Shown piece after piece: positions 1-64,000 of a stretch of 64,000 bases of DNA (the stretch's first letter is position 1; each line of letters begins with the position of its first letter). Position numbers and translations under genes: made by a program. The stretch is from Mucispirillum schaedleri ASF457 (GTDB lineage Bacteria; Chrysiogenota; Deferribacteres; Deferribacterales; Mucispirillaceae), in assembly GCF_000487995.2 (NCBI RefSeq), contig NZ_CP097562.1, positions 1,299,001 through 1,363,000 on the forward strand, given 5' to 3'. The notes below the pieces were generated by a model. The model was given only the letters and a program-made list of their open reading frames with translations, was not told the origin of the DNA and did not search any database.

Positions 1-62
1 AAATTTGGTGTGAGTGAATACTCACTTATTACTGTATTCACCACAATATTTAATATGTTATA
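1..62 (-). ncRNA. tracrRNA, 5' part (runs off the left edge)
   Basis: Positions 32-62 match the guide-sense CRISPR repeat with one mismatch (position 39), so the minus strand here is an anti-repeat able to pair with crRNA over about 31 bases. Reading on along the minus strand, a perfect 6-bp stem follows (10-15 with 20-25, loop GAAT on the plus strand), as expected for the first tracrRNA hairpin after the anti-repeat. A good promoter lies just upstream (68-96) and predicts a start near 61-62, at the beginning of the anti-repeat. The remaining hairpins and the terminator lie outside the window. Known family role: pairs with crRNA and loads it into Cas9. That this is the cognate tracrRNA is inferred from the near-perfect match and its place beside cas9. 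Confidence 0.88.
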
Positions 63-67
63 TGCTA

Positions 68-96
68 AATATATTTTATTTTAATATTCTTGTCAA
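68..96 (-). promoter_or_regulatory. Sigma-70 promoter of the tracrRNA
   Basis: On the minus strand a perfect -35 TTGACA (91-96) is followed by a 17-base spacer and a -10 TATATT (68-73). The predicted start at about 61-62 coincides with the first base of the anti-repeat. It points away from cas9, so tracrRNA and cas9 are divergently transcribed. Confidence 0.8.
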
Positions 97-164
97 GATA
101 ATTCATATTGCTTATTTAAAAAATATCAAGTAACATAAATCATATAAATAATATGGAGCGAATT

Positions 165-3100
165 ATGGCGGAAAAGAAATTTAAATACCGTTTAGGTCTT
201 GATTTAGGAACAAACTCTATAGGCTGGTGTATGCTTAGGTTAAATAAGGATAACGAACCAGCTGCAGTTATTAAATCAGGTGTTAGAATATTCCATGATG
301 GAAGAAATGAAAAAACAAAAGAGCCTTTGGCAGTTGTCCGCAGAAATGCCCGCAGTATTAGAAGAAATCTTGATAGAAAAATATCCCGCAGAAATCATCT
401 GTTAAATACATTAGTAAAATATTTCCTATTGCCATCAAATGAAATTGAGAGAAAAGCATTAGCAGTTTTAAACCCTTATGAACTAAGAAGCAGGGCAGTA
501 AATGAAAGATTAGAATTATTTGAGCTTGGAAGATTATTAATGCACCTTTCAAAACGCAGAGGATTTAAAAGCAACAGGAAAGTAGATAAAGAAGACAGCA
601 GTGGTAAAATTAAGCCAGCTATAGAAAGATTAAAAAATAAAATGCAGGAAACTAATAAAAAAACAGCTGGTGAGTATTTATATTCTCTAATGCAGAATGG
701 TAAACCAGTCAGAGCCCGCCTTGGAAGAATAGACGGAAGTAATGGATATGAGATATATTTAGACAGGGCTTTAATAGAAGAAGAATATAATCTTATAATG
801 AATGAACAGAAAAAACATCATAAAGAATTAACTGATGATATTATTAATGAGATATTTAATATAATTTTTTATCAGCGACCATTAAAAAAGCAAATAATAG
901 GGAAATGCAGTTTAACTGGTGAAGATACTAAACTGAAAAAAGCACATGTATTGGCACAAGATTTTATTTTGCTGCAAAAAGTGCAGGATTTACGAGTATT
1001 TGATGATAATCAGTTAGAATTTAGACCATTAAGCAATGATGAAAAAGACATTATTAAAAGAGAATTGCGAAAGAAAAAAGAAGTATCTTATGAAAATATA
1101 CGGAAATTGTTAAAGAAATATTATGAAAATGTTAAATATGGTATGTTCTCACATGAAACATTATATAAAAAATTACAAGGTAATAAAACAAATGCTTTAA
1201 TGTCAGATAAAGAGATTATAGGTGACAGCTGGTATAGTTTATCGCCAGAAGTTCAGTATGACATAATAGAAGAATTATATTCTGATAAAGATAATGATGA
1301 ATTAAGTAAATTATATTCTGAAAAATTTAACTTAAATGAAAGCCAGATAAATGGCTTATTAAATAAAGCCATTTATAGACTTGACAGTGGATATATCAGG
1401 TATGGAAAAACAGCAGTTACAAACTTAAACAGCATAATGGATAAAGATAATTTAAATTTACACGATGCTAGAGAAGAAGCAGGCTATGAAAAGGAAAATA
1501 AACAAGATGCATCTGAATATCTGGAATATTATGGTAAAGTGCTTCCAGACAGTGTAGTAGACCCACAAATTGAAAATCCTAAAAATGATGAAGAAAGATA
1601 TGGTAAAATTGCAAACCCAACAGTGCATGCAGCTTTAAATCAATTAAGAAAGTTAGTTAATGAATTAATCAAGTTATATGGCAAACCAGAGCAGATAGTT
1701 ATAGAGCTTGCCAGAGATTTAAAAAACAGTAGAAAGGCAAAAGATGTTATTAATAAAAAAATAGCAGAAAATAGAAAACTTAATGAAGAAGTTGATAAAA
1801 CACTGCAGGAGTATTCAGAAAAATATAACACACATATTGTAAAAAATAAATTAAACAGAGATAAAGTTAAATTATGGCGGGAATTAGGGAAAGACCCATT
1901 AGAAAGGAAATGTATATATACTGGAGAGCAAATAAATATAGCAAAATTATTCAGCGACGAAGTGCAGATTGAGCATATTGTGCCATATTCTAAAACATTA
2001 GATGATAGTTTTAATAATAAAACTCTTTCAATGAAACAAGCAAATTATTATAAAGGCAATAAAACACCTTATGAAGCATTTAAAGACAGTAAAGACGGAT
2101 ATAATTATGACGACATAATTGCAAGGGCAAAGCTGCTTAATAATGACAATAAATTTAAAAGATTTACAAAAGATGCAATGGATATATATAATAGAGATGG
2201 TAAAGATTTTATTGCAAGGCAGCTTTCAGATACTCAGTATTTATCTACACGGGCACTTATCTATTTACAGTCATTATATGAAAAAGCACATCACAGCTCT
2301 ATTTGGACTATACCGGGTCAGTTGACTGCACTTATTCGCAACTATTTAGGCTTAAACACATTAATTTCTAATGATAAAAATAAAAACAGAAATGACCACA
2401 GGCACCATGCAGTAGATGCATTTGTTGTGGCAGTAACAAGCCGTTCTTTACTGCAGAAAATATCTTATGCAGCTTCATTACAGGAAGATTTAGATAATAG
2501 AAATGTATCATCATATAGAAATAAATTACTTGAAAAAATGCCAGAGCCTTTTCCAAATTATAGAAAAAGTCTGGAGCTTGCTATTGATAATATAAAAACT
2601 TCCCATAAAGCAGATAGAAGTATATCTGGTAAATTACATGAAGATACTGCTTACGGGATAGTTGAAAATGATGACAAATATAATGTTGTTACAAGATGGA
2701 CAGTAGATAAATTTAAAGAGCAAAAACATTTTGAAACCATAAGGGATAATGAATTAAAGGAAATTGCATGTAGTGATAAAGAATTATTTGCTAAGATAGT
2801 AGAAACAAGAAAAATAAAAAGCATTAGAAAGCTGGCAAAAGAAAACCCTGTAATTAAAATAAAAGATAAATCAGGCAGGGACTATAAAGCCTTTGCAGGT
2901 GGTAATAATATTTGTGTAGAGATATATGAAGTAGATGGTGTAAGAAAATCAGAAGTTATACAGTTATTTGATGCAGCACAAAAAGGATTTATGCCAGAAT
3001 GGATGAAAAAATATCCTAATGGAAAATTACTTATGCGGTTATTTAAAGGCGATGTAATAGGATTTATAGAGAATAGAAAATATAATTATTATACAATTAA

Positions 3101-3299
3101 AGGTATTAGTATTGCAGACCAAAATCTTAAATTACTTGCAATTAATAAAGCTGAAGGTATATTTAAAAAAGGCTTAAATATATTGTTTGATAGTAATAAT
3201 AAAAACTCTTTAAATGCTAAACAGTTTAATATAAGTGTAACGGGCATTGTCACTAAAAAGAAAACAGCAGATGTTAATTTTTGGAAAAATAGAAAGTGA
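165..3299 (+). CDS. cas9: CRISPR-associated endonuclease Cas9 (type II-C)
   Basis: RNA-guided DNA endonuclease that cuts both strands of DNA matching a crRNA spacer, using tracrRNA:crRNA as guide. At 1044 aa it is of the short II-C class. Visible in order: RuvC-I (GLDLGTNSIGW, catalytic Asp13), the arginine-rich bridge helix (about 59-76), a recognition lobe, RuvC-II (VIELAR, Glu514), HNH (EHIVPYS, His604), RuvC-III (HRHHAVDAF, His748 and Asp751), then a C-terminal PAM-interacting region. All nuclease residues are present, so it should be active. The ATG at 165 is preferred to an in-frame ATG at 153 because GGAG at 155-158 lies 6 bases before 165 and would fall inside the coding region if 153 were used. 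It overlaps cas1 by 4 bp. No csn2 or cas4 follows, consistent with II-C. Confidence 0.97.
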   Translation: MAEKKFKYRLGLDLGTNSIGWCMLRLNKDNEPAAVIKSGVRIFHDGRNEKTKEPLAVVRRNARSIRRNLDRKISRRNHLLNTLVKYFLLPSNEIERKALAVLNPYELRSRAVNERLELFELGRLLMHLSKRRGFKSNRKVDKEDSSGKIKPAIERLKNKMQETNKKTAGEYLYSLMQNGKPVRARLGRIDGSNGYEIYLDRALIEEEYNLIMNEQKKHHKELTDDIINEIFNIIFYQRPLKKQIIGKCSLTGEDTKLKKAHVLAQDFILLQKVQDLRVFDDNQLEFRPLSNDEKDIIKRELRKKKEVSYENIRKLLKKYYENVKYGMFSHETLYKKLQGNKTNALMSDKEIIGDSWYSLSPEVQYDIIEELYSDKDNDELSKLYSEKFNLNESQINGLLNKAIYRLDSGYIRYGKTAVTNLNSIMDKDNLNLHDAREEAGYEKENKQDASEYLEYYGKVLPDSVVDPQIENPKNDEERYGKIANPTVHAALNQLRKLVNELIKLYGKPEQIVIELARDLKNSRKAKDVINKKIAENRKLNEEVDKTLQEYSEKYNTHIVKNKLNRDKVKLWRELGKDPLERKCIYTGEQINIAKLFSDEVQIEHIVPYSKTLDDSFNNKTLSMKQANYYKGNKTPYEAFKDSKDGYNYDDIIARAKLLNNDNKFKRFTKDAMDIYNRDGKDFIARQLSDTQYLSTRALIYLQSLYEKAHHSSIWTIPGQLTALIRNYLGLNTLISNDKNKNRNDHRHHAVDAFVVAVTSRSLLQKISYAASLQEDLDNRNVSSYRNKLLEKMPEPFPNYRKSLELAIDNIKTSHKADRSISGKLHEDTAYGIVENDDKYNVVTRWTVDKFKEQKHFETIRDNELKEIACSDKELFAKIVETRKIKSIRKLAKENPVIKIKDKSGRDYKAFAGGNNICVEIYEVDGVRKSEVIQLFDAAQKGFMPEWMKKYPNGKLLMRLFKGDVIGFIENRKYNYYTIKGISIADQNLKLLAINKAEGIFKKGLNILFDSNNKNSLNAKQFNISVTGIVTKKKTADVNFWKNRK

Positions 3300-4204
3300 A
3301 TCAGCGGATTATAGAAATAACAGATATGCAGGCTCATTTAAGCCTGCATAGAGGTTTTTTAAAAGTAAGTATAAAAGATAGTAAAAACTATGAAATACCA
3401 TTATATGATATTGGCGGCATAATTAGCAATTCATACAGTATAACATACAGCAGCAGTCTGCTTGTTAAGTTAGCAGAGTTAAATATTCCCTTTATTATAT
3501 GCGGAGTAAATCATTCTCCTGCTGCTTTTTTATGGCCAGTGGAAACTCACTCTTTAATGTCTGCAAAAATAGATAATCAAATAAATACCCGCAAAAGTTT
3601 TTATGAAAAGATATGGCAGGATATTATACAAATTAAAATTTATAATCAGTCTATATGTTTAAACAGTTTAGAAAAAGATGATAGAGCATTAAAAGCACTT
3701 GTTAAAAAAGTAACTACTGGTGATAGAGAAAATATAGAAGCACAGGCAGCAAAAATATACTGGAATAAATTATTTGGTGATAATTTTATAAGAGATAAAA
3801 ATGCAGAAGGAATTAATACTTTGCTAAATTATGGCTATACCATTTTACGCTCTGGCACAGCAAGGTCTATCATGGGGGCAGGACTTCACCCTGCAATTGG
3901 CATATTTCATAAAAATAAATATAATTCTATGCGTCTAGCAGATGACTTAATGGAGCCATTTAGACCAATAGTAGATTATTTTGTATATAAATTCAGTGAA
4001 AAAGAAAAGTATGAACTAACCCCTGATGTAAAAGAAAATCTTGTAAATATTTTATATTTAGATTTAGACGGACCCCGTGGCAGAAGTCCTGTAATAAACA
4101 GAATGCAGTCATTAGCATATACTTATGCATATTCATTAGAAACATTAAAGAAAAATTTAGATTTACCGATACTTAAAATAAGCGATTTATGTGAAACAAA
4201 TTAA
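3296..4204 (+). CDS. cas1: CRISPR integrase Cas1
   Basis: Metal-dependent integrase that, with Cas2, inserts new spacers into the array. The 302-aa length suits type II Cas1. The conserved metal site is visible: Glu148 (ENIEAQAAKIYW), His205 (HPAIGIFH) and Asp217/Glu220 in LADDLMEPFRP. The start is GTG at 3296, whose GTGA overlaps the cas9 stop, implying translational coupling. It lies 12 bp before cas2. Function is assigned with high confidence from motifs and context. Confidence 0.96.
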   Translation: MNQRIIEITDMQAHLSLHRGFLKVSIKDSKNYEIPLYDIGGIISNSYSITYSSSLLVKLAELNIPFIICGVNHSPAAFLWPVETHSLMSAKIDNQINTRKSFYEKIWQDIIQIKIYNQSICLNSLEKDDRALKALVKKVTTGDRENIEAQAAKIYWNKLFGDNFIRDKNAEGINTLLNYGYTILRSGTARSIMGAGLHPAIGIFHKNKYNSMRLADDLMEPFRPIVDYFVYKFSEKEKYELTPDVKENLVNILYLDLDGPRGRSPVINRMQSLAYTYAYSLETLKKNLDLPILKISDLCETN

Positions 4205-4216
4205 CAGGTTATTTAT

Positions 4217-4588
4217 ATGACTTATTTAAGTGGGTATAGGCTTATGTGGATAATGGTTTTATTTGATTTGCCAGTTATTACTGAAAAAGAGCGTAAAAAA
4301 GCAACAAAATTCAGAAATTTTTTAATGGATAATAGTTTTGAAATGGTGCAGTTTTCAGTATATATGCGACCATGTCCAAGTAAAGAGCATGTGGAAAGGC
4401 TTGTAAAGTTAATAGAAAAAAATGTGCCTGAAGATGGAAAAGTAGATATTCTTCCTATTACAGATAAGCAGTATGAAAATATTGTAACTATTCGTGGCAG
4501 AAATAAGGTGCAAAGAAATAATCCAAACCAATATATTTTATTCCAGCCAGATATTGAGCATTTTTTACCAGAAAGTGCAAATCTATAA
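4217..4588 (+). CDS. cas2: CRISPR adaptation protein Cas2
   Basis: Small ferredoxin-fold protein that dimerises between Cas1 dimers as the structural core of the spacer-integration complex. The N-terminal strand carries the conserved aspartate in VLFDLPV, followed by the FRNFLMDNSF helix and a QFSVYMR strand typical of type II Cas2. At 123 aa it is slightly longer than the usual 95-110. It is the last gene of the cas operon, and a hairpin terminator follows 36 bases later, before the array. Confidence 0.95.
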   Translation: MTYLSGYRLMWIMVLFDLPVITEKERKKATKFRNFLMDNSFEMVQFSVYMRPCPSKEHVERLVKLIEKNVPEDGKVDILPITDKQYENIVTIRGRNKVQRNNPNQYILFQPDIEHFLPESANL

Positions 4589-4624
4589 ACAAAATTAAAA
4601 AATTATTTTCTTAAAATAATGTAA

Positions 4625-4655
4625 TAAACCCCTTATGATAAAGGGGTTTATTTTT
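4625..4655 (+). terminator. Terminator between cas2 and the array
   Basis: A 10-bp perfect stem (4625-4634 with 4641-4650) and a 6-base loop are followed by TTTTT. On the plus strand it ends the cas operon. Its symmetry means it may also stop minus-strand transcription that starts inside the cas2-proximal CRISPR repeat and would otherwise run antisense into cas2; on that side the T-run is weaker. Confidence 0.8.
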
Positions 4656-4660
4656 GACTT

Positions 4661-5355
4661 ATTATAACATATTAAATATTGTGGTCAATACAGAACCGTA
4701 AAATGGCTTGCCATACACGGAGCCAATTATAACATATTAAATATTGTGGTCAATACAGAACATATCCAATACCATTAGTCTTAATAGTTTAATTATAACA
4801 TATTAAATATTGTGGTCAATACAGAACAAGCAATTTCAAGAAGCAAGACTTATAGATATTATAACATATTAAATATTGTGGTCAATACAGAACTTATCTC
4901 TTCAAGACCAAATAAGTATTATTATTATAACATATTAAATATTGTGGTCAATACAGAACAGGACTACTTCACATCTGCATTACCATTTCATTATAACATA
5001 TTAAATATTGTGGTCAATACAGAACAGCTGAAACTGCATTTATCAAGACTAAAGAATTATAACATATTAAATATTGTGGTCAATACAGAACTTCGTCTTT
5101 GTTCTGAATTAGGTGAATCGCATTATAACATATTAAATATTGTGGTCAATACAGAACTATCCTGTTCTTTGTAAATTTACTATGCCAATTATAACATATT
5201 AAATATTGTGGTCAATACAGAACCTGTGATTAACTTGCGGATAAAGTCAGCTTATTATAACATATTAAATATTGTGGTCAATACAGAACTAATGCGTATA
5301 TATAGTCCTGCACCAAAGCATTATAACATATTAAATATTATAATCAATACAGACT
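4661..5355 (-). CRISPR. Type II-C CRISPR array, 11 repeats and 10 spacers
   Basis: The 36-bp repeats start at 4661, 4726, 4792, 4858, 4924, 4990, 5056, 5122, 5188, 5254 and 5320. The first ten are identical; the one at 5320 is degenerate at five positions, all between 5340 and 5355. Spacers are 30 bp, except the cas2-proximal one (4697-4725), which is 29. By analogy with other II-C repeats and by the tracrRNA anti-repeat, the guide sense is the minus strand, where each repeat starts GTTCTG and ends TATAAT. On that strand every perfect repeat contains TTGACC, 16 bases, then TATAAT preceded by TGT, that is, a full promoter with an extended -10. Each spacer can thus be transcribed from the repeat upstream of it, as described for Neisseria meningitidis II-C. 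Spacer targets cannot be judged here. Confidence 0.98.
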
Positions 5356-5527
5356 ATTATTTATAATCTCATCAGCCTAAATTTATATAAACATATTATT
5401 AATTAAATCAGATGATTTTATAAGTTAAAAGAGTTATTAAAAAATAATAAGGAAAATTTTAATAGATATTAGCTGAATAAGATGGCTAACCATTTTTATA
5501 ATATATTGTTTTATCTCTATCCATTTT

Positions 5528-5545
5528 TTGGCACTATATTTGCTT
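5528..5545 (+). promoter_or_regulatory. Sigma-54 (RpoN) promoter
   Basis: TTGGCAC followed by TATAT and TTGCTT matches the -24/-12 consensus, with GG at 5530-5531 and GC at 5542-5543 exactly 12 bases apart. Predicted transcription starts near 5555, about 35 bases before the ATG at 5591, which has its own GGGAGG ribosome-binding site. Such promoters need an enhancer-binding activator; none is encoded in this window. Confidence 0.7.
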
Positions 5546-5590
5546 CTGGACTGATAAGGATAAAAATGTTTTATTAATCGGGAGGCAGAT

Positions 5591-6163
5591 ATGGCAGCAT
5601 TTATATCAATTTTTCTTGCATTTGTTGCAGCACTGGTTAGTGCATTTGCTCTGTATACCGTTAAAAAATCCAGTGAAACTGGAGATAATCATTTAGATGA
5701 GATTATGCGGTTAAAACAGCAGATAAATGAAACTAACAACAGATTTGCTCAGCTTAAACACGACCATCATATATTACGGGAACAGTTTAAAAAACTGCAG
5801 GAAGTTTCTATTAATAATGATATGCAGGTGCTTTTAAACACTGCTATTAAAGACTATAATGATATTGCAAGTGTTACACCTGAAGAAGGCAGCATAGGCA
5901 AACATGAACGAGCCAGAAAACAGGCGGCAGAAAAAGTGCTGCAGGCATGTAATGAAGTATGCCAAAGATTTATTGCAGAAGATTTAAGCCACAATACTTT
6001 TGCTTCTGTTTATAAATCACAGTTGCAGGATATACTAAACAGCGATGATTTAAAGGAAATATATTCAAATCTTAAAGGTAAGTACCCGTATATTGAACGG
6101 GTACTACTTGCTCCAATTGATGAAAATCTCATTTCAAACTTTAACCAGTATTCTGCAAACTAA
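5591..6163 (+). CDS. Membrane-anchored coiled-coil protein, unknown function
   Basis: The 190-aa protein has one N-terminal hydrophobic segment (about residues 3-24), then a charged, heptad-like stretch (about 38-75, rich in Lys, Gln, Glu and Leu) that looks like a coiled coil, then a mixed helical region ending without a second membrane segment. It is most likely an inner-membrane protein with a cytoplasmic helical domain. I do not recognise the family. GGGAGG sits 7 bases before the ATG. The gene stands alone on the plus strand behind a sigma-54 promoter and converges on the minus-strand gene that ends at 6188. In many flagellated bacteria sigma-54 drives flagellar or envelope genes, but the sequence does not show which applies. 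Confidence 0.75.
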   Translation: MAAFISIFLAFVAALVSAFALYTVKKSSETGDNHLDEIMRLKQQINETNNRFAQLKHDHHILREQFKKLQEVSINNDMQVLLNTAIKDYNDIASVTPEEGSIGKHERARKQAAEKVLQACNEVCQRFIAEDLSHNTFASVYKSQLQDILNSDDLKEIYSNLKGKYPYIERVLLAPIDENLISNFNQYSAN

Positions 6164-6187
6164 TCTTTTATTAAACCAAAAACTTTA

Positions 6188-8317
6188 TTAAAAATATATA
6201 CCTGCACCAAAATATGGTGATGAACCGCTTATTGTATCAGTAACTATACCTTCTATAAATATATTCAGTCTCATACCTGTATGTTTCATATCTTTATTTT
6301 GCAAAGCAAGTCCGCCACGAAATATACCACCAAAACTGTTTTTGCCATTATCTTCAATGAAATATGCAGCATTTATCTCACCAAAAAGCAGTATATTATT
6401 TGTTAAATAAAAATCAAGCCCTAAACCAAGAGCTATACCTGTATCAATTGTGCTGATACTTTTTTCGTATGAACGGTAGTAGTAATCATAATAGTCATCA
6501 TAATCGTCATAGTCATCGTCACTGCTAAAAGATGATTTTAATCCGTTAATACCAACTAGAACACTGCCGTTTGTATATATACCAAACCATTTGTTAAACC
6601 GCCAGTGAGACTGTATAGAAAATTCTATATTCATTATATCAAGATTAAATCCGCCTGCACCTTGTATGCCATACAGCCAGTAATTTGTTTTATAACTGTT
6701 TACTGTTTTGATAGTATCAGAAGTATGCTTTTTATAAGAATTTGAGCTGTAATCACTACTTACTGACATTTCTATTTTTTCAGGTTCCTGCTGCTTTGGT
6801 TTAGGGCTAAGTTCCTGTGCCATTTGCTCATACTGCAAAATCTCTGGAAAAATCTCATAATCTGCATTGATTGAAAAAAACTGCTCTTTATTATTTCCAA
6901 GATGCACCACTCTAAATCCAGTTAAATATGGCTTAGCTCCTTTTGTGCTGTTTGGTTCAAGTGCATATACAGGCACTGCTTTAAAACTTGCCCTTGTATC
7001 ATACATTGCTCTAAATTCCTGCAATGATGCAAACTTATATTTGAAATTATATTTTTTCATTTTATATTTTACTATAATAGGAAGCTCAATATTATCTAAA
7101 TCTCGCTCTCCAAAATCTATTACTGCTTTTGATGTATCGCTTGCAACATACATTCCTGTATTATATTTTTTCAGTCTTTCATAAAGCGGTTTTAATGCTT
7201 TTAAAAGAGATGTTTTTGTATCTTTTTCACTATTTGCTTTTCTTTCTGCATATTCTGCTTTTAAGTCTGCAATATCCTGCTTTTTCTTGTTTTCAAAATC
7301 TTCTTTTCTTTTATTATATGCAGCTTTTTTCTCATTATAAGCAGCAGTATTATCCCACTCCCCTTTTTTAGGCATTTCTTCTGTAAATTTCTGTTTTTCA
7401 AGTATATCAAGCTGAGATTTATGATATATTTCCAACTTCCTGCTGTTTGCATTCATTGCTGCTTTATATTCATTAACAAGGCTGCTGAAATTTGTGCACA
7501 CTTGAGCTGCATCCATTGCAATGATTTCAACAGTATCATTTACTGCTATATCCATTGTTTTATCATTAACAAGTGCATTTTTTGCAAGTTCTGCCAAAAG
7601 TGCCTGATGTTCCATTTCTGCCTTTGCCTGTGCATCTTTTTCTGCAGCAATTCTTGTCTGCAATTTTGCATCTTGAGCCATATATTCCTTTTGTATCTGC
7701 TCTAATTCTTTAGCTGCCTGAAGCTCTTCTGCATTCTGTCTGCGTTGAGCTTCCATTAACTGCTGTTTAGCATTTGATATTTCTTTTTCAAGCTGTTTCT
7801 GCCTTGCAGCTTGGGCTTTTGTAATATTTTCTGCCTGCACACTTAATGTTTTATCATATTCTTCTTTAGATGCATTTTTCAGTTTCTTTTCAAGAGCAAG
7901 TTTTTCCTTTCTTTCCTTTTCTAATTCCTGCTTTAATGCTTCATTCTGCATAAGCTGTCTTAAAAATGCATCAAGCTCTCCAGCATCAACAGTTGCTTTC
8001 ACCTGCACAGTTATATATGTCTGACCATTTTCTATTTCCTGTTTTAATATGCTGACATCTTTTTGAGCAATAGCACTTGTCTGCATTTTGATTTCATCTT
8101 TAGATACTTTGCCGTCAACTAATACTATGCTGCTGGATACTGCAACCCCTGCTTCTTCTGCTGCTTCTCTAAATAAACGCTCGCTTGTATACTGCTTAAC
8201 CTGTTCAACTGACTGGTTTTCAGGAACTACTGCTTTTGCTGTTTTTGTGATAGTCTTAGTTTCTGCATAAGAAAATATTGGTAGAAGAAGTAAAAAAATA
8301 ATAAACAAATTTCGCAT
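6188..8317 (-). CDS. Exported coiled-coil protein with C-terminal barrel-like domain
   Basis: A 709-aa protein with a cleavable signal peptide (hydrophobic core followed by SYAET, cleavage near residue 19). Residues about 25-120 resemble the N-terminal domain of FlgT/LPP20-type envelope proteins (AEEAGVAVSSS, then alternating strands). Next comes a long Lys/Glu/Gln-rich coiled coil (about 120-245), a middle region with a second coiled coil (about 290-370), and a C-terminal part (about 545-709) of alternating aromatic strands ending in Phe, as in outer-membrane beta-barrels. An Asp/Tyr-only stretch (coding bases about 6477-6530) sits in one predicted loop. It is probably an outer-membrane-anchored periplasmic protein; the exact function is unknown. 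It is a single gene with no operon partner. Confidence 0.75.
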   Translation of the reverse strand: MRNLFIIFLLLLPIFSYAETKTITKTAKAVVPENQSVEQVKQYTSERLFREAAEEAGVAVSSSIVLVDGKVSKDEIKMQTSAIAQKDVSILKQEIENGQTYITVQVKATVDAGELDAFLRQLMQNEALKQELEKERKEKLALEKKLKNASKEEYDKTLSVQAENITKAQAARQKQLEKEISNAKQQLMEAQRRQNAEELQAAKELEQIQKEYMAQDAKLQTRIAAEKDAQAKAEMEHQALLAELAKNALVNDKTMDIAVNDTVEIIAMDAAQVCTNFSSLVNEYKAAMNANSRKLEIYHKSQLDILEKQKFTEEMPKKGEWDNTAAYNEKKAAYNKRKEDFENKKKQDIADLKAEYAERKANSEKDTKTSLLKALKPLYERLKKYNTGMYVASDTSKAVIDFGERDLDNIELPIIVKYKMKKYNFKYKFASLQEFRAMYDTRASFKAVPVYALEPNSTKGAKPYLTGFRVVHLGNNKEQFFSINADYEIFPEILQYEQMAQELSPKPKQQEPEKIEMSVSSDYSSNSYKKHTSDTIKTVNSYKTNYWLYGIQGAGGFNLDIMNIEFSIQSHWRFNKWFGIYTNGSVLVGINGLKSSFSSDDDYDDYDDYYDYYYRSYEKSISTIDTGIALGLGLDFYLTNNILLFGEINAAYFIEDNGKNSFGGIFRGGLALQNKDMKHTGMRLNIFIEGIVTDTISGSSPYFGAGIYF

Positions 8318-8471
8318 AACTTAACCTTTTTAGTAATCTTTTTAATCTATCACACTGTAGTTAAAAAGCAATATTTTTATTTTATATGCCTGTATTTTAT
8401 AATAGTAAATACAATTTAAATTTTTTTATATTAATATATCAATAGTTTAATAGCTGTAAAAAAAATTCTGC

Positions 8472-8500
8472 TTGAACAAAAAATATTTTTCTGCTAAAAA
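8472..8500 (+). promoter_or_regulatory. Possible promoter of the cobalamin riboswitch
   Basis: TTGAAC (8472-8477), a 17-base spacer and TAAAAA (8495-8500) predict a start near 8507, at the 5' edge of the aptamer. The region is very AT-rich, so a start slightly upstream, which would include the whole P1 stem, is equally possible. Confidence 0.4.
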
Positions 8501-8642
8501 ATAATTAGAGATAAGCGGAAGCAGGTGAGATACCTGCACTGCCCCCGCAACTGTATGCTGGACAAAGCCCATTATGCCACTGATATTCGGGAAGGCGGGT
8601 AGAGGTTGAAAGCAAGTCAGGATATGCTTACTCAATTTATTC
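8501..8642 (+). promoter_or_regulatory. Cobalamin (B12) riboswitch aptamer without an obvious target gene
   Basis: The core contains GGAAGCAGGTGAGATACCTG, then CACTGCCCCCGCAACTGTA, a GCCACTG...TTCGGGAAGG segment, and the B12 box AAGCAAGTCAGGATATGCTT (8610-8629), all in canonical order. A closing P1 stem forms between about 8501-8516 and 8626-8642 (TAAGC with GCTTA, GAG with CTC, AATAA with TTATT). The aptamer therefore looks complete. Such elements normally shut off B12 uptake or B12-alternative genes when cobalamin is bound. Here no convincing reading frame follows: GGAGG at 8646-8650 lies between CTTC and GAAG, and only a 6-codon GTG frame is in range before a long hairpin (8707-8787) with a T-run. 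The next real gene starts at 9211, beyond that hairpin. Confidence 0.92.
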
Positions 8643-8706
8643 TTCGGAGGGAAGCCTGTGAGATACAATTCTATTTAATATCCTTTTTATACCACAACAT
8701 ACTCTT

Positions 8707-8787
8707 AACTAACCAGACAGCAAGTATTTCTGTGTGCATTGACCTCGCCCATATATTTATATTTATCAGTCTGTCTGGTTAGTTTTT
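8707..8787 (+). terminator. Long hairpin with T-run after the riboswitch
   Basis: A perfect 14-bp inverted repeat (8707-8720 with 8771-8784) encloses a 50-base loop and is followed by T-rich sequence. It can act as the terminator of the riboswitch transcript, but the loop is far longer than usual. It could also be an operator-like inverted repeat or a processed structured RNA. Confidence 0.55.
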
Positions 8788-8814
8788 ATTCTTATTTATA
8801 TTTTATTAAAAAAT

Positions 8815-9062
8815 ATTGTTCAGCTGCGGACTTTTGATTCCACCGCTGCTCGCTTGGAAAGTCCTTGCATCGCACAATACGCTCCCCCATGAATTTTTTA
8901 AATCACGCTCTGCCGAAACAAGTTCGCCTATCGCTTACTAAAGGCGGCTCGTCCTGAGCCTGAAAGGCGAAGTATCTAAAAGAAAATATAAGTTGAATAT
9001 ATTACAAACTAATATATTTAATTTAGATTTTTCGCCTTTAAAAAATCAGGCTCAAAATGACT
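8815..9062. repeat. Interspersed repeat, copy A
   Basis: Most of the gene-free stretch before 9211. Right half: 9021-9061 is the reverse complement of the core at 41712-41750 (GTCATTTTGAGCCTGA on the opposite strand). Left half: 8892-8976 carries CTCTGCCGAAACAAGTTCG and CTGAGCCTG...GGCGAAGTATCT, also present near 34,925-35,200. An AT-rich hinge separates the halves. No coding potential is seen. Confidence 0.75.
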
Positions 9063-9210
9063 GTAGTATAATTTTTTTGGGTAAATTCACACTGCTTTTA
9101 AATAGATATTTTCTAGTGATTTGTCTAAATCTAAAATACTTTATAATTATTTTATTGTGTGTATAAATATTATATGTTAGCTTTATATATTATATCAGCA
9201 GGTAATGTTT

Positions 9211-10866
9211 ATGGTAGAAATTATTACATTTATTATAGATTTACTTATAATTGCAGGTGTTGTTTTTGCAGTATTATTTATTAGAAAAAGGTTAAGCCAG
9301 CACCCAGGGAGAAAATATATGCTTATAGCTTTTTTTATTCTTTTTGGTATTATTATTGTTGCCAGCAGTGCAACTGTTATATACTCTACAAAAAATCTGC
9401 CAAAAGATTATAAGACACACATATCTTCAAAAATACTTATTCAACCTTATGATATATTAAAAACACCTGTAAGCCTAGTTTATGCAGATGAACTGCAAAA
9501 TAATCCATCAAAAAGTGGTGCAATGCTTATTAAAAGCGGCAAAGTTTCATTTTTACACAGGATAGCATTAGTTAGAATGGCATGCCATTCTATAGAACTG
9601 CAAACATATATATACGAGAATGATGTTACTTCAAGAATATTAATGCATGAAATGAAATTAGCAGCAGACAGGGGCGTAAAAGTCCGCATTTTAGTAGATG
9701 ATAATGGACTTTCATCAGATACAAGCGATATTATGACATTAAATTATCATCCAAATATACAGGTAAAAGTTTTTAACCCATATAAATACCGCTCAAAAAT
9801 ATTAAAATATCCGCAGTTTCTTTTTAACATCAGCAGGCTTAATTACAGGATGCATAATAAACTTTTCATTGTTGACAGCTCTGCTGTAATAATAGGCGGT
9901 AGAAATATAGCCAGCAACTATTTTGATGACAGCTCAAGATTAAATTTTTCAGATACAGATGTGCTTTTTATTGGAAAACTTGCTCAAGATGCTCTTGCTT
10001 CTTTTAATGAATACTGGACCTACCACAAATCTATACCAGTAGATGTTTTCCCTAACCATAATAACCCCGATGAGCTGCATATTCTAGATAAAGAAATTAC
10101 TGAAAAATCTATCTACTATCAACAGGAACAAGAAATACTTGATAAAGCATTAGAATTATTTATCAAAAGCTTTAATGAGAAAAAATTCCCTGTTTACTGG
10201 GGCAGCTCTAAATTAATAGCAGACAGCCCTGCAAAAGCAGAAGGCGGCAATTTTACAAGCCCTATTATTGATGCTGTTGACGGGTTACTATTGGAAGCAA
10301 AAAAATCTATATATATCTCTTCTGCATATCTTGTTCCAGGTAAAAAAGGAACAAATGATTTAATAAATGCTGAAAAAAGGGGAGTTAATATAAATATACT
10401 GACAAATTCTCTTTCATCAACTGATGCAAAAGTTGTATATTCAGGCTGGGACAGATACAGAGATGATTTAGTCGCAAATGGCATAAATGTATATGAATTT
10501 CGTAATGAAGGGTATAAAATATATAATAGAAGAAATTCTGGAGCATCACTGCACAGCAAAACAATAGTTGTAGATGATAAAATAAGCTGGATAGGCAGTT
10601 TTAATTTAGACGGCAGGTCTGCTATTTATAATACAGAAGTAATCACAGCATTTTTTAATGAAGATTTTGCAAAACTGTTAAAAGAAGCTATGGAAAAAGA
10701 TATGTCAGAATATATTTCATGGCATCTTTATACAAAAGATGGCAAAACATACTGGAAAACATACAGAAATGGCAAAGAAATCACAAAAAGCCATATCCCA
10801 GATACATCACTTTTAATGCGGATTATGGCTTTTGTATTAAAAATAGTGCCAGAAAAGTTAATATAA
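9211..10866 (+). CDS. Phospholipase D family protein (cardiolipin synthase-like)
   Basis: A 551-aa membrane-bound PLD-superfamily enzyme. Two N-terminal hydrophobic segments are followed by two HKD motifs: HNKLFIVD at about His215, with GGRN after it, and HSKTIVVD at about His448, with GSFNLDGRSA after it. Two complete HxKx4D motifs in one chain are the hallmark of cardiolipin synthases and related phosphatidyltransferases or phospholipases. The C-terminal WKTYRNGKE segment resembles those in proteobacterial PLD-family proteins. The ATG at 9211 is favoured over 9205, since AGG at 9200-9202 is too close to the latter. It is followed 14 bp later by a lipoprotein gene, probably in the same transcript. 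Substrate is inferred, not shown. Confidence 0.85.
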   Translation: MVEIITFIIDLLIIAGVVFAVLFIRKRLSQHPGRKYMLIAFFILFGIIIVASSATVIYSTKNLPKDYKTHISSKILIQPYDILKTPVSLVYADELQNNPSKSGAMLIKSGKVSFLHRIALVRMACHSIELQTYIYENDVTSRILMHEMKLAADRGVKVRILVDDNGLSSDTSDIMTLNYHPNIQVKVFNPYKYRSKILKYPQFLFNISRLNYRMHNKLFIVDSSAVIIGGRNIASNYFDDSSRLNFSDTDVLFIGKLAQDALASFNEYWTYHKSIPVDVFPNHNNPDELHILDKEITEKSIYYQQEQEILDKALELFIKSFNEKKFPVYWGSSKLIADSPAKAEGGNFTSPIIDAVDGLLLEAKKSIYISSAYLVPGKKGTNDLINAEKRGVNINILTNSLSSTDAKVVYSGWDRYRDDLVANGINVYEFRNEGYKIYNRRNSGASLHSKTIVVDDKISWIGSFNLDGRSAIYNTEVITAFFNEDFAKLLKEAMEKDMSEYISWHLYTKDGKTYWKTYRNGKEITKSHIPDTSLLMRIMAFVLKIVPEKLI

Positions 10867-10880
10867 TATGGGGTATAAAA

Positions 10881-11375
10881 ATGTATAAAATTCCTGCTTA
10901 CTTGTTACCATTGATTTTAATAATTAATTTTTTATCTGCTGGTTGTGCATTAAAGCCAGTGGAAATTATTAAAAATGCTGATTATACAAAATATAAATAT
11001 GCATATGTTCTTCCGACAAATACAATAACTTCCACCAGTGGATATGTTAATACCAGTTACAGCAGATATACTTATGGTTCATCATATACACAGCAGACAA
11101 ACCCAAGCGATATTATTATTGGTTTTTTTATGAAAAAAAATTTTATTGTTGTAAATGAAATTCGCAGCCCAGAAAATACTATTATAATAAATTACGGTCA
11201 AAGTGGAAAGCGAGATATAGCAGGTGGGATTGCATATACTCTTGAAGCAACAATACAATTACTTGATGCAAAAACTCATCAACTTATTTTTCAATGTTCT
11301 GCTGAAGGTATAGGCTCTACAGAAGCAGATGATATTAGAATAGCAGTAAACAGATGTTTAGAAAGTTTAAAATAG
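10881..11375 (+). CDS. Putative lipoprotein
   Basis: A 164-aa protein with a lipoprotein signal peptide ending in the lipobox LSAGC (Cys about residue 23). A Ser/Tyr/Gly/Thr-rich stretch follows, then an alternating-strand domain ending in CLESLK that resembles small DUF4136-like envelope lipoproteins. A frame extends further upstream to 10719, but that part overlaps the PLD gene and lacks a signal; the ATG at 10881 has a GGGGT site about 8 bases upstream and places the signal peptide at the N-terminus. It probably shares a transcript with the PLD-family gene. Function unknown. Confidence 0.75.
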   Translation: MYKIPAYLLPLILIINFLSAGCALKPVEIIKNADYTKYKYAYVLPTNTITSTSGYVNTSYSRYTYGSSYTQQTNPSDIIIGFFMKKNFIVVNEIRSPENTIIINYGQSGKRDIAGGIAYTLEATIQLLDAKTHQLIFQCSAEGIGSTEADDIRIAVNRCLESLK

Positions 11376-11383
11376 CACATATA

Positions 11384-12121
11384 TTATGCAGTTTTATATA
11401 CTTTAACTATTTCCTTAAGTCTTGCAAGCTCATATTCTGCTGTTAGTTTATAAAATAAGCTGTAATCACTTTTACAGTGAGCAGTATCTAATGCTTCATA
11501 ATATCCCAGTTTTTTATCGTTTCTAATATTTACTGCCTGATATCCGCTTTTTAAAAGCTCTAAATTCATTATAAGCCTTGATACTCGTCCATTGCCATCT
11601 ATAAAAGGATGTATTCCCACAAAATCAACATGGACTTTCGCAGTATTTAATACAGGATGCATATTTTCACATTTTTGATACCAGCTAATAAACTCTTCCA
11701 TTTTTTCTTTCACTAATATATGGTTTGGTGGAATATATTCTGCACCGCTTATGATTACATTTTGGGTTCTATATCTTCCTGCATTATCATTATCTATATT
11801 TTTAAGGATTAAATTATTAATGGATTTGATTGTATATTCGCTTAATGCTTCCTTATTTTTTACCATATTTTCTATATATAAAACAGCTTCTGCATGGTTA
11901 ATCACTTCAAAATGCTCCCTTAAAGTTTTACCGCCAATAGTAATACCTTCAAGCACAACTTTTGTTTCTTTAAGTGTGAGAGTATTGCCTTCTATTGCAT
12001 TAGAATTATATATATACTTAATTTGAAAATCTTCATCTATATTTTTAATACTTTTTTTCTGCTCTTTTAATTCTGCAAGCTCTTTTTTTAAAATATCAAT
12101 TTTATTAAGCAGTTTATCCAT
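11384..12121 (-). CDS. Fic family protein (class II, self-inhibited)
   Basis: A 245-aa Fic-domain protein. The active-site motif HPFIDGNGRVSR (catalytic His171) is intact, predicting transfer of AMP or another nucleotide-derived group to a hydroxyl side chain of a target protein. The N-terminal helix carries the inhibitory motif SNAIEGN (Ser40 to Glu44-Gly45), which places it in class II, where the inhibitory helix is in the same chain. There is thus no separate antitoxin, and none is encoded nearby. It ends the minus-strand run hypA-hypB-rnhB-yraN-transpeptidase-fic, 12 bp after the transpeptidase gene. The target is unknown. Confidence 0.9.
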   Translation of the reverse strand: MDKLLNKIDILKKELAELKEQKKSIKNIDEDFQIKYIYNSNAIEGNTLTLKETKVVLEGITIGGKTLREHFEVINHAEAVLYIENMVKNKEALSEYTIKSINNLILKNIDNDNAGRYRTQNVIISGAEYIPPNHILVKEKMEEFISWYQKCENMHPVLNTAKVHVDFVGIHPFIDGNGRVSRLIMNLELLKSGYQAVNIRNDKKLGYYEALDTAHCKSDYSLFYKLTAEYELARLKEIVKVYKTA

Positions 12122-12133
12122 AATATTTTCCTT

Positions 12134-12676
12134 TTACGGCTTTATTTCTATTTTTGTGTCAATATCTATTATTTCATACAGTTCTGCCATATCGTTATTT
12201 GATACTGCAATACAGCCTTCTGTCCAGTCCCCATATATATCAAATAAAGGCTCTGCCATACTAAACCCATTTGGAAGTCCGTGTATTTTTATATCACCAC
12301 CTGCACTTTTATTATGACGGGCTGCATTTTCTTTATCTTTTTCATTAGGATAGCTTATACCAAGGTTTAAAAAATATTTACTTTTTGGGTTTTTACTATC
12401 AATATGATATATCCCTTCTGGAGTTTTGCTGTCCCCTTCAAACTGCTTATGTCCCGCTGGATTTTTGCCAAGTGATATTTTATATGTTTTTAAAAGCTCA
12501 TTATTATGATATAAAGCCAACTGCCTTTTACTTTTTTCAACTACTATTAAATTAACCTTTCCTTTTAAGTTTTCATCAATTTTATATTCTTTTTTCTGCT
12601 CCATAATATACCCTGCAGTTACCAGTATTAATATTAAAATAGTCAATAAAGCTGCTGTTTTTGCAAACATTTTCAT
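12134..12676 (-). CDS. L,D-transpeptidase (YkuD domain)
   Basis: A 180-aa protein with an N-terminal hydrophobic anchor (about residues 7-24) and a YkuD catalytic domain. The catalytic signature is visible: His132 in IHGLPNG and Cys155 in WTEGCIAVSN. The family forms 3-3 cross-links in peptidoglycan or attaches proteins to it, in the periplasm. It lacks a LysM or other extra domain. It begins 2 bases after the stop of the frame-corrected yraN, so it is part of the same operon. Its exact cross-linking role cannot be told from sequence. Confidence 0.88.
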   Translation of the reverse strand: MKMFAKTAALLTILILILVTAGYIMEQKKEYKIDENLKGKVNLIVVEKSKRQLALYHNNELLKTYKISLGKNPAGHKQFEGDSKTPEGIYHIDSKNPKSKYFLNLGISYPNEKDKENAARHNKSAGGDIKIHGLPNGFSMAEPLFDIYGDWTEGCIAVSNNDMAELYEIIDIDTKIEIKP

Positions 12677-12678
12677 TA

Positions 12679-13019
12679 CTATACACCAAAAGCATTTTCA
12701 ATATGGGTTATCTCATTATCATCTATTGATATTACATCAAACCTGACTGGCATTTTTACATTTTTTCATTTATATAGTATTGGAGAGTTTTTATTATTTT
12801 CTGCTGTTTTGTATAATTTACGGCTTCATACCCTTTGCCAAATTTTGCAGATTTCCTGTATTTTACTTCTATAATAACAAGTGTATTATTATATTTTGCA
12901 ATAATATCTATTTCGCCGTATAAGCACCTGTAATTTTTTTCTAATATTTTATATTTTTTAGATTTTAGGTAATTACAGGCTTTTTCTTCTCCATCTTTTC
13001 CTGACAATATTTTATCCAT
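12679..13019 (-). pseudogene. YraN-family (UPF0102) protein with a frameshift in an A6 tract
   Basis: The first frame (13019 to 12756) encodes 87 aa with the nuclease-like core of the YraN family (CLYGEIDIIAKYN...VIIEVKYRKS, Asp and Glu-x-Lys). It stops at INEKM. The family's C-terminal part, MPVRFDVISIDDNEITH and a further eight residues, follows immediately in another frame and ends at 12679. Adding one A to the A6 run around 12762-12767 (T6 on the plus strand) joins the two parts seamlessly and gives about 113 aa, the normal family length. This is either a real inactivating frameshift, slippage at the homopolymer, or a sequencing error. The start is unchanged. It lies between rnhB and the transpeptidase gene. 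Confidence 0.8.
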
Positions 13020-13021
13020 TA

Positions 13022-13579
13022 CTAACCTTGATATAAATTTTTTATAAATGATTTCCTGTGCACTGGTGTTATACCCAGCTCTTTTAAAGCTTTAATATGC
13101 TCTTTTGTGCCATAGCCTGCATTTTTTTCCCACAAGTAACCTTTATACACTTTTGCAAGCTCTGCCATTAAGTTATCTCTATATACTTTTGCTATAATTG
13201 ACGCTGCTGATACCTGTATATATGTATCATCTGCCTTGTTTGGATGGATATATTCTTTATCAATATGGTTAAGTGCTACTGCATCAATAATCAATTTATC
13301 ATAATCACAGGTAAGGCGGGATAAACTTAAATGCATTGCCTGTTTTACTGCATTTAGTATATTTATCTTATCTATTATGATTGGGCATACTATCCCTATC
13401 CCGTAAGAGACAGCATGTTCTAATATAAAAGGATAAAGCTCTTCCCGCTTTTTTTTAGAAAGTTTTTTAGAATCTTTTATACGGATGTCATAAAATCCAC
13501 TTTCAAAGACTGCTGCACATGTTACAACAGGCCCTGCAAGGCAGCCTCTTCCAACTTCATCTATACCTGCTATGAGCAT
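13022..13579 (-). CDS. rnhB: Ribonuclease HII
   Basis: A 185-aa endonuclease that removes RNA from RNA:DNA hybrids and initiates repair of misincorporated ribonucleotides. The N-terminus GIDEVGRGCLAGPV carries the metal ligands Asp7 and Glu8; a third acidic residue is Asp99 (LIIDA). Length is close to the family norm. It overlaps the end of hypB by 10 bp and is followed 2 bases later by the YraN-family gene, a pairing common in bacteria. Confidence 0.95.
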   Translation of the reverse strand: MLIAGIDEVGRGCLAGPVVTCAAVFESGFYDIRIKDSKKLSKKKREELYPFILEHAVSYGIGIVCPIIIDKINILNAVKQAMHLSLSRLTCDYDKLIIDAVALNHIDKEYIHPNKADDTYIQVSAASIIAKVYRDNLMAELAKVYKGYLWEKNAGYGTKEHIKALKELGITPVHRKSFIKNLYQG

Positions 13580-14235
13580 TGTTTTTTTGCCAGAATACCA
13601 CGCTCAAACCAGTCTATTACTTTTTCAAGCCCGACACCTGTTTTGCATGATATAATAAAATCTTCTAGTGTGCTTTTTATTTTTTTAGCATTTGATACAG
13701 CTTTTTCTATATTAAAATCTACATAAGGGGCTAAATCTACTTTATTAATAATAAAAATATCACCAGCAAAAAACATTGAAGGATATTTAAGCGGTTTATC
13801 ATCCCCCTCTGTAACAGAAAGCAGTATAATATTTGCGTCCTGCCCTAAGTCATATTCTGATGGACAAACTAAATTGCCAACATTTTCAATGATAAGTAAA
13901 TCTAAATTATCCCCATCAATAAGCGGCAGTTTTCTTTCTATCTCTGCAGCTTCCAAATGGCATGCTCCGCCTGTTTGTATCTGCACAGCTTTTACACCTA
14001 CTTTTTCTACACGCTCTTTATCATTTTCTGTCTGTAAATCACCTTCTATCACTGCCACATTATATTTAGCAGATAACACACCTAATATTTTTTCTAAAAG
14101 GCTTGTTTTGCCGCTGCCAGGAGATGACATTATATTTACAGTAAATGTGCCGTTCTTTTTAAATCTGCTGCGAAGCTCTGCAGCGTCCATATCATTTTTT
14201 GAAAGGACTTTCTTATTTATTTCTATTTTTTCCAT
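13570..14235 (-). CDS. hypB: Hydrogenase nickel incorporation GTPase HypB
   Basis: A 221-aa GTPase that, with HypA, delivers nickel to the large subunit of [NiFe] hydrogenases. The P-loop SSPGSGKTS (37-45) and the conserved QTGGACHLEA region, which holds the inter-subunit metal-binding Cys-His pair, are visible. It lacks the N-terminal CxxCGC site and any histidine-rich nickel store, so it is the minimal form. It lies 14 bp after hypA and overlaps rnhB. No hydrogenase structural genes or hypC-F lie in this window, so the client enzyme must be encoded elsewhere. Confidence 0.95.
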   Translation of the reverse strand: MEKIEINKKVLSKNDMDAAELRSRFKKNGTFTVNIMSSPGSGKTSLLEKILGVLSAKYNVAVIEGDLQTENDKERVEKVGVKAVQIQTGGACHLEAAEIERKLPLIDGDNLDLLIIENVGNLVCPSEYDLGQDANIILLSVTEGDDKPLKYPSMFFAGDIFIINKVDLAPYVDFNIEKAVSNAKKIKSTLEDFIISCKTGVGLEKVIDWFERGILAKKQCS

Positions 14236-14249
14236 ATTTTTGCCCCTTA

Positions 14250-14591
14250 TTAATCAACATCAATATAAGCTACTTCTAATTCACTGCCTGTTAATATTTT
14301 TACTCTGCCAGAGCTGCATTTTGGACAAAGCACAAAATATCCATCAAGCTCTGATTCATTGCCGCATTCTTCGCATCTGCCGGTTAAAGCCACTTCCATA
14401 TATTCAAACTCTGAATTTTCTGCTATTGTGCCTGCCTTTAAAGCATCAAAAGCAAACCTAAGAGATGCTTCATCTACAGCACTCATTTTTCCTATGCGGA
14501 CACCCACATTATTTATCTTTTTTGCACCATTTTCTTCTGCTGTTTTTAATGCAATGTCTAATATACTTTGTGCAATACCTGTTTCATGCAT
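14250..14591 (-). CDS. hypA: Hydrogenase nickel chaperone HypA
   Basis: A 113-aa nickel/zinc metallochaperone. The N-terminal nickel site starts Met-His2-Glu3 and the zinc site is two CxxC pairs (Cys73/76 and Cys89/92). Length is typical. It is the first gene of the hypAB pair and presumably starts the downstream run. HypA can also serve urease in some bacteria, but no urease genes are seen here. Confidence 0.95.
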   Translation of the reverse strand: MHETGIAQSILDIALKTAEENGAKKINNVGVRIGKMSAVDEASLRFAFDALKAGTIAENSEFEYMEVALTGRCEECGNESELDGYFVLCPKCSSGRVKILTGSELEVAYIDVD

Positions 14592-14629
14592 ATATCACCT
14601 GAATATGTTTTTATATCATAGCCTAGTTG

Positions 14630-16633
14630 TTAAAATAAATCAATATCTACTGATATTTTGCTGCCCTTATATACTGCGTTTTCCATGTCTTTTTGTGATA
14701 TGCTACCGTTAAGCTCATATAATTCTTCTGGCAGTTCATTAAAAAAGTAATGTGACTGCCCTGCAAAATCTGCCATACCTGAGCCGATATTAGTAAAATA
14801 TCTGCCGTATAGTATAAGTTCATTTTTTGCTCTTGTTAAAGCAACATAAAGGCACCGCCTTTCCTCTTCTATGCTGTTTTCCCCGTCTTTTACTGCCCTT
14901 TTTGATGGATATGAATACGGAGTAACATTTAATAAATGACACACATCAGCTTCTAACCCTTTTGCTGAATGTATTGTAGAAAGTTTTACGCATTCCTTTG
15001 GCTTATCTGCATCTAAAAATGATGATTCTAATGCTGGGTCTAAAATATATTCTGTGATAAATTCAGTTACAGAAGTTGTGCTTGATGCAATCTCTTCTAA
15101 AACTGCAAAATCCTGCTTTCGCCAGTTAAGCCATTCTTCCTTATAAATTTCTGCAAATCTTAAATCCATAAGAGTAATTATAATATTTATCATCTCACTT
15201 GGTGAGCTTGTATATGGAAAAGCAGCTTCTAAAACTTCCCATATTCTTTTGTCTAGTTTTTTTGTTTTTAAAATCTCTAATGACTCTTCTAAACTTTCCC
15301 CATTAATCATAAGCTCTGAAAGGCTTGCAGCAGTTGCAGGGCCTATTTTATTCCAAAGTTGTAAATATCTGTGCCATGCAAGTGAGTCTTTATAGTTTGC
15401 AATAATTCTCATAGCAGCTACCACATCTCTTATATGGCGGGATTTCATTAAGCTGCTGCCACCATATATTTTATATGGTATCTTTTTCATAACACATGCA
15501 CCTTCTACCTGCCTGAGCCCGAAAAGTGTTCTGCTTAATACTATATGACCTGAATAGTCTATTTTTTTATCCATAAAATAAAGCAGTATTTTATCAGTAA
15601 CAGAATTTGCTTCTGAATATTCATCATACACATACTCTATGACTGGTTTTATGCCGCTGCCCCTGTATGCTTTTAAGTGTTTACCATATTTAATTGGCGA
15701 CTGCTGTAAAAGCCAGTTTGAAATATCTAGTATTTCCTGTGTAGAGCGGTAGTTAGTGTTAAGATATAGTTTTGCAGAGTCTGGAACAATATCAGTAAAA
15801 TTATGCATTGCTTTAAAATCTGCACCACGAAAAGCATATATTGACTGAGCATCATCTCCTACACAAAATAAATGGCAGTTATCATAAAATGCTTCTAAAA
15901 GCTGATACTGTAACGGGTTAGTATCTTGAAATTCATCTACTAATATATGCTCATATTTTAATGATATAAACTTTCCTGCTTCTTTATTCTGCTGTAATCC
16001 ATTTGCAGTAATATATAATAAGTCATCATAATCAAATAATTTATTTTTCTTTTTATATGCAATGTAATCACGCATTATTTCTTTAAAGACAGGCTCATTA
16101 TGCTTAATATATTCTGATGCTTCATCTTCACTCATATTTCTGCATTCCTGTATTTTCACTGCTTCTATAAGTGGTTTTCTAGTATTTATCATATATGAAT
16201 AAACTAACTGTATTTTAGAATAAAGTTTCTGGTCTATTGTTTTATTATTTTTGTATTTTTGTGTAAAAAGCAGTTTAAAAAGGCTGTCAACATCTTCACT
16301 GTCAAGCAAAGTATAATCATGCTGCTCAAATACCTGCGGATTATTTTTTATAATATGAGAACACCATGAATGAAATGTCTGCCCAGATAAATTTAGCACA
16401 GAGCCTGTATCTTGAAGCTGCTTTATTCTTTCTACAATTTCATTGGCAGATTTTCTTGTAAATGAAAGGATAAGTATTTTATCAGGTCTTACACCCTGCG
16501 AAAGCAGATGAACTGCCCTGTGAATAATAGTCCTTGTTTTACCAGTGCCAGCACCTGCTATCACAAGTGCATGCTTGCCACTGAATGTAACTGCCCTTTG
16601 CTGCTCCTCATTTAATGATGATAAATAATCCAT
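14630..16633 (-). CDS. UvrD/Rep/PcrA-family superfamily I DNA helicase
   Basis: A 667-aa 3'-5' DNA helicase. Visible: Walker A AGAGTGKTRT (about 26-35), LSFTRKSANE (Ia), the Walker B motif VDEFQDTNP, QSIYAFRGAD (III), TNYRS (IV), STIHSAKGLE (V) and CLYVALTRAKNEL (VI). The enzyme class acts in repair and in clearing replication or recombination intermediates. It has no RecB-type nuclease domain. Whether it is the housekeeping UvrD/PcrA or a Rep-like paralogue cannot be decided from sequence alone. It is followed by hypA and preceded by the restriction genes. Confidence 0.93.
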   Translation of the reverse strand: MDYLSSLNEEQQRAVTFSGKHALVIAGAGTGKTRTIIHRAVHLLSQGVRPDKILILSFTRKSANEIVERIKQLQDTGSVLNLSGQTFHSWCSHIIKNNPQVFEQHDYTLLDSEDVDSLFKLLFTQKYKNNKTIDQKLYSKIQLVYSYMINTRKPLIEAVKIQECRNMSEDEASEYIKHNEPVFKEIMRDYIAYKKKNKLFDYDDLLYITANGLQQNKEAGKFISLKYEHILVDEFQDTNPLQYQLLEAFYDNCHLFCVGDDAQSIYAFRGADFKAMHNFTDIVPDSAKLYLNTNYRSTQEILDISNWLLQQSPIKYGKHLKAYRGSGIKPVIEYVYDEYSEANSVTDKILLYFMDKKIDYSGHIVLSRTLFGLRQVEGACVMKKIPYKIYGGSSLMKSRHIRDVVAAMRIIANYKDSLAWHRYLQLWNKIGPATAASLSELMINGESLEESLEILKTKKLDKRIWEVLEAAFPYTSSPSEMINIIITLMDLRFAEIYKEEWLNWRKQDFAVLEEIASSTTSVTEFITEYILDPALESSFLDADKPKECVKLSTIHSAKGLEADVCHLLNVTPYSYPSKRAVKDGENSIEEERRCLYVALTRAKNELILYGRYFTNIGSGMADFAGQSHYFFNELPEELYELNGSISQKDMENAVYKGSKISVDIDLF

Positions 16634-16719
16634 TATTGTAAACCTATTTATGTGTTATGATATGTATAAAATAGTATAAAAGTTTAACATTTTATTTTGA
16701 TTATTTTTAAACTTTTTAA

Positions 16720-19641
16720 TTAATTTCTTTGTGTCATTTCTTCTATAATATTATAAATTTTTTCTTCTTTCATTTGTTTTGTAAAGTGTATTTTTATATT
16801 ATTTTGGGCTAATTCTTTAAAAAATTTATCAGCACTCCTTATTTTCATTTTTTCTATATCTCTTAATTCTGACTCATATTTCACATCTTTTGTTTCAATA
16901 ATAAGATTTATTGTATATTTACCACTAGAATGTTTTACTATATATAAAAAATCTGGACTATACGAGCCACCAATAAATATAGGTATAGATATACTGTTTT
17001 TTGGTATTTTCCCATATACAACTATCTTATCATCTCCAGTTAATATATTCTCTTTTTCCAGTTCTGAATCATAAATTACAGTGTCATATAAATATTTCTC
17101 TGGTGCATCTTGTGTTAATATGTATTTTCCCAACATACTTTGTAGAATTTCTTCTTTTATTTCTCCATTTTTATTTGTTAATGCAGTATTTTCTGAAATT
17201 TTACCATATTTTTTATATTTAAAATAACCTTCTAACTTTTTACATTCCCAATCATGAAATTTTGAAACAATATTGGATATTGTTACTTCATTAAAGAACT
17301 TATTATCTATTTTATTAATTTCTTTATCATATTTACACAATGCTTTATGTATTACTTGAATAGGAATATTAGATAAACTACATATTTTTTTTAAAAACAT
17401 ATTGTAATCAAGTTTTTGATTTATGATAGATATTTTTTTAGTTAATCTTTTTATATTATTATTTTTTACATCTATATCTTCCTGTATAGCCTCTATATAT
17501 GGCTCATGAAAAACAGTATCTTTTAATATATTAAAAACAGCATCATCTATTATATTATCTACCGCTTTATCATATAAAATAATGCATTTTTGATTTATTA
17601 TACTCCATAAATCTTTTATTTGTTCAAATTCATCTGCTCTTATTTTTCCTGATATTCTTTCACCTTTATTTCTATCTCTTACTTTACCTTTATTAAGTCC
17701 TTTATTTAATATTGGATATTTTGCAAATAATTCATCTCTTTTATTATTTTTTATTTCTCCATGACGATTAATATACTTGCTTGATAGTAATTCTTCAAAT
17801 AAATCATCTGCACTTTTATTTTCTTCTTTTGCTATTTTCTCAAGTGTATCATCTGAAATGATATTAATATCTGGTATATCTGCATTGATTTCATTAATCA
17901 ATTTTTCAGCAAAATCTTTTTCTGTAAAATCTATGATATAATTTAATCTAAACTCTTGGTTATCTATTCTATTTCCTTTTTCATCAACAGGTAATCGTAA
18001 CCCTCTTCCTACTTCTTGCAATTTACTTATTTCACTGCCACTGGAACGAAGTTTTGCTATTGTAAATACATTAGGGTTATCCCAGCCCTCTTTTAGTGTC
18101 CATTTTGAAAACAAAAATCTTGTTAGATTATATTCTCCATTTTCATTTTTTATTTTTAGTAACTCTTTTTTACCTTTCAATATTAATTCTATTTCACTTG
18201 CAATTTCTTCTTCGCTGCTACTGTTATCTTTAGAAAAATATCCCGCATGGCACTTACTAATATTACTTAAACTTGCTTCTAAATATTTCTTATATTCTTC
18301 ATTCTCTTTCCCATACCGCTCAATTTGATTATTTAGCATTTTTTTAAGCAATTCTTCAAATTTATTTAATAAATATGCCTGACTTTTATCTGTATTTCTA
18401 TATGATGATATATCATCAATAAAAAACAATGCTAATGTTTTTATTTTATTTTCATAGTTACAAAAATTTTTATATTCTGTTTCAAAGTGTCTTTCTAATG
18501 CCAACTGTATCATTGCTGATTGGTAATCAGACATATATATATCAACAGCAACTTCTTCACCTACTTTTTTCTCTATACCATTTGAAAAAACAACCGTTTT
18601 TTTTGTAACACCTTCTATATAAATATTTTTTATAGAATTATCAACTATTGATAAACTATCTTTAGAAGATAAAATACATTGTTTGTTTAAATTATTGTTT
18701 ATATGGGTTATTATAACTTGATTATTTTCAATCTTATTTATCTTAATTTTTCCATTTGATATGCCATCTATTTGTGCATGCTCTTTTGATATTCCTTTTA
18801 CAAGATTATTATTAAATGCTTTTGCAGCATTTAAATTATATAATAAATTTTCATAGTCTTTTACTATATTATTATTTTGTTTAATATCTGGGAAAGTAGC
18901 ACCATATCTAATAATTAATTGTGGCTTTATGGATTCAATTACTCTAGTAAATGTTTTATTTTCTTTAGAAAATCTATGTGGTTCATCAATAATTAGAACA
19001 GTCTTTATATCTTTTAAAGCATCAAGTGGGCAAGTATATCCAGAAATATTATTTTCATAATCATTTCTTGTCATTAAAGCACTTAAAAAAAGATGAGAAT
19101 TAACCAATAAAACACTAATTGACTTATTATATTTAGTTACACTTACAAAATTTCTTATTTCTTTAGGAAACATATTGTTTTTTTTCTTTTTATTCTTTTT
19201 TACTGCATTTAATACTTCAAGGTCAATTGTTGTTCCATAACTGCATGTTGTTTTAAAAAACTCTTTTGCATATTCATCTTCAATAAATTGTTTTGTGCCA
19301 GATTTGATTGCAAGGGATGGAACAAGGATAATAAATTTATTTAGTTTATATCGTTTATGTAATTCATATATAGTTTTTGTATATACATAAGTTTTGCCTG
19401 TTCCTGTCTCCATTTTAACATCTAGTATTAATATATCATGTTTTTTATCTAATTGCTTTTCAGTTATTTCATTTTCTTTTTGTATTTTCTGTATATTTAC
19501 CTGTATTTTATTATTCATTTCAATTATTGGATTTGAATATATATTATCATTGTCATAAATATCTACATTCTCAAAAACACTTACTACTGCATTTACTGCT
19601 TGAATTTGGTGTTCTAAATTTTTATTTAATAATATATTCAT
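16720..19641 (-). CDS. res: Type III restriction enzyme, Res subunit
   Basis: A 973-aa translocase/nuclease that cuts DNA lacking methylation when two head-to-head sites are engaged. Helicase motifs: Walker A METGTGKTYVYTK, LIIDEPHRF (DExH-like), YGATFPD (III), and VGRGLRLPVDEKGNR (VI). The C-terminal nuclease is a PD-(D/E)xK fold: SPDFLYIV followed by IIETKDVK. It begins 9 bp after mod and lies in the same minus-strand operon. Both genes look complete, so an active system is expected. Several A/T homopolymer runs occur (for example around 19180-19200), common in this genome. Confidence 0.93.
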   Translation of the reverse strand: MNILLNKNLEHQIQAVNAVVSVFENVDIYDNDNIYSNPIIEMNNKIQVNIQKIQKENEITEKQLDKKHDILILDVKMETGTGKTYVYTKTIYELHKRYKLNKFIILVPSLAIKSGTKQFIEDEYAKEFFKTTCSYGTTIDLEVLNAVKKNKKKKNNMFPKEIRNFVSVTKYNKSISVLLVNSHLFLSALMTRNDYENNISGYTCPLDALKDIKTVLIIDEPHRFSKENKTFTRVIESIKPQLIIRYGATFPDIKQNNNIVKDYENLLYNLNAAKAFNNNLVKGISKEHAQIDGISNGKIKINKIENNQVIITHINNNLNKQCILSSKDSLSIVDNSIKNIYIEGVTKKTVVFSNGIEKKVGEEVAVDIYMSDYQSAMIQLALERHFETEYKNFCNYENKIKTLALFFIDDISSYRNTDKSQAYLLNKFEELLKKMLNNQIERYGKENEEYKKYLEASLSNISKCHAGYFSKDNSSSEEEIASEIELILKGKKELLKIKNENGEYNLTRFLFSKWTLKEGWDNPNVFTIAKLRSSGSEISKLQEVGRGLRLPVDEKGNRIDNQEFRLNYIIDFTEKDFAEKLINEINADIPDINIISDDTLEKIAKEENKSADDLFEELLSSKYINRHGEIKNNKRDELFAKYPILNKGLNKGKVRDRNKGERISGKIRADEFEQIKDLWSIINQKCIILYDKAVDNIIDDAVFNILKDTVFHEPYIEAIQEDIDVKNNNIKRLTKKISIINQKLDYNMFLKKICSLSNIPIQVIHKALCKYDKEINKIDNKFFNEVTISNIVSKFHDWECKKLEGYFKYKKYGKISENTALTNKNGEIKEEILQSMLGKYILTQDAPEKYLYDTVIYDSELEKENILTGDDKIVVYGKIPKNSISIPIFIGGSYSPDFLYIVKHSSGKYTINLIIETKDVKYESELRDIEKMKIRSADKFFKELAQNNIKIHFTKQMKEEKIYNIIEEMTQRN

Positions 19642-19650
19642 ATTTTACCC

Positions 19651-21657
19651 TTAATATCTCTTATCTATTGCAATATTTAAATTTAAGCCACTATTTTTTA
19701 ACTGTGATATATTTTTTTCAATCATCTGCATTTCTGAATAAGTAAAATTATACCCGAATATCACAATTAATTTTATATTAAATTTTTCATTATTTTTTAT
19801 TTTATCTATTAATTTTTCAATAAAAGTTTCATCTATATCTTTATTGATTAAATATAGATTACCACCCAAACTTTCATTGTGCACATAATATGCTTCATAT
19901 TCTCCAAAATTAATTTTAGAATAATTAGCTGTTAATCCATATCCATCTTGATTTATCCATGTTGTTAATATTGTTTCTATACCAAACTCTTCTTCTATAT
20001 TATTTTCAACATTTATATTATTATTATTGATGTTAAATTCTTTTATTTTATCTAACATATCATCATTAATTGTTTTTAATGTAAAATGCTTAAAACCCTT
20101 ATCTATATACTCATTAGTGATATTGCGAGCAACCCTTATTATTCTTTCTATTCCTATTTGGTCAAGAGTATGTGGTCTTTTCACACTCTCGCTATCTAAA
20201 AAATTTATAATATCATCTAATTGTTTTTGCTTGGTTTGACTTTTTAATTTTTTCTTATCATCTATGTTTTCTGGCAACTGAACTATGATATATTGTAAAC
20301 AACCATTATCTATATTATTTAAATACATAACTGCATGGGCTGTTGTAGCAGTTCCACCAAAAAAATCTAAAACTATATCATTTTTATCTATATTCGCTAA
20401 TAATAATAAATCCTTAATTAAATATTTTGATTTTGTGTAATTAAATAACTTTATTCCATTAAATATTTGTTTTATTTCTTGTGTACTTGTTCCTGTTGAA
20501 TAATGTGGTTTATAAAATATTGTTTTTCCTTTAACTGATAAAATTTCTTTCAATGATGGTCGCTGTTTTTTATATAATGTATATCCATTCTGATTTTTTT
20601 TCACAATTACATCGTAATAATTTTCTCTAAAGTTTTCTTTACTCCATGTCCATCTCATTTCTTTATTATCTGTCATAGGATATAATTCATACGTATAACC
20701 TTCTTTTTTATCTATAGAAATTGTTAGATTTTTTTCATTTATGTATATAGGAAAAAACATAGTTTCTCTATTCTCTTTTGCACTTTCTTCTCCTGTGGCT
20801 TTTAATCCCCTTCCTTCTTTCCAATATCCAATATCATCAACATTCCATTTATTCATGTTGTCATCATCTTCTGATAATTCTCCCATTTTTATTAATGCTT
20901 TATTTTTTGCATAAAAAATACAATATTCATGAGTTTCCATCATACCTGAAGAGTTATCATTACCATTTAGACTATTAACCACTGTTAATTGATATAACAT
21001 ATTCTCTTCACCAAATATGCTATCACACAGTAATTTCAAATTAGCCTGTTCGTTATCATCTATACTGATAAAAATTACACCATCATCTGTTAGTAAATCT
21101 CTTGAAAGTAGAAGTCTTGGATACATAAAAGTTAGCCATGCAGAGTGAGATGATGATTTTCTTGATAAAAAAGACATTAATTTCTCTGCTTTTTCTTCAC
21201 TTATATCAAGTTTATTCATTAATTCTTCTTTTGAAAAATTAAATGAATCATTATATACAAAATCATCATTATTTGTGTTATATGGCGGGTCAATGTAAAT
21301 ACATTTAATTTTTTTACTGTATGAATTTAATAAATGTTTTATTGCATCTAAATTATCACCGCTTATATAAATATTATTACTGTTTTTATTTTCTTTTTTC
21401 TGATTATGTTTTATATCTGGCTCTATTACTGTTGTTGTTTCTTGCGATGCAATAAGGTTTGCATAGTTTTTACCTAAAAAATTAAGTTCGTATCCATAGT
21501 CAACTTTATTAACATCACTTGCTATTTTATTTTTAAATCTTTCTATATCAAACTCTTCATCTTTTGTAAAACAGTCTGGAAAATACTCTTTTAGAATATT
21601 TAAAGTTCTTGTATTGCTTTTTATATGCTCATTATTTTCCAATATCTTTTTTAGCAT
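19651..21657 (-). CDS. mod: Type III DNA methyltransferase, Mod subunit
   Basis: A 668-aa adenine-N6 methyltransferase that recognises the site for both methylation and restriction. Motif IV IYIDPPYNTN precedes motif I DFFGGTATTAHAV, the beta-class order typical of type III Mod. The target-recognition region lies between them (about 250-380). No simple-sequence repeats of the kind that make many type III mod genes phase-variable are visible in the 5' half. It forms an operon with res, inserted between the rpsU terminator and the helicase gene. The pair looks more AT-rich than its neighbours by eye. Confidence 0.93.
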   Translation of the reverse strand: MLKKILENNEHIKSNTRTLNILKEYFPDCFTKDEEFDIERFKNKIASDVNKVDYGYELNFLGKNYANLIASQETTTVIEPDIKHNQKKENKNSNNIYISGDNLDAIKHLLNSYSKKIKCIYIDPPYNTNNDDFVYNDSFNFSKEELMNKLDISEEKAEKLMSFLSRKSSSHSAWLTFMYPRLLLSRDLLTDDGVIFISIDDNEQANLKLLCDSIFGEENMLYQLTVVNSLNGNDNSSGMMETHEYCIFYAKNKALIKMGELSEDDDNMNKWNVDDIGYWKEGRGLKATGEESAKENRETMFFPIYINEKNLTISIDKKEGYTYELYPMTDNKEMRWTWSKENFRENYYDVIVKKNQNGYTLYKKQRPSLKEILSVKGKTIFYKPHYSTGTSTQEIKQIFNGIKLFNYTKSKYLIKDLLLLANIDKNDIVLDFFGGTATTAHAVMYLNNIDNGCLQYIIVQLPENIDDKKKLKSQTKQKQLDDIINFLDSESVKRPHTLDQIGIERIIRVARNITNEYIDKGFKHFTLKTINDDMLDKIKEFNINNNNINVENNIEEEFGIETILTTWINQDGYGLTANYSKINFGEYEAYYVHNESLGGNLYLINKDIDETFIEKLIDKIKNNEKFNIKLIVIFGYNFTYSEMQMIEKNISQLKNSGLNLNIAIDKRY

Positions 21658-21806
21658 GTTTTTCCTCTTTATTTTAAAATATTAGTTTGTATTCTATATT
21701 ATTTAAATTATCTGCGCAACTATTTATTATGAATAGTATATCATAGATTTATTATATAATTATTTATATTATAATATGTCAGTGATTAATAATTTACTTT
21801 TGATAC

Positions 21807-21836
21807 AAAAAAAGACCCTTCTCATAAAGGGCCTTT
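21807..21836 (-). terminator. Terminator of rpsU
   Basis: On the minus strand a 10-bp stem (21836-21827 with 21820-21811, one G-T pair) and a 6-base loop are followed by seven T. It starts 6 bases after the rpsU stop and separates rpsU from the mod-res operon. Confidence 0.85.
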
Positions 21837-21842
21837 TTTGTG

Positions 21843-22061
21843 CTACGCGTTTTTGTAGCTTTTTTGAAGTTTTCTTTGTAACTTCTGTTGTTTGCGACGA
21901 GCTTTTAAAAGTTTTTTGCGTCTTACTTCTGTTGGTTTTTCATAGTAAGCATGCTTTTTAATCTCACGGATTAAACCTTCGCGTTCAATTTTCTTTTTTA
22001 AAAGTTTTAATGCCTGGTCAACATTGTCGCCATCAACTCGGACGATTGCATTAACTGCCAC
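21843..22061 (-). CDS. rpsU: 30S ribosomal protein S21
   Basis: Small basic ribosomal protein of the 30S platform, involved in initiation. The sequence VNAIVRVDGDNVDQAL, then KREGLIREIKKHAYYEKPT-like motifs and a Lys/Arg-rich tail are diagnostic. The GTG at 22061 (M-A-V-N-A-I-V-R-V) is preferred to the GTG at 22070, since AAGGTGG at 22073-22067 lies 5 bases before it and the family usually starts this way. That gives 72 aa. It is the last gene before a terminator and follows lon closely, 22 bases downstream. Confidence 0.93.
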   Translation of the reverse strand: MAVNAIVRVDGDNVDQALKLLKKKIEREGLIREIKKHAYYEKPTEVRRKKLLKARRKQQKLQRKLQKSYKNA

Positions 22062-22083
22062 TCGGTCCACCTTCTTTCATAGT

Positions 22084-24393
22084 TTATTTTAGAACAAGTG
22101 CTCTTACTTCATCAAAAGTAGAAACAAGCTTAAATTCCATATCATTTCTAACATCTTCTGGAATATCCGTCAAGTCTTTTTCGTTTTCAATAGGGCAGAT
22201 TACTGTTCTTATGCCTGCACGGTGTGCTGCAAGCACTTTTTCTTTTAAGCCGCCTATTTGCAAGACTTTACCTCTCAATGTGATTTCTCCAGTCATAGCT
22301 ATTTTGCAGTTTGCTTTTTTTTCTGATACTGCTGATAATATAGCTGTAGCCATTGTTATACCTGCTGATGGGCCGTCTTTTGGCACGGCACCTTCTGGCA
22401 CATGCAAATGTATATCAAAATCTTTAAATTTATATGCCGGCACTCCTGCATCACTTGCTGTGCTTTTCACCACAGAATATGCAATATTTGCAGATTCTTT
22501 CATTACATCACCAAGATGACCTGTTACAATAAGTTTGCCGCTGCCTTCAAAAAGTGCCACTTCTATTTGCAGTAAATCACCGCCATACTGTGTCCATGCA
22601 AGCCCTGTTGCAACACCCATCTCTTCATCTTCATATACTCCGCCGATTCTAAATTTCCTTGGTCCCAAATACTGCCTTGTTATTTTATCATCAACTTCTA
22701 TATGCTCTATGCTTTCATCAGTTACAAGTTTTTTAACACTTTTTCTAATTAGTGATGCAATATTTCTTTCAAGTGAACGAACACCTGCTTCTTTTGTGTA
22801 GTATGTTATAAGCTCCATTACAGCATTATCTGTTACTGTGATTTTACCTTCTTCTACATTATGCTCTTTTAATTCCTTAGGTATTAAAAAGCCGCGGGCA
22901 ATATGCAGTTTTTCCTGCTCAGTATATCCTGAAAGGCGGATAACTTCCATTCTGTCTAAAAGTGGTGCTGGTATTGTTTCCAGTGAGTTTGCTGTTGTAA
23001 TGAAAAACACTTTTGATAAATCCAGCTCTGTTTCAAGATAATGGTCAGTAAATGTATTATTCTGCTCAGGGTCTAATGCTTCAAGCAGTGCTGAGGCTGG
23101 GTCTCCCCTGTAATCTGAGCCTATTTTATCTATTTCATCAAGTAAAAATACAGGGTTCATACTACCTGCTTTTTTCATAGACTGCACAATTTTACCCGGA
23201 AGAGCACCAATATATGTTCTTCTATGACCTCTGATTTCTGCTTCATCTCTCACACCGCCCATACTCATACGGACAAATTTTCTACCCATTGCATCTGCAA
23301 TAGAACGGGCAAGCGATGTTTTACCAACTCCCGGAGGACCAACAAAACAAATAATAGAGCCTTTCATATTATCAGAATATTTTCTTACTGATAAAAACTC
23401 TAATATTCTTTCTTTTGGTTTTTCCAAACCGTAATGGTCTTTATTAAGCACTTCTTCAGCATGCTTTATATCTATTATATCTTCAGTTTTAATATTCCAT
23501 GGCAGGCTGATAATCCAGTCAAGATAGTTACGCACAACTGTAGTTTCAGCACTCATTGGCGGCATAAAACGAAGTTTTTTCAGCTCTTTTTCTGCCCTGT
23601 CTTTTACCATTTCAGGCATATCTATTTCTTTTATCTTCTGCTCTATTTCATCAATATCTGCCTTATAGTCATCTTCTTTACCCATCTCTTTTTGGATAGC
23701 TTTCATCTGCTCATTTAAGTAATATTCCTTTTGAGACTGACTCATGCGTGCTTTAACTCTGTTTTTTATGCGGTCATCTATTTTTAAAAGCTCTAATTCT
23801 GTCTGGATAAGCTCCATAACCTTTTCTGCACGCTCAACAGGGTTATTAATATCTAATACACTTTGAAAATCTTGTGCTTTTACTTTTAAATTAGATGCTA
23901 TCATAAAAGTAAGCCGTGTTAAATTTTCTGACTGTATTATATTATTAAATAATTCCTGATTAACTCGTTTAGTCTGACCTGCATAAGTTTCAAAGTTTTT
24001 AACAAGCATAAATCTAGCAGTATCCATATCTTTACTATCTGCCTGTTCATCTTCTATCAGCTCTACATCAGCAAAAAAACAGTCATCATCAAGATTAAGA
24101 TTTGTCATTTTTGCTCTTTTTATGCCTTCTATTAATACTTTAACATTGCCATCTGGCAGCGGAAGATTTTGCAGAACTCTTGCAACAACACCTGTTTCAT
24201 TTAAATCAGCCTGTGCAGGGTTATCTGTTGCTGCATCTTTTTGCAGGGAGAGAAAAAGCCTTTTATCAGTTGTATTTGCAATATGCAGTGCTTTTACTGA
24301 ACGAGGTCTGCCTACAAAAATAGGCGTAATCATATGAGGAAATACTACAACATCTCGTAAAGGGATAACTGTAAACCGTTCTTTTTGACTCAT
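22084..24393 (-). CDS. lon: ATP-dependent protease Lon
   Basis: A 769-aa cytosolic protease of the LonA type: N-terminal substrate-binding domain (VIPLRDVVVFPHM onward), coiled-coil linker, AAA+ domain with Walker A GPPGVGKTSLAR and Walker B VFLLDEIDKI, and the C-terminal Ser-Lys protease (PKDGPSAGITM, Ser676). All catalytic motifs are present. It degrades misfolded and regulatory proteins. It lies in the tig-clpP-clpX-lon block, 22 bp after clpX, a gene order found in many bacteria. Confidence 0.97.
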   Translation of the reverse strand: MSQKERFTVIPLRDVVVFPHMITPIFVGRPRSVKALHIANTTDKRLFLSLQKDAATDNPAQADLNETGVVARVLQNLPLPDGNVKVLIEGIKRAKMTNLNLDDDCFFADVELIEDEQADSKDMDTARFMLVKNFETYAGQTKRVNQELFNNIIQSENLTRLTFMIASNLKVKAQDFQSVLDINNPVERAEKVMELIQTELELLKIDDRIKNRVKARMSQSQKEYYLNEQMKAIQKEMGKEDDYKADIDEIEQKIKEIDMPEMVKDRAEKELKKLRFMPPMSAETTVVRNYLDWIISLPWNIKTEDIIDIKHAEEVLNKDHYGLEKPKERILEFLSVRKYSDNMKGSIICFVGPPGVGKTSLARSIADAMGRKFVRMSMGGVRDEAEIRGHRRTYIGALPGKIVQSMKKAGSMNPVFLLDEIDKIGSDYRGDPASALLEALDPEQNNTFTDHYLETELDLSKVFFITTANSLETIPAPLLDRMEVIRLSGYTEQEKLHIARGFLIPKELKEHNVEEGKITVTDNAVMELITYYTKEAGVRSLERNIASLIRKSVKKLVTDESIEHIEVDDKITRQYLGPRKFRIGGVYEDEEMGVATGLAWTQYGGDLLQIEVALFEGSGKLIVTGHLGDVMKESANIAYSVVKSTASDAGVPAYKFKDFDIHLHVPEGAVPKDGPSAGITMATAILSAVSEKKANCKIAMTGEITLRGKVLQIGGLKEKVLAAHRAGIRTVICPIENEKDLTDIPEDVRNDMEFKLVSTFDEVRALVLK

Positions 24394-24415
24394 AAATTTA
24401 TAACCTTAATTATTT

Positions 24416-25759
24416 TTATGCAGTTTCCTGCCCATTTTCAGCAGGTTTTGGGATTTCAAAAAAATCTTCATCAAGTTTTTTTTGTTCTGCAATATTTATA
24501 TTATCTTTACTGTTATCATCAATTCTAACTAATATAGGCTCTGCTTTATCAGTAATAACTTCTTCATTAATGATACATTCTCTTATACTGCCTGCTTCTG
24601 ATGGTATTTTATACATAACATCAAGCATAGCATCTTCTAATATAGAGCGAAGTCCCCTTGCTCCAGTTTTGCGTTTAATTGCAAGTTTTGCAACAGCATG
24701 CAGTGCATTTTCTGTAAAAGTAAGTTTTACATCATCAAAGCCGAGCATAGCTTCATACTGTTTAATAAGTGAGTTGTGCGGCTCAACTAATATACGGACA
24801 AGTGCATCTTCATCAAGTTCATCAAGTGCCGCAGTAATAGGCAGCCTGCCTACAAACTCAGGAATAAGACCATATTTAACAAAATCATCTGGCTCAAGCT
24901 GTTTTAAAAGCTCCATACGCTTCATATTTTTAGCATTATGAGTATTTTCACCATCAACTGCACCAAAACCAAGAGTTTTTTTGCCGACACGCCTTTTAAT
25001 AATTTCTTCCATTCCGTCAAATGCTCCACCGCATATAAAAAGAATATTTGTCGTATCAACCTGTATATATTCCTGCTGTGGATGTTTTCTGCCACCCTGT
25101 GGTGGAACATTTGCAACTGTGCCTTCTATAATTTTTAAAAGTGCCTGCTGCACACCTTCACCAGATACATCTCTTGTAATAGACGGACTGTCGCCTTTTT
25201 TAGATATTTTATCTATTTCATCAATAAATATAATGCCCCGTTCTGCCATTTCTACATTATGGTCAGCATTCTGCAAAAGTTTAAGCACAACATTTTCCAC
25301 ATCTTCCCCTACATACCCTGCTTCTGTTAATGTAGTAGCATCTGCTATTGCAAAAGGCACATTTAAAAGCCTTGCCAGTGTTCTTGCAAGCAGTGTTTTA
25401 CCTGTTCCTGTTGAGCCTATAAGCAAAATATTGCTTTTTTCAAGCTCCACATTACTTTTTGATGCATACTGTATACGCTTATAATGGTTATAAACAGCAA
25501 CACTTAATATGCGTTTTGCTTCTTCCTGTCCAATTACATACTCATTTAATTTTTTATGTATTTCTTCAGGTGTTGGAAGCTCGCTGTATTCCTGTGACTG
25601 CTTATTATATTTTATATCATCTTGAATAACTTCCAGACATAACTGCACACAGTTATCACAAATATATGTTCCATCCTGCTGCCCTGCTATTAGTTTTTTT
25701 GCTTCATCTCTGCCTTTGTTGCAAAAAGAACAGTGGATATCATCATCAAATTTAGACAT
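24416..25759 (-). CDS. clpX: ClpX, ATPase subunit of the ClpXP protease
   Basis: A 447-aa AAA+ unfoldase that feeds substrates to ClpP. The N-terminal zinc finger (CSFCNKG...CDNCV) binds adaptors. Walker [14 protein letters not shown], pore loop GYVGEDVE, Walker [11 protein letters not shown], the IGF-type ClpP-binding loop in the TLGFGA region, and sensor-2 GARGLR are visible. The last about 35 residues are an acidic extension beyond the usual end. A 235-bp gap with a terminator separates it from clpP, so it may have its own promoter. Confidence 0.97.
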
Positions 25760-25939
25760 TATTTCCTCCGGAATATATATAAAAACTAAAAAACTATATC
25801 GGTATTTTTTTATAATATATTATCTATTTTCTTATACGGCACTGCTTATGCGCATATTAATATAATAAATACTGTAAATTTTGCAATAAAAGATTACATT
25901 TATATACACATTAATATACAGAATATACTGTATTTTAGC

Positions 25940-25970
25940 AAAAAAGCCACCTATATATGCAGGTGGCTTT
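25940..25970 (-). terminator. Terminator of clpP
   Basis: On the minus strand AAGCCACCT pairs with AGGTGGCTT (25961-25969 with 25944-25952) around an 8-base loop, followed by six T. It lies 25 bases after the clpP stop, so the tig-clpP transcript can end before clpX. Confidence 0.85.
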
Positions 25971-25994
25971 ATATGTTATATATCACTGTTATTA

Positions 25995-26585
25995 TTAAGC
26001 GCGTTTTTCAAATACATTATCAATTAAGCCATATTCTTTTGCTTCTGCACTGCTCATAAAATAATCACGCTCAGTATCAGCAGCAACTTTTTCATAAGGC
26101 TGAGAAGTATTATTAGATAAAATTCTATTTAAATGCTCTTTTGTTTTGATAATCTCATTTGTTTGGATAAGAATATCTGTTGCCTGACCTCTGAAACCGC
26201 CTGACGGCTGATGTATCATTATGCGGGCATTAGGAACTGCAGAGCGTTTGCCTTTTGCACCTGCTGCAAGTAAAAAGGCACCCATGCTGGCAGCCTGACC
26301 TAAGCACATTGTAGCAACATCAGGTTTAATATAATTCATAGTGTCATATATTGCCATACCTGATGTAATAACTCCACCCGGAGAGTTAATGTATAAATAT
26401 ATATCTTTATCAGGGTCATCAGCTTCTAAAAATAAAAGCTGAGCACATATTATATTTGCCACATGGTCGTCAACTTCTGTGCCAAGGAAAATTATTCTGT
26501 CTTTTAAAAGGCGGGAATAAATATCATAAGAACGCTCGCCGCCTCTGCCTGTCTGCTCTATAACATAAGGTACATAATAGCTCAT
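25995..26585 (-). CDS. clpP: ClpP, proteolytic subunit
   Basis: A 196-aa serine protease that forms the double-heptamer chamber of ClpXP. The catalytic triad is Ser100 (GQAASMG), His125 (MIHQPSGG) and Asp174 (TERDYFM). Family length and fold signatures are complete, including the N-terminal [16 protein letters not shown]. It lies 20 bp after tig and is followed by a terminator. Confidence 0.97.
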
Positions 26586-26605
26586 CTTAAAAGCTCCCTT
26601 GTATA

Positions 26606-28066
26606 TTAATCTGCTGTTTCTTCTTTCTTTTTAGAAGTTCTAGTTTTTTTAGGTTTTTCTTCAGCTTCTGTTTCTGCTTTTTTAGCAGATGTTTTTTTCT
26701 TAGTTTTTTCTTCTTTTTTATCGCTTTCAGAATTTTCTGTTGCAGCAGTTTTTGATTTTTCGTATTCTTTTTTAGTCATTTTAGTTTCTTCAGCTTTATT
26801 AACACCAGCTAAAAATTTATAAACTTTATCGCCTAAAACATCATTGCGGACAGATTCCATTTGCATTTGTGTTTCAAGCTCTTTTCTGATTTCTTCTACT
26901 GTTCTGCCTTGAAGTTCTGAATGGAAAGAAAGAAAATTATTAATATCTTCTTCTTCCACTGCAATATTTTCAAGTTTAGCTACTTCATTAATAACAATAG
27001 CCTGTTTTACCTGTTCTTCTGCCTGAGAAATGTATCTTTGAGCCATCATTTCAAAAGAAATACCAACTTGTTCAGGGTTTAAGCCCATTTGATAAAACTG
27101 GTTCATTGCATTAAAAGCAAGGCGGTCTGACTGCTCTTTTACAAATGAATATGGCACTTCAAATGGGTTTTCTTTCACAATCTGCTCTAAAATCTGACCA
27201 AAAGCTTCTAACTGTGTAGCTTTATCTGCTTCTGTCTGCAAGCCTTTTTTTAGTTTGCTTTTTAAATCATCAAGACCTTTGCTGTTAGGGTCTATATCAC
27301 GAGCAAAATCATCATTGATTTCTGGCTTAATTTTTTCTTTTATTTCATGAACTGTAACAGTAAAAACAACATCTTGTCCTGCTAATTCTGCATTGTTATA
27401 TTCTTTAGGGAAAGTAAGGTTTAAATCTTTTGTTTCACCTTTTTTCATACCTATAACACTGTCTTCAAAACCGGGAATAAACTGACCACTGCCAATATTT
27501 AAAGAGAAATCTTTTGCAGTGCCGCCTTCAAAAGCAACACCATCTTTTTTTCCTTCAAAATCAATAACTGTTACATCGCCTTTTTGAACTGTATCTCTGT
27601 TTTCTACTGGTTCATAAGTCATATCTCTTTCCTGCAAAGAGATAAGAGCATCTTCAATATCAGCATCACTGATTTCTACAGTAACTTTTTTAAAGTTAAA
27701 ATCTTTATATTTGTTAAGCTCAACTTTTGGGAAAACATCAACTTTTGCAGTAAAAGTAATAGGCTTGTTTTCTTCAAACACTACATCAGATATATGAGCC
27801 TGAGATATTGGCATTATATTATTAGATGTTAATGCATCCTGCACTGCTTCATTTATAACTTTTTCAATAGCCTGTGATTTAATTTGATGGGAAAACTGTT
27901 TTCTAGCAATTTCTCTAGGTGCTTTACCTGGGCGGAAACCGTGTATTTTTGCTTTTGGAAGCAGTGTGTCCAGCTCTTTATCTGCTGCTGTTTCAAAAAC
28001 TTCATAAGGTATTTCTACCAAAAGCTCTTTTTGGGAACGCTCTGCATCATTAACTTGAACTTTCAT
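26606..28066 (-). CDS. tig: Trigger factor
   Basis: Ribosome-associated chaperone with peptidyl-prolyl isomerase activity. The ribosome-binding signature [16 protein letters not shown] (about 43-58) is clear, followed by the FKBP-like domain ([18 protein letters not shown]...FIPGFED) and the C-terminal chaperone arms. At 486 aa it exceeds the usual about 430. The extra about 50 residues form a Lys/Glu/Thr-rich low-complexity tail, whose role is unknown. First gene of the tig-clpP transcript. Confidence 0.96.
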
Positions 28067-28124
28067 AAGGACTCCTTAAAATAAATATAAAGTAATATAT
28101 GTATTATTGAATGTTAGAAACAAA

Positions 28125-28197
28125 AGCGGGTGACGGGACTCGAACCCGCGACCTCAACCTTGGCAAGGTCACGCTCTACCAGCTGAGCTACACCCGC
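28125..28197 (-). tRNA. tRNA-Gly (GCC)
   Basis: Complete 73-base cloverleaf: 7-bp acceptor stem GCGGGTG/CACCCGC, anticodon loop with GCC, T-loop GGTTCGAGTCC. No encoded CCA, so it must be added by nucleotidyltransferase. Last of three tRNAs on one minus-strand transcript. Confidence 0.96.
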
Positions 28198-28226
28198 TTA
28201 TATGCAAGAAATGACTAAATTGTGTA

Positions 28227-28307
28227 TGCGGATGAAGGGACTCGAACCCCCACGCCGAAGACACTAGATCCTAAGTCTAGCGCGTCTACCAATTCCGCCA
28301 CATCCGC
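28227..28307 (-). tRNA. tRNA-Leu (TAG)
   Basis: An 81-base class II tRNA: acceptor stem GCGGATG/CATCCGC, anticodon TAG, and a long variable arm closed around TTCG. No encoded CCA. Middle gene of the three-tRNA transcript. Confidence 0.96.
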
Positions 28308-28321
28308 GTAATTTTAATAAG

Positions 28322-28395
28322 GGTGGATGACGGGGCTTGAACCCGCGACAACAGGAGCCACAATCCTGGACTCTACCAACTGAGCTACATCCACC
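28322..28395 (-). tRNA. tRNA-His (GTG)
   Basis: A 74-base tRNA including the extra G at position -1 opposite discriminator C, the hallmark of tRNA-His. Anticodon GTG. First gene of the cluster after the promoter at 28420-28448. Confidence 0.96.
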
Positions 28396-28419
28396 ATATT
28401 ATTCTCATTAGAGTTAAGG

Positions 28420-28448
28420 TTTATAATACTTTTTTTTATCATTGTCAA
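28420..28448 (-). promoter_or_regulatory. Promoter of the His-Leu-Gly tRNA cluster
   Basis: Minus-strand TTGACA (28443-28448), a 17-base spacer and TATAAA (28420-28425): near-consensus sigma-70 elements, placing the start about 20 bases before tRNA-His. Confidence 0.85.
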
Positions 28449-28545
28449 GTAAAAATTTTTTAAATTATGTAATAAAATATATTTATGGCTTTCAATCTGT
28501 TTTATCAAACAATATTTTTAATTTTTATAAATTTAAAAATAATAC

Positions 28546-28572
28546 TTGACATTCCCCCCCCCATGATAAAAT
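28546..28572 (+). promoter_or_regulatory. Candidate phase-variable promoter with a C9 tract in the spacer
   Basis: TTGACA (28546-28551) and TAAAAT (28567-28572) are separated by TT, nine C (28554-28562) and ATGA. The spacer is 15 bases now; 11 C would give 17, the optimum. A run of nine C is very unlikely by chance in DNA this AT-rich. The layout matches known slip-strand promoters such as opc of Neisseria meningitidis, where a poly-C tract sits between -35 and -10. Confidence 0.7.
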
Positions 28573-28621
28573 GAGCCTGTCGACAAAAAGAAGCTTCTTG
28601 ATAAAATTAATGGAGTTTATC

Positions 28622-29473
28622 ATGAAAAAACTGTTTTTTTTAATACTGCCCCTTATTTTGCTGGGCTGCGGTGAAGATAATTCAAATGATAAAGTTTTAT
28701 CACCTTTAACACCAGCTTCTGTTATTAATGTTTACCCTGCTTCTTATGATTTTGTCACAGTAAAAGCTGGTGAAACTAAAAAAACTACATCTTTTACTGT
28801 TAATACTGACGGTTTTGTAACAAGCCGCTGTAATGTTGAGAGTGATATATTAGGTCTTAATATTGATGATGCAAAAAATACGCTAGAAACAATGTATCAA
28901 AATCAGATAACATCAGGTCAGTTTTCCCTTTCTTTTACTCCAATGTGTAAAGGAAATATAAGTGGTGAGCTTTTTATAGTTACAGATACTTTTGGTGGTG
29001 CAGATGTGAGAATACCAATTAATGCTGTTGTAACAGATGATGCAAATATATTACCTAAATGCAGCAGTGAAAACCCTGTTATTACTGTTACTTCATCACC
29101 TGAAAATATCATAAAAACTGGTGAAATTAAAGAATTAGGCACTCAAAAATATATTGATTTTGATACAGCTGGAACTAATAACATAACAATTACTGCAGTA
29201 TCAGACACTTATTTATCAGGTGGTTATTCAAGCACATCAACAGGCGGCACTTTTAATTCAACAGTTACACGGTGGGAATTAAAAGATAACAAGGTATCTG
29301 CAAAAGCTGAAATTATATTTAACCCTGTTTTATGTTCAGGTCCTGCATCTGATAGAATTATTGTAAATGGACTTGATGGAACAAGCAAATATACATACCT
29401 GTATATTACAGGAACAGGAACAGCAGCTGATGGCACAGCATGCAGCAATAGATATCCGCTTCAAACAAATTAA
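28622..29473 (+). CDS. Surface lipoprotein candidate, promoter likely phase-variable
   Basis: A 283-aa protein with a lipoprotein signal peptide ending LLGCG (lipidated Cys about residue 15), a Ser/Asp/Asn-rich linker, and two domains of alternating strands rich in Thr, Val and Gly that look immunoglobulin-like (about 35-130 and 145-265). Several paired cysteines could form disulfides. The ATG at 28622 is chosen because GGAG at 28612-28615 lies 6 bases upstream and the signal peptide then starts at residue 1; the frame extends upstream but without such signals. It sits alone between divergent tRNAs and a terminator. No family is recognised. Surface exposure is inferred from the lipobox and promoter type. 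Confidence 0.8.
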   Translation: MKKLFFLILPLILLGCGEDNSNDKVLSPLTPASVINVYPASYDFVTVKAGETKKTTSFTVNTDGFVTSRCNVESDILGLNIDDAKNTLETMYQNQITSGQFSLSFTPMCKGNISGELFIVTDTFGGADVRIPINAVVTDDANILPKCSSENPVITVTSSPENIIKTGEIKELGTQKYIDFDTAGTNNITITAVSDTYLSGGYSSTSTGGTFNSTVTRWELKDNKVSAKAEIIFNPVLCSGPASDRIIVNGLDGTSKYTYLYITGTGTAADGTACSNRYPLQTN

Positions 29474-29498
29474 GTTATCAATTTTATTAGATTATGAT

Positions 29499-29528
29499 AT
29501 GCGGCAGTTTTATTCTGCCGCATTTTTT
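29499..29528 (+). terminator. Terminator of the lipoprotein gene
   Basis: ATGCGGCAG pairs with CTGCCGCAT (29499-29507 with 29515-29523) around a 7-base loop, followed by TTTTT. Confidence 0.9.
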
Positions 29529-29620
29529 ACATATTAAAATAACTCTTTTAAAAATTACAGTTTTATTATATAACCTAAAAATATTATATTTTTAAAATAC
29601 TATATCTTTAAGGTTATTTT

Positions 29621-31129
29621 ATGAATAAAGAATTAATGTATAATTTTATAAATAAATGGTATGGGCAGGTTTTGCTTACTCTTTTATCTGCTTTGCTTTT
29701 AATAATTTCCACAGCAGGTTTTGGATTTTCTTTTACCGTATTTTTTGCTTTTATTCCACTTTTATTTGCATTGGATGCAGAAAAAAGCCACTCTGTAATT
29801 TGCGGCTGGCTGGCTGGATTTTTATACTGGTCTATATGTCTTTCATGGATGATGATAACTTTTGGATATTTTGGCGGTGCACCACTGCCTGCTTCATTTG
29901 GTTTATTAATGTTTATAGCAGTATCTGGCGGCTTTTTATTTTTTGTTCCATTTACTTATACAGCTGCTAAAATCAGTAAAAATCCAATTATATTATCTCT
30001 TATTTTTGTTATGCTTGAAGCGGTTAAAGGCAAAGTTTTTTTTGGCGGCGTGCCTTGGCTTAATCTTGCTCAGTCTCAGTATAAAAATACATTAATAGTG
30101 CAGAGTGTTTCAGTATTTGGGGAATATGGGCTTTCTTTTATTATTATGCTTATTAATTTCTTTTTATACTACATTATAAAAGATTATAAAAATAAAAAAA
30201 ATTATTATATGCTTGCAGCAGCGGTTATTATTATGTATCTTCCCGGGATATACAGGACCATAAACCCTATACCTTATACAGAAACTAAAAAGATTGCTGT
30301 TGTGCAGCCAGCATACCAGCAGGAAATTAAATGGGATAATAATTACAGAATACAAATAATCAGCGAAGTCAACAGCCTTGTATTACATGCTTATAATGCT
30401 GGCGTAGATTTGATAGTGCTGCCAGAAAGCTCATACCCTGCAAAAGTGCTTACTACTGAGATGATAATGTCTGTGCTTAATAAAGTATCTGAAAAAACAC
30501 CAGTTATTTTTGGAGCAGATAGAAGAATAGATATAGATAATAAAAGCAGACTTTTTAATACTATGGTGCTGATTGATAATAAATCACTTTCTTACTATGA
30601 TAAACGCCACCTGACACCTTTTGGAGAATATTTTCCATTTGAAAAACTTCTTGCACCAGTAAAAGAATTTTTCTTTGGTCCGGGCGATATGTTCAGCCCC
30701 GGAGAAAAAGCCGCAGTGCTTGCTTCATCTGATAATGGAATTTATGCTGCACCTGTTATATGTTTTGAAAGTGCATTTTCATCTCTTACAGGCGAGCCTG
30801 TCCGAATGGGAGCTAATGTGCTTGTAATCATATCCAATGATACATGGTTTGGCAAAAATCAAGGCAGGATACAGCATTTAGCAGTGGATACTATCCGTGC
30901 AGTAGAATATGGCAGAAGTGTTGCAAGAGCAACACAGGACGGAATAAGTGCTTTTATTATGCCTGATGGAAAAATACCATTAAAAGAAGACAGACAGATA
31001 CCTGCAATATTGATATATGATGTGCCTGTAACTAATTTTATGACATTTTACAGCCTAGCGGGCAATATTTGGATTGCAATTCTTATAACATTGCTTTATT
31101 ATCAAATAAAAAGAAAAAGGGAAATTTAG
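29621..31129 (+). CDS. lnt: Apolipoprotein N-acyltransferase
   Basis: A 502-aa inner-membrane enzyme that adds the third acyl chain to outer-membrane lipoproteins. About six N-terminal membrane segments are followed by a periplasmic nitrilase-fold domain with the catalytic triad Glu269 (VLPESSYPA), Lys328 (YDKRHLTPFGEYFP) and Cys381 (VICFESAF), and a last C-terminal membrane helix. Length and order are normal. It confirms a Gram-negative envelope and suits the several lipoproteins in this window. It abuts a small membrane-protein gene and tatA. Confidence 0.96.
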   Translation: MNKELMYNFINKWYGQVLLTLLSALLLIISTAGFGFSFTVFFAFIPLLFALDAEKSHSVICGWLAGFLYWSICLSWMMITFGYFGGAPLPASFGLLMFIAVSGGFLFFVPFTYTAAKISKNPIILSLIFVMLEAVKGKVFFGGVPWLNLAQSQYKNTLIVQSVSVFGEYGLSFIIMLINFFLYYIIKDYKNKKNYYMLAAAVIIMYLPGIYRTINPIPYTETKKIAVVQPAYQQEIKWDNNYRIQIISEVNSLVLHAYNAGVDLIVLPESSYPAKVLTTEMIMSVLNKVSEKTPVIFGADRRIDIDNKSRLFNTMVLIDNKSLSYYDKRHLTPFGEYFPFEKLLAPVKEFFFGPGDMFSPGEKAAVLASSDNGIYAAPVICFESAFSSLTGEPVRMGANVLVIISNDTWFGKNQGRIQHLAVDTIRAVEYGRSVARATQDGISAFIMPDGKIPLKEDRQIPAILIYDVPVTNFMTFYSLAGNIWIAILITLLYYQIKRKREI

Positions 31130-31342
31130 ATGGATAATAAATATATTCTGATAAGCCTGAATTACTTTGAAATATCAATTGTAACATTAGTTTTATTATA
31201 CACTTTTTTAAATACTGAAAAAAAGTATTTTACTAAAATAATAGTTTCTGCTATTAATAAGTTAATACTATGGCTTAGAAGTATTGTTAAAAATAAAAAA
31301 TATAATCAAGACAATAAGTCTGATGATATGGAGGAAAAATAA
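31130..31342 (+). CDS. Small membrane protein, unknown
   Basis: A 70-aa protein starting directly after the lnt stop. One hydrophobic segment (about residues 7-26) is followed by a basic and then acidic tail (DDMEEK). Its last base overlaps the ATG of tatA. No family recognised; tight packing between lnt and tatA supports that it is translated. Confidence 0.6.
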   Translation: MDNKYILISLNYFEISIVTLVLLYTFLNTEKKYFTKIIVSAINKLILWLRSIVKNKKYNQDNKSDDMEEK

Positions 31343-31572
31343 TGGGAAGCATAGGACCATGGCAGGTTATTATAATACTATTAGTAGTAGTATTACTTTT
31401 CGGAGCTAAAAAACTCCCACAAATTGGCAAAGGTATGGGTGAAGCTCTTAGAAATTTTAAAAAATCTGTTAATGATATTGACGATGCAACAGATATTACT
31501 CCTATTGCATCAAAAAGAAATGAAGATATTTCTAAAACTGCAAACAGCTCTGAAGAAAAAAAAGACGCTTAG
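31342..31572 (+). CDS. tatA: Twin-arginine translocase subunit TatA/TatE
   Basis: A 76-aa protein with the family layout: short N-terminal membrane helix (WQVIIILLVVVLLF), the hinge FGAKKLP, and an amphipathic helix (IGKGMGEALRNFKKSV), then a polar tail. It forms the pore-like part of the Tat export system for folded proteins. GGAGG lies 6 bases upstream of the ATG. tatB/tatC are not in this window. Confidence 0.93.
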   Translation: MGSIGPWQVIIILLVVVLLFGAKKLPQIGKGMGEALRNFKKSVNDIDDATDITPIASKRNEDISKTANSSEEKKDA

Positions 31573-31603
31573 TCTTATATAAACACAACATACTTTTTGT
31601 ATA

Positions 31604-31649
31604 ATAAAGGCTTAAAAGTTTAATACTCAAAGCCTTTATGTGTTTTTTT
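31604..31649 (+). terminator. Terminator after tatA
   Basis: ATAAAGGCTT (31604-31613) pairs perfectly with AAGCCTTTAT (31630-31639) around 16 bases, followed by GTG and seven T. An ATG at 31638 lies inside this stem, which argues for the later ATG of the next gene. Confidence 0.75.
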
Positions 31650-31655
31650 ATCATT

Positions 31656-32450
31656 ATGAATAAAATTTATTTTGGAAAATATATTGAGCTTGAAAAGCCT
31701 TCCCTTATCCATTTACTTAATCCATTAAACAAGCTGATTATTATATCTATTTCAGCAGCACTTATTTTTTATTTTGGCAGGAATATTTATTCTTATGCTT
31801 TTATGTCGTTTATGTGGTTTATATTGATATTCTTATCAGGCAGGATTTTTAGACAGGCTTTTTCTGCAATTAAATCATTTAAGATGTTATATATATTTAT
31901 TTTTGTTACAATGCTTTTTTTTGGTGAAAATGGCAGCTTTTCTATATATTTCACAAAAGAAGCAATGTATAATGCCCTATTATCCACTTATCAGTTTGTG
32001 CTGATAGTTGCTTATTCCTGCATGCTGACACTTACTACTTCCCCATCAGAAATAGCTAAAACTTTATATATTTTTATTAAACCTTTTAAAATATTTAAAG
32101 TAAATGTGGAAAATACGGGGCTTTCTATGCTTATAGCCGTCAGGTTTATTCCACTGATTTTTGAAGAAGCATCTAAAATTATTACTGCTCAAAAATTAAG
32201 AGGGCTTTGGATAGATAATAAATCATTTAAATATAAGATTAAGTTTATTTTTAATATGGATTCATTTATTATTCCACTTTTTGTGCGTGTTTTTCACTAT
32301 GCAGAGCAGCTTTCCATTACTGCACTATATAGAAATAATATAGATAATGTTTTAAAATTTGATAAAATGAATACCAGAGATGTATGCTTTCTTGCATGCT
32401 TTATTATTTTTACAGGTGCTTTTTATGCAGCAGCAGAATATTTATTATAA
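31656..32450 (+). CDS. Energy-coupling factor transporter transmembrane protein (EcfT-like)
   Basis: A 264-aa protein with about five membrane segments and the EcfT/CbiQ-type cytoplasmic motif AQKLRGLW, where the Ala-Arg-Gly signature contacts the ATPases. The start LLNPLNKLIII matches the family's conserved N-terminal segment. EcfT couples ATP hydrolysis to vitamin or metal-binding S components. No ATPase or S component is adjacent, so it would work with subunits encoded elsewhere. The ATG at 31656 is chosen because an upstream ATG (31638) is inside the terminator stem. Substrate unknown. Confidence 0.8.
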   Translation: MNKIYFGKYIELEKPSLIHLLNPLNKLIIISISAALIFYFGRNIYSYAFMSFMWFILIFLSGRIFRQAFSAIKSFKMLYIFIFVTMLFFGENGSFSIYFTKEAMYNALLSTYQFVLIVAYSCMLTLTTSPSEIAKTLYIFIKPFKIFKVNVENTGLSMLIAVRFIPLIFEEASKIITAQKLRGLWIDNKSFKYKIKFIFNMDSFIIPLFVRVFHYAEQLSITALYRNNIDNVLKFDKMNTRDVCFLACFIIFTGAFYAAAEYLL

Positions 32451-33225
32451 AGCATGCCTTTGTTCCTACTGCGGTGATAACTATAACGGCTGGCAGCGAC
32501 AGAAAAATGCAACAGGCGTGCAGAATATTATAGAAAATATACTCTCTCAACTTTATGGCATCAAAATACTTATAGCAGGAAGTGGAAGAACGGATACAGG
32601 TGTCCATGCTTATGGGCAGGTATTTAATTTTGCAGCAGCAAAATATTTTGATAATAATACATTAATGCGGGCTTTAAACAGCCTGCTGCCAAAAGATATT
32701 GCAGTGCTTGAAATTACAGATGTTACAAAAGATTTTCATGCAGGCAAGTCTATAAAATCTAAAACTTATGAATATAAGATAATAAATATGCCTGTCCATA
32801 ACCCATTTATGATAAACCGTGCTTTATGGATAAGAAACCATATTGACAGAAAATATTTAGAAGATACACTTGCTTTTTTTAAAGGCACCTGCGATTTTCA
32901 GTCATTTTGTGTGAAAAAGACAAAAAAAGCAAATACTATCCGCACAATTAATTATATAAAACTGATAACTGATAATGAGAATATATCCATACTTATTAAT
33001 GCAGATGGTTTTCTACATAATATGGTGCGGATTATTACAGGGACAGCCTTAAAAATAGTAAAAGATAACCTAAATCCTGAAAATATACTTACAATTATGG
33101 AGCAGAAAGATAGAAGAATGGCAGGTCCTACTGCTCCAGCTTATGCTCTTTATCAAAAAGAAGCATTTTATAATAATGATAATATAGCAGGTCTTAAAGG
33201 TATCCCTGCAAAGTATTTAATTTAA
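32425..33225 (+). CDS. truA: tRNA pseudouridine synthase A
   Basis: Modifies uridines 38-40 in the tRNA anticodon arm. The catalytic motif GRTDTGVHAYGQV contains the nucleophilic Asp; other conserved blocks are YCGDNYNGWQRQ, FHAGKSIKSKTYEY and DGFLHNMVRIITG. 266 aa from the ATG at 32425, which has AGGTG 6 bases upstream and overlaps the ecfT end by 26 bp. A longer frame upstream lies wholly within ecfT and is not used. Confidence 0.95.
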   Translation: MQQQNIYYKACLCSYCGDNYNGWQRQKNATGVQNIIENILSQLYGIKILIAGSGRTDTGVHAYGQVFNFAAAKYFDNNTLMRALNSLLPKDIAVLEITDVTKDFHAGKSIKSKTYEYKIINMPVHNPFMINRALWIRNHIDRKYLEDTLAFFKGTCDFQSFCVKKTKKANTIRTINYIKLITDNENISILINADGFLHNMVRIITGTALKIVKDNLNPENILTIMEQKDRRMAGPTAPAYALYQKEAFYNNDNIAGLKGIPAKYLI

Positions 33226-34103
33226 AGCCCAAAAAATAAGGCTGCACCACCTGCCATACCTGCCTGATTTTTTAACACAGAACTCTCTATTTTTACCCTG
33301 CCTTTATATGCTGGAAAAATAATTTTATTAAATTCTTCTTCCATAGCTGATGTATAATATACTGCAAGCTCAGAAAGTCCGCCGCCAAACTTTATTTTTT
33401 CAGGACAGAAAAGAGCAGCAATATTTGCAAATGCCCCTGCAAGCAGTCTGCCATACTGGTCAAATGCTTTTAATGCATTAGTATCACCAGTAGATGCCAG
33501 CTCACCTAACTGCACGGGAGTAATATCATTTCCTGTAATATTTTTATATATCTCTTTTAAGCCGCCTGTAGAGCAGTATTCATCTAAACAGCCACATCTG
33601 CCGCATCCACACTGCCTGCCATGCAAATCAATAGAAATATGACCTATTTCAAACAACGAAATATGTGACTGTAAAAGTTTTCCGTTTAATATTAAACCAC
33701 CACCAAAGCCTGAGCCTAATGTGCAAAACACCATATTTTTTACTGATTTTTTATCACCAAAAACATATTCGCCATAAGCTGCTAAATTTGCATCATTTTC
33801 TGCCATTACTTTTATATTAAATATATCTTCTAAATCTTTTTTTATGTGTTTTCCATTTAATATATTCAGATTAGGTGCAAATATTTCATCATTTTCTATA
33901 TCATAGCCACCCGGAAGTGCTGCCACAATACCTGCTGGCTTTTCAGATAAGTCTACCATAATGCTTTTTACTGCATCTATAAAGCCAGAGTATGATTCTT
34001 CTTTTATAATTGTCCGTTTTTCTTCACTTATAATGCCTGTAATATCTACAAGCCCACTTTTTATTGATGATGCACCTATATCTAGTGATAATATTTTTGC
34101 CAT
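33222..34103 (-). CDS. ROK-family sugar kinase
   Basis: A 293-aa kinase of the ROK family. The N-terminal phosphate motif LSLDIGASSIKSG, the catalytic region AENDANLAAYGE, the glycine-rich GSGFGGGLI and the zinc-binding ROK signature CGCGRCGCLDEYCS are all present. Such proteins phosphorylate glucose or amino sugars; the DNA-binding domain of ROK repressors is absent, so it is an enzyme. It converges on truA with a 4-bp overlap. Substrate not determinable here. Confidence 0.9.
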   Translation of the reverse strand: MAKILSLDIGASSIKSGLVDITGIISEEKRTIIKEESYSGFIDAVKSIMVDLSEKPAGIVAALPGGYDIENDEIFAPNLNILNGKHIKKDLEDIFNIKVMAENDANLAAYGEYVFGDKKSVKNMVFCTLGSGFGGGLILNGKLLQSHISLFEIGHISIDLHGRQCGCGRCGCLDEYCSTGGLKEIYKNITGNDITPVQLGELASTGDTNALKAFDQYGRLLAGAFANIAALFCPEKIKFGGGLSELAVYYTSAMEEEFNKIIFPAYKGRVKIESSVLKNQAGMAGGAALFFGL

Positions 34104-34188
34104 AATGTTAACCTGCCTTATATAAAAACTATCATAATAATATTTTTTATGATATTATATCATAAAAGTAAACAAAAAAAGGATTTTT

Positions 34189-34953
34189 ATGAAAAAATCA
34201 GTTGAGCAGTATTATAAAAAAATAGATGAATTTATTTTAAATAATGCTGATGCTAAAAAGATAGAGAATATTAAAATATATCTTAAAAATCAGGCACAGA
34301 CTATATATGGAATCCCAATGAAAAGATTAAAATCCTTATTTTTAAAGCACTTATCCGAATTTGATAAACTTGAATCTGAATATACTTACAGCCTTATAAA
34401 TCAGCTTTTTATGTCAAAAGCATTTGAAAAGCAGATTATAGCCTGTATGCTTTTAAAAAGATATTATTATAAATTTGAAGAAAAAAATATTGTATACATT
34501 ATAAAAGATTATATATTAAATAATATTATCATTAACTGGGCAGTTGCAGACCAGATAGCAACTAATACTTTTAGCAAGTTTAATGATAAATCATTTCTGC
34601 ATGAATTTTCCACAAGTTTTCATTATCTTTTAAGGCGGTGCAGTGTAGCTGTATTTGCAGAAATGCACCTTACAGATAAAGATATGGATATGCTTATCAT
34701 TAATATTAAAGAACTTTTGCAGGAAAAAGATGAATATGTTATGCGTGCAGCAGGCTGGGCATGCAGAAATATTTTTAATTATAATGAAAGTAAATACTTT
34801 GAATTTATAAATGAAAACTGCCACCTTATGCCTAGAATAATGCTTAGAAATGCGATAGAATTTTTAGATGAAGATATAAGAGTAAATATTTTAGTTTCAT
34901 CAAAAGAAAAAAGGCACAGAATGATACTGAGTCTGAAAGGCGAAGTATCTTAA
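34189..34953 (+). CDS. AlkD-like DNA alkylation repair protein, 3' end inside a repeat
   Basis: A 254-aa protein built of helical (HEAT-like) repeats with the family signatures YGIPMKRLKSL, INWAVADQIA and VMRAAGWACRNI. AlkD-type glycosylases remove alkylated bases. The last eight codons (LSLKGEVS and stop) lie inside the interspersed repeat that begins at about 34925, so the C-terminus appears to have been redefined by the repeat. A GGA/AAGG-type site precedes the ATG. Activity is likely retained, since the tail is outside the family core. Confidence 0.82.
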   Translation: MKKSVEQYYKKIDEFILNNADAKKIENIKIYLKNQAQTIYGIPMKRLKSLFLKHLSEFDKLESEYTYSLINQLFMSKAFEKQIIACMLLKRYYYKFEEKNIVYIIKDYILNNIIINWAVADQIATNTFSKFNDKSFLHEFSTSFHYLLRRCSVAVFAEMHLTDKDMDMLIINIKELLQEKDEYVMRAAGWACRNIFNYNESKYFEFINENCHLMPRIMLRNAIEFLDEDIRVNILVSSKEKRHRMILSLKGEVS

Positions 34954-35202
34954 TAAATTTATATTAAAAAATACATCCCTGTATTTTTTAAATTACACTC
35001 TGCCGAAACAAGTTCGGCTATCGCTCACTAAAGACGGCTCATCCTGAGCCTGCTACCATTGCTTACTGAGTCTGAAAGGCGAAGTATCTTAATAAATTTA
35101 TATTAAAAAATACATCCCTGTATTTTTTAAATTACACTCTGCCGAAACAAGTTCGGCTATCGCTCACTAAAGACGGCTCATCCTGAGCCTGCTACCGTGT
35201 CT
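34925..35202. repeat. Tandem duplication of a 139-bp repeat unit (copy B)
   Basis: Two direct copies (34925-35063 and 35064-35202) are identical apart from their last few bases. Each holds GGCGAAGTATCT, an AT-rich stretch containing the inverted repeat AAAAAATACA/TGTATTTTTT, then CTCTGCCGAAACAAGTTCGG and CTCATCCTGAGCCTG. The unit is shared with copy A near 8892-8976. Confidence 0.9.
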
Positions 35203-35330
35203 TACTGATCTTGATTTTTTAAGCGAAGTATCTAAAAAGCTGGATAGTTTTAAATATATTATGCACTTCTGTAATATACATAATTTAGATTTTTCAACTT
35301 TTAAGACTTTAAAATGACACATATGACAAA
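35203..35330. repeat. Third, diverged unit of copy B
   Basis: TTAAGCGAAGTATCTAAAA (about 35218-35237), an AT-rich hinge, then ATAATTTAGATTTTTC and a TTAAAATGAC end, the same order as copy A (8954-9061). With the preceding tandem it fills the gap between the AlkD-like gene and the histidine kinase. The remaining bases 35331-35482 hold nothing recognisable. Confidence 0.7.
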
Positions 35331-35482
35331 ATCTTTGGATAAGTCCAAAATTTTATAAGTAAGCAGCAGGAAATAAATATTGGCAGATATAATATCAGAT
35401 AAAACAAACTAATACAAACTGCCAGCTTATTAAGATATTATCATATAATTATACTATTTAAAATTTATGAATAATTCTAATA

Positions 35483-36877
35483 TTAAGAAAGAGGTGCTTT
35501 AAACTCAAAAGTAAACCTTAATCCGTTTTCTATACGCTCTACTTTTGATTTGCCATGATGTCTTTCAACTATTGTGCCGGCTATTACTATGCCCCAGTAG
35601 TCAAAACTTTGAGAAAGCATAGTATGTTTCCATGGGCTGAACATACTCTCTATGATATAATCAGGAGCTTCTACACCTTCTAAATCTATAAACAGAGTGA
35701 AAAAATCATTGTTTGCTGAAAGTTTTATTTTAAAATGGAGTGGCTGGCAGTTAGAAAAATAACGGATATTGTCTTTTAAAATATAGCATACTGCTAATTT
35801 TAAAAACATCTTGTTACCTAATATATGAAATGGTCTGCTTTCTGATAAATCATATTCTAATTCATAACTGTCAGTAATTTTATAAAGATAAACTGTAAAA
35901 TTCCTGTCAACATTCTTCTCAGCCAAAGATATAACAAGCTGGCTCATAAATTCGTTTATATCAACATTTTCTGTCAGTTTAAATGATATTGCATGAGTAT
36001 AATCATTATATCCTGAAATTATTTCTTCAATTAAAAGCAGTTTATTATCTACAATCTTCCATAAGTTATGTATATGAGCATCAGACTCAGTTTTTGCTTT
36101 TATCTGCCTGATAAAGCCGCCTGCAGCTGTTAAAGCATTCATTACATTATGGGACAAATGGCGAGAAAAACCAGCAACGATAGACTGCTCTTCTATTTTA
36201 CGCATTTGCAGTATTTTTGTTATTTTAGTAGTTATATCATCAAAAATAATTTCAAAATTATAGCTGTCATCACTTAGTGCAATAACATGACCTGCAATAC
36301 TTATGCTTTCCCCTTTTTTATTTATCAGTTTGCCTGAAAAATTAGAATCAGAGCCCTGCAATGCAGCTCCCATACACCGTTTAACTTCTATTGCTGTATT
36401 TTCATCAAATATTTTAAATATATTTTCTTCTATTAAAAACTCACCATCTTGATATACTTTTGCAAACTTTCTATTGTAAAAGAAAATGTTACCAGTTAAA
36501 TCTATCTCTACAATGCTCTCAGGTGACGCATTTAATATATGTTCCATTTTATTCATGAAATAGCCAATACGCTGCAAGCCACCTTCTTTTTCTATATATT
36601 GAGAATATTTACCAGCTACTTTTGTCATAAAAAAAGTATCAAGGCTTGCATGAACTGCTGTTTTTATAAAATTTATATCATTTGAGCTGTCTATAAAATA
36701 GCTGCCGTTGTGTGGATTTTTATCTTTTACAATAATGACAAAGCAAGATGGAGAATATTCATCAGGAAATTCTGTAACAATAGCATGTGCTTCATTTTTA
36801 CTGCACAGCTTAAAATTATCGTTTAATTCTTTAGCAACACCTTCATAATGTGGAAGGTTTACATAAACATGTCTCAC
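35483..36877 (-). CDS. Orphan sensor histidine kinase with PAS domain
   Basis: A 464-aa cytosolic protein without membrane segments. An N-terminal domain of unknown type (1-110) is followed by a PAS domain (about 125-225, NASPESIVEIDLTG...), a dimerisation helix with H-box SRHLSHNVMNALTAAGG, and a C-terminal ATPase-like domain. The N-box region (CYILKDNIRYF) is recognisable, but the glycine-rich G2 lid expected as GxGLGL is reduced to FDYWGIVIAGTIVERHHGK. ATP binding may be weak. No response regulator is adjacent. Sensor input is unknown. Confidence 0.75.
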   Translation of the reverse strand: MRHVYVNLPHYEGVAKELNDNFKLCSKNEAHAIVTEFPDEYSPSCFVIIVKDKNPHNGSYFIDSSNDINFIKTAVHASLDTFFMTKVAGKYSQYIEKEGGLQRIGYFMNKMEHILNASPESIVEIDLTGNIFFYNRKFAKVYQDGEFLIEENIFKIFDENTAIEVKRCMGAALQGSDSNFSGKLINKKGESISIAGHVIALSDDSYNFEIIFDDITTKITKILQMRKIEEQSIVAGFSRHLSHNVMNALTAAGGFIRQIKAKTESDAHIHNLWKIVDNKLLLIEEIISGYNDYTHAISFKLTENVDINEFMSQLVISLAEKNVDRNFTVYLYKITDSYELEYDLSESRPFHILGNKMFLKLAVCYILKDNIRYFSNCQPLHFKIKLSANNDFFTLFIDLEGVEAPDYIIESMFSPWKHTMLSQSFDYWGIVIAGTIVERHHGKSKVERIENGLRFTFEFKAPLS

Positions 36878-36941
36878 TATATTCTCCCCAAAAGTCTTTT
36901 ATGCTAGCATTATAATGCTTTATTGTCAAGCAGCTTATAAA

Positions 36942-37475
36942 CTAGCCACAAAGAAAACTCTCAAAATATATTGTAACAACAGCATCCGTTTTTAAAACAT
37001 TATTCATCTTTGCTTTCAAATCACGCTTTATGTATGCCATAATAGATGGTCTGTCAATATCTGTAACAGGATAATTTTTCATAATATTTCTGATTTCATT
37101 AACAGTTTGTGCTGTAATATTTTCTATAGCTTTTGCATCTTTTTTATTATGGGCTTCAAATACAATATCTATTTTAAAATATCGGGGAGTATCTGTTTCA
37201 CGAATTTTATAAGCATCACAGTATATATTTTTTATGCGGACATAATAAAGCTTATTATTTTTTTTCTCACTTCTAACCCTATACATATCATAAATAGCAG
37301 GTTCCTGTTTTTTTACAACAGCTTTTGAAAAATTTGTCCGTTTAAGGTCTACCCTGCCATAAAGTTTCCAAATAATTAAAGCAGCGGCAGTCAACACTAA
37401 AAGCCATATAACTAATTTTACTAATTTTTTGTATGTTGTGTCTTTTCTTTCTTTACTCATATAAAATAATATCAT
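36942..37475 (-). CDS. FliL-like membrane protein
   Basis: A 177-aa protein with one membrane segment (about 22-42), a linker, and a periplasmic domain whose pattern fits FliL: YFKIDIVFEA, an acidic helix, NEIRNIMKNYPVTD, the KRDLKAKMNNVL helix, and a final strand VTIYFESFL. FliL supports the flagellar stator. It is isolated from other flagellar genes. An in-frame ATG at 37460 (MSKERKD) is an equally good start; no clear ribosome-binding site decides. Family assignment is by pattern and is tentative. Confidence 0.55.
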   Translation of the reverse strand: MILFYMSKERKDTTYKKLVKLVIWLLVLTAAALIIWKLYGRVDLKRTNFSKAVVKKQEPAIYDMYRVRSEKKNNKLYYVRIKNIYCDAYKIRETDTPRYFKIDIVFEAHNKKDAKAIENITAQTVNEIRNIMKNYPVTDIDRPSIMAYIKRDLKAKMNNVLKTDAVVTIYFESFLCG

Positions 37476-37518
37476 ATTATTTTACTTTATTAAAGAGATA
37501 ATTATCAGGGAGCATAAA

Positions 37519-38784
37519 TTGAATATATATTTTATCACATTTGGCTGTAAAGTAAATGCAGGAGAAAACCAGTATTATTTATCACAGCTTATAGAACAGG
37601 GATTTACAGAAGCCTTATCTATACAGGATGCAGATATAGCAGTTATAAACACATGTGCAGTAACAGAAACTGCTGCTAAAAAATCAGCCCGTTATATAGA
37701 AAAATTAAAAAAAGAGCATAAAGATTTAAAAATAATAGTTACAGGCTGCTTAACTGAAGAAAAAGGTGCAGCACTTAAAGAATATGGTGCAGATATTATT
37801 GTAACTAACGGCTCAAAAAGTGAGCTTGTAAATCATATTATAAATTTAACTGATGGTTATGTTAAAGCAGCTCGTGGCAGTTTTGCAGGGGGAGCACTGC
37901 TTTCTCATACCAGTTCTAAAACAAGAGCATTTTTTAAGATACAGGACGGCTGTGATGCCTGCTGCACATACTGCATTATACCAGAGCTTAGGGGCAGCCC
38001 AAAAAGTATGCCAAAAGATGAAGTTATAAGCGGATTTAAAAAACTTTTATCACTTGGATATAAAGAAATAGTGCTTGTAGGTATCCATATAGGTCTTTAC
38101 GGCAAAGATTTAGGACTAAATATCACTGATATATTAGAAGAACTTGTAAAAATAGAAGGCGATTTCCGCATAAGGCTTACAAGTATTGAAATTAATGAAA
38201 TAGATGACAAGCTGCTATACTTAATAAAGGATAACAGGAAAATATGCCCGCATCTGCATATACCATTACAAAGCGGATGTGATAAAATATTATCTCTGAT
38301 GGGTAGAAAATATAAGAAAGATGACTATATAAAAATTATAAAAAAATCAAAAGATATTATACCTAATGTAACAATAGGCTCAGATATTATTGCAGGATTT
38401 CCTGAAGAATTAGATGATGATTTTAATGATACACTTATAACTCTTAAAACTACAGGCACAGAATTTTATCATGCCTTTCCATATTCTGAAAGAAAGGGAA
38501 CTGTGGCAGAAAGTATGCAAAATAAAGTAGATGTTAAAACAAGAGAAGAAAGAGCCGCAGTTTTAAGAAAACATGGACAGATAAGCCTTATGAATTTATA
38601 TAATAAGTCTATAGGTAAAATATACAGAGTGTTATCAGAAAAGGGAAATAAAGGCCATACAGAAAACTATATGCTTATCCACTATGATAAAAATATAGGG
38701 CCAAATCAGTTTATAAATGTGCTGGTTAAAAAGGTAGAAAATGGTAAACTTTATGGTGAAGTTGTGGAAAACAGCATTATATAG
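37519..38784 (+). CDS. mtaB: tRNA threonylcarbamoyladenosine methylthiotransferase MtaB
   Basis: A 421-aa radical-SAM enzyme that converts t6A37 to ms2t6A37 in tRNA. The N-terminal UPF0004 domain holds a second iron-sulfur site (FGCKVN, NTCAVTE, TGCLTEE); the radical-SAM motif is CDACCTYC; the central FRIRLTSIEI and HLHIPLQSGCDKIL blocks and a C-terminal TRAM-like part follow. Start is TTG at 37519, with GGGAG 7 bases upstream. It is divergent from the FliL-like gene. Confidence 0.93.
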   Translation: MNIYFITFGCKVNAGENQYYLSQLIEQGFTEALSIQDADIAVINTCAVTETAAKKSARYIEKLKKEHKDLKIIVTGCLTEEKGAALKEYGADIIVTNGSKSELVNHIINLTDGYVKAARGSFAGGALLSHTSSKTRAFFKIQDGCDACCTYCIIPELRGSPKSMPKDEVISGFKKLLSLGYKEIVLVGIHIGLYGKDLGLNITDILEELVKIEGDFRIRLTSIEINEIDDKLLYLIKDNRKICPHLHIPLQSGCDKILSLMGRKYKKDDYIKIIKKSKDIIPNVTIGSDIIAGFPEELDDDFNDTLITLKTTGTEFYHAFPYSERKGTVAESMQNKVDVKTREERAAVLRKHGQISLMNLYNKSIGKIYRVLSEKGNKGHTENYMLIHYDKNIGPNQFINVLVKKVENGKLYGEVVENSII

Positions 38785-38878
38785 AAATTTAAGCAAAATA
38801 GTATCCACTCTTTACTTTTTTAATTTTTAGTATTAATATGCAGTTTAAATTTATTTTTAAGCTAACGAGGATAAAATA

Positions 38879-40261
38879 ATGGGAAAAAATCTTTTTCAAA
38901 AAGTATGGGAAAAGCATGTTGCAGGCACTCTTGCAAGTGGTCAGTCTCAGCTGTTTATAGACCTGCACTTACTTCACGAAGTAACAAGTCCGCAGGCTTT
39001 TGCTATGATTAGAGAACTTGGCTTAACTGTAGCACATCCAGAAAGAACTTTTGCTACACATGATCATATTATACCAACAGATGATACTGCCCGCCCTTTT
39101 AAAGACAGCTTAGCTGAAGAAATGATGGCAGCTATTGAAAAAAATACTTCTGATTTTGGAATACAGCTTTTTGGTGTAAAAAATAACAGATATGGTGTTA
39201 TACATATTGTAGGACCAGAAGAAGGGCTTACTCAGCCCGGCATGACTGTTGCATGTGGTGACAGCCATACTGCCACTCATGGTGCTTTTGGTGCTGTTGC
39301 TTTTGGTGTAGGCACATCGCAGGTAAGGGATATTTTAGCTACTCAAACTATGAGTATTGCTCCATTTAAAGTCCGCAGAGTAGAATTAAATGGTGAAATA
39401 AATAAAGGTGTATATTCAAAAGATTTGATTTTAACAGTTATTGCCAAACTTGGTGTAAATGGCGGCTTAGGCTATGCTTATGAATTTGCAGGCACCGCTG
39501 TTGATAAAATGAGTATGGAAGCCCGCATGACTATCTGCAATATGGCTATTGAAGGTGGTGCAAGGGTTGGCTATATGAACCCAGATGAAACTACTTTTGC
39601 ATACTTAAAAGGCAGGCCTTATGCTCCACAGGGGGCAGCATGGGATAAAGCTGTAAATTACTGGAAAAGCACTGCAAGCGATAAAGATGCTCATTATGAT
39701 GATATTATAAAATTTGATGTTAATACAATAACACCTATGGTTACATGGGGTATTACTCCAGAAATGGCGATAGGTATAGATGAAAAAATACCAGAGCCAG
39801 CTACAGATATAATGAAAGAAGCTCTTGAATATATGAAATTTAAAGCAGGCACACCTATTAAAGGCACAAAAATAGATGTTGCATTTATAGGCAGCTGCAC
39901 AAATGGAAGAATAGAAGATTTTAGAATAGCTGCTGAAATATTAAAAGGTAAAAAAGTTGCTAAATCTGTTAAAGCACTTGCTGTTCCGGGCTCTGTTATT
40001 GTAAAAGAACAGGCAGAAAAAGAAGGTATTGATATTATATTTAAAGAAGCAGGTTTTGAGTGGCGAGAGCCGGGCTGTTCTATGTGCCTTGCTATGAACC
40101 CAGATAAACTTGTAGGCGACCAAATATCTGCATCTACTTCTAATAGAAACTTTAAAGGCAGACAAGGCTCATCAACAGGCAGAACTTTGCTTTTAAGCCC
40201 TGCAATGGTGGCTGCTGCTGCAATTGAAGGTGCTGTAACTGATGTTAGAGATATGATATAA
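38879..40261 (+). CDS. leuC: 3-isopropylmalate dehydratase, large subunit
   Basis: A 460-aa aconitase-type subunit that, with LeuD, isomerises 2- to 3-isopropylmalate in leucine synthesis. The cubane cluster ligands are in FIGSCTNGR and in the [11 protein letters not shown] motif. Full length, of the long LeuC type. GAGG lies 8 bases before the ATG. No leader peptide or attenuator is seen in the 94 bases upstream. leuD follows 11 bp later. Confidence 0.97.
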
Positions 40262-40272
40262 GGGGTATAAAA

Positions 40273-40878
40273 ATGACTGGAAATATTAAAGAAATAAAAG
40301 GCAAAGCAATGCCTATGATAGGCGATGATATAGATACAGACAGGATTATTCCTGCAAGATTTTTACGCTGTGTTACTTTTGATGGACTTGGGGAGCAGGC
40401 TTTTAGAGATGAAAGATTTGATGCACATGGCAGCCCTGTTGTTGACCACCCTATGAATAAAGCAGAATATAAAGGTGCGAAAATCATATTAAGCGGCAAT
40501 AATTTTGGCTGCGGCTCATCAAGAGAACATGCTCCACAGGCTATTAAAAGAGCAGGTTATGAAGCAGTGATTGCTGAAAGTTTTGCAGAAATCTTTTATG
40601 GAAATTCATCAGTATTAGGGCTTGTATGTATTACTATGCCAAAAGCAGAAATTAGTGAATTTGCTTCTTATATTGAGAAAAATCCTGATACAGAAGTTAT
40701 TATAGATATTGAAAAAGCAGAAATTAAAGCAGGTGATAAAATATATAAAGCAGGTATTAAACCAGCACTGCAAAAAAGTCTGCTTGACGGAACTTATGAT
40801 ACAATCTATGAACTTATGAAAAATAAAGATAAAATAGAAGAAATGGATAAAAATCTGCCGCCAAAATGCTTTAATTAG
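40273..40878 (+). CDS. leuD: 3-isopropylmalate dehydratase, small subunit
   Basis: A 201-aa swivel-domain subunit completing the LeuCD active site. Conserved blocks GDDIDTDRIIPARFL and FGCGSSREHAPQAIK are present. Co-transcribed with leuC. A small exported-protein gene starts 22 bases downstream. Confidence 0.97.
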   Translation: MTGNIKEIKGKAMPMIGDDIDTDRIIPARFLRCVTFDGLGEQAFRDERFDAHGSPVVDHPMNKAEYKGAKIILSGNNFGCGSSREHAPQAIKRAGYEAVIAESFAEIFYGNSSVLGLVCITMPKAEISEFASYIEKNPDTEVIIDIEKAEIKAGDKIYKAGIKPALQKSLLDGTYDTIYELMKNKDKIEEMDKNLPPKCFN

Positions 40879-40900
40879 TCTGTGATATATGGAGAAATAT

Positions 40901-41590
40901 ATGAAACAATTATTTATGGTTTTAACAGTGTTATTGTTACTTGCCCTGCCTTCTTATGCAACTGCTGAAAAATGTGATTATACATTGACTGATAAAGAAA
41001 TTGAAAAAGAATTAAATAATTTACTAGAAGGTGGAATATATAAAGATACAACAGCATCTGGTGTCTTTTGTGTTGCACTAGAAGATTTAATTAAATTACA
41101 ATTTAAACTAAAAGATGGCAAAATAAATGGTGGAATGAAAATTGCACTTTATTATGAAAAAGATAAACCAATGATTGAAACATATATCAGCGATTACAGT
41201 TTATTTAGTGAAGATTTTTATGAAATGTTTAATGATGGTTTACCTGATTTTGAAGTTTTAAAAAATAAAAAATTAGATATAACAAATAAAGTATATTATG
41301 AAAATGGTAATATTAATATGAATTGTGCTGTAAAAAATGGTATTGGTGATTGCACTTCATATAAAGAAAATGGAGCAATGGATATATACAGACCTATTAA
41401 AAATTACCAATTCAATGGAACTGCTGAAGTTTATAGCGAAAATGGAAGGCTCTGGGCTACATTACATTACAATAACGGTCATTTAATATCTGCTGAATGT
41501 ATAAACGATAGAAAAAATGGCAAAAAATGGACAAAAGCCGAAATATCAAACTGGGAAAATGGGCTGGAAGTTAGTTGCAACTATTTTTAA
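40901..41590 (+). CDS. Exported protein with YwqK/MORN-like repeats
   Basis: A 229-aa protein with a signal peptide ending ATA (about residue 23). The C-terminal half contains spaced motifs of the YwqK type (YYENGNI..., YKENGAMDI, YSENGRLWATLHYNNGHL), each a short strand pair with a Tyr-x-x-Asn-Gly core. The family is often labelled antitoxin, but no toxin is adjacent. The ATG at 40901 is favoured: GGAG at 40890-40893 lies 7 bases upstream, and an ATG at 40889 overlaps that site. A terminator follows. Function unknown. Confidence 0.7.
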   Translation: MKQLFMVLTVLLLLALPSYATAEKCDYTLTDKEIEKELNNLLEGGIYKDTTASGVFCVALEDLIKLQFKLKDGKINGGMKIALYYEKDKPMIETYISDYSLFSEDFYEMFNDGLPDFEVLKNKKLDITNKVYYENGNINMNCAVKNGIGDCTSYKENGAMDIYRPIKNYQFNGTAEVYSENGRLWATLHYNNGHLISAECINDRKNGKKWTKAEISNWENGLEVSCNYF

Positions 41591-41600
41591 TAAAATAAAC

Positions 41601-41627
41601 AGGGTTGTTTTAACAGCCCTTTTTTTA
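41601..41627 (+). terminator. Terminator after the YwqK-like gene
   Basis: A 9-bp stem (41601-41609 with 41612-41620, one G-T pair) with a two-base loop, followed by a T-run. Confidence 0.75.
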
Positions 41628-41704
41628 TGCTTACACATACTAATTTCTAAATAATTTTTATATTTTATTATACAGGATTTTTTGGATTTATCCAAAAATT
41701 TTGT

Positions 41705-41885
41705 GCAGCCAGTCATTTTGAGCCTGATTTTAAAGGCGAAAAATCTAAATGATATATATTAAAGTATTGTATAAGATATTAAATTATCATATGTAGATAC
41801 CCCGCCTTATCACTCTCAGGATGACAAGGAAAGGGACAGGAAGTCCCATCTGAAAGTAAGCAACGGGAGCATTTACTGCAACCAT
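41705..41885. repeat. Interspersed repeat, copy C
   Basis: 41712-41750 is the reverse complement of 9021-9061, with a few differences. An AT-rich hinge follows, then TAGATAC and a GC-richer segment (GGGACAGG...CATCTGAAAGTAAGCAACGGGAGCATTT) shared with copy D. It fills the gap between two convergent genes. No coding potential. Confidence 0.75.
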
Positions 41886-41920
41886 GCAATGACATATTTG
41901 AAAATAACGGATATAAATTA

Positions 41921-43084
41921 TTAATCTGAAAACCTTTCTTTTAATGTTTTACACATTATATTATCATTATTATAAAACTTACATCCAAAATCATTTTTTG
42001 ATGCACAGAGTGTATCATTTACCATAACATAATCTGCAATATTCTCATCTTCTAAATATGAAAATGCATCATCTTTTTCTGCATTTTTTATAAAATCAAT
42101 ACATTTATTTAATGTATTTTCAAGCAGATATTCAGGATTAGTGCAGCCGCTTACAAAAAGAGTACTTTCTTCATAAAATTCTTCTGGATATTCCTGCTCC
42201 ATTGCTGCCAGATTTGATAAATTTTCTGCATATTTATCATCAAGCATTATAAACTGCATATAAATTTTTACTAAATATACATTTTTCAATGCTTTAATTG
42301 ATTTATATTTATAAAGATTATTTAAATATGTCTGCTGATAGTCATCAAGTATATATTTATCTTTATATATTTCCCACTGAGCAAACTGCTCTATATTTTC
42401 ATAAAGTCCTGAATTTATGCTGTATAAAACATAGCTTTTATATGATTTATCAATAAGATTATATCTGATTTTATTATCTTCTTCTGAAAGATTTAATGTA
42501 TCTATTATTTTTTGAATATTATTTAAAAATGATAACTGCCTTTTATATTCCTGCATACCCTGCTGGTGATTATAGTATGGCTCTTTATATTCCTTTAAGT
42601 AATTATTTACATCTATATTTTCATTATAAAGGCTTTTAAGCGGGATAGAATATAGTTTTATATATTCAAGAAAAGATTTTGCAAAAGCAGCACTTGTCAT
42701 ATTATCCTGTTTTTCATAAAGACTTGCTGTAGAAAGTGATGAAAGCAAATCCATTTTGGCACTAAAACGAAAGGCATTGTAATCTTCAATATTATATTTT
42801 TCAAATGCCTTAATATCTGTAATATTATCCATAATCTGCTCTGATAACATATCTATCATCATAAGATGATTTTTATAATTATTATACACTGCTTCATCAT
42901 TTTGGAAATGTTTTAAAGATACTTCATCAACAAGTGGCTTTAATTTGCTGACTAATTCTGCAATATCTGATGTTTTTTCTGTTTTTGATACTGCACTGTT
43001 TTTGTCTTCACTTTGCTTTTGGATTAAAATAACAGCAAGTATTACTGCAAAAGCACTTATTAAAGCTAAAATATATTTCATCAT
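41921..43084 (-). CDS. Membrane-anchored or exported helical protein, unknown
   Basis: A 387-aa protein with an N-terminal hydrophobic segment (about 4-21) that could be a signal anchor. The rest is helical, rich in Tyr, Asn, Glu and Lys, with repeated LYxYKSIK-like helices that suggest a repeat solenoid, though no defined TPR motif is seen. Cysteines cluster at the C-terminus. It ends near repeat C. No family recognised. Confidence 0.65.
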   Translation of the reverse strand: MMKYILALISAFAVILAVILIQKQSEDKNSAVSKTEKTSDIAELVSKLKPLVDEVSLKHFQNDEAVYNNYKNHLMMIDMLSEQIMDNITDIKAFEKYNIEDYNAFRFSAKMDLLSSLSTASLYEKQDNMTSAAFAKSFLEYIKLYSIPLKSLYNENIDVNNYLKEYKEPYYNHQQGMQEYKRQLSFLNNIQKIIDTLNLSEEDNKIRYNLIDKSYKSYVLYSINSGLYENIEQFAQWEIYKDKYILDDYQQTYLNNLYKYKSIKALKNVYLVKIYMQFIMLDDKYAENLSNLAAMEQEYPEEFYEESTLFVSGCTNPEYLLENTLNKCIDFIKNAEKDDAFSYLEDENIADYVMVNDTLCASKNDFGCKFYNNDNIMCKTLKERFSD

Positions 43085-43148
43085 TTATACCTTATATTTT
43101 AAATGTCTTATATAATATAAATGTATTTTATAAAATATGTCAAAACAT

Positions 43149-43931
43149 TTATATAAATATATCCGGCTCTTTTCTGGCTCCATGTTTTTTCTTAAATGGT
43201 ATTTCAGAAAGGAAATGCAGTATTTTATTTAAATGTCTTGCATTCTGCGGACATATTGCAGCACAGCCCATACATGTAATACATTTTGTTTTATCTGTCA
43301 CTTTTGGATTTTCTGCCATAATTGCATTTACTGGGCAGTTTTGTACACATGCTCCACATGCAGTGCATTTGCTGTCCCCTTTTGGTTTTAATGGTATGCC
43401 GTTATATTCTCTATATGGAAAGCTGCCGTAAAGATTAAGTTTCTTTTCATTTGATATATTATTAATATTCTTTATTTTATTTTTCACTTTATCAGCAAAA
43501 TCTTTTATTTTTTCATTATCTTTTTCATCTGGTCTATTTACTGCTACTTTTGTCATAATAGAGTGGTTTGCAATAAAAGCAGCTGCTGCAATTACAATAA
43601 ACCCTTTTTCTGATAAGATATTCTGCATTTCTAAAAGTGCATCTTCATAAGCTCTATTGCCATAAACTGCTATTATAACAGCAGGTGTATTATCTGCTTT
43701 TATCTTTTTAAGTTGTTCTGACATAATATAAGGCACTCTGCCCCCATATACAGGGTATGCAAAAACAGCTATTTCATTTGATGAAAATTCTACTGATATA
43801 TCTCGCTTTTTATAGCTTGTAATATTATATTTTTCTGCATCATAGCCAAGACTTGATACAAAAAGTGAAAGAATATTACCTGTTTTTCTTGCAGGGCTGA
43901 AAAATATTGATTTTGATTTTTGAATATCCAT
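43149..43931 (-). CDS. EFR1-type flavodoxin/ferredoxin fusion protein
   Basis: A 260-aa redox protein. The N-terminal half is flavodoxin-like (FFSPARKTGNILSL for phosphate binding, AVFAYPVYGGRVP). The C-terminal part has two [4Fe-4S] motifs, CTACGACVQNCPVNA and CITCMGCAAICPQNA. Such proteins carry electrons between flavin and iron-sulfur centres in anaerobes. It follows the membrane/kinase fusion gene 19 bp downstream and may be co-transcribed. Partner enzymes are unknown. Confidence 0.88.
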   Translation of the reverse strand: MDIQKSKSIFFSPARKTGNILSLFVSSLGYDAEKYNITSYKKRDISVEFSSNEIAVFAYPVYGGRVPYIMSEQLKKIKADNTPAVIIAVYGNRAYEDALLEMQNILSEKGFIVIAAAAFIANHSIMTKVAVNRPDEKDNEKIKDFADKVKNKIKNINNISNEKKLNLYGSFPYREYNGIPLKPKGDSKCTACGACVQNCPVNAIMAENPKVTDKTKCITCMGCAAICPQNARHLNKILHFLSEIPFKKKHGARKEPDIFI

Positions 43932-43950
43932 TTTTTATCCCTATGCTGCC

Positions 43951-45228
43951 TTATTTATTTTGTTTCACAGCATTATATACAGCATCTACAGCTCTGTCTA
44001 CACCTAAACTTGAACTTTTTATATACATATCATATCTTGAAGGCTCTCCCCATGTTCTGCCTGTATAGTAATTATAGTGGTTGCTGCGAAGATGGTTTAT
44101 TTTATCAATATATTTTACTGCTTCATCTTCTGTTAATTTAAACTCTTCTGCTACTCGTTTTTTTGCAAATTCTTTATCAGCTGAAATAAATATATTAAAG
44201 CAGCTGTCACAGTCATAAAGCACCACATCAGCACATCGTCCCACAATAACACATCTGCCTTTTAATGCTGCATCTTTTATTATTTTGCTTTGAGCAATAA
44301 AAAGTTTGTCATTATCTGATAAGTTTTCATCATTAAATATATTATCCATTGATATATATCTAAGTAATTTTTCAGCTGATGTCATCTGCTGGTCATTACG
44401 CTCTACAAAATCACCAGAAAGCCCGCTTTTTATAACTGCATCTCTTATAAACTCCCTGTCAATAAATTTCCAGCCTAATTTTTTTGCAAGTTTCTGCCCT
44501 ATTTCTCTGCCACCGCTGCCAAGCTCTCTGCCTATTGTAATAATATTATATCCCTGCACTTTATCTTTATGTTTTTCACGCCTTTCCAAAAACCTTAATA
44601 TAAATGGACTTATTACAGGATTAAGTTTTGCTATGATAATGCCAACTAAAACTGCAGAAATTATAGTTCCTTCTCTCACACCTATTATGTGATTAAGCAG
44701 CAGTAAACCTGCCATTATACTAAATGATACAAGAGTTATATCAAATACTACTTTTATTTGACCAAAAGGTCTGTTTAGCACTCTTGCAACTGTTATCATT
44801 AAACCATCACCTGCTAAATATAAGAGCTTTGGTGTTACTTCAAATATAATACCTATTGATACAAGCAGTGAGCCTAAAAGCACATATAAAATCTGCACCA
44901 GATAATTTGGTGCTGTTATTGACTGAGTAAGCCACATAGAGCCATCTATTAAAAAGCCAAATAAAAAACTTACAAGTGTTTGAGAATATTGAGATTTTGG
45001 GAAATCTTTTCTTAAAATAATAACTTGAGCAATAATCATTGTAATATGCATGCCAACAGTTAACTGCCCTAATGTGTAGTTTGTGAAATAGTGGCTTAAC
45101 ACATAAGGCGGGCAGGATATAGGTGTAATTCCAAGATTACTGCGAACTGCAAAAGATATACCTAACGACATTAAAAATAAGCCAAAAATAGACACAATTA
45201 ATCTTTCAATAAATAAAGATTTACTCAT
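43951..45228 (-). CDS. YczE/YitT-like membrane protein fused to a cytidylate-kinase-like domain
   Basis: A 425-aa two-domain protein. Residues 1 to about 215 contain about five membrane helices with the NLGITPISCPPYV loop seen in YczE/YitT (DUF6198-like) proteins. Residues about 225-425 are a P-loop kinase of the cytidylate-kinase-like family: ITIGRELGSGGREIGQKLA, FIDREFI, CVIVGRCADVVL. No frameshift or stop separates them, so it is a true fusion. The kinase substrate is unknown and need not be CMP. It is followed by the flavodoxin/ferredoxin gene. Confidence 0.85.
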   Translation of the reverse strand: MSKSLFIERLIVSIFGLFLMSLGISFAVRSNLGITPISCPPYVLSHYFTNYTLGQLTVGMHITMIIAQVIILRKDFPKSQYSQTLVSFLFGFLIDGSMWLTQSITAPNYLVQILYVLLGSLLVSIGIIFEVTPKLLYLAGDGLMITVARVLNRPFGQIKVVFDITLVSFSIMAGLLLLNHIIGVREGTIISAVLVGIIIAKLNPVISPFILRFLERREKHKDKVQGYNIITIGRELGSGGREIGQKLAKKLGWKFIDREFIRDAVIKSGLSGDFVERNDQQMTSAEKLLRYISMDNIFNDENLSDNDKLFIAQSKIIKDAALKGRCVIVGRCADVVLYDCDSCFNIFISADKEFAKKRVAEEFKLTEDEAVKYIDKINHLRSNHYNYYTGRTWGEPSRYDMYIKSSSLGVDRAVDAVYNAVKQNK

Positions 45229-45476
45229 ATAAACTCCTAAAAATGTGGCAAAAGAGAATAGGCTCGTTTTGTCAGAAAAAAATAAAATAAATTAAGAAAT
45301 TTGTTGGATAAAAATATTTATCAAAAAAAATTATTTTTTGCAATATATAATTATAAAATTTAATAAAGGTCATTTTAATACATAAGATATATTTTAAAGC
45401 AGCTGTATAATTCATATTTATTTATGACAGTATTTAATTATAAATTGATTATATATTTTGTTATAATTTAGCTGAC

Positions 45477-46355
45477 TTATATAAATTTCTGCATAGTTTC
45501 TGGATATTTTGACCATGCTCCGCTTTGTGTGCATACAAATGAAGCAGTATTTACTGCCATAAGGTGCGTCTCTTCTAAAGAAAGACCTGATAAAATATAA
45601 TAAATAAATGCTCCAGAAAATGCATCACCTGCCCCAATAGTATCACTTACTTTAACAGCTGGTGTTTTTAATGTGGATATCCTGTCAGCAGTATATATGT
45701 TTGAGCTTAAACTGCCATTTGTATATATTAAATATTTTAAATCATACTTTTCTAAAATCATTCTGCATAAATCATCATCAGATATATTTATATCAAGCAT
45801 ATTTTTTAATATAATCGCCTCATCACTATTCATTTTAAAAATATCAGCATAAGTCATAAGCTCTGTAATAAGCTGTTTAGAATAATATGCTGCTCGTAAA
45901 TTAATATCAAAAAGCCTTAATGATGATGGATTTGTATGCTTTAATAAAGTCATAATTGTATTGTGAGATATATCATTTCTGCTTGCCAGCGTGCCATAGC
46001 ATACTGCATCTGCTTTTTTAACAAGAGTAAGTGCATTATCTGTTAATGGTATATAGTCCCATGCAGCATTTTCTACAATATTATATTCAGGCATACCATT
46101 ATTTAAAGTAACATGAACTAAGCCTGTTGGATAATCAACTCTTTCAATAGTTGTATGCATATTTGTTTTAGAAATTGCTTCTAAAAGTTCATCACCAAGT
46201 TTATCTTTACCAACAGCACTGACAGCATAGCTTTCTGCTCCAAGGCATGATGCATGATATACAGCATTGGCAGGTGCTCCACCAATTTGTTTTCCACTAG
46301 GCAGCTTATCCCATAAAAGCTCGCCTATTCCTACTATTAAAGGATGCTGTTTCAT
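45477..46355 (-). CDS. PfkB-family carbohydrate kinase (fructokinase-like)
   Basis: A 292-aa sugar kinase. Motifs: GELLWDKLPSGKQIGGAPANAVYH (substrate side, N-terminal PfkB signature) and the C-terminal signature DTIGAGDAFSGAF with the catalytic Asp. The pattern is closest to fructokinases. The ATG at 46355 is chosen over a GTG at 46367, since GGAG at 46366-46363 lies 7 bases before the ATG. It stands alone; no sugar transporter is adjacent. Confidence 0.88.
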   Translation of the reverse strand: MKQHPLIVGIGELLWDKLPSGKQIGGAPANAVYHASCLGAESYAVSAVGKDKLGDELLEAISKTNMHTTIERVDYPTGLVHVTLNNGMPEYNIVENAAWDYIPLTDNALTLVKKADAVCYGTLASRNDISHNTIMTLLKHTNPSSLRLFDINLRAAYYSKQLITELMTYADIFKMNSDEAIILKNMLDINISDDDLCRMILEKYDLKYLIYTNGSLSSNIYTADRISTLKTPAVKVSDTIGAGDAFSGAFIYYILSGLSLEETHLMAVNTASFVCTQSGAWSKYPETMQKFI

Positions 46356-46435
46356 TATATACTCCACATATATTACTGATATATAATCACATAAAAAATA
46401 GATATGTCAATAGATTTACCTGATATATGTGTTTT

Positions 46436-46625
46436 TGGGCTACAGTAATTTTGAGCAAGGCAAAAAATCTAAATTATATATATATTACAGCAGTGCATAA
46501 TATATTAAATTATCATATTTTTAGATACTTCGCTTATAAAACAAGCTCAGTAAGACAATGCAGGGACAGGACGAGCTGTCTGAAAGCAAGCGGCGGGGGA
46601 GCATTTCCTGCGACCAAGCATGTTT
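46436..46625. repeat. Interspersed repeat, copy D
   Basis: Shows ATTTTGAGCAAGGCAAAAAATCTAAAT-like left core (about 46450-46476), an AT-rich hinge, TTTTTAGATACTTCGC, then GGGACAGG...GTCTGAAAGCAAGCGGC shared with copy C. A 95-codon frame runs through it, but its product is repeat sequence. Most of the 448-bp gap is this repeat. Confidence 0.7.
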
Positions 46626-46803
46626 TTTCAAATACAAAGATAAATTTGGAAATAAAGGATAAATTAACTTTAAATTCTCTTGCAGTATTTGTTACAAGGA
46701 AAAGTATAAGTTAAACTTGATTTACCTTTTTACTGTGCTGATTAGTAAAAAGGTAGATTTTCGTGTATAATTATACTATAATATCTTATAAAATGGAGAT
46801 GGT

Positions 46804-47205
46804 ATGACAGCTGATATTATTACTCTTTATATTCAAATATTTTGTATTATAACATTTACTTTATATGTAGTATATGTGCTTGCAGTTATACCTCTTTATA
46901 AATCACTGCCATTAAAAATTGTTAAAATATATAATTCTGTAATGTTTGATTTTGCAATATTTATGGCAATATTAATGGTATTTTATGTATTAAACTTTTT
47001 AATATTCCATATAAAACATTCACTTTTTATAAGCATAGAATTAATGATAACATTATCTTCTGGTGTGCTGCTTTCAACTGTAATATCCTATTTTGCAGTA
47101 AACAGTTTTAATATATCAAAGCCAGCCGCTTATATTTTGTATCTTTTTTTATTTATATTTTTATTTGTGCTTTATATTGCTGTGATATTTAAACCTTTTT
47201 ACTAA
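46804..47205 (+). CDS. Small integral membrane protein, unknown
   Basis: A 133-aa protein with four predicted membrane helices (about 8-30, 43-66, 75-98, 106-130) and few charged residues. GGAG lies 5-6 bases before the ATG. It overlaps the converging neighbour by 4 bp. No family recognised. Confidence 0.65.
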   Translation: MTADIITLYIQIFCIITFTLYVVYVLAVIPLYKSLPLKIVKIYNSVMFDFAIFMAILMVFYVLNFLIFHIKHSLFISIELMITLSSGVLLSTVISYFAVNSFNISKPAAYILYLFLFIFLFVLYIAVIFKPFY

Positions 47206-47699
47206 AAGCAGATATTTTTAAAGGCTTCTGCATTTTCAGCCATAGCAGCTTTTATAATTTCTTCCTTTTCTTTATCTTTTGCCATAGCAATATCCTGCTG
47301 ATAACTTATATGTTCCATAATATATTCTGCTTTTTCTTTATTTTCTGCTTTATCTATACATATCTGATTAAGTGATGAAAGCAGAGAAAGCTCAGTATCA
47401 AACTTACTGTTATTATAAAAAAGATATGTTATAAGTTTCATTACATATATATAAATATGACTGTATGGCAGAATTCCGTATATATCTTCTTTTGAGCATT
47501 TATCATTTACAAGCATATCAAATGATGTATCATATTCATTTGGAATATGCAGATTTTTCCAAGATATTTCAAGTTCATCCAGTGCATTTAAAATTTCTAA
47601 ATCTGATTCATACTCTTTTGATAAAAGTTTTTCTAAATCTGGAATAATAGTTTCTTTAATTATATTTTCTATTTTTTCATCTTTAATATTTTGTGCCAT
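47202..47699 (-). CDS. Cytosolic helical protein, unknown
   Basis: A 165-aa acidic, mostly helical protein without signal or membrane segments. The C-terminal third is Glu/Lys/Ala-rich. Ends head-to-head with the small membrane-protein gene. No family recognised. Confidence 0.6.
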   Translation of the reverse strand: MAQNIKDEKIENIIKETIIPDLEKLLSKEYESDLEILNALDELEISWKNLHIPNEYDTSFDMLVNDKCSKEDIYGILPYSHIYIYVMKLITYLFYNNSKFDTELSLLSSLNQICIDKAENKEKAEYIMEHISYQQDIAMAKDKEKEEIIKAAMAENAEAFKNICF

Positions 47700-47856
47700 A
47701 AAATTATCCTCTTTAAAATATTAATAAATTTAACTATAATGTCAATAAATATTTATCTGTCTTACAATTAAATTCAAGAACTTTTTAGGATAAAATCATT
47801 TATGATATGCTTTAAATGCAGTATAATATTTATTATATAATTTGATAAATAAAAAA

Positions 47857-47876
47857 CGCAGGACAAAATGTCCTGC
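47857..47876 (-). terminator. Terminator of the flagellin-YezD transcript
   Basis: GCAGGACA pairs with TGTCCTGC (47858-47865 with 47869-47876) around AAA; on the minus strand GTTTTTTA follows. It is the first terminator downstream of the YezD-like gene. Confidence 0.85.
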
Positions 47877-47967
47877 ATTTTTGTTTTGAGCATTGTATTT
47901 CTATTAATGAGTTTAATAGTCTTAATTAATAATATCCATTTCCGCCATTTATAAATATCTATCTATA

Positions 47968-48144
47968 CTATATTTTGATAGATTCAGTTTTTTTAATGAT
48001 AGTAACTTTACCTGCTTCAAATTTTACTTCAACAGAGCCATAAAAGCCTTGTTCCATAGTTTCTCTCATTATTTCATAAAGTTTAGTAAGTTGTGATTTT
48101 CCGCCAATTTGTTGTTCGTTTTTGTTAATACTTAATGCTGCCAT
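47968..48144 (-). CDS. YezD-like (DUF2292) small protein
   Basis: A 58-aa protein. The C-terminal half, FYGSVEVKFEAGKVTIIKKTE, matches the DUF2292 pattern (GSV, then GK, then a TE motif). The ATG at 48144 has a strong GGAGGAG 4-5 bases upstream; a longer frame to 48177 lacks one. It follows the flagellin gene by 71 bases with no terminator between, so it is probably co-transcribed. Function is unknown for the family. Confidence 0.75.
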   Translation of the reverse strand: MAALSINKNEQQIGGKSQLTKLYEIMRETMEQGFYGSVEVKFEAGKVTIIKKTESIKI

Positions 48145-48215
48145 AATGCTCCTCCTCAAATGTTTTGTTCGTTGCATTTATTTTTTAATTTTATTTTATA
48201 TTCTCTTTTATGCTC

Positions 48216-50576
48216 TTATGCTTGTAAAAGCGATAAAGCAATTGCAGGTATTTGGTTAGCCTGTGCAAGTATTGCAATATTTGCCTGATATGCAACTTGT
48301 GCAGTAGTCATTGCTGTTGTTTCTCTTGCTATATCAGTATCTCTTATTCTAGATTCGCTTGATGTAGTATTTTCTTCTGCTGTTGCAAGAGTATTTATTG
48401 TGCTGTTTAATCTGTTTATATATGCACCAATTTTTGCTCTTGTTGATACAACTTTAGTTAATGCGTTATCTATTTCAGTAATAGCTCTTTGAGCATCATC
48501 CTGAGTATTAATGTTTGTATTGCCTATACCTAAAGCTGCAGTATTTAATGCTGGAAGAGATACATCTAATTTTTCGCCTTTTTCTGTGCCTATTTGTATT
48601 TCTGTTCTTGCATCAACTATATGCAGATTTAAGTTTTGGTTTTCAAGTCTGCTGCTTGGCTTAAAATCAATTTTGCCTGTGCCTGTATTATAATAAGCAT
48701 CAACACCAGTTCTTGTATCAACTATTAAATCAACTCCGGGAATAACATCTGTTACTCTTGAATTGCTTGTTACTCTTTCCCCTGATATTACACCAGTTAA
48801 GTTGTCTTTTGCAGTAATAGTTTGTATATTCTGGCTTGATTCCTGCACAACTTCAAGACCGAGTGCGTCCATTAATTTTTGGCTTCCAATAAATGAAAGC
48901 TCGCCATCTTTGCCAGTTAAAGCTGATTGAAGTATCATAGTTCCTGGAACTACACCAAACCCTGTGCTTTCTGTCTGGTTAAAAGATATGAGTTTTTTAT
49001 CAACTTCTGTTAAACCGCTGCCCATATCTAAGTCTTGAGTAATTGCTTTTGTTATTTTATCTACTACATCTTGAATAGTATCATCACCTTCTAAATAGAT
49101 TGTAGTATTTTTATTGTTTCCATATATTTTTAATTCCTGAGTTACAGCAAAAAGCTCAACACCATTTTCATCTACAAAGTTTGCAAGCTCTGAAAGTTTT
49201 GTTGTAGATGTAGCAGCTTTACCGCCTTTGCGGACTTCTATTGTTGCTGTTCCTGATAAAGTCTGACCATTTGCAGCAGCACCAGTATTTTCTTTAAATC
49301 CTAATGTAATTTCTCCAGCATTAAATGTTCCAGTTTTGCTGTCTAATGTTACTGTATGCACTGTTACATTGTTATAGTCAACTATGCCGTCTTTATCATC
49401 TGGTTTAGTTAATGAATCAGGCTGATTATAAACTATTACAGGACCTTGAACTCCATTATGGCTGATTTGTAAAGCACCGCCGCCATTTGCAATTAAATTA
49501 TCATCATTTGCAACGCCTTTTGAATCAGTTACAGAAAAAAGGAATTTATCGCCATCATTTACTGTATCTGCTCCCGCAAGCATAGGTATTTCAAAGTTTA
49601 AGTTAAAGCCATTAGAGTTATATGAGCCTTGTAATTTACCATTTACTGATGTAAAATCTAACCACTGACCTTCTTCACCATTTTCTGCAGAAATAAATTT
49701 TACTCTGTAACCTGCACCAGCTGCTGCATTAGTGCTGTTTTCTGTAAATTCTATCATAAAGTAACCACTTTCATTTGTAGTAACTGCAGTAACTGAGCCA
49801 AAAGCCATATTTGAGCCATTTTTTTGGTAGCTGTTAATAAAAGTCATAGATGATGACATCTGTGCACCAGCTGCACCACCATCTGTTGGGTTTTGAATTG
49901 TTACAGAATAGCTGCCTTCTTCTGTATCTTGAATATTATAAGGATTGCTTACCTGACCTATATTTGTAGTGCCTTGGCTTCCTACATAAGCACCAAGTTT
50001 ACCTTCTCTTAATGTAAAAATTTGAGTAGACTGCACTTGGTTTTGACCCGGTTTTACATTAAAATTAATATCATAGTTGCCATCAGCTACTGTGCCATTA
50101 ATAACTGCACTGATTTTATCTGTGCCGCTGTTCCAAGCACCGCTTGATTCACCATTAATAAGTTTTTTAGTGTTAAATTGAGTAGTTTCAGAAATCCTGT
50201 CAATTTCTTCTTTTAACTGGTCTATTTCTTTTTGAATTTCTAGTCTGTCATTAGCAGAATAAACACCATTTGCACCTTCAACTGCTAGTTCTCTCATTCT
50301 TTGAAGCATATTAGATACTTCATTTGCAGCACCTTCTGCTGTTTGAAGATATGAAATACCATCTTGTGCATTTTGTGATGAAGTTTGCAGACCTAAAATA
50401 AAGCCCCTCATTTTTTCAGATATTGCCATACGAGATGGGTCATCCATAAAAGTATTTATGCGTAATCCTGAAGAAAGTCTATTTATTGACTGGCTTAAAT
50501 CGCTCTGATTTCTACCAGCAGCAACTAAGCTTGATAAAGAAAACAAATTTGAGTTAGTAATCATACCTGTTGACAT
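48216..50576 (-). CDS. Flagellin with a very large variable region
   Basis: The filament protein of the flagellum, secreted by the flagellar type III system. Conserved N-terminal D0/D1 (about 1-150) and C-terminal D1/D0 (about 700-786) helices are clear, the C-terminus ending ANQIPAIALSLLQA. The central about 550 residues are strand-rich, Gly/Asn/Thr-rich D2/D3-like inserts, making it 786 aa against about 500 for common flagellins. The site recognised by host TLR5 in other flagellins is well conserved (QRMRELAVE, 92-100). GGGAGG precedes the ATG, and a sigma-28 promoter lies at 50626-50652. Confidence 0.95.
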   Translation of the reverse strand: MSTGMITNSNLFSLSSLVAAGRNQSDLSQSINRLSSGLRINTFMDDPSRMAISEKMRGFILGLQTSSQNAQDGISYLQTAEGAANEVSNMLQRMRELAVEGANGVYSANDRLEIQKEIDQLKEEIDRISETTQFNTKKLINGESSGAWNSGTDKISAVINGTVADGNYDINFNVKPGQNQVQSTQIFTLREGKLGAYVGSQGTTNIGQVSNPYNIQDTEEGSYSVTIQNPTDGGAAGAQMSSSMTFINSYQKNGSNMAFGSVTAVTTNESGYFMIEFTENSTNAAAGAGYRVKFISAENGEEGQWLDFTSVNGKLQGSYNSNGFNLNFEIPMLAGADTVNDGDKFLFSVTDSKGVANDDNLIANGGGALQISHNGVQGPVIVYNQPDSLTKPDDKDGIVDYNNVTVHTVTLDSKTGTFNAGEITLGFKENTGAAANGQTLSGTATIEVRKGGKAATSTTKLSELANFVDENGVELFAVTQELKIYGNNKNTTIYLEGDDTIQDVVDKITKAITQDLDMGSGLTEVDKKLISFNQTESTGFGVVPGTMILQSALTGKDGELSFIGSQKLMDALGLEVVQESSQNIQTITAKDNLTGVISGERVTSNSRVTDVIPGVDLIVDTRTGVDAYYNTGTGKIDFKPSSRLENQNLNLHIVDARTEIQIGTEKGEKLDVSLPALNTAALGIGNTNINTQDDAQRAITEIDNALTKVVSTRAKIGAYINRLNSTINTLATAEENTTSSESRIRDTDIARETTAMTTAQVAYQANIAILAQANQIPAIALSLLQA

Positions 50577-50625
50577 CTTGTCCTCCCTGACTTATTCAAT
50601 AGAGTCCCAACCTTGTATGGTATAT

Positions 50626-50652
50626 GTATCGTAAAAACTTAAAAATACTTTA
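50626..50652 (-). promoter_or_regulatory. Sigma-28 (FliA) promoter of the flagellin gene
   Basis: Minus-strand TAAA (50649-50652), exactly 15 bases, then TACGATAC (50626-50633), matching the consensus TAAA-N15-GCCGATAA at all four -35 bases and 5 of 8 -10 bases including CGATA. It predicts a leader of about 45 bases before the ATG at 50576. Confidence 0.75.
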
Positions 50653-50798
50653 ATAAAATTTTAGTTTTTTTAATCTTTTTTCTCGGCTTCCCTGCCGTTT
50701 TATTCTTTATCGGAATAGTAAAACAAAACTTTAGAAAATATTTTACTTATATTAAAAAAAAATTTATACTTTTATAAACTATGACTTGAGGAGCTTAT

Positions 50799-52451
50799 AT
50801 GTGCAGATTTTTATTGCTTTTTATTCTTTTGTTTCCATTCAGCATATATGCTGAAAATATCTCCCTTGATAACAGCATTTATGAAGTAATGCGTATAGGC
50901 TTTATTCTGCCGCCTGCTGATTTAAGATGGGAAAATACTTCTACTAAATCAAACTATACTGATATTAAAGCAAAAATTAGGAAGCAGCTTCAGGATGCTT
51001 TAGAGCTTAATAAAAAATATCCAAATATTACTAAAAATCAAAAAAATAATATTATATTCCGCTATCATCATTTACAGGCAGAGCTGCAAGACAGCATAAA
51101 AAATAAAAAAGTAAAATCTGTGGAAATCCCACTTTATAAACTTTATTTAGATTTATCTTTAATGTGTATAAATGAATATAAAGATGATATTTCAAACTTT
51201 GCGTCTTTTGATGAAAGTTACTTTTATATAGCTTTAAGAAGCCGTATTTTAATAAGCTATATTTTATTTAATATTAACTATATGCCGGAAGAACAGAAAA
51301 TTATACTTGAATATACTGCTATGTATATAGAAAGATATAAGGAATATATGCAGAATGACTTTAAAACAAAAGTTACTAAGTATGATTATTATAAAGCATA
51401 TAAAAAAGCTGCAGATGAACTTATAAATGCAGTAAATGAAAGATATAACCTGAATAAAAAAATAAATCTTGCAGATATTAAAGATAAAAATGGAAATTCA
51501 TTAAAAGGGTTATGGTTTAGTATTGATTTTGATAAAGCAGGCAGTCCGCTTTTTACTGCTTATTACAGTCTTTTCTTTGGCGGATATACTGGATACCATT
51601 ATTACAATTTTTCTTCATATTATAATTTTGTTGAAACATTTTATACAAATGCTGAAAGCAGAACAACCTTATTATTATACCCTAAAACAGTATACGAAAA
51701 AAATAATATTATATATGTTACCCTTGAAAATGACCCTGTAAATAACCAGTCTGGCTATGCAAAACCGCTGTATATTCAAGCAAGATTTAAAGATTCTAAA
51801 CTATTAGAGCTGACTGATTCTTACTATGACGGTATTTCTTTATTTGTAGATAATATGGATAAATATATCAAACCATATAAGCTGAACCTTTCTTTAAACC
51901 AAAAAGTCAGTAAAGATAATATTGAAAAAAACATAACTGCCTTTGTTAAAAAGTCAGATAAACATGCTGATATTTATAATGCTGGAACTTATGCTGTTAA
52001 TAACAAAACATTTTACATATTTATATCATACCATAACTATGCTTATGGCTATGATGGCATTAACAGCAGATGGAAAAATACTGTTATTACTTTCTGGGAA
52101 GATATGGGGCAGTATGCAGTATTAAAGGATTACTCATATCTTGATAATGGTGGAACTCTTCAAAAATGCAGTGCTCAAAATAATCTGCTTTTATGCAGTA
52201 TGATATATAGTGACGAAAGAACAGCTTATGGAAATAATTTTTATACTTATATATTAGATAATGACAGCTTTTATCTATATTCTTATAAAAATATTACAGG
52301 TATAGCTGATAAGAAAGCAGCATGCACATATTATACTTATAGTGCTGAAAATAAAAAATCTATCCATGATGTTACATTAGACTATCTTAAAAATTTAAGA
52401 GATAAATCATACAGCAGTAAAAAATGTGCTAAATTAGTGGGTGTAGAATAG
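50799..52451 (+). CDS. Large exported protein, unknown
   Basis: A 550-aa protein with a signal peptide ending IYAEN (cleavage about residue 19). The mature part is Tyr/Lys/Asn-rich, mostly mixed helix then strand, with a C-terminal half of short aromatic strands. Strong GAGGAG 5-6 bases before the ATG. It is divergent from the flagellin. No domain recognised; periplasmic or surface location is inferred from the signal peptide. Confidence 0.7.
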   Translation: MCRFLLLFILLFPFSIYAENISLDNSIYEVMRIGFILPPADLRWENTSTKSNYTDIKAKIRKQLQDALELNKKYPNITKNQKNNIIFRYHHLQAELQDSIKNKKVKSVEIPLYKLYLDLSLMCINEYKDDISNFASFDESYFYIALRSRILISYILFNINYMPEEQKIILEYTAMYIERYKEYMQNDFKTKVTKYDYYKAYKKAADELINAVNERYNLNKKINLADIKDKNGNSLKGLWFSIDFDKAGSPLFTAYYSLFFGGYTGYHYYNFSSYYNFVETFYTNAESRTTLLLYPKTVYEKNNIIYVTLENDPVNNQSGYAKPLYIQARFKDSKLLELTDSYYDGISLFVDNMDKYIKPYKLNLSLNQKVSKDNIEKNITAFVKKSDKHADIYNAGTYAVNNKTFYIFISYHNYAYGYDGINSRWKNTVITFWEDMGQYAVLKDYSYLDNGGTLQKCSAQNNLLLCSMIYSDERTAYGNNFYTYILDNDSFYLYSYKNITGIADKKAACTYYTYSAENKKSIHDVTLDYLKNLRDKSYSSKKCAKLVGVE

Positions 52452-52510
52452 GCGAATTATCTAACAAAATATTTTTCATCTCTAAAAATCAGGCTTAAAA
52501 TGTCAGCAGT
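52450..52510. repeat. Partial interspersed repeat, copy E
   Basis: A short remnant, GGCGAATTATCTAAC...AAAAATCAGGCTTAAAATG, resembling the two cores of copy A brought together. It lies between two convergent genes. Confidence 0.5.
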
Positions 52511-52519
52511 GCATATTTG

Positions 52520-53716
52520 CTATATCTCCCATATTGATAATGCCACAGCTTCACTATTTAACTCTTTATACATATCAGTTAAACATATTACAGCACCATA
52601 TCCAAGCTGTTTATGAAGCACTGCTTTTTTAAATGATGAAATATATTTATTTTCAGGCTCAGATATATTTTTAATATTTACTGGATAAAAATATTCTTCA
52701 TCTTCTATTAATAAGTCAATAGATACTTTTGAGTTATCTCTGTAATGGTAAAACAATGCTTTTCTGCCGTTATGTCTGTAACTTTTTAAAATCTCCATAA
52801 TAACAAAAGTTTCAAAAAAACTGCTGCTTAGATTACTTTTTTCAAGTTCTTCTGCACTGTTTATTGACAAAAGCCATGCTGCAAGCCCTGTGTCAGTCAT
52901 ATATATTTTTGGTGCTTTTATATACCGCTTTGTATTTTCTGTATAATATGGCTTTAATAAATAAACAATACCTGCCTGCTCTAATATATACACCCAGCTT
53001 TTTATTGTATTTGGCACAGCATTCACTTTCTCTGCTATCTCTGTAATATTTAATTCCTTTCCTGTGTAGAAAGCCATGATTGTTAAAAAATTTAGAAAAA
53101 CTGCTTTATTAGTTACACTTATTTTATCATTTATATCTTTCTGTAATATATTTTCTATTTTACTGCTGTAAAAATTATCCCATATATCAAAATCATCTGT
53201 TTCTTCATAGTCTGGGAAAAATCCACGCCATATCAGTTTATAAGTATGGTGAATACTTTTTTTGCTTATAATACATGGTGGACGCTTTGACGGCACAAAC
53301 GGTTTCTGTATATGCCCCATATTTGCCATTTCATAAATAGAAAGCCCCATTAATTCTAAATATATACATTTATTCTGCATATATTCTTTATACTCATTCG
53401 TGAAGTCTAGCTGCTGATTTGCAATAAAGATTATTTTTTTATTTTCAATTTCTGTAATATGCTGGAGCAGATTTAATGAATACTGAATATCATTGATTAT
53501 TAAAGGCGGTTTATGTCTGCTGAAAAATTGACTGGTGGAATTATTTGCAAGCAGCATTTCTTTAATATTGCTTAAAGGAACACATGGAATATTATCGTAA
53601 TATGAGCAGGCAGCAGAAAGTTTACCTGCTCCACGCATACCTGTTATAATTACAGGTTTATCTATATTTCCAAGTTTTCTAATATATTCAACTATACTTC
53701 GCCTTACAAATCTCAA
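52520..53716 (-). CDS. AAA-like ATPase with DUF4143, degenerate Walker motifs
   Basis: A 398-aa protein of the AAA_14/DUF4143 family: N-terminal P-loop domain and C-terminal DUF4143 with a restriction-nuclease-like end (VSIDLLIEDEEYFYPVNIK). In family members the P-loop reads GxRxxGKT/S and Walker B ends Asp-Glu; here they are GMRGAGKLS and IINDIQ, so the Ser/Thr after Lys and the Walker B Glu are replaced. ATP hydrolysis may be lost. The family's role is unknown. Single-gene unit. Confidence 0.8.
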   Translation of the reverse strand: MRFVRRSIVEYIRKLGNIDKPVIITGMRGAGKLSAACSYYDNIPCVPLSNIKEMLLANNSTSQFFSRHKPPLIINDIQYSLNLLQHITEIENKKIIFIANQQLDFTNEYKEYMQNKCIYLELMGLSIYEMANMGHIQKPFVPSKRPPCIISKKSIHHTYKLIWRGFFPDYEETDDFDIWDNFYSSKIENILQKDINDKISVTNKAVFLNFLTIMAFYTGKELNITEIAEKVNAVPNTIKSWVYILEQAGIVYLLKPYYTENTKRYIKAPKIYMTDTGLAAWLLSINSAEELEKSNLSSSFFETFVIMEILKSYRHNGRKALFYHYRDNSKVSIDLLIEDEEYFYPVNIKNISEPENKYISSFKKAVLHKQLGYGAVICLTDMYKELNSEAVALSIWEI

Positions 53717-53900
53717 AACAACTCCAATATGCAGTCATATTTCATATTTACATTATATTTAATATTTAGTATATTTTTCTTTAATTTATATAATAATTAA
53801 TTATTAATCAAGAGCTTTCTTATTTGCAGTTAAAATGAATATATGTCAATAATGTGTATTTCTAATGGAATTATCTTTTTATATGGCTTATGACACAGTC

Positions 53901-53935
53901 AAAAAAAGAAGCAGAAAGTTTTATTCCTGCTTCTT
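53901..53935 (-). terminator. Terminator of glpT
   Basis: On the minus strand AAGAAGCAG (53935-53927) pairs with CTGCTTCTT (53914-53906) around 12 bases, followed by seven T. It lies about 26 bases after the glpT stop. Confidence 0.9.
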
Positions 53936-53960
53936 AATTTATATATTACAAAATATGTTA

Positions 53961-55316
53961 CTAACTCATTTTTGCATTTATGGCTTTTTGTTTGTTTTCA
54001 TTGAGTTTTGTCATGAAAAGAAGAATAATTGCTAAAATACAGCCGCCAATCATAACTATAAAACCACCATTCCAGCCAAAAAAGTCTACAGTATAGCCAA
54101 CTATAGCACTTGCTGCAACTGAACCGCCAAGATAACCAAAAAGTCCAGTAAAGCCTGCCGCTGTTCCTGCTGCTTTTTTAGGAGCAAGCTCTAATGCATA
54201 TAACCCTATCAGCATAACAGGACCATATATTAAGAAACCAATAGCTATCATACATGCCATATCAACTGTTGGATTGCCAGCTGGGTTTAACCAGAATATT
54301 GTAACAGCTATTGTTACAAGTATCATAAAGAAAAGACCTGTAATACTTCTTGAGCCTTTAAAAACTTTATCACTCATCCAGCCACAAAGAAGAGTGCCGG
54401 GAATACCTGCATATTCATATAAAAAATAACCTATTGAGCTCATCTGCATTTCAAAGCCTTTTACTTCTCTTAAATATGTAGGCGACCAGTCTAATATGCC
54501 ATAACGAATGAGATAAACAAATACATTAGCGATAGCTATAAACCATAATAATTTATTAGGGAATACATACTGCATAAATATTTCTTTTGCAGTTAATTCT
54601 TTTTCTGATGTGTCTTTATTATAATCAGGTGGATAATCGTTTTTATATTCTTCAATAGATGGTAAACCACATGACTGTGGAGTATCTCTCATTAAAAAGA
54701 AAGCTAATACAGCAACAGTAATAGCTGCAAGAGAAGGCATATAAAAAGCAGCACGCCAGTCATGAAACCAAGCCATACCCCATAAAAAGAATATTGGTGG
54801 AAGCCCCCCTCCAACATTATGAGCAACATTCCATAAGGAAACTATAGTTCCACGCTCTTTATGAGACCACCAGTGAACCATTGTTCTCCCACATGGAGGC
54901 CAGCCCATACCTTGAAACCATCCACAAAGAAAGAGAAGGACAAACATTATAGTAACAGAAGAAGTCGCCCATTCAAATCTACCCATAATAAGCATCATAG
55001 AAGCTGCCAGAATTAAGCCGACTGGTAAAAATACCCGTGGATTTGCCCTGTCAGAGAATGAACCCATAATGAATTTTGAAAAACCGTAGGCTATAGATAC
55101 ACCAGAAAGAGCAATACCAAGCTCGCCTTTTGTATATCCATATTCTTCAATAAGGTAAGGCATTGCCAAACCAAAATTTTTGCGGACAAAATAATATGCT
55201 GCATAGCCTATAAATATACCCACAAAAATTTGAACACGCAGACGCTTATAAAGAAGGTCTACCTGTTCTTCAGGCACTCTCTCAATGTGAGGAGCAGGTT
55301 TAAAAATATTTATCAT
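53961..55316 (-). CDS. glpT: Glycerol-3-phosphate/phosphate antiporter (GlpT-like, MFS OPA family)
   Basis: A 451-aa transporter with about 12 membrane helices. It has the organophosphate:phosphate antiporter motifs, including [15 protein letters not shown] (the substrate-binding arginine on helix 1, R45 in E. coli GlpT), [17 protein letters not shown] and [17 protein letters not shown] (R269 equivalent). Length and pattern favour GlpT over UhpT or PgtP, but substrate choice among these relatives is not certain. Single-gene unit with its own promoter and terminator. Confidence 0.85.
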
Positions 55317-55401
55317 ACTTATACCTCCCTAATATGATATAAAATAAAACTATCTTTTAAAAAGGAAGAAAAACAGGCAAATATAATCAGACTGTTAGTA
55401 T

Positions 55402-55436
55402 GATGTATTTTTACATCGATACTATATTTATGTCAA
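55402..55436 (-). promoter_or_regulatory. glpT promoter with an overlapping inverted repeat
   Basis: Minus-strand TTGACA (55431-55436), 17 bases, TAAAAA (55408-55413). A perfect inverted repeat GATGTA-TTTT-TACATC (55402-55417) covers the -10, where a repressor would block transcription. The operator role is inferred. Confidence 0.5.
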
Positions 55437-55470
55437 TCAATATTTTATTATAGAATAGATTTAGTTGTAT

Positions 55471-56997
55471 TTATATATTGTTATCAGGCAGTTTCATTTG
55501 AAATGCTTCTAATATATGAGTGCATTCTATTTTAGAACAGCTGTTTAAATCTGCTATGGTTCTTGAGGTTTTTAAGATTTTAGAGTAGGAACGGGCTGAA
55601 ATATTATGTTTTGACATGATTTGTTCCATTATTTTTAAGGCATTGTCATCTAGATTGCAGTATTTCCTTACCATGCTTTCACTCATTTCAGAATTATAAA
55701 GTATCCCCTCATCTTTAAATCTCTCAGCCTGTATTTTATGCGCATTAATTACCCGACAGCGAATATCAGCAGAAGATTCTCCCTCCTGCAAGTCCATTAA
55801 ATCTTTATAATCAACAGCTTCTACATGAGATATTAAATCAATCCTGTCAAGCATAGGACCTGAAAGTTTTGCACGGTATCTGTCTATTGCATTCTGCGAA
55901 CATGTGCAGTCTTTACGGCTGTCCCCTAAATAACCACACGGACATGGGTTCATTGCTGCTACAAGCATAAATTTAGCAGGATATGTTACAGTTCTGCCTG
56001 CTCTTGCAATAGTTACAAATCTATCTTCCAAAGGCTGTCTTAAAACTTCTAAAACACTTCTTGAAAATTCAAGCATCTCATCAAGAAATAGAATACCGCT
56101 GTTAGCAATGCTTACATTACCGGGCTTAGCTTTTGTTCCACCACCAATAACTGCAATATTACTTGATGTATGGTGGGGGCTGACAAATGGTCTTTTATTT
56201 ATAAGCCTGCCGCTGTCTTTAATTAGACCTGCAACTGAATGGATTTTTGTTGTTTCAAGAGCTTCCTTTAATGTCATTGGCGGAAGAATAGATGGCATAC
56301 GCCTTGCAATCATTGTTTTGCCACTGCCGGGGCTTCCTATCATTATAAAATTATGCATACCGCTTGCTGCCACTTCTGCTGCACGGCGGGCTGCAAACTG
56401 ACCCTTTACATCTTTAAAATCTATACCGTAATCTATAAATGATATTTCATCTAAAACTTTACTGTTTATTACAGGCTGTTTCTCAATATCACCCCTTAAA
56501 AATCCTATTACATCTGATAAGCTTTCAAAGCCGTAAACTTCCACATCTGGTATTAAAGATGCTTCCATAACATTTTCTACAGGCAGTATTATTTTTTTTA
56601 TACCTGTTTCCATTGCATATTCTGTCATAGATAATATACCAGTTACTGCACGCAGCCTGCCGTCAAGAGAAAGCTCGCCAAGTATTAAATATTCATCAAG
56701 ATTTTTATCTATAATACCCACTGCTTTCAATATAGAGACAGCAACAGGCAAATCAAAATGACTTCCGTCTTTTTTCATATCAGCAGGGGCAAGGTTTATT
56801 GTTACAGGATGATTAAAAAAATGATAGTCTAAATTTTTAAGAGATGCTTTTACTCGCTCTTTACTTTCTTTGATAGCATTATCACCAAGACCTACAATAG
56901 AAAAAGAGGGCAGACCATATGAGGAAACATCACATTCCACATCTACCCCCACTCCAGATATACCATTAAGGTATGATGATTTTATTTTGGCAAACAT
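55471..56997 (-). CDS. comM: YifB/ComM-family Mg-chelatase-like ATPase
   Basis: A 508-aa AAA+ protein: N-terminal ChlI/Lon-S5-like domain, the AAA+ core with Walker A GSPGSGKTMIARR and LFLDEMLEFSR, a zinc-like cysteine cluster (CPCGYLGDSRKDCTC) and a C-terminal helical domain. ComM is a helicase that aids branch migration during natural transformation; the family is also widespread in non-competent bacteria. Its start overlaps the sppA stop by one base (TAATG). Confidence 0.9.
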   Translation of the reverse strand: MFAKIKSSYLNGISGVGVDVECDVSSYGLPSFSIVGLGDNAIKESKERVKASLKNLDYHFFNHPVTINLAPADMKKDGSHFDLPVAVSILKAVGIIDKNLDEYLILGELSLDGRLRAVTGILSMTEYAMETGIKKIILPVENVMEASLIPDVEVYGFESLSDVIGFLRGDIEKQPVINSKVLDEISFIDYGIDFKDVKGQFAARRAAEVAASGMHNFIMIGSPGSGKTMIARRMPSILPPMTLKEALETTKIHSVAGLIKDSGRLINKRPFVSPHHTSSNIAVIGGGTKAKPGNVSIANSGILFLDEMLEFSRSVLEVLRQPLEDRFVTIARAGRTVTYPAKFMLVAAMNPCPCGYLGDSRKDCTCSQNAIDRYRAKLSGPMLDRIDLISHVEAVDYKDLMDLQEGESSADIRCRVINAHKIQAERFKDEGILYNSEMSESMVRKYCNLDDNALKIMEQIMSKHNISARSYSKILKTSRTIADLNSCSKIECTHILEAFQMKLPDNNI

Positions 56998-57854
56998 TAA
57001 TATATTTCCGCCAGATAGAAAAAACCTGTTTTTGTGGAAAGTATCCTGCCAAGCTCAGATTTGGAGCTGGTTTCTGTAAGTTTTTCAAGCATTGTTTTAG
57101 GTGCAGGCACTTCATATATTTCAAGGGCTGGTTTATTCAGTTTATCTTTCATATCTTCTGCAGCCTTTCTCCATGAGCCTATATGATTAACAAGACTTTC
57201 TTTTTGAGCCATTCTGCCTGTATATATTCTGCCGTCTGCTAAAGCCATAACTTTATCTTTTGGCATACCACGCCTTTGGATAACAATATCAGTAAACTGA
57301 TAATACATATCCATAAGCACATCATTTAGCACTTGTTTATCCTGTTCAGTCATCTGCCTTGCAGGACTGCCTGCATCTTTATATGCACCGCTTTTTAAAA
57401 CAACACTTTTTACACCTATTTTATCCATAAGCTCTTGAGTATTTACTAAATTCATAATAACTCCAATGCTGCCTGTTATGGTAGATGGCTCTGCATATAT
57501 TGCATCTGCACCAAGGCTTATTAAATAACCACCGGAAGCAGCAACTGAACCCATAGCAGCATAAACTGGCTTGCCAAGGTTTAGCACATAGTCATATATT
57601 TCCATGCTTGGTGTAACTGCTCCACCGGGAGAATCCACCCTGATAATAACACCTTCAACTAATGGATTGTTTTTTAATTTTTTAAGTGTTTCTATTACTG
57701 TATGGCTGTCAAATATTTGACCGCTTATATCCATTACAGCAATAGACGGCTCTGTAAGCCCATCAGATGTTTCCAAACCAGAAAGAACTAATAAAGCTCT
57801 TGCAAATACAATAAAAATCACAACTGCTATTATTACTTTTATCCATTTTTTCAT
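56997..57854 (-). CDS. sppA: Signal peptide peptidase SppA, short form
   Basis: A 285-aa inner-membrane serine protease that degrades cleaved signal peptides. N-terminal anchor (about 6-25), then the S49 domain with catalytic Ser in GSVAASGGY and the PGGAVTPS loop. The short form lacks the N-terminal duplicate of the E. coli enzyme and carries the catalytic Lys region in the SPARQMT... segment. It starts 13 bases after the FlhB-like gene and overlaps comM by one base. Confidence 0.93.
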   Translation of the reverse strand: MKKWIKVIIAVVIFIVFARALLVLSGLETSDGLTEPSIAVMDISGQIFDSHTVIETLKKLKNNPLVEGVIIRVDSPGGAVTPSMEIYDYVLNLGKPVYAAMGSVAASGGYLISLGADAIYAEPSTITGSIGVIMNLVNTQELMDKIGVKSVVLKSGAYKDAGSPARQMTEQDKQVLNDVLMDMYYQFTDIVIQRRGMPKDKVMALADGRIYTGRMAQKESLVNHIGSWRKAAEDMKDKLNKPALEIYEVPAPKTMLEKLTETSSKSELGRILSTKTGFFYLAEIY

Positions 57855-57867
57855 AACTTATCCTTAC

Positions 57868-58122
57868 CTATGGAAGATTTTTATTAATTTTATATAATTC
57901 CTGCAAAATTTCTGCTACAGCATCATATATATCATCAGGAATATTATCATACACATCAAGAGCAGCAAGCACTTCTGCTAAATCCTTATCCTGCTTTATG
58001 GCAATATTATATTCCTTTGCAATACGCACTATTTCACTGGCTAAATCACCACTGCCGCTTGCGATAACCTTTGCTTTATTATTTTCCAAGTCACCTTTTA
58101 CTGCAGCAGCCTTTTTTATCAT
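57868..58122 (-). CDS. FlhB C-terminal-domain homologue
   Basis: An 84-aa protein matching the cytoplasmic tail of FlhB/YscU (KAKVIASGSGDLASEIVRIAKE, IKQDKDLAEVLAALDVYDNIPDDIYDAVAEILQ). It lacks the NPTH autocleavage site and the membrane part, as in FlhX/YlqH-like proteins. Such small forms can substitute for or modulate the export switch. Its start overlaps the DUF72 stop by one base. Confidence 0.82.
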   Translation of the reverse strand: MIKKAAAVKGDLENNKAKVIASGSGDLASEIVRIAKEYNIAIKQDKDLAEVLAALDVYDNIPDDIYDAVAEILQELYKINKNLP

Positions 58123-58901
58123 TAGGCCTGCTCTATCATATTTTTAAGAGTAACTGCATTTTTTGGAGCAAACCCTTTTTCTACATTGCAGAAAGAAAAG
58201 AAAATATTTTTTGCCATAACTGATACATCTCTTGCATCTTTAATAAATCGTTTTAATTCATTATCAGAATAATCATAATTTAAAAACTTTTCTGTGCCGC
58301 TGAGCCATAATGGGTCTTTACCATAAAGTCTGAAATATACACCACTATTTGAGCATACTGGTCTATATGGAGCAAAGCCGCGGAAAGATGGACCATCTAT
58401 TATACATATACCTATCTGGTTTGCCTTAAATTCATCATAATACTTTTCTTTATGCCATGTAGAGTTTGTAAGTTCCACAAATAAAGGCAGGTCTTTAAAA
58501 TTTTCCTTTAATTCAAGTAAAATATCAAAATTTTCCCTGCTTGCAGAAAAAAGATGGTGAAAATCTGCCAGTAGAGCAACAGCTGTGCCACGCTCTATGG
58601 CTGGAGTTATTCCTTCTATAAAAGATTCTATTTCTAATTTGTCTGGTTTTTTACGCATTAATGACTTATTAAGCCTGATAGAAAGTTTTATATCGCCAAG
58701 CCTGTCGCATATCCCTGCTATTTTTTCAGCTATAGGCATACGGTAAAATGTATATGTTAATTCTAGAAAATTAAGGTTAGATGCTTTATAGTGAGTAAGC
58801 AGGTCATAGTTATCTGTATCTTTTGGTGCAAATGTGCCTTTCCAATCCTCATAATTATAACCACTTGTGCCTGCATATACTTGTGTATTATTGATTTCCA
58901 T
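58122..58901 (-). CDS. DUF72 (YecE-like) protein
   Basis: A 259-aa TIM-barrel-like protein with the family signatures YAGTSGYNYEDWKGTFAP at the start, FLELTYTFYRMP, and the C-terminal FFSFCNVEKGFAPKNA. Function is unknown; an endonuclease role has been suggested for the family. First gene of the run DUF72, FlhB-like, sppA, comM. Confidence 0.9.
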   Translation of the reverse strand: MEINNTQVYAGTSGYNYEDWKGTFAPKDTDNYDLLTHYKASNLNFLELTYTFYRMPIAEKIAGICDRLGDIKLSIRLNKSLMRKKPDKLEIESFIEGITPAIERGTAVALLADFHHLFSASRENFDILLELKENFKDLPLFVELTNSTWHKEKYYDEFKANQIGICIIDGPSFRGFAPYRPVCSNSGVYFRLYGKDPLWLSGTEKFLNYDYSDNELKRFIKDARDVSVMAKNIFFSFCNVEKGFAPKNAVTLKNMIEQA

Positions 58902-59041
58902 TATTCCTCATCACTTATTATATTTATTATTTAAAGATTATTTTTATCATAAATAACCTATATTCTGCAAGGAAAATTTTTATAAACTAAAGTTAAATGC
59001 AAGATAAAGCATAAAATCTGCATTTTTTTGAAAATATTTGC

Positions 59042-59071
59042 TTGACAAAGCAACTTGTTTTTGGTTATAAA
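59042..59071 (+). promoter_or_regulatory. Promoter of tRNA-Arg
   Basis: Perfect TTGACA (59042-59047), 18 bases, TATAAA (59066-59071), 13 bases before the mature tRNA. Confidence 0.85.
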
Positions 59072-59084
59072 TACAGTCTAATAT

Positions 59085-59158
<74 letters not shown>

Positions 59159-59164
59159 CTTTTT

Positions 59165-59191
59165 AAACCTGCTTAACTAAGCAGGTTTTTT
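59165..59191 (+). terminator. Terminator of tRNA-Arg
   Basis: AAACCTGCTT pairs with AAGCAGGTTT (59165-59174 with 59179-59188) around AACT, followed by TTT. Confidence 0.9.
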
Positions 59192-59402
59192 ATACTAAAA
59201 GCTGTATTCTCAAGTAAATTGAAAATTTGAATAAATATTGATAAAATTCTTTTTGGCTATTAATTATTATATTTTTTACATAAAAAAATATTTTCTAAAA
59301 ATTAATAAAAAGTTATATTTTCTATAATTAATCTAATGGACTTACACCTTTACAAGAAAAAGAAATTTATCTAGTGGCTTAGTTCACAAACTATTACAAT
59401 TA

Positions 59403-59500
59403 AGTCATTCTGAGCCTGATTTTAAGGGCAAAAATCTAAATTATATATATTACAAGAGTGCATAATATATTTAAATCATTTGTATTTTTAGCCACTAATT
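59403..59500. repeat. Interspersed repeat, copy F
   Basis: GTCATTCTGAGCCTGATTTT and GGGCAAAAATCTAAAT (59404-59441), then an AT-rich hinge and TTTTTAGCCACT. Same orientation as copies C and D. It occupies the part of the gap next to dnaB; bases 59194-59402 hold only AT-rich sequence. Confidence 0.75.
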
Positions 59501-59511
59501 ACGAGCCAGCA

Positions 59512-60957
59512 TTATTCTAATACTTCCCCATCATAAGAGATTTTACTGCCTGCTTTTTTAGAAGTGCTTGTTTTTGCTTTTTTAATAGTTGAGCGTGCTA
59601 ATGCTTCCATTTCTTTCTGGTTTACTGGTATATCCTTATCAAAATGAGTATATGCTGCATTAAATTCCACATAGGCTGTGCCCTGCTCACCATTTCTGTG
59701 TTTTTCAATGATTATTTCTGCTACATTCTTATATGCTGTATCAGGGTTATATACTTTATCCCTGTATAAAAACATAATAATATCTGCATCCTGCTCTATG
59801 GCACCAGACTCCCTTAAATCAGAAAGTCTTGGTCTTTTATTATCTGATTTTTCTACATTCCTGTTAACCTGTGCAAGAGCAACAACAGGCACATTAAATT
59901 CCTTTGCCATACCTTTTAAAGAACGAGAGATTTCTGATATTTGCTGCTCCCTGTTCTGTAGATTTTTTGCATACCCCATAATTTGAAGATAATCTACAAA
60001 TATAATATCAAGCATGCTTTCATTATAAAGCTTTCTGCATTTTGCTTTAATCTGATTTACTGTTATTGCTGGTGTATCATCAAGGTATATAGGCAGTTTT
60101 TCAAGCACATTATTAGCTTCTAAATATCTTTCTATCTCATCGCTTGTAAAATTACCTGTTCTTAATGTTTTCTGCCCTATATGTGCTATTGCAGAAATAA
60201 GCCTTTTAACAAGCGATTCTGAACTCATTTCAAGAGAGAAAAAAGCACATGTTTTGCCAGCCTGTGCTGCATTTAAAAGCACACTTAAACCAAAAGCTGT
60301 TTTTCCCATACCGGGTCTGCCTGCTGTAACGATAAGGTCTGATTTTTGGAACCCGTTTGTCAGCTTATCAAGAGCTTCAAAGCCGGAAGGCACACCAGTA
60401 ATATCTTTATTACCAAACTGGTTTTCCTGTTGTATTTTATTTAACTGTTCCTGATGTCTTTCAAGTATGCTGCTTATAGGCTCTACAAACCGTCTGATAT
60501 TTGCTGTATCCCCTAAGCTTGATGTAATATTCTGAGCTTTGTCTATTAATGTTTCCACATCTTCTGCTACTTCATAGCCAAGGCTTGAAATAGAGCTTCC
60601 TGCACTTATTAAGCTGCGGAGTATTGCTTTTTCTTTTAATATTTCTATATACTTATCAGCATTTGCTGCATTTGGCACATTATTTACAAGTTCAGAAATA
60701 TATTCTATGCCGCCTGCTTTTTCTATATTATTTTCATCTGTTAACTGGCTGAAAAGAGTAACTAAATCAAGTGCCTGCCCTTTTTTGTTTAGATTATGCA
60801 AGGCAGAAAGTATTACTTTATTAGCAGGCTGATAAAAATCATCTGCACTTAAATGGCTTATAATTTCTTCTGCAACAGCATTATCAATAAGTATAGAAGC
60901 AATAACAGCTTGTTCTGCTTCAAGACTATTAGGCATAACTTTATTATTAGCATTCAT
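59512..60957 (-). CDS. dnaB: Replicative DNA helicase DnaB
   Basis: A 481-aa hexameric helicase that leads the replication fork. N-terminal domain PNSLEAEQAVIASIL, RecA-like core with Walker A VTAGRPGMGKTAFGLS, FFSLEMS, Walker B IIFVDYLQIM, and the arginine-finger region EIIIEKHRNGEQG. A short basic C-terminal tail follows. No intein is present. rplI lies 50 bp upstream. Confidence 0.97.
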   Translation of the reverse strand: MNANNKVMPNSLEAEQAVIASILIDNAVAEEIISHLSADDFYQPANKVILSALHNLNKKGQALDLVTLFSQLTDENNIEKAGGIEYISELVNNVPNAANADKYIEILKEKAILRSLISAGSSISSLGYEVAEDVETLIDKAQNITSSLGDTANIRRFVEPISSILERHQEQLNKIQQENQFGNKDITGVPSGFEALDKLTNGFQKSDLIVTAGRPGMGKTAFGLSVLLNAAQAGKTCAFFSLEMSSESLVKRLISAIAHIGQKTLRTGNFTSDEIERYLEANNVLEKLPIYLDDTPAITVNQIKAKCRKLYNESMLDIIFVDYLQIMGYAKNLQNREQQISEISRSLKGMAKEFNVPVVALAQVNRNVEKSDNKRPRLSDLRESGAIEQDADIIMFLYRDKVYNPDTAYKNVAEIIIEKHRNGEQGTAYVEFNAAYTHFDKDIPVNQKEMEALARSTIKKAKTSTSKKAGSKISYDGEVLE

Positions 60958-61007
60958 AATTTTACCCCATAATATAAATTACAAAATTATATTACAATAA
61001 GGCTGTA

Positions 61008-61454
61008 TCAGTTAATGGCATTGATTACAACAGTTAATTGACTTTTTACTTCTTTATAGATATTTACCTTTACTGTGTGAGTGCCTGCTTCTTTGATAGG
61101 CTCTTTTATATCAAATAGCTTTTTATCAATATGAATACCTATTTTTGCAAGTGCATCAGATATTTCCTGACTGGTAACTGCACCATAAAGCCTGCCAGTA
61201 TCCCCTGCTTTTTGATTAAACTCTATTTTTGCAGCTTTTAATTTTTCTGCTAATGCTTTTGCTTCTGCTATTTTTAATTTTTCCTGTTCTTTTAGTGATT
61301 CAAGTTTTTCTTCATGAGCTTTCATATTTGCAGGTGTTGCTTCAAGAGCTAATTTTTGTTTAAAAAGGAAGTTTTTTGCATATCCTTCTTTTACATCTTT
61401 AACATCACCTTCGTTTGCTACACCTTTGACATTTTTTAAAAAAATTACTTTCAT
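61008..61454 (-). CDS. rplI: 50S ribosomal protein L9
   Basis: A 148-aa ribosomal protein with the classic N-terminal signature [20 protein letters not shown], the long connecting helix and the C-terminal RNA-binding domain ([14 protein letters not shown]). It starts on the TAATG overlap with recX. The order rplI-dnaB is common in bacteria. Confidence 0.97.
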
Positions 61455-61903
61455 TATTCAAAATCCTCTTGTTTAATTATCTTCATTACTTCACTTGGTG
61501 CATAACCTTTATTTTTTAAAAAATTTATGCACTTAATGTAGTCTTTATATGGATTATCACTTTCTTTTTTTATATACCGTCTGCTGTATTTTAATATGTA
61601 TTCTTCCATATTAATCTTTTCTTTTTCTGCAACTTCTTCTATATATGAAATATCTTTGTAGCAGCATTTTAAATACAGCTTATTAGAAATATAGTATGGT
61701 CCGTAACCTGATTTAAGTTTTGCTCTGATATAATTATATGCAGTTCTTTCATCATCAATGCAGCCTGCCTGTTCCATTTCTGCAACTGCCTTTTCTGCTT
61801 CTAAACTGCCGCACTTTTTTTCTATTTTTTCATAAAGCTCATTTTTAAAATAATCTCTCATGCTGAGCAGTTTATAAGCATAGCTAAGCCCAATTGATGC
61901 CAT
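61454..61903 (-). CDS. recX: RecX family regulator
   Basis: A 149-aa protein of the RecX family, which binds and inhibits RecA filaments. Visible: the helical repeats with [20 protein letters not shown] near the start, [26 protein letters not shown] and the C-terminal [16 protein letters not shown]. It overlaps the recA stop by one base (TAATG), the usual coupling. Confidence 0.92.
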
Positions 61904-62958
61904 TATTTTTCAGCTTCTTCCTTTTTAGATGGTTTTTCTACCTGCTGTTCCTGTGTTTCACCACTAGATATTTCTATATTATATTTTGCTCTTAACTGTT
62001 TTTCTATTGCTTTTGTTACATCAGGGTTTTGCTCTAAATATATTCTTGCATTGACTTCGCCTTGACCCAGTTTTGTATCATTCATAGAAAACCATGCCCC
62101 CGATTTCTGAATAATACCCCCATCAACAGCCATACCTAAAACAATGCTTTCATTTGATATACCTTTACCAAAAAGCACATCAAACTCTGCTTTTTTAAAT
62201 GGCGGCGACATTTTGTTTTTTACTACTTTTACAGTGATTTTATTTGCAACAACCTCTTCTTTTTCTTTTACCTGATTGCCTTTTTTAACTTCCATTCTAA
62301 CTGAGGCGTAAAACTTTAATGCATTACCACCGGTAGTAGTTTCTGGGTTGCCAAACATAACACCAAGTTTCATACGAGTTTGATTTATAAATACAAGACA
62401 TGTTTTTGATTTATTAACAATAGCAGTTAATTTTCTTAAAGCCTGACTCATAAGTCTTGCCTGCAAGCCCATATGAGAATCACCCATATCACCTTCTATC
62501 TCTGCTTTTGGAGTAAGAGCAGCAACAGAGTCTACAACTATAACATCAATAGCACCACTTCTAACAAGTGTTTCAGTTATTTCAAGAGCAGATTCTCCGT
62601 TATCTGGCTGTGATACAAGCAGGTTATCAGTATCAACACCAATTGCACCAGCATAGGCTGGGTCAAGAGCATGTTCTGCATCAATAAATGCTGCTACACC
62701 ACCCATTTTTTGTGCTTCTGCAATAATATGAAGTGCTATTGTTGTTTTACCACTTGATTCTGCACCATATATTTCTATTATCCTGCCTCTTGGAACTCCA
62801 CCTATCCCCAAAGCAATATCAAGGGATAATGCACCTGTTGGTATAACAGGTATTTTTTCATCTGGTTTATCACCTAAACGCATAAGAGAGCCTTTGCCAA
62901 AATCTTTTTCTATTTTGCCAAGAGCAAGTTCTAATGCTTTCTTTTTATCGCTGTCCAT
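61903..62958 (-). CDS. recA: Recombinase RecA
   Basis: A 351-aa recombinase. Walker [39 protein letters not shown] (Walker B), loop L1/L2 [18 protein letters not shown] and [20 protein letters not shown]. Complete, ending in a Glu/Lys-rich tail. It mediates homologous recombination and triggers LexA cleavage. Followed by recX. Confidence 0.98.
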
Positions 62959-63032
62959 TGTGCCTCCAAAGTCTTTTTACTAATTTAATAATCTGTATAA
63001 GCGATATGTTGTATCACATAAATTAAGATACT

Positions 63033-64000
63033 TTATTTTTCTATTCTGCTGATATAGTTATTAAGTGCATTAATATATGCTTCCACAGATGCTATCAATA
63101 CATCAGTAGAATATCCTTTGCCAAGCACTTCTATACCGCTTGATGCAAACTCTGCTATAACAGTTACTTCACCTTGAGCATCTTTTCCTTGAGTTACTGC
63201 ATTAATTTTATAATTTTTAAGCCTGCCGTCACAGCCGGATATTCTTTCAACAGCTTTAAAGGCAGCATCAACTGGACCTTCACCAGTAGAAGAGTCAGTT
63301 AATATTGTGCCGTCATCTTTTTTAAGCCTGAGTGTTGCTGTTGCTATAAGACTTGAGCCACTGTTAAATCCAACATAGTCAAGTTCATAATATTTTTTAG
63401 CATCACTTAATTTACCTAAAATTATAGCTTCTAAATCTTCATCAAATATTTCTTTCTTTTTATCTGCCAAATCTTTAAAAGCGGAAAATGCTTTTTCCAG
63501 ATGTTCATTATCTAAATTATATCCCATCTCTGCAAGCCTTGTTTTAAATGCTGCTCTGCCTGAGTGTTTGCCAAGCACAAGTGAATTTTTCATGATACCC
63601 ACACTTTCTGCAGTCATTATCTCATAAGTAGTGCGTTCTTTTAACACCCCGTCTTGATGTATGCCTGATTCGTGGGCAAAAGCATTTTTACCAACAACAG
63701 CTTTATTTGGCTGCACATCTACACCAGTTATGCTTGTTATCATTCTGCTTGTTTTATATATTTCTGTTGTATTTATTGTAGTTTCTATATCTTTATAAAA
63801 ATCTTTCCTTACATTTATAGCCATGCATATTTCTTCAAGAGCAGAGTTTCCTGCCCGCTCACCAATACCATTTATAGTGCATTCTACCTGGTCTGCACCT
63901 GCTCTGATAGCAGCGAGTGAGTTTGCAACCCCCATGCCTAAGTCATCATGGTTGTGAGTGCTTAGCACTACTTTATCTATATTTGCAACATTATTTTTTA
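63033..64000 (-). CDS. leuA: 2-isopropylmalate synthase, 3' part (runs off the right edge)
   Basis: Catalyses the first committed step of leucine synthesis. The window holds the last about 322 residues; the frame stays open to base 64000, so the start lies outside. The metal-binding [15 protein letters not shown] motif, then [11 protein letters not shown] and the C-terminal leucine-binding regulatory domain (about 63033-63420) are present. It is unlinked from leuCD (38.9-40.9 kb). Homocitrate synthase is a close relative, but the regulatory domain and the presence of leuCD favour LeuA. Confidence 0.93.

What the first reader, a model, noticed from the sequence alone, without database searches (positions are those of the whole stretch)
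28546..28640. C9 tract between -35 and -10 of a lipoprotein gene: likely phase variation
TTGACA and TAAAAT are separated by a spacer that is mostly nine C. Tract length changes by slippage would move the spacing between 15 (present) and the optimal 17. The tract stands out strongly in such AT-rich DNA, and the product is a putative surface lipoprotein. Known analogues are the opc and porA promoters of Neisseria. It would give on/off or graded display of this protein in a host-associated bacterium.
Basis: partly seen in the sequence, partly recalled or inferred. Interest (0 to 1): 0.8.

Follow-up and report, generated by a model that had tools for sequence, protein, structure and literature searches.

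The report
Slippery-tract promoter switch of a lipoprotein
A run of nine C's sits inside the promoter of a lipoprotein gene of a gut bacterium (genus Mucispirillum), where gains or losses of single C's would turn expression up or down at random; the same switch recurs in several (up to about a dozen) promoters per genome across the genus, a known type of bacterial bet-hedging that I found undescribed for this group.

Summary
In detail: TTGACA (28546-28551), TT, C9 (28554-28562), ATGA, TAAAAT (28567-28572), spacer 15, upstream of a lipobox protein (ATG 28622). It is not an isolated oddity. The genome (sister genomes are named Mucispirillum) holds 49 C8-C11 runs against about 2 expected, with a sharp mode at C9. 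Ten C-runs of 7 or more lie between TTGACA and a -10-like hexamer; about 0.04 would be expected by chance. The same promoter occurs in 9 of 10 genus genomes and one neighbouring genus, and in none of 49 other relatives. In 73 such promoters the flanks total 6 bases in 56, so C9/C10/C11 give spacers of 15/16/17, and 46 drive lipobox proteins. Two sister genomes are identical over about 200 flanking bases of one such promoter and differ only as C9 versus C7: direct evidence of slippage in this class. Orthologous coding tracts also differ between species and break or keep frame. Best explanation: porA-like transcriptional phase variation, with C9 a low-output register and C11 the high one. The mechanism is known; the organism, scale and shared cassette are apparently new. 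Not shown: variation at this exact locus, transcript level, surface exposure.

The parts
28546..28551 (+). -35 hexamer TTGACA
   Evidence: read directly; unchanged in all 37 genus sites found with up to 3 mismatches allowed anywhere
28554..28562 (+). C9 homopolymer tract in the promoter spacer (slippage site)
   Evidence: same position and length in the G002 orthologue; length alleles in sister promoters
28564..28566 (+). TGA, extended -10 element (TGn)
   Evidence: TGn is present in 51 of 73 C-tract promoters
28567..28572 (+). -10 hexamer TAAAAT; spacer to the -35 is 15 with C9
   Evidence: TATAAT or TAAAAT in 52 of 73 sister promoters
28573..28621 (+). predicted 5' leader, transcript start about 28578-28580 (inferred), with Shine-Dalgarno GGAG 28612-28615
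   Evidence: inference from the promoter position; leader largely conserved in G002
28622..29473 (+). lipoprotein gene, 283 aa, MKKLFFLILPLILLGC...; no Pfam or NCBIfam family
   Evidence: ORF; no family hits; homologues at 76, 48 and 31% identity
28658..28669 (+). lipobox LLGC with the Cys to be lipidated (residue 16)
   Evidence: translation; Cys kept in the G002 and G001 orthologues

Best explanation
This is a phase-variable promoter of the porA type. Strand slippage during replication adds or removes C's in the run between the -35 and the extended -10 of a lipoprotein gene. The flanks add 6 bases, so C9, C10 and C11 give spacers of 15, 16 and 17. C9, the commonest length, should be a low-output register and C11 the optimum, giving a mixed population with graded display of the lipoprotein. 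The locus is one member of a dispersed set of ten such promoters in this genome, mostly in front of lipoproteins, within a larger poly-C/G phasome of Mucispirillum. Shown: the anatomy, the genus-wide recurrence, and tract-length differences in sister promoters and in orthologous coding tracts. Inferred: slippage at this very locus, the effect of spacing on transcription here, and surface display.
For: Ten TTGACA-C7+-TANNNT promoters in the own genome against about 0.04 expected (own arithmetic), none for the reversed pattern. Present in 9/10 genus genomes plus one neighbouring genus, absent in 49 other relatives. 73 promoters: flanks total 6 in 56, tract C9 in 56 with a C7-C11 range, one at C11/spacer 17. 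One promoter in two sister genomes: identical over about 200 flanking bases, C9 versus C7. Within three mismatches 37 sites show no internal interruption of the run and no -35 change. Paralogous lipoprotein promoters carry C7, C8, C10 and C11 in this one genome. Coding tracts: of 14 Tat molybdoenzyme genes 6 are in frame and 8 out of frame, the latter with about 800 or more codons open in another frame; lengths G8, G9, G10. Lipobox in 46 of 73 products, against 1 of 48 window ORFs, that one being this gene. Precedents: porA 11G high, 10G medium, 9G low (PMC3639595); tp0126 optimal at 17, tprL tract 7-11 with mostly 9 (PMC7864442).
Against: No second strain of this species was available, so variation at this locus is not observed; its only tract-bearing orthologue is also C9 although aligned upstream DNA is only 72% identical. 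C9 is strikingly constant (56/73). The extended -10 may buffer the effect of spacing. MutS is present, so slippage may be slower than in organisms without mismatch repair. Tract lengths in short-read assemblies are error-prone (PMC4235727). No transcription data.
Confidence: 0.8

Rival explanations
1. The C9 run is a fixed regulatory element (for example the binding site of a regulator shared by this lipoprotein set, or a spacer whose DNA shape suits a 15-bp gap), kept at nine by selection rather than varied.
For: C9 in 56/73 promoters and spacer 15 in 48/73; -35 and run essentially invariant within 37 genus sites; same C9 in the diverged orthologue.
Against: The same C9 mode holds for tracts outside promoters (29 of 40 in this genome), so it is not a promoter feature; lengths from C7 to C11 occur, including C9/C7 in otherwise identical promoters; no internal substitutions, as expected for a run kept pure by slippage or by selection for slippage; tprL, a tract shown to vary, is also mostly 9 G (PMC7864442).
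Confidence: 0.12
2. The tract slips but matters little: the extended -10, or another start site, drives the gene whatever the spacing.
For: TGn extended -10 in 51/73 promoters and here; the G001 orthologue at the same place has no tract.
Against: The perfect -35 and the near-constant flank total argue that spacing matters; the cassette is maintained across the genus.
Confidence: 0.06
3. Chance run or sequencing/assembly artefact.
For: Poly-C of eight or more is error-prone in short-read data (PMC4235727).
Against: About 100-fold excess of C9+ runs in the genome; the same cassette in ten separately assembled genomes; same tract in the orthologue.
Confidence: 0.02

Closest known systems
porA promoter of Neisseria meningitidis (poly-G between -35 and -10)
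   Same: Homopolymer in the spacer, outer-membrane product, 11/10/9 residues = high/intermediate/low (PMC3639595)
   Different: Single gene there; here a dispersed set of promoters with a shared cassette, C on the sense strand, and an extended -10
tp0126 and tpr promoters of Treponema pallidum
   Same: tp0126: poly-G between the boxes, best at spacer 17; tprL tract 7-11, mostly 9 (PMC7864442)
   Different: In tprL the tract overlaps the -10 region; proteins unrelated
opc promoter of N. meningitidis
   Same: Poly-C in a promoter that tunes expression of a surface protein
   Different: The poly-C encompasses the -35 region rather than lying between two intact boxes (PMC7864442)
vlp lipoprotein genes of Mycoplasma hyorhinis (from own knowledge, not tested)
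   Same: A set of lipoprotein genes, each with its own homopolymer in the promoter
   Different: Poly-A, clustered genes, unrelated phylum
Campylobacter and Helicobacter poly-G/C phasomes
   Same: Tens of C/G tracts per AT-rich genome, in glycosyltransferase, restriction and surface genes (NCTC11168 has 29 loci with seven or more, PMC4965091 abstract)
   Different: There mostly coding tracts; here a distinct promoter class aimed at lipoproteins, and Tat molybdoenzymes among coding targets

Membership tests
porA-type (promoter-spacer) phase-variable gene | Homopolymer lying between intact -35 and -10 boxes | tested here: met
porA-type (promoter-spacer) phase-variable gene | Observed tract lengths move the spacer through about 17 | tested here: met
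   Met for the class (C7-C11, spacers mainly 14-17); this allele is 15
porA-type (promoter-spacer) phase-variable gene | Tract length differs among otherwise identical alleles | tested here: inconclusive
   Met for a sister promoter (C9 vs C7); at this locus only one orthologue with a tract is available, also C9
porA-type (promoter-spacer) phase-variable gene | Transcript level follows tract length | not testable with these tools
   needs reporter or RNA data
porA-type (promoter-spacer) phase-variable gene | Surface-exposed product | tested here: inconclusive
   Lipobox present; exposure unknown; structure model too weak to use (mean pLDDT 35.5)
opc-type promoter | Poly-C occupies the -35 region, no separate intact -35 | tested here: not met
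   Intact TTGACA upstream of the tract

The most novel reading that the evidence does not exclude
Mucispirillum runs a two-tier poly-C/G phasome: a graded promoter tier that retunes a lipoprotein coat, with C9 as a maintained low register, and a frame-switched coding tier that includes several Tat-exported molybdopterin oxidoreductases, type I restriction specificity and LPS-type glycosyltransferases, so that a gut anaerobe bet-hedges its anaerobic respiration together with its surface.
Probability: 0.55. Interest if true: 0.72.

Novelty: new member of a known kind. Interest (0 to 1): 0.6.

Why it matters
Mucispirillum schaedleri is a core member of the mouse gut microbiota associated with inflammation (PMC5285517), and no account of phase variation in the genus was found in the papers searched. 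If right, a colony is a mixture of lipoprotein display states, so single-genome or single-clone comparisons mislead, and immune or phage selection could be read directly from tract lengths in ordinary sequencing data. The ten parallel promoters with lengths C7 to C11 in one genome also form a natural series for measuring how spacer length and an extended -10 set output.

Tried and rejected
The spacer preference of ordinary promoters could not be derived from perfect TTGACA/TATAAT pairs, because such pairs are no commoner overall than in the reversed control. Pfam, NCBIfam and PDB sequence searches of the lipoprotein gave nothing usable, and the AlphaFold model was too poor to search. A mismatch-repair defect was considered as a driver and rejected for this genome: MutS is present. 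The idea that C9 is a promoter-specific fixed element was weakened because the same mode holds for tracts outside promoters. The 300-aa ORF start at 28571 was rejected.

Full report
What is there. The window lies in a single-contig genome of 2,347,083 bases at 1,299,001-1,363,000. Sister genomes carrying the same promoters are named Mucispirillum, so the organism is a Mucispirillum, possibly M. schaedleri (the species is an inference; its own record is hidden by the tool). Between the trigger factor/tRNA block and lnt stands a 283-aa lipoprotein gene. Its promoter reads TTGACA-TT-CCCCCCCCC-ATGA-TAAAAT, spacer 15, exactly as reported.

More than chance. The window has no other C/G run of seven or more. 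The genome holds 49 runs of eight or more C (either strand): 6 C8, 33 C9, 8 C10, 2 C11, and only 5 of exactly seven. A geometric expectation from the window's own runs gives about 11 C7, 2 C8 and 0.4 of nine or more. The peak at nine cannot come from composition. Ten runs of seven or more sit between TTGACA and a TANNNT hexamer; from the base composition I estimate about 0.04 by chance (own arithmetic), and the reversed pattern gives none in this genome.

A genus-wide cassette. The same arrangement is found in 9 of 10 genomes of the genus (the tenth is 57% complete) and in one genome of a neighbouring genus (an uncultured Deferribacterales), but in none of the other 49 relatives. General C8+ run counts do not show this limit, so the promoter class is specific to this lineage among the relatives searched. 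In 73 distinct promoters the tract is C9 in 56, C10 in 7, C8 in 6, C7 in 3, C11 in 1; the spacer is 15 in 48, 16 in 11, 14 in 8, 17 in 1. The bases left and right of the tract vary (TT/ATGA, AAAT/GT, AAT/GTT, TTT/TGA ...) but sum to six in 56. That near-constant total means C9, C10, C11 correspond to spacers 15, 16, 17. The -10 is extended (TGn) in 51.

Targets. 46 of the 73 downstream products have a lipobox by a Prosite-like rule and 9 more have a hydrophobic N-terminus; in this window only 1 of 48 ORFs of 120 aa or more has a lipobox, and it is this gene. Other targets include a GtrII-like glucosyltransferase and a TRL-family lipoprotein.

Does the tract move? Three lines say yes. (a) In G003 and G004 one lipoprotein promoter is identical over about 200 flanking bases (the 150 before the -35 and all bases from the tract to the start codon) and differs only as C9 versus C7. 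(b) Paralogous lipoprotein promoters in this genome carry C7, C8, C10 and C11. (c) Coding tracts: Tat-exported molybdopterin oxidoreductases carry a G-tract just behind the signal; of 14 such genes in five genomes 6 are in frame and 8 out of frame, and the eight keep about 800 or more codons open in another frame; the orthologue that is G9 and in frame here is G8 and out of frame in G004. An hsdS-like gene, a family 2 glycosyltransferase and a lipoprotein are also broken at their tracts in this genome. (Notebook entry 3 gives 7/7 for the molybdoenzymes; the correct count is 6 in, 8 out.)

What speaks for constraint. Allowing three mismatches anywhere, 37 genus sites have 46 mismatches in total: by my tally none in the -35, one at the edge of the tract, 45 in the twelve flank and -10 positions. 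Runs are thus pure and the -35 perfect. The orthologue in G002 keeps C9 although aligned upstream DNA is only 72% identical. This could mean a fixed element, but the C9 mode is the same outside promoters (29 of 40 here), so it looks like the equilibrium of tract slippage; tprL of T. pallidum, shown to vary, is also mostly 9 G (PMC7864442).

Mechanism. In porA, 11, 10 and 9 G give high, medium and low expression (PMC3639595); in tp0126 expression is best at spacer 17; a review gives 17/18 as the optimum (PMC4235727). By analogy this promoter at C9 is in a low register and would rise at C10-C11; one sister promoter (genome 1,933,225) stands at C11 and spacer 17. The extended -10 makes graded output more likely than all-or-none. 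These steps are inference; nothing here measures transcription. The same review warns that the optimal tract length cannot be read from sequence alone (its fetA example is high at 9C), so which length is 'on' here must be measured.

Membership and novelty. The anatomy fits the porA type; the opc type is not met because the -35 is intact. I found no report of phase variation in Mucispirillum, within an open-access library only. The mechanism is known; the organism, the number of parallel promoters and the shared cassette appear new. Similar C9 promoters also turn up in many uncultured gut Clostridia with spacer 15-16, so the solution may be common in gut bacteria; that search fixed the pattern, so the spacer range there is partly set by the pattern itself.

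Limits. One genome per species, so no within-strain data; short-read assemblies miscount long C-runs (PMC4235727); first-ORF assignment and lipobox calls are rule-based; many of the 73 promoters share ancestry and are not independent; the lipoprotein's function is unknown.

Noticed in passing
genome 616-, 1014143+, 1070453+, 2270990- (L036, L044, L047, L076); L290-L318: Tat-signal molybdopterin oxidoreductase paralogues with a G8-G10 tract right behind the signal; 6 in frame and 8 out of frame among 14 genes in five genomes: apparent on/off switching of anaerobic respiratory enzymes.
   Followed up: partly
genome 680945 (L039), 2079265 (L072), 1050373 (L046): Type I restriction specificity gene, family 2 glycosyltransferase and a lipoprotein are out of frame at C8, C11 and C8 tracts; an MBOAT acyltransferase, a GT9 glycosyltransferase and a chemoreceptor-like gene carry tracts that leave a long frame open.
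   Followed up: partly
L112-L227 (genome contigs): Uncultured gut Clostridia, Treponema, Synergistales and Histophilus somni contigs carry TTGACA-C9+-TAWAAT promoters, spacer mostly 15-16, a number of them before lipoprotein-like genes: possibly a convergent, widespread switch.
   Followed up: partly
genome 1921193 (L069): Orphan copy of the 1933225 C-tract promoter: about 115 bp upstream nearly identical but the -10 and gene are gone, with a uvrB-like gene following; C10 against C11.
   Followed up: no
genome 863241 (L042): C10-tract promoter whose lipoprotein-like ORF has an early stop after MKKFLF, so this member looks broken.
   Followed up: no
window 28574-28599: Leader GCCTGTCGACAAAAAGAAGCTTCTT is conserved in the G002 orthologue, and a similar ACAAAAAAGAAGCTTCT recurs in the leader of another C-tract lipoprotein family (L247, L264, L281): a possible shared leader element.
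   Followed up: no
L080 (G006): At the same tig-lnt place G006 keeps only a short C-terminal remnant of the lipoprotein, and most genus genomes lack it, so the gene is accessory within the genus.
   Followed up: partly
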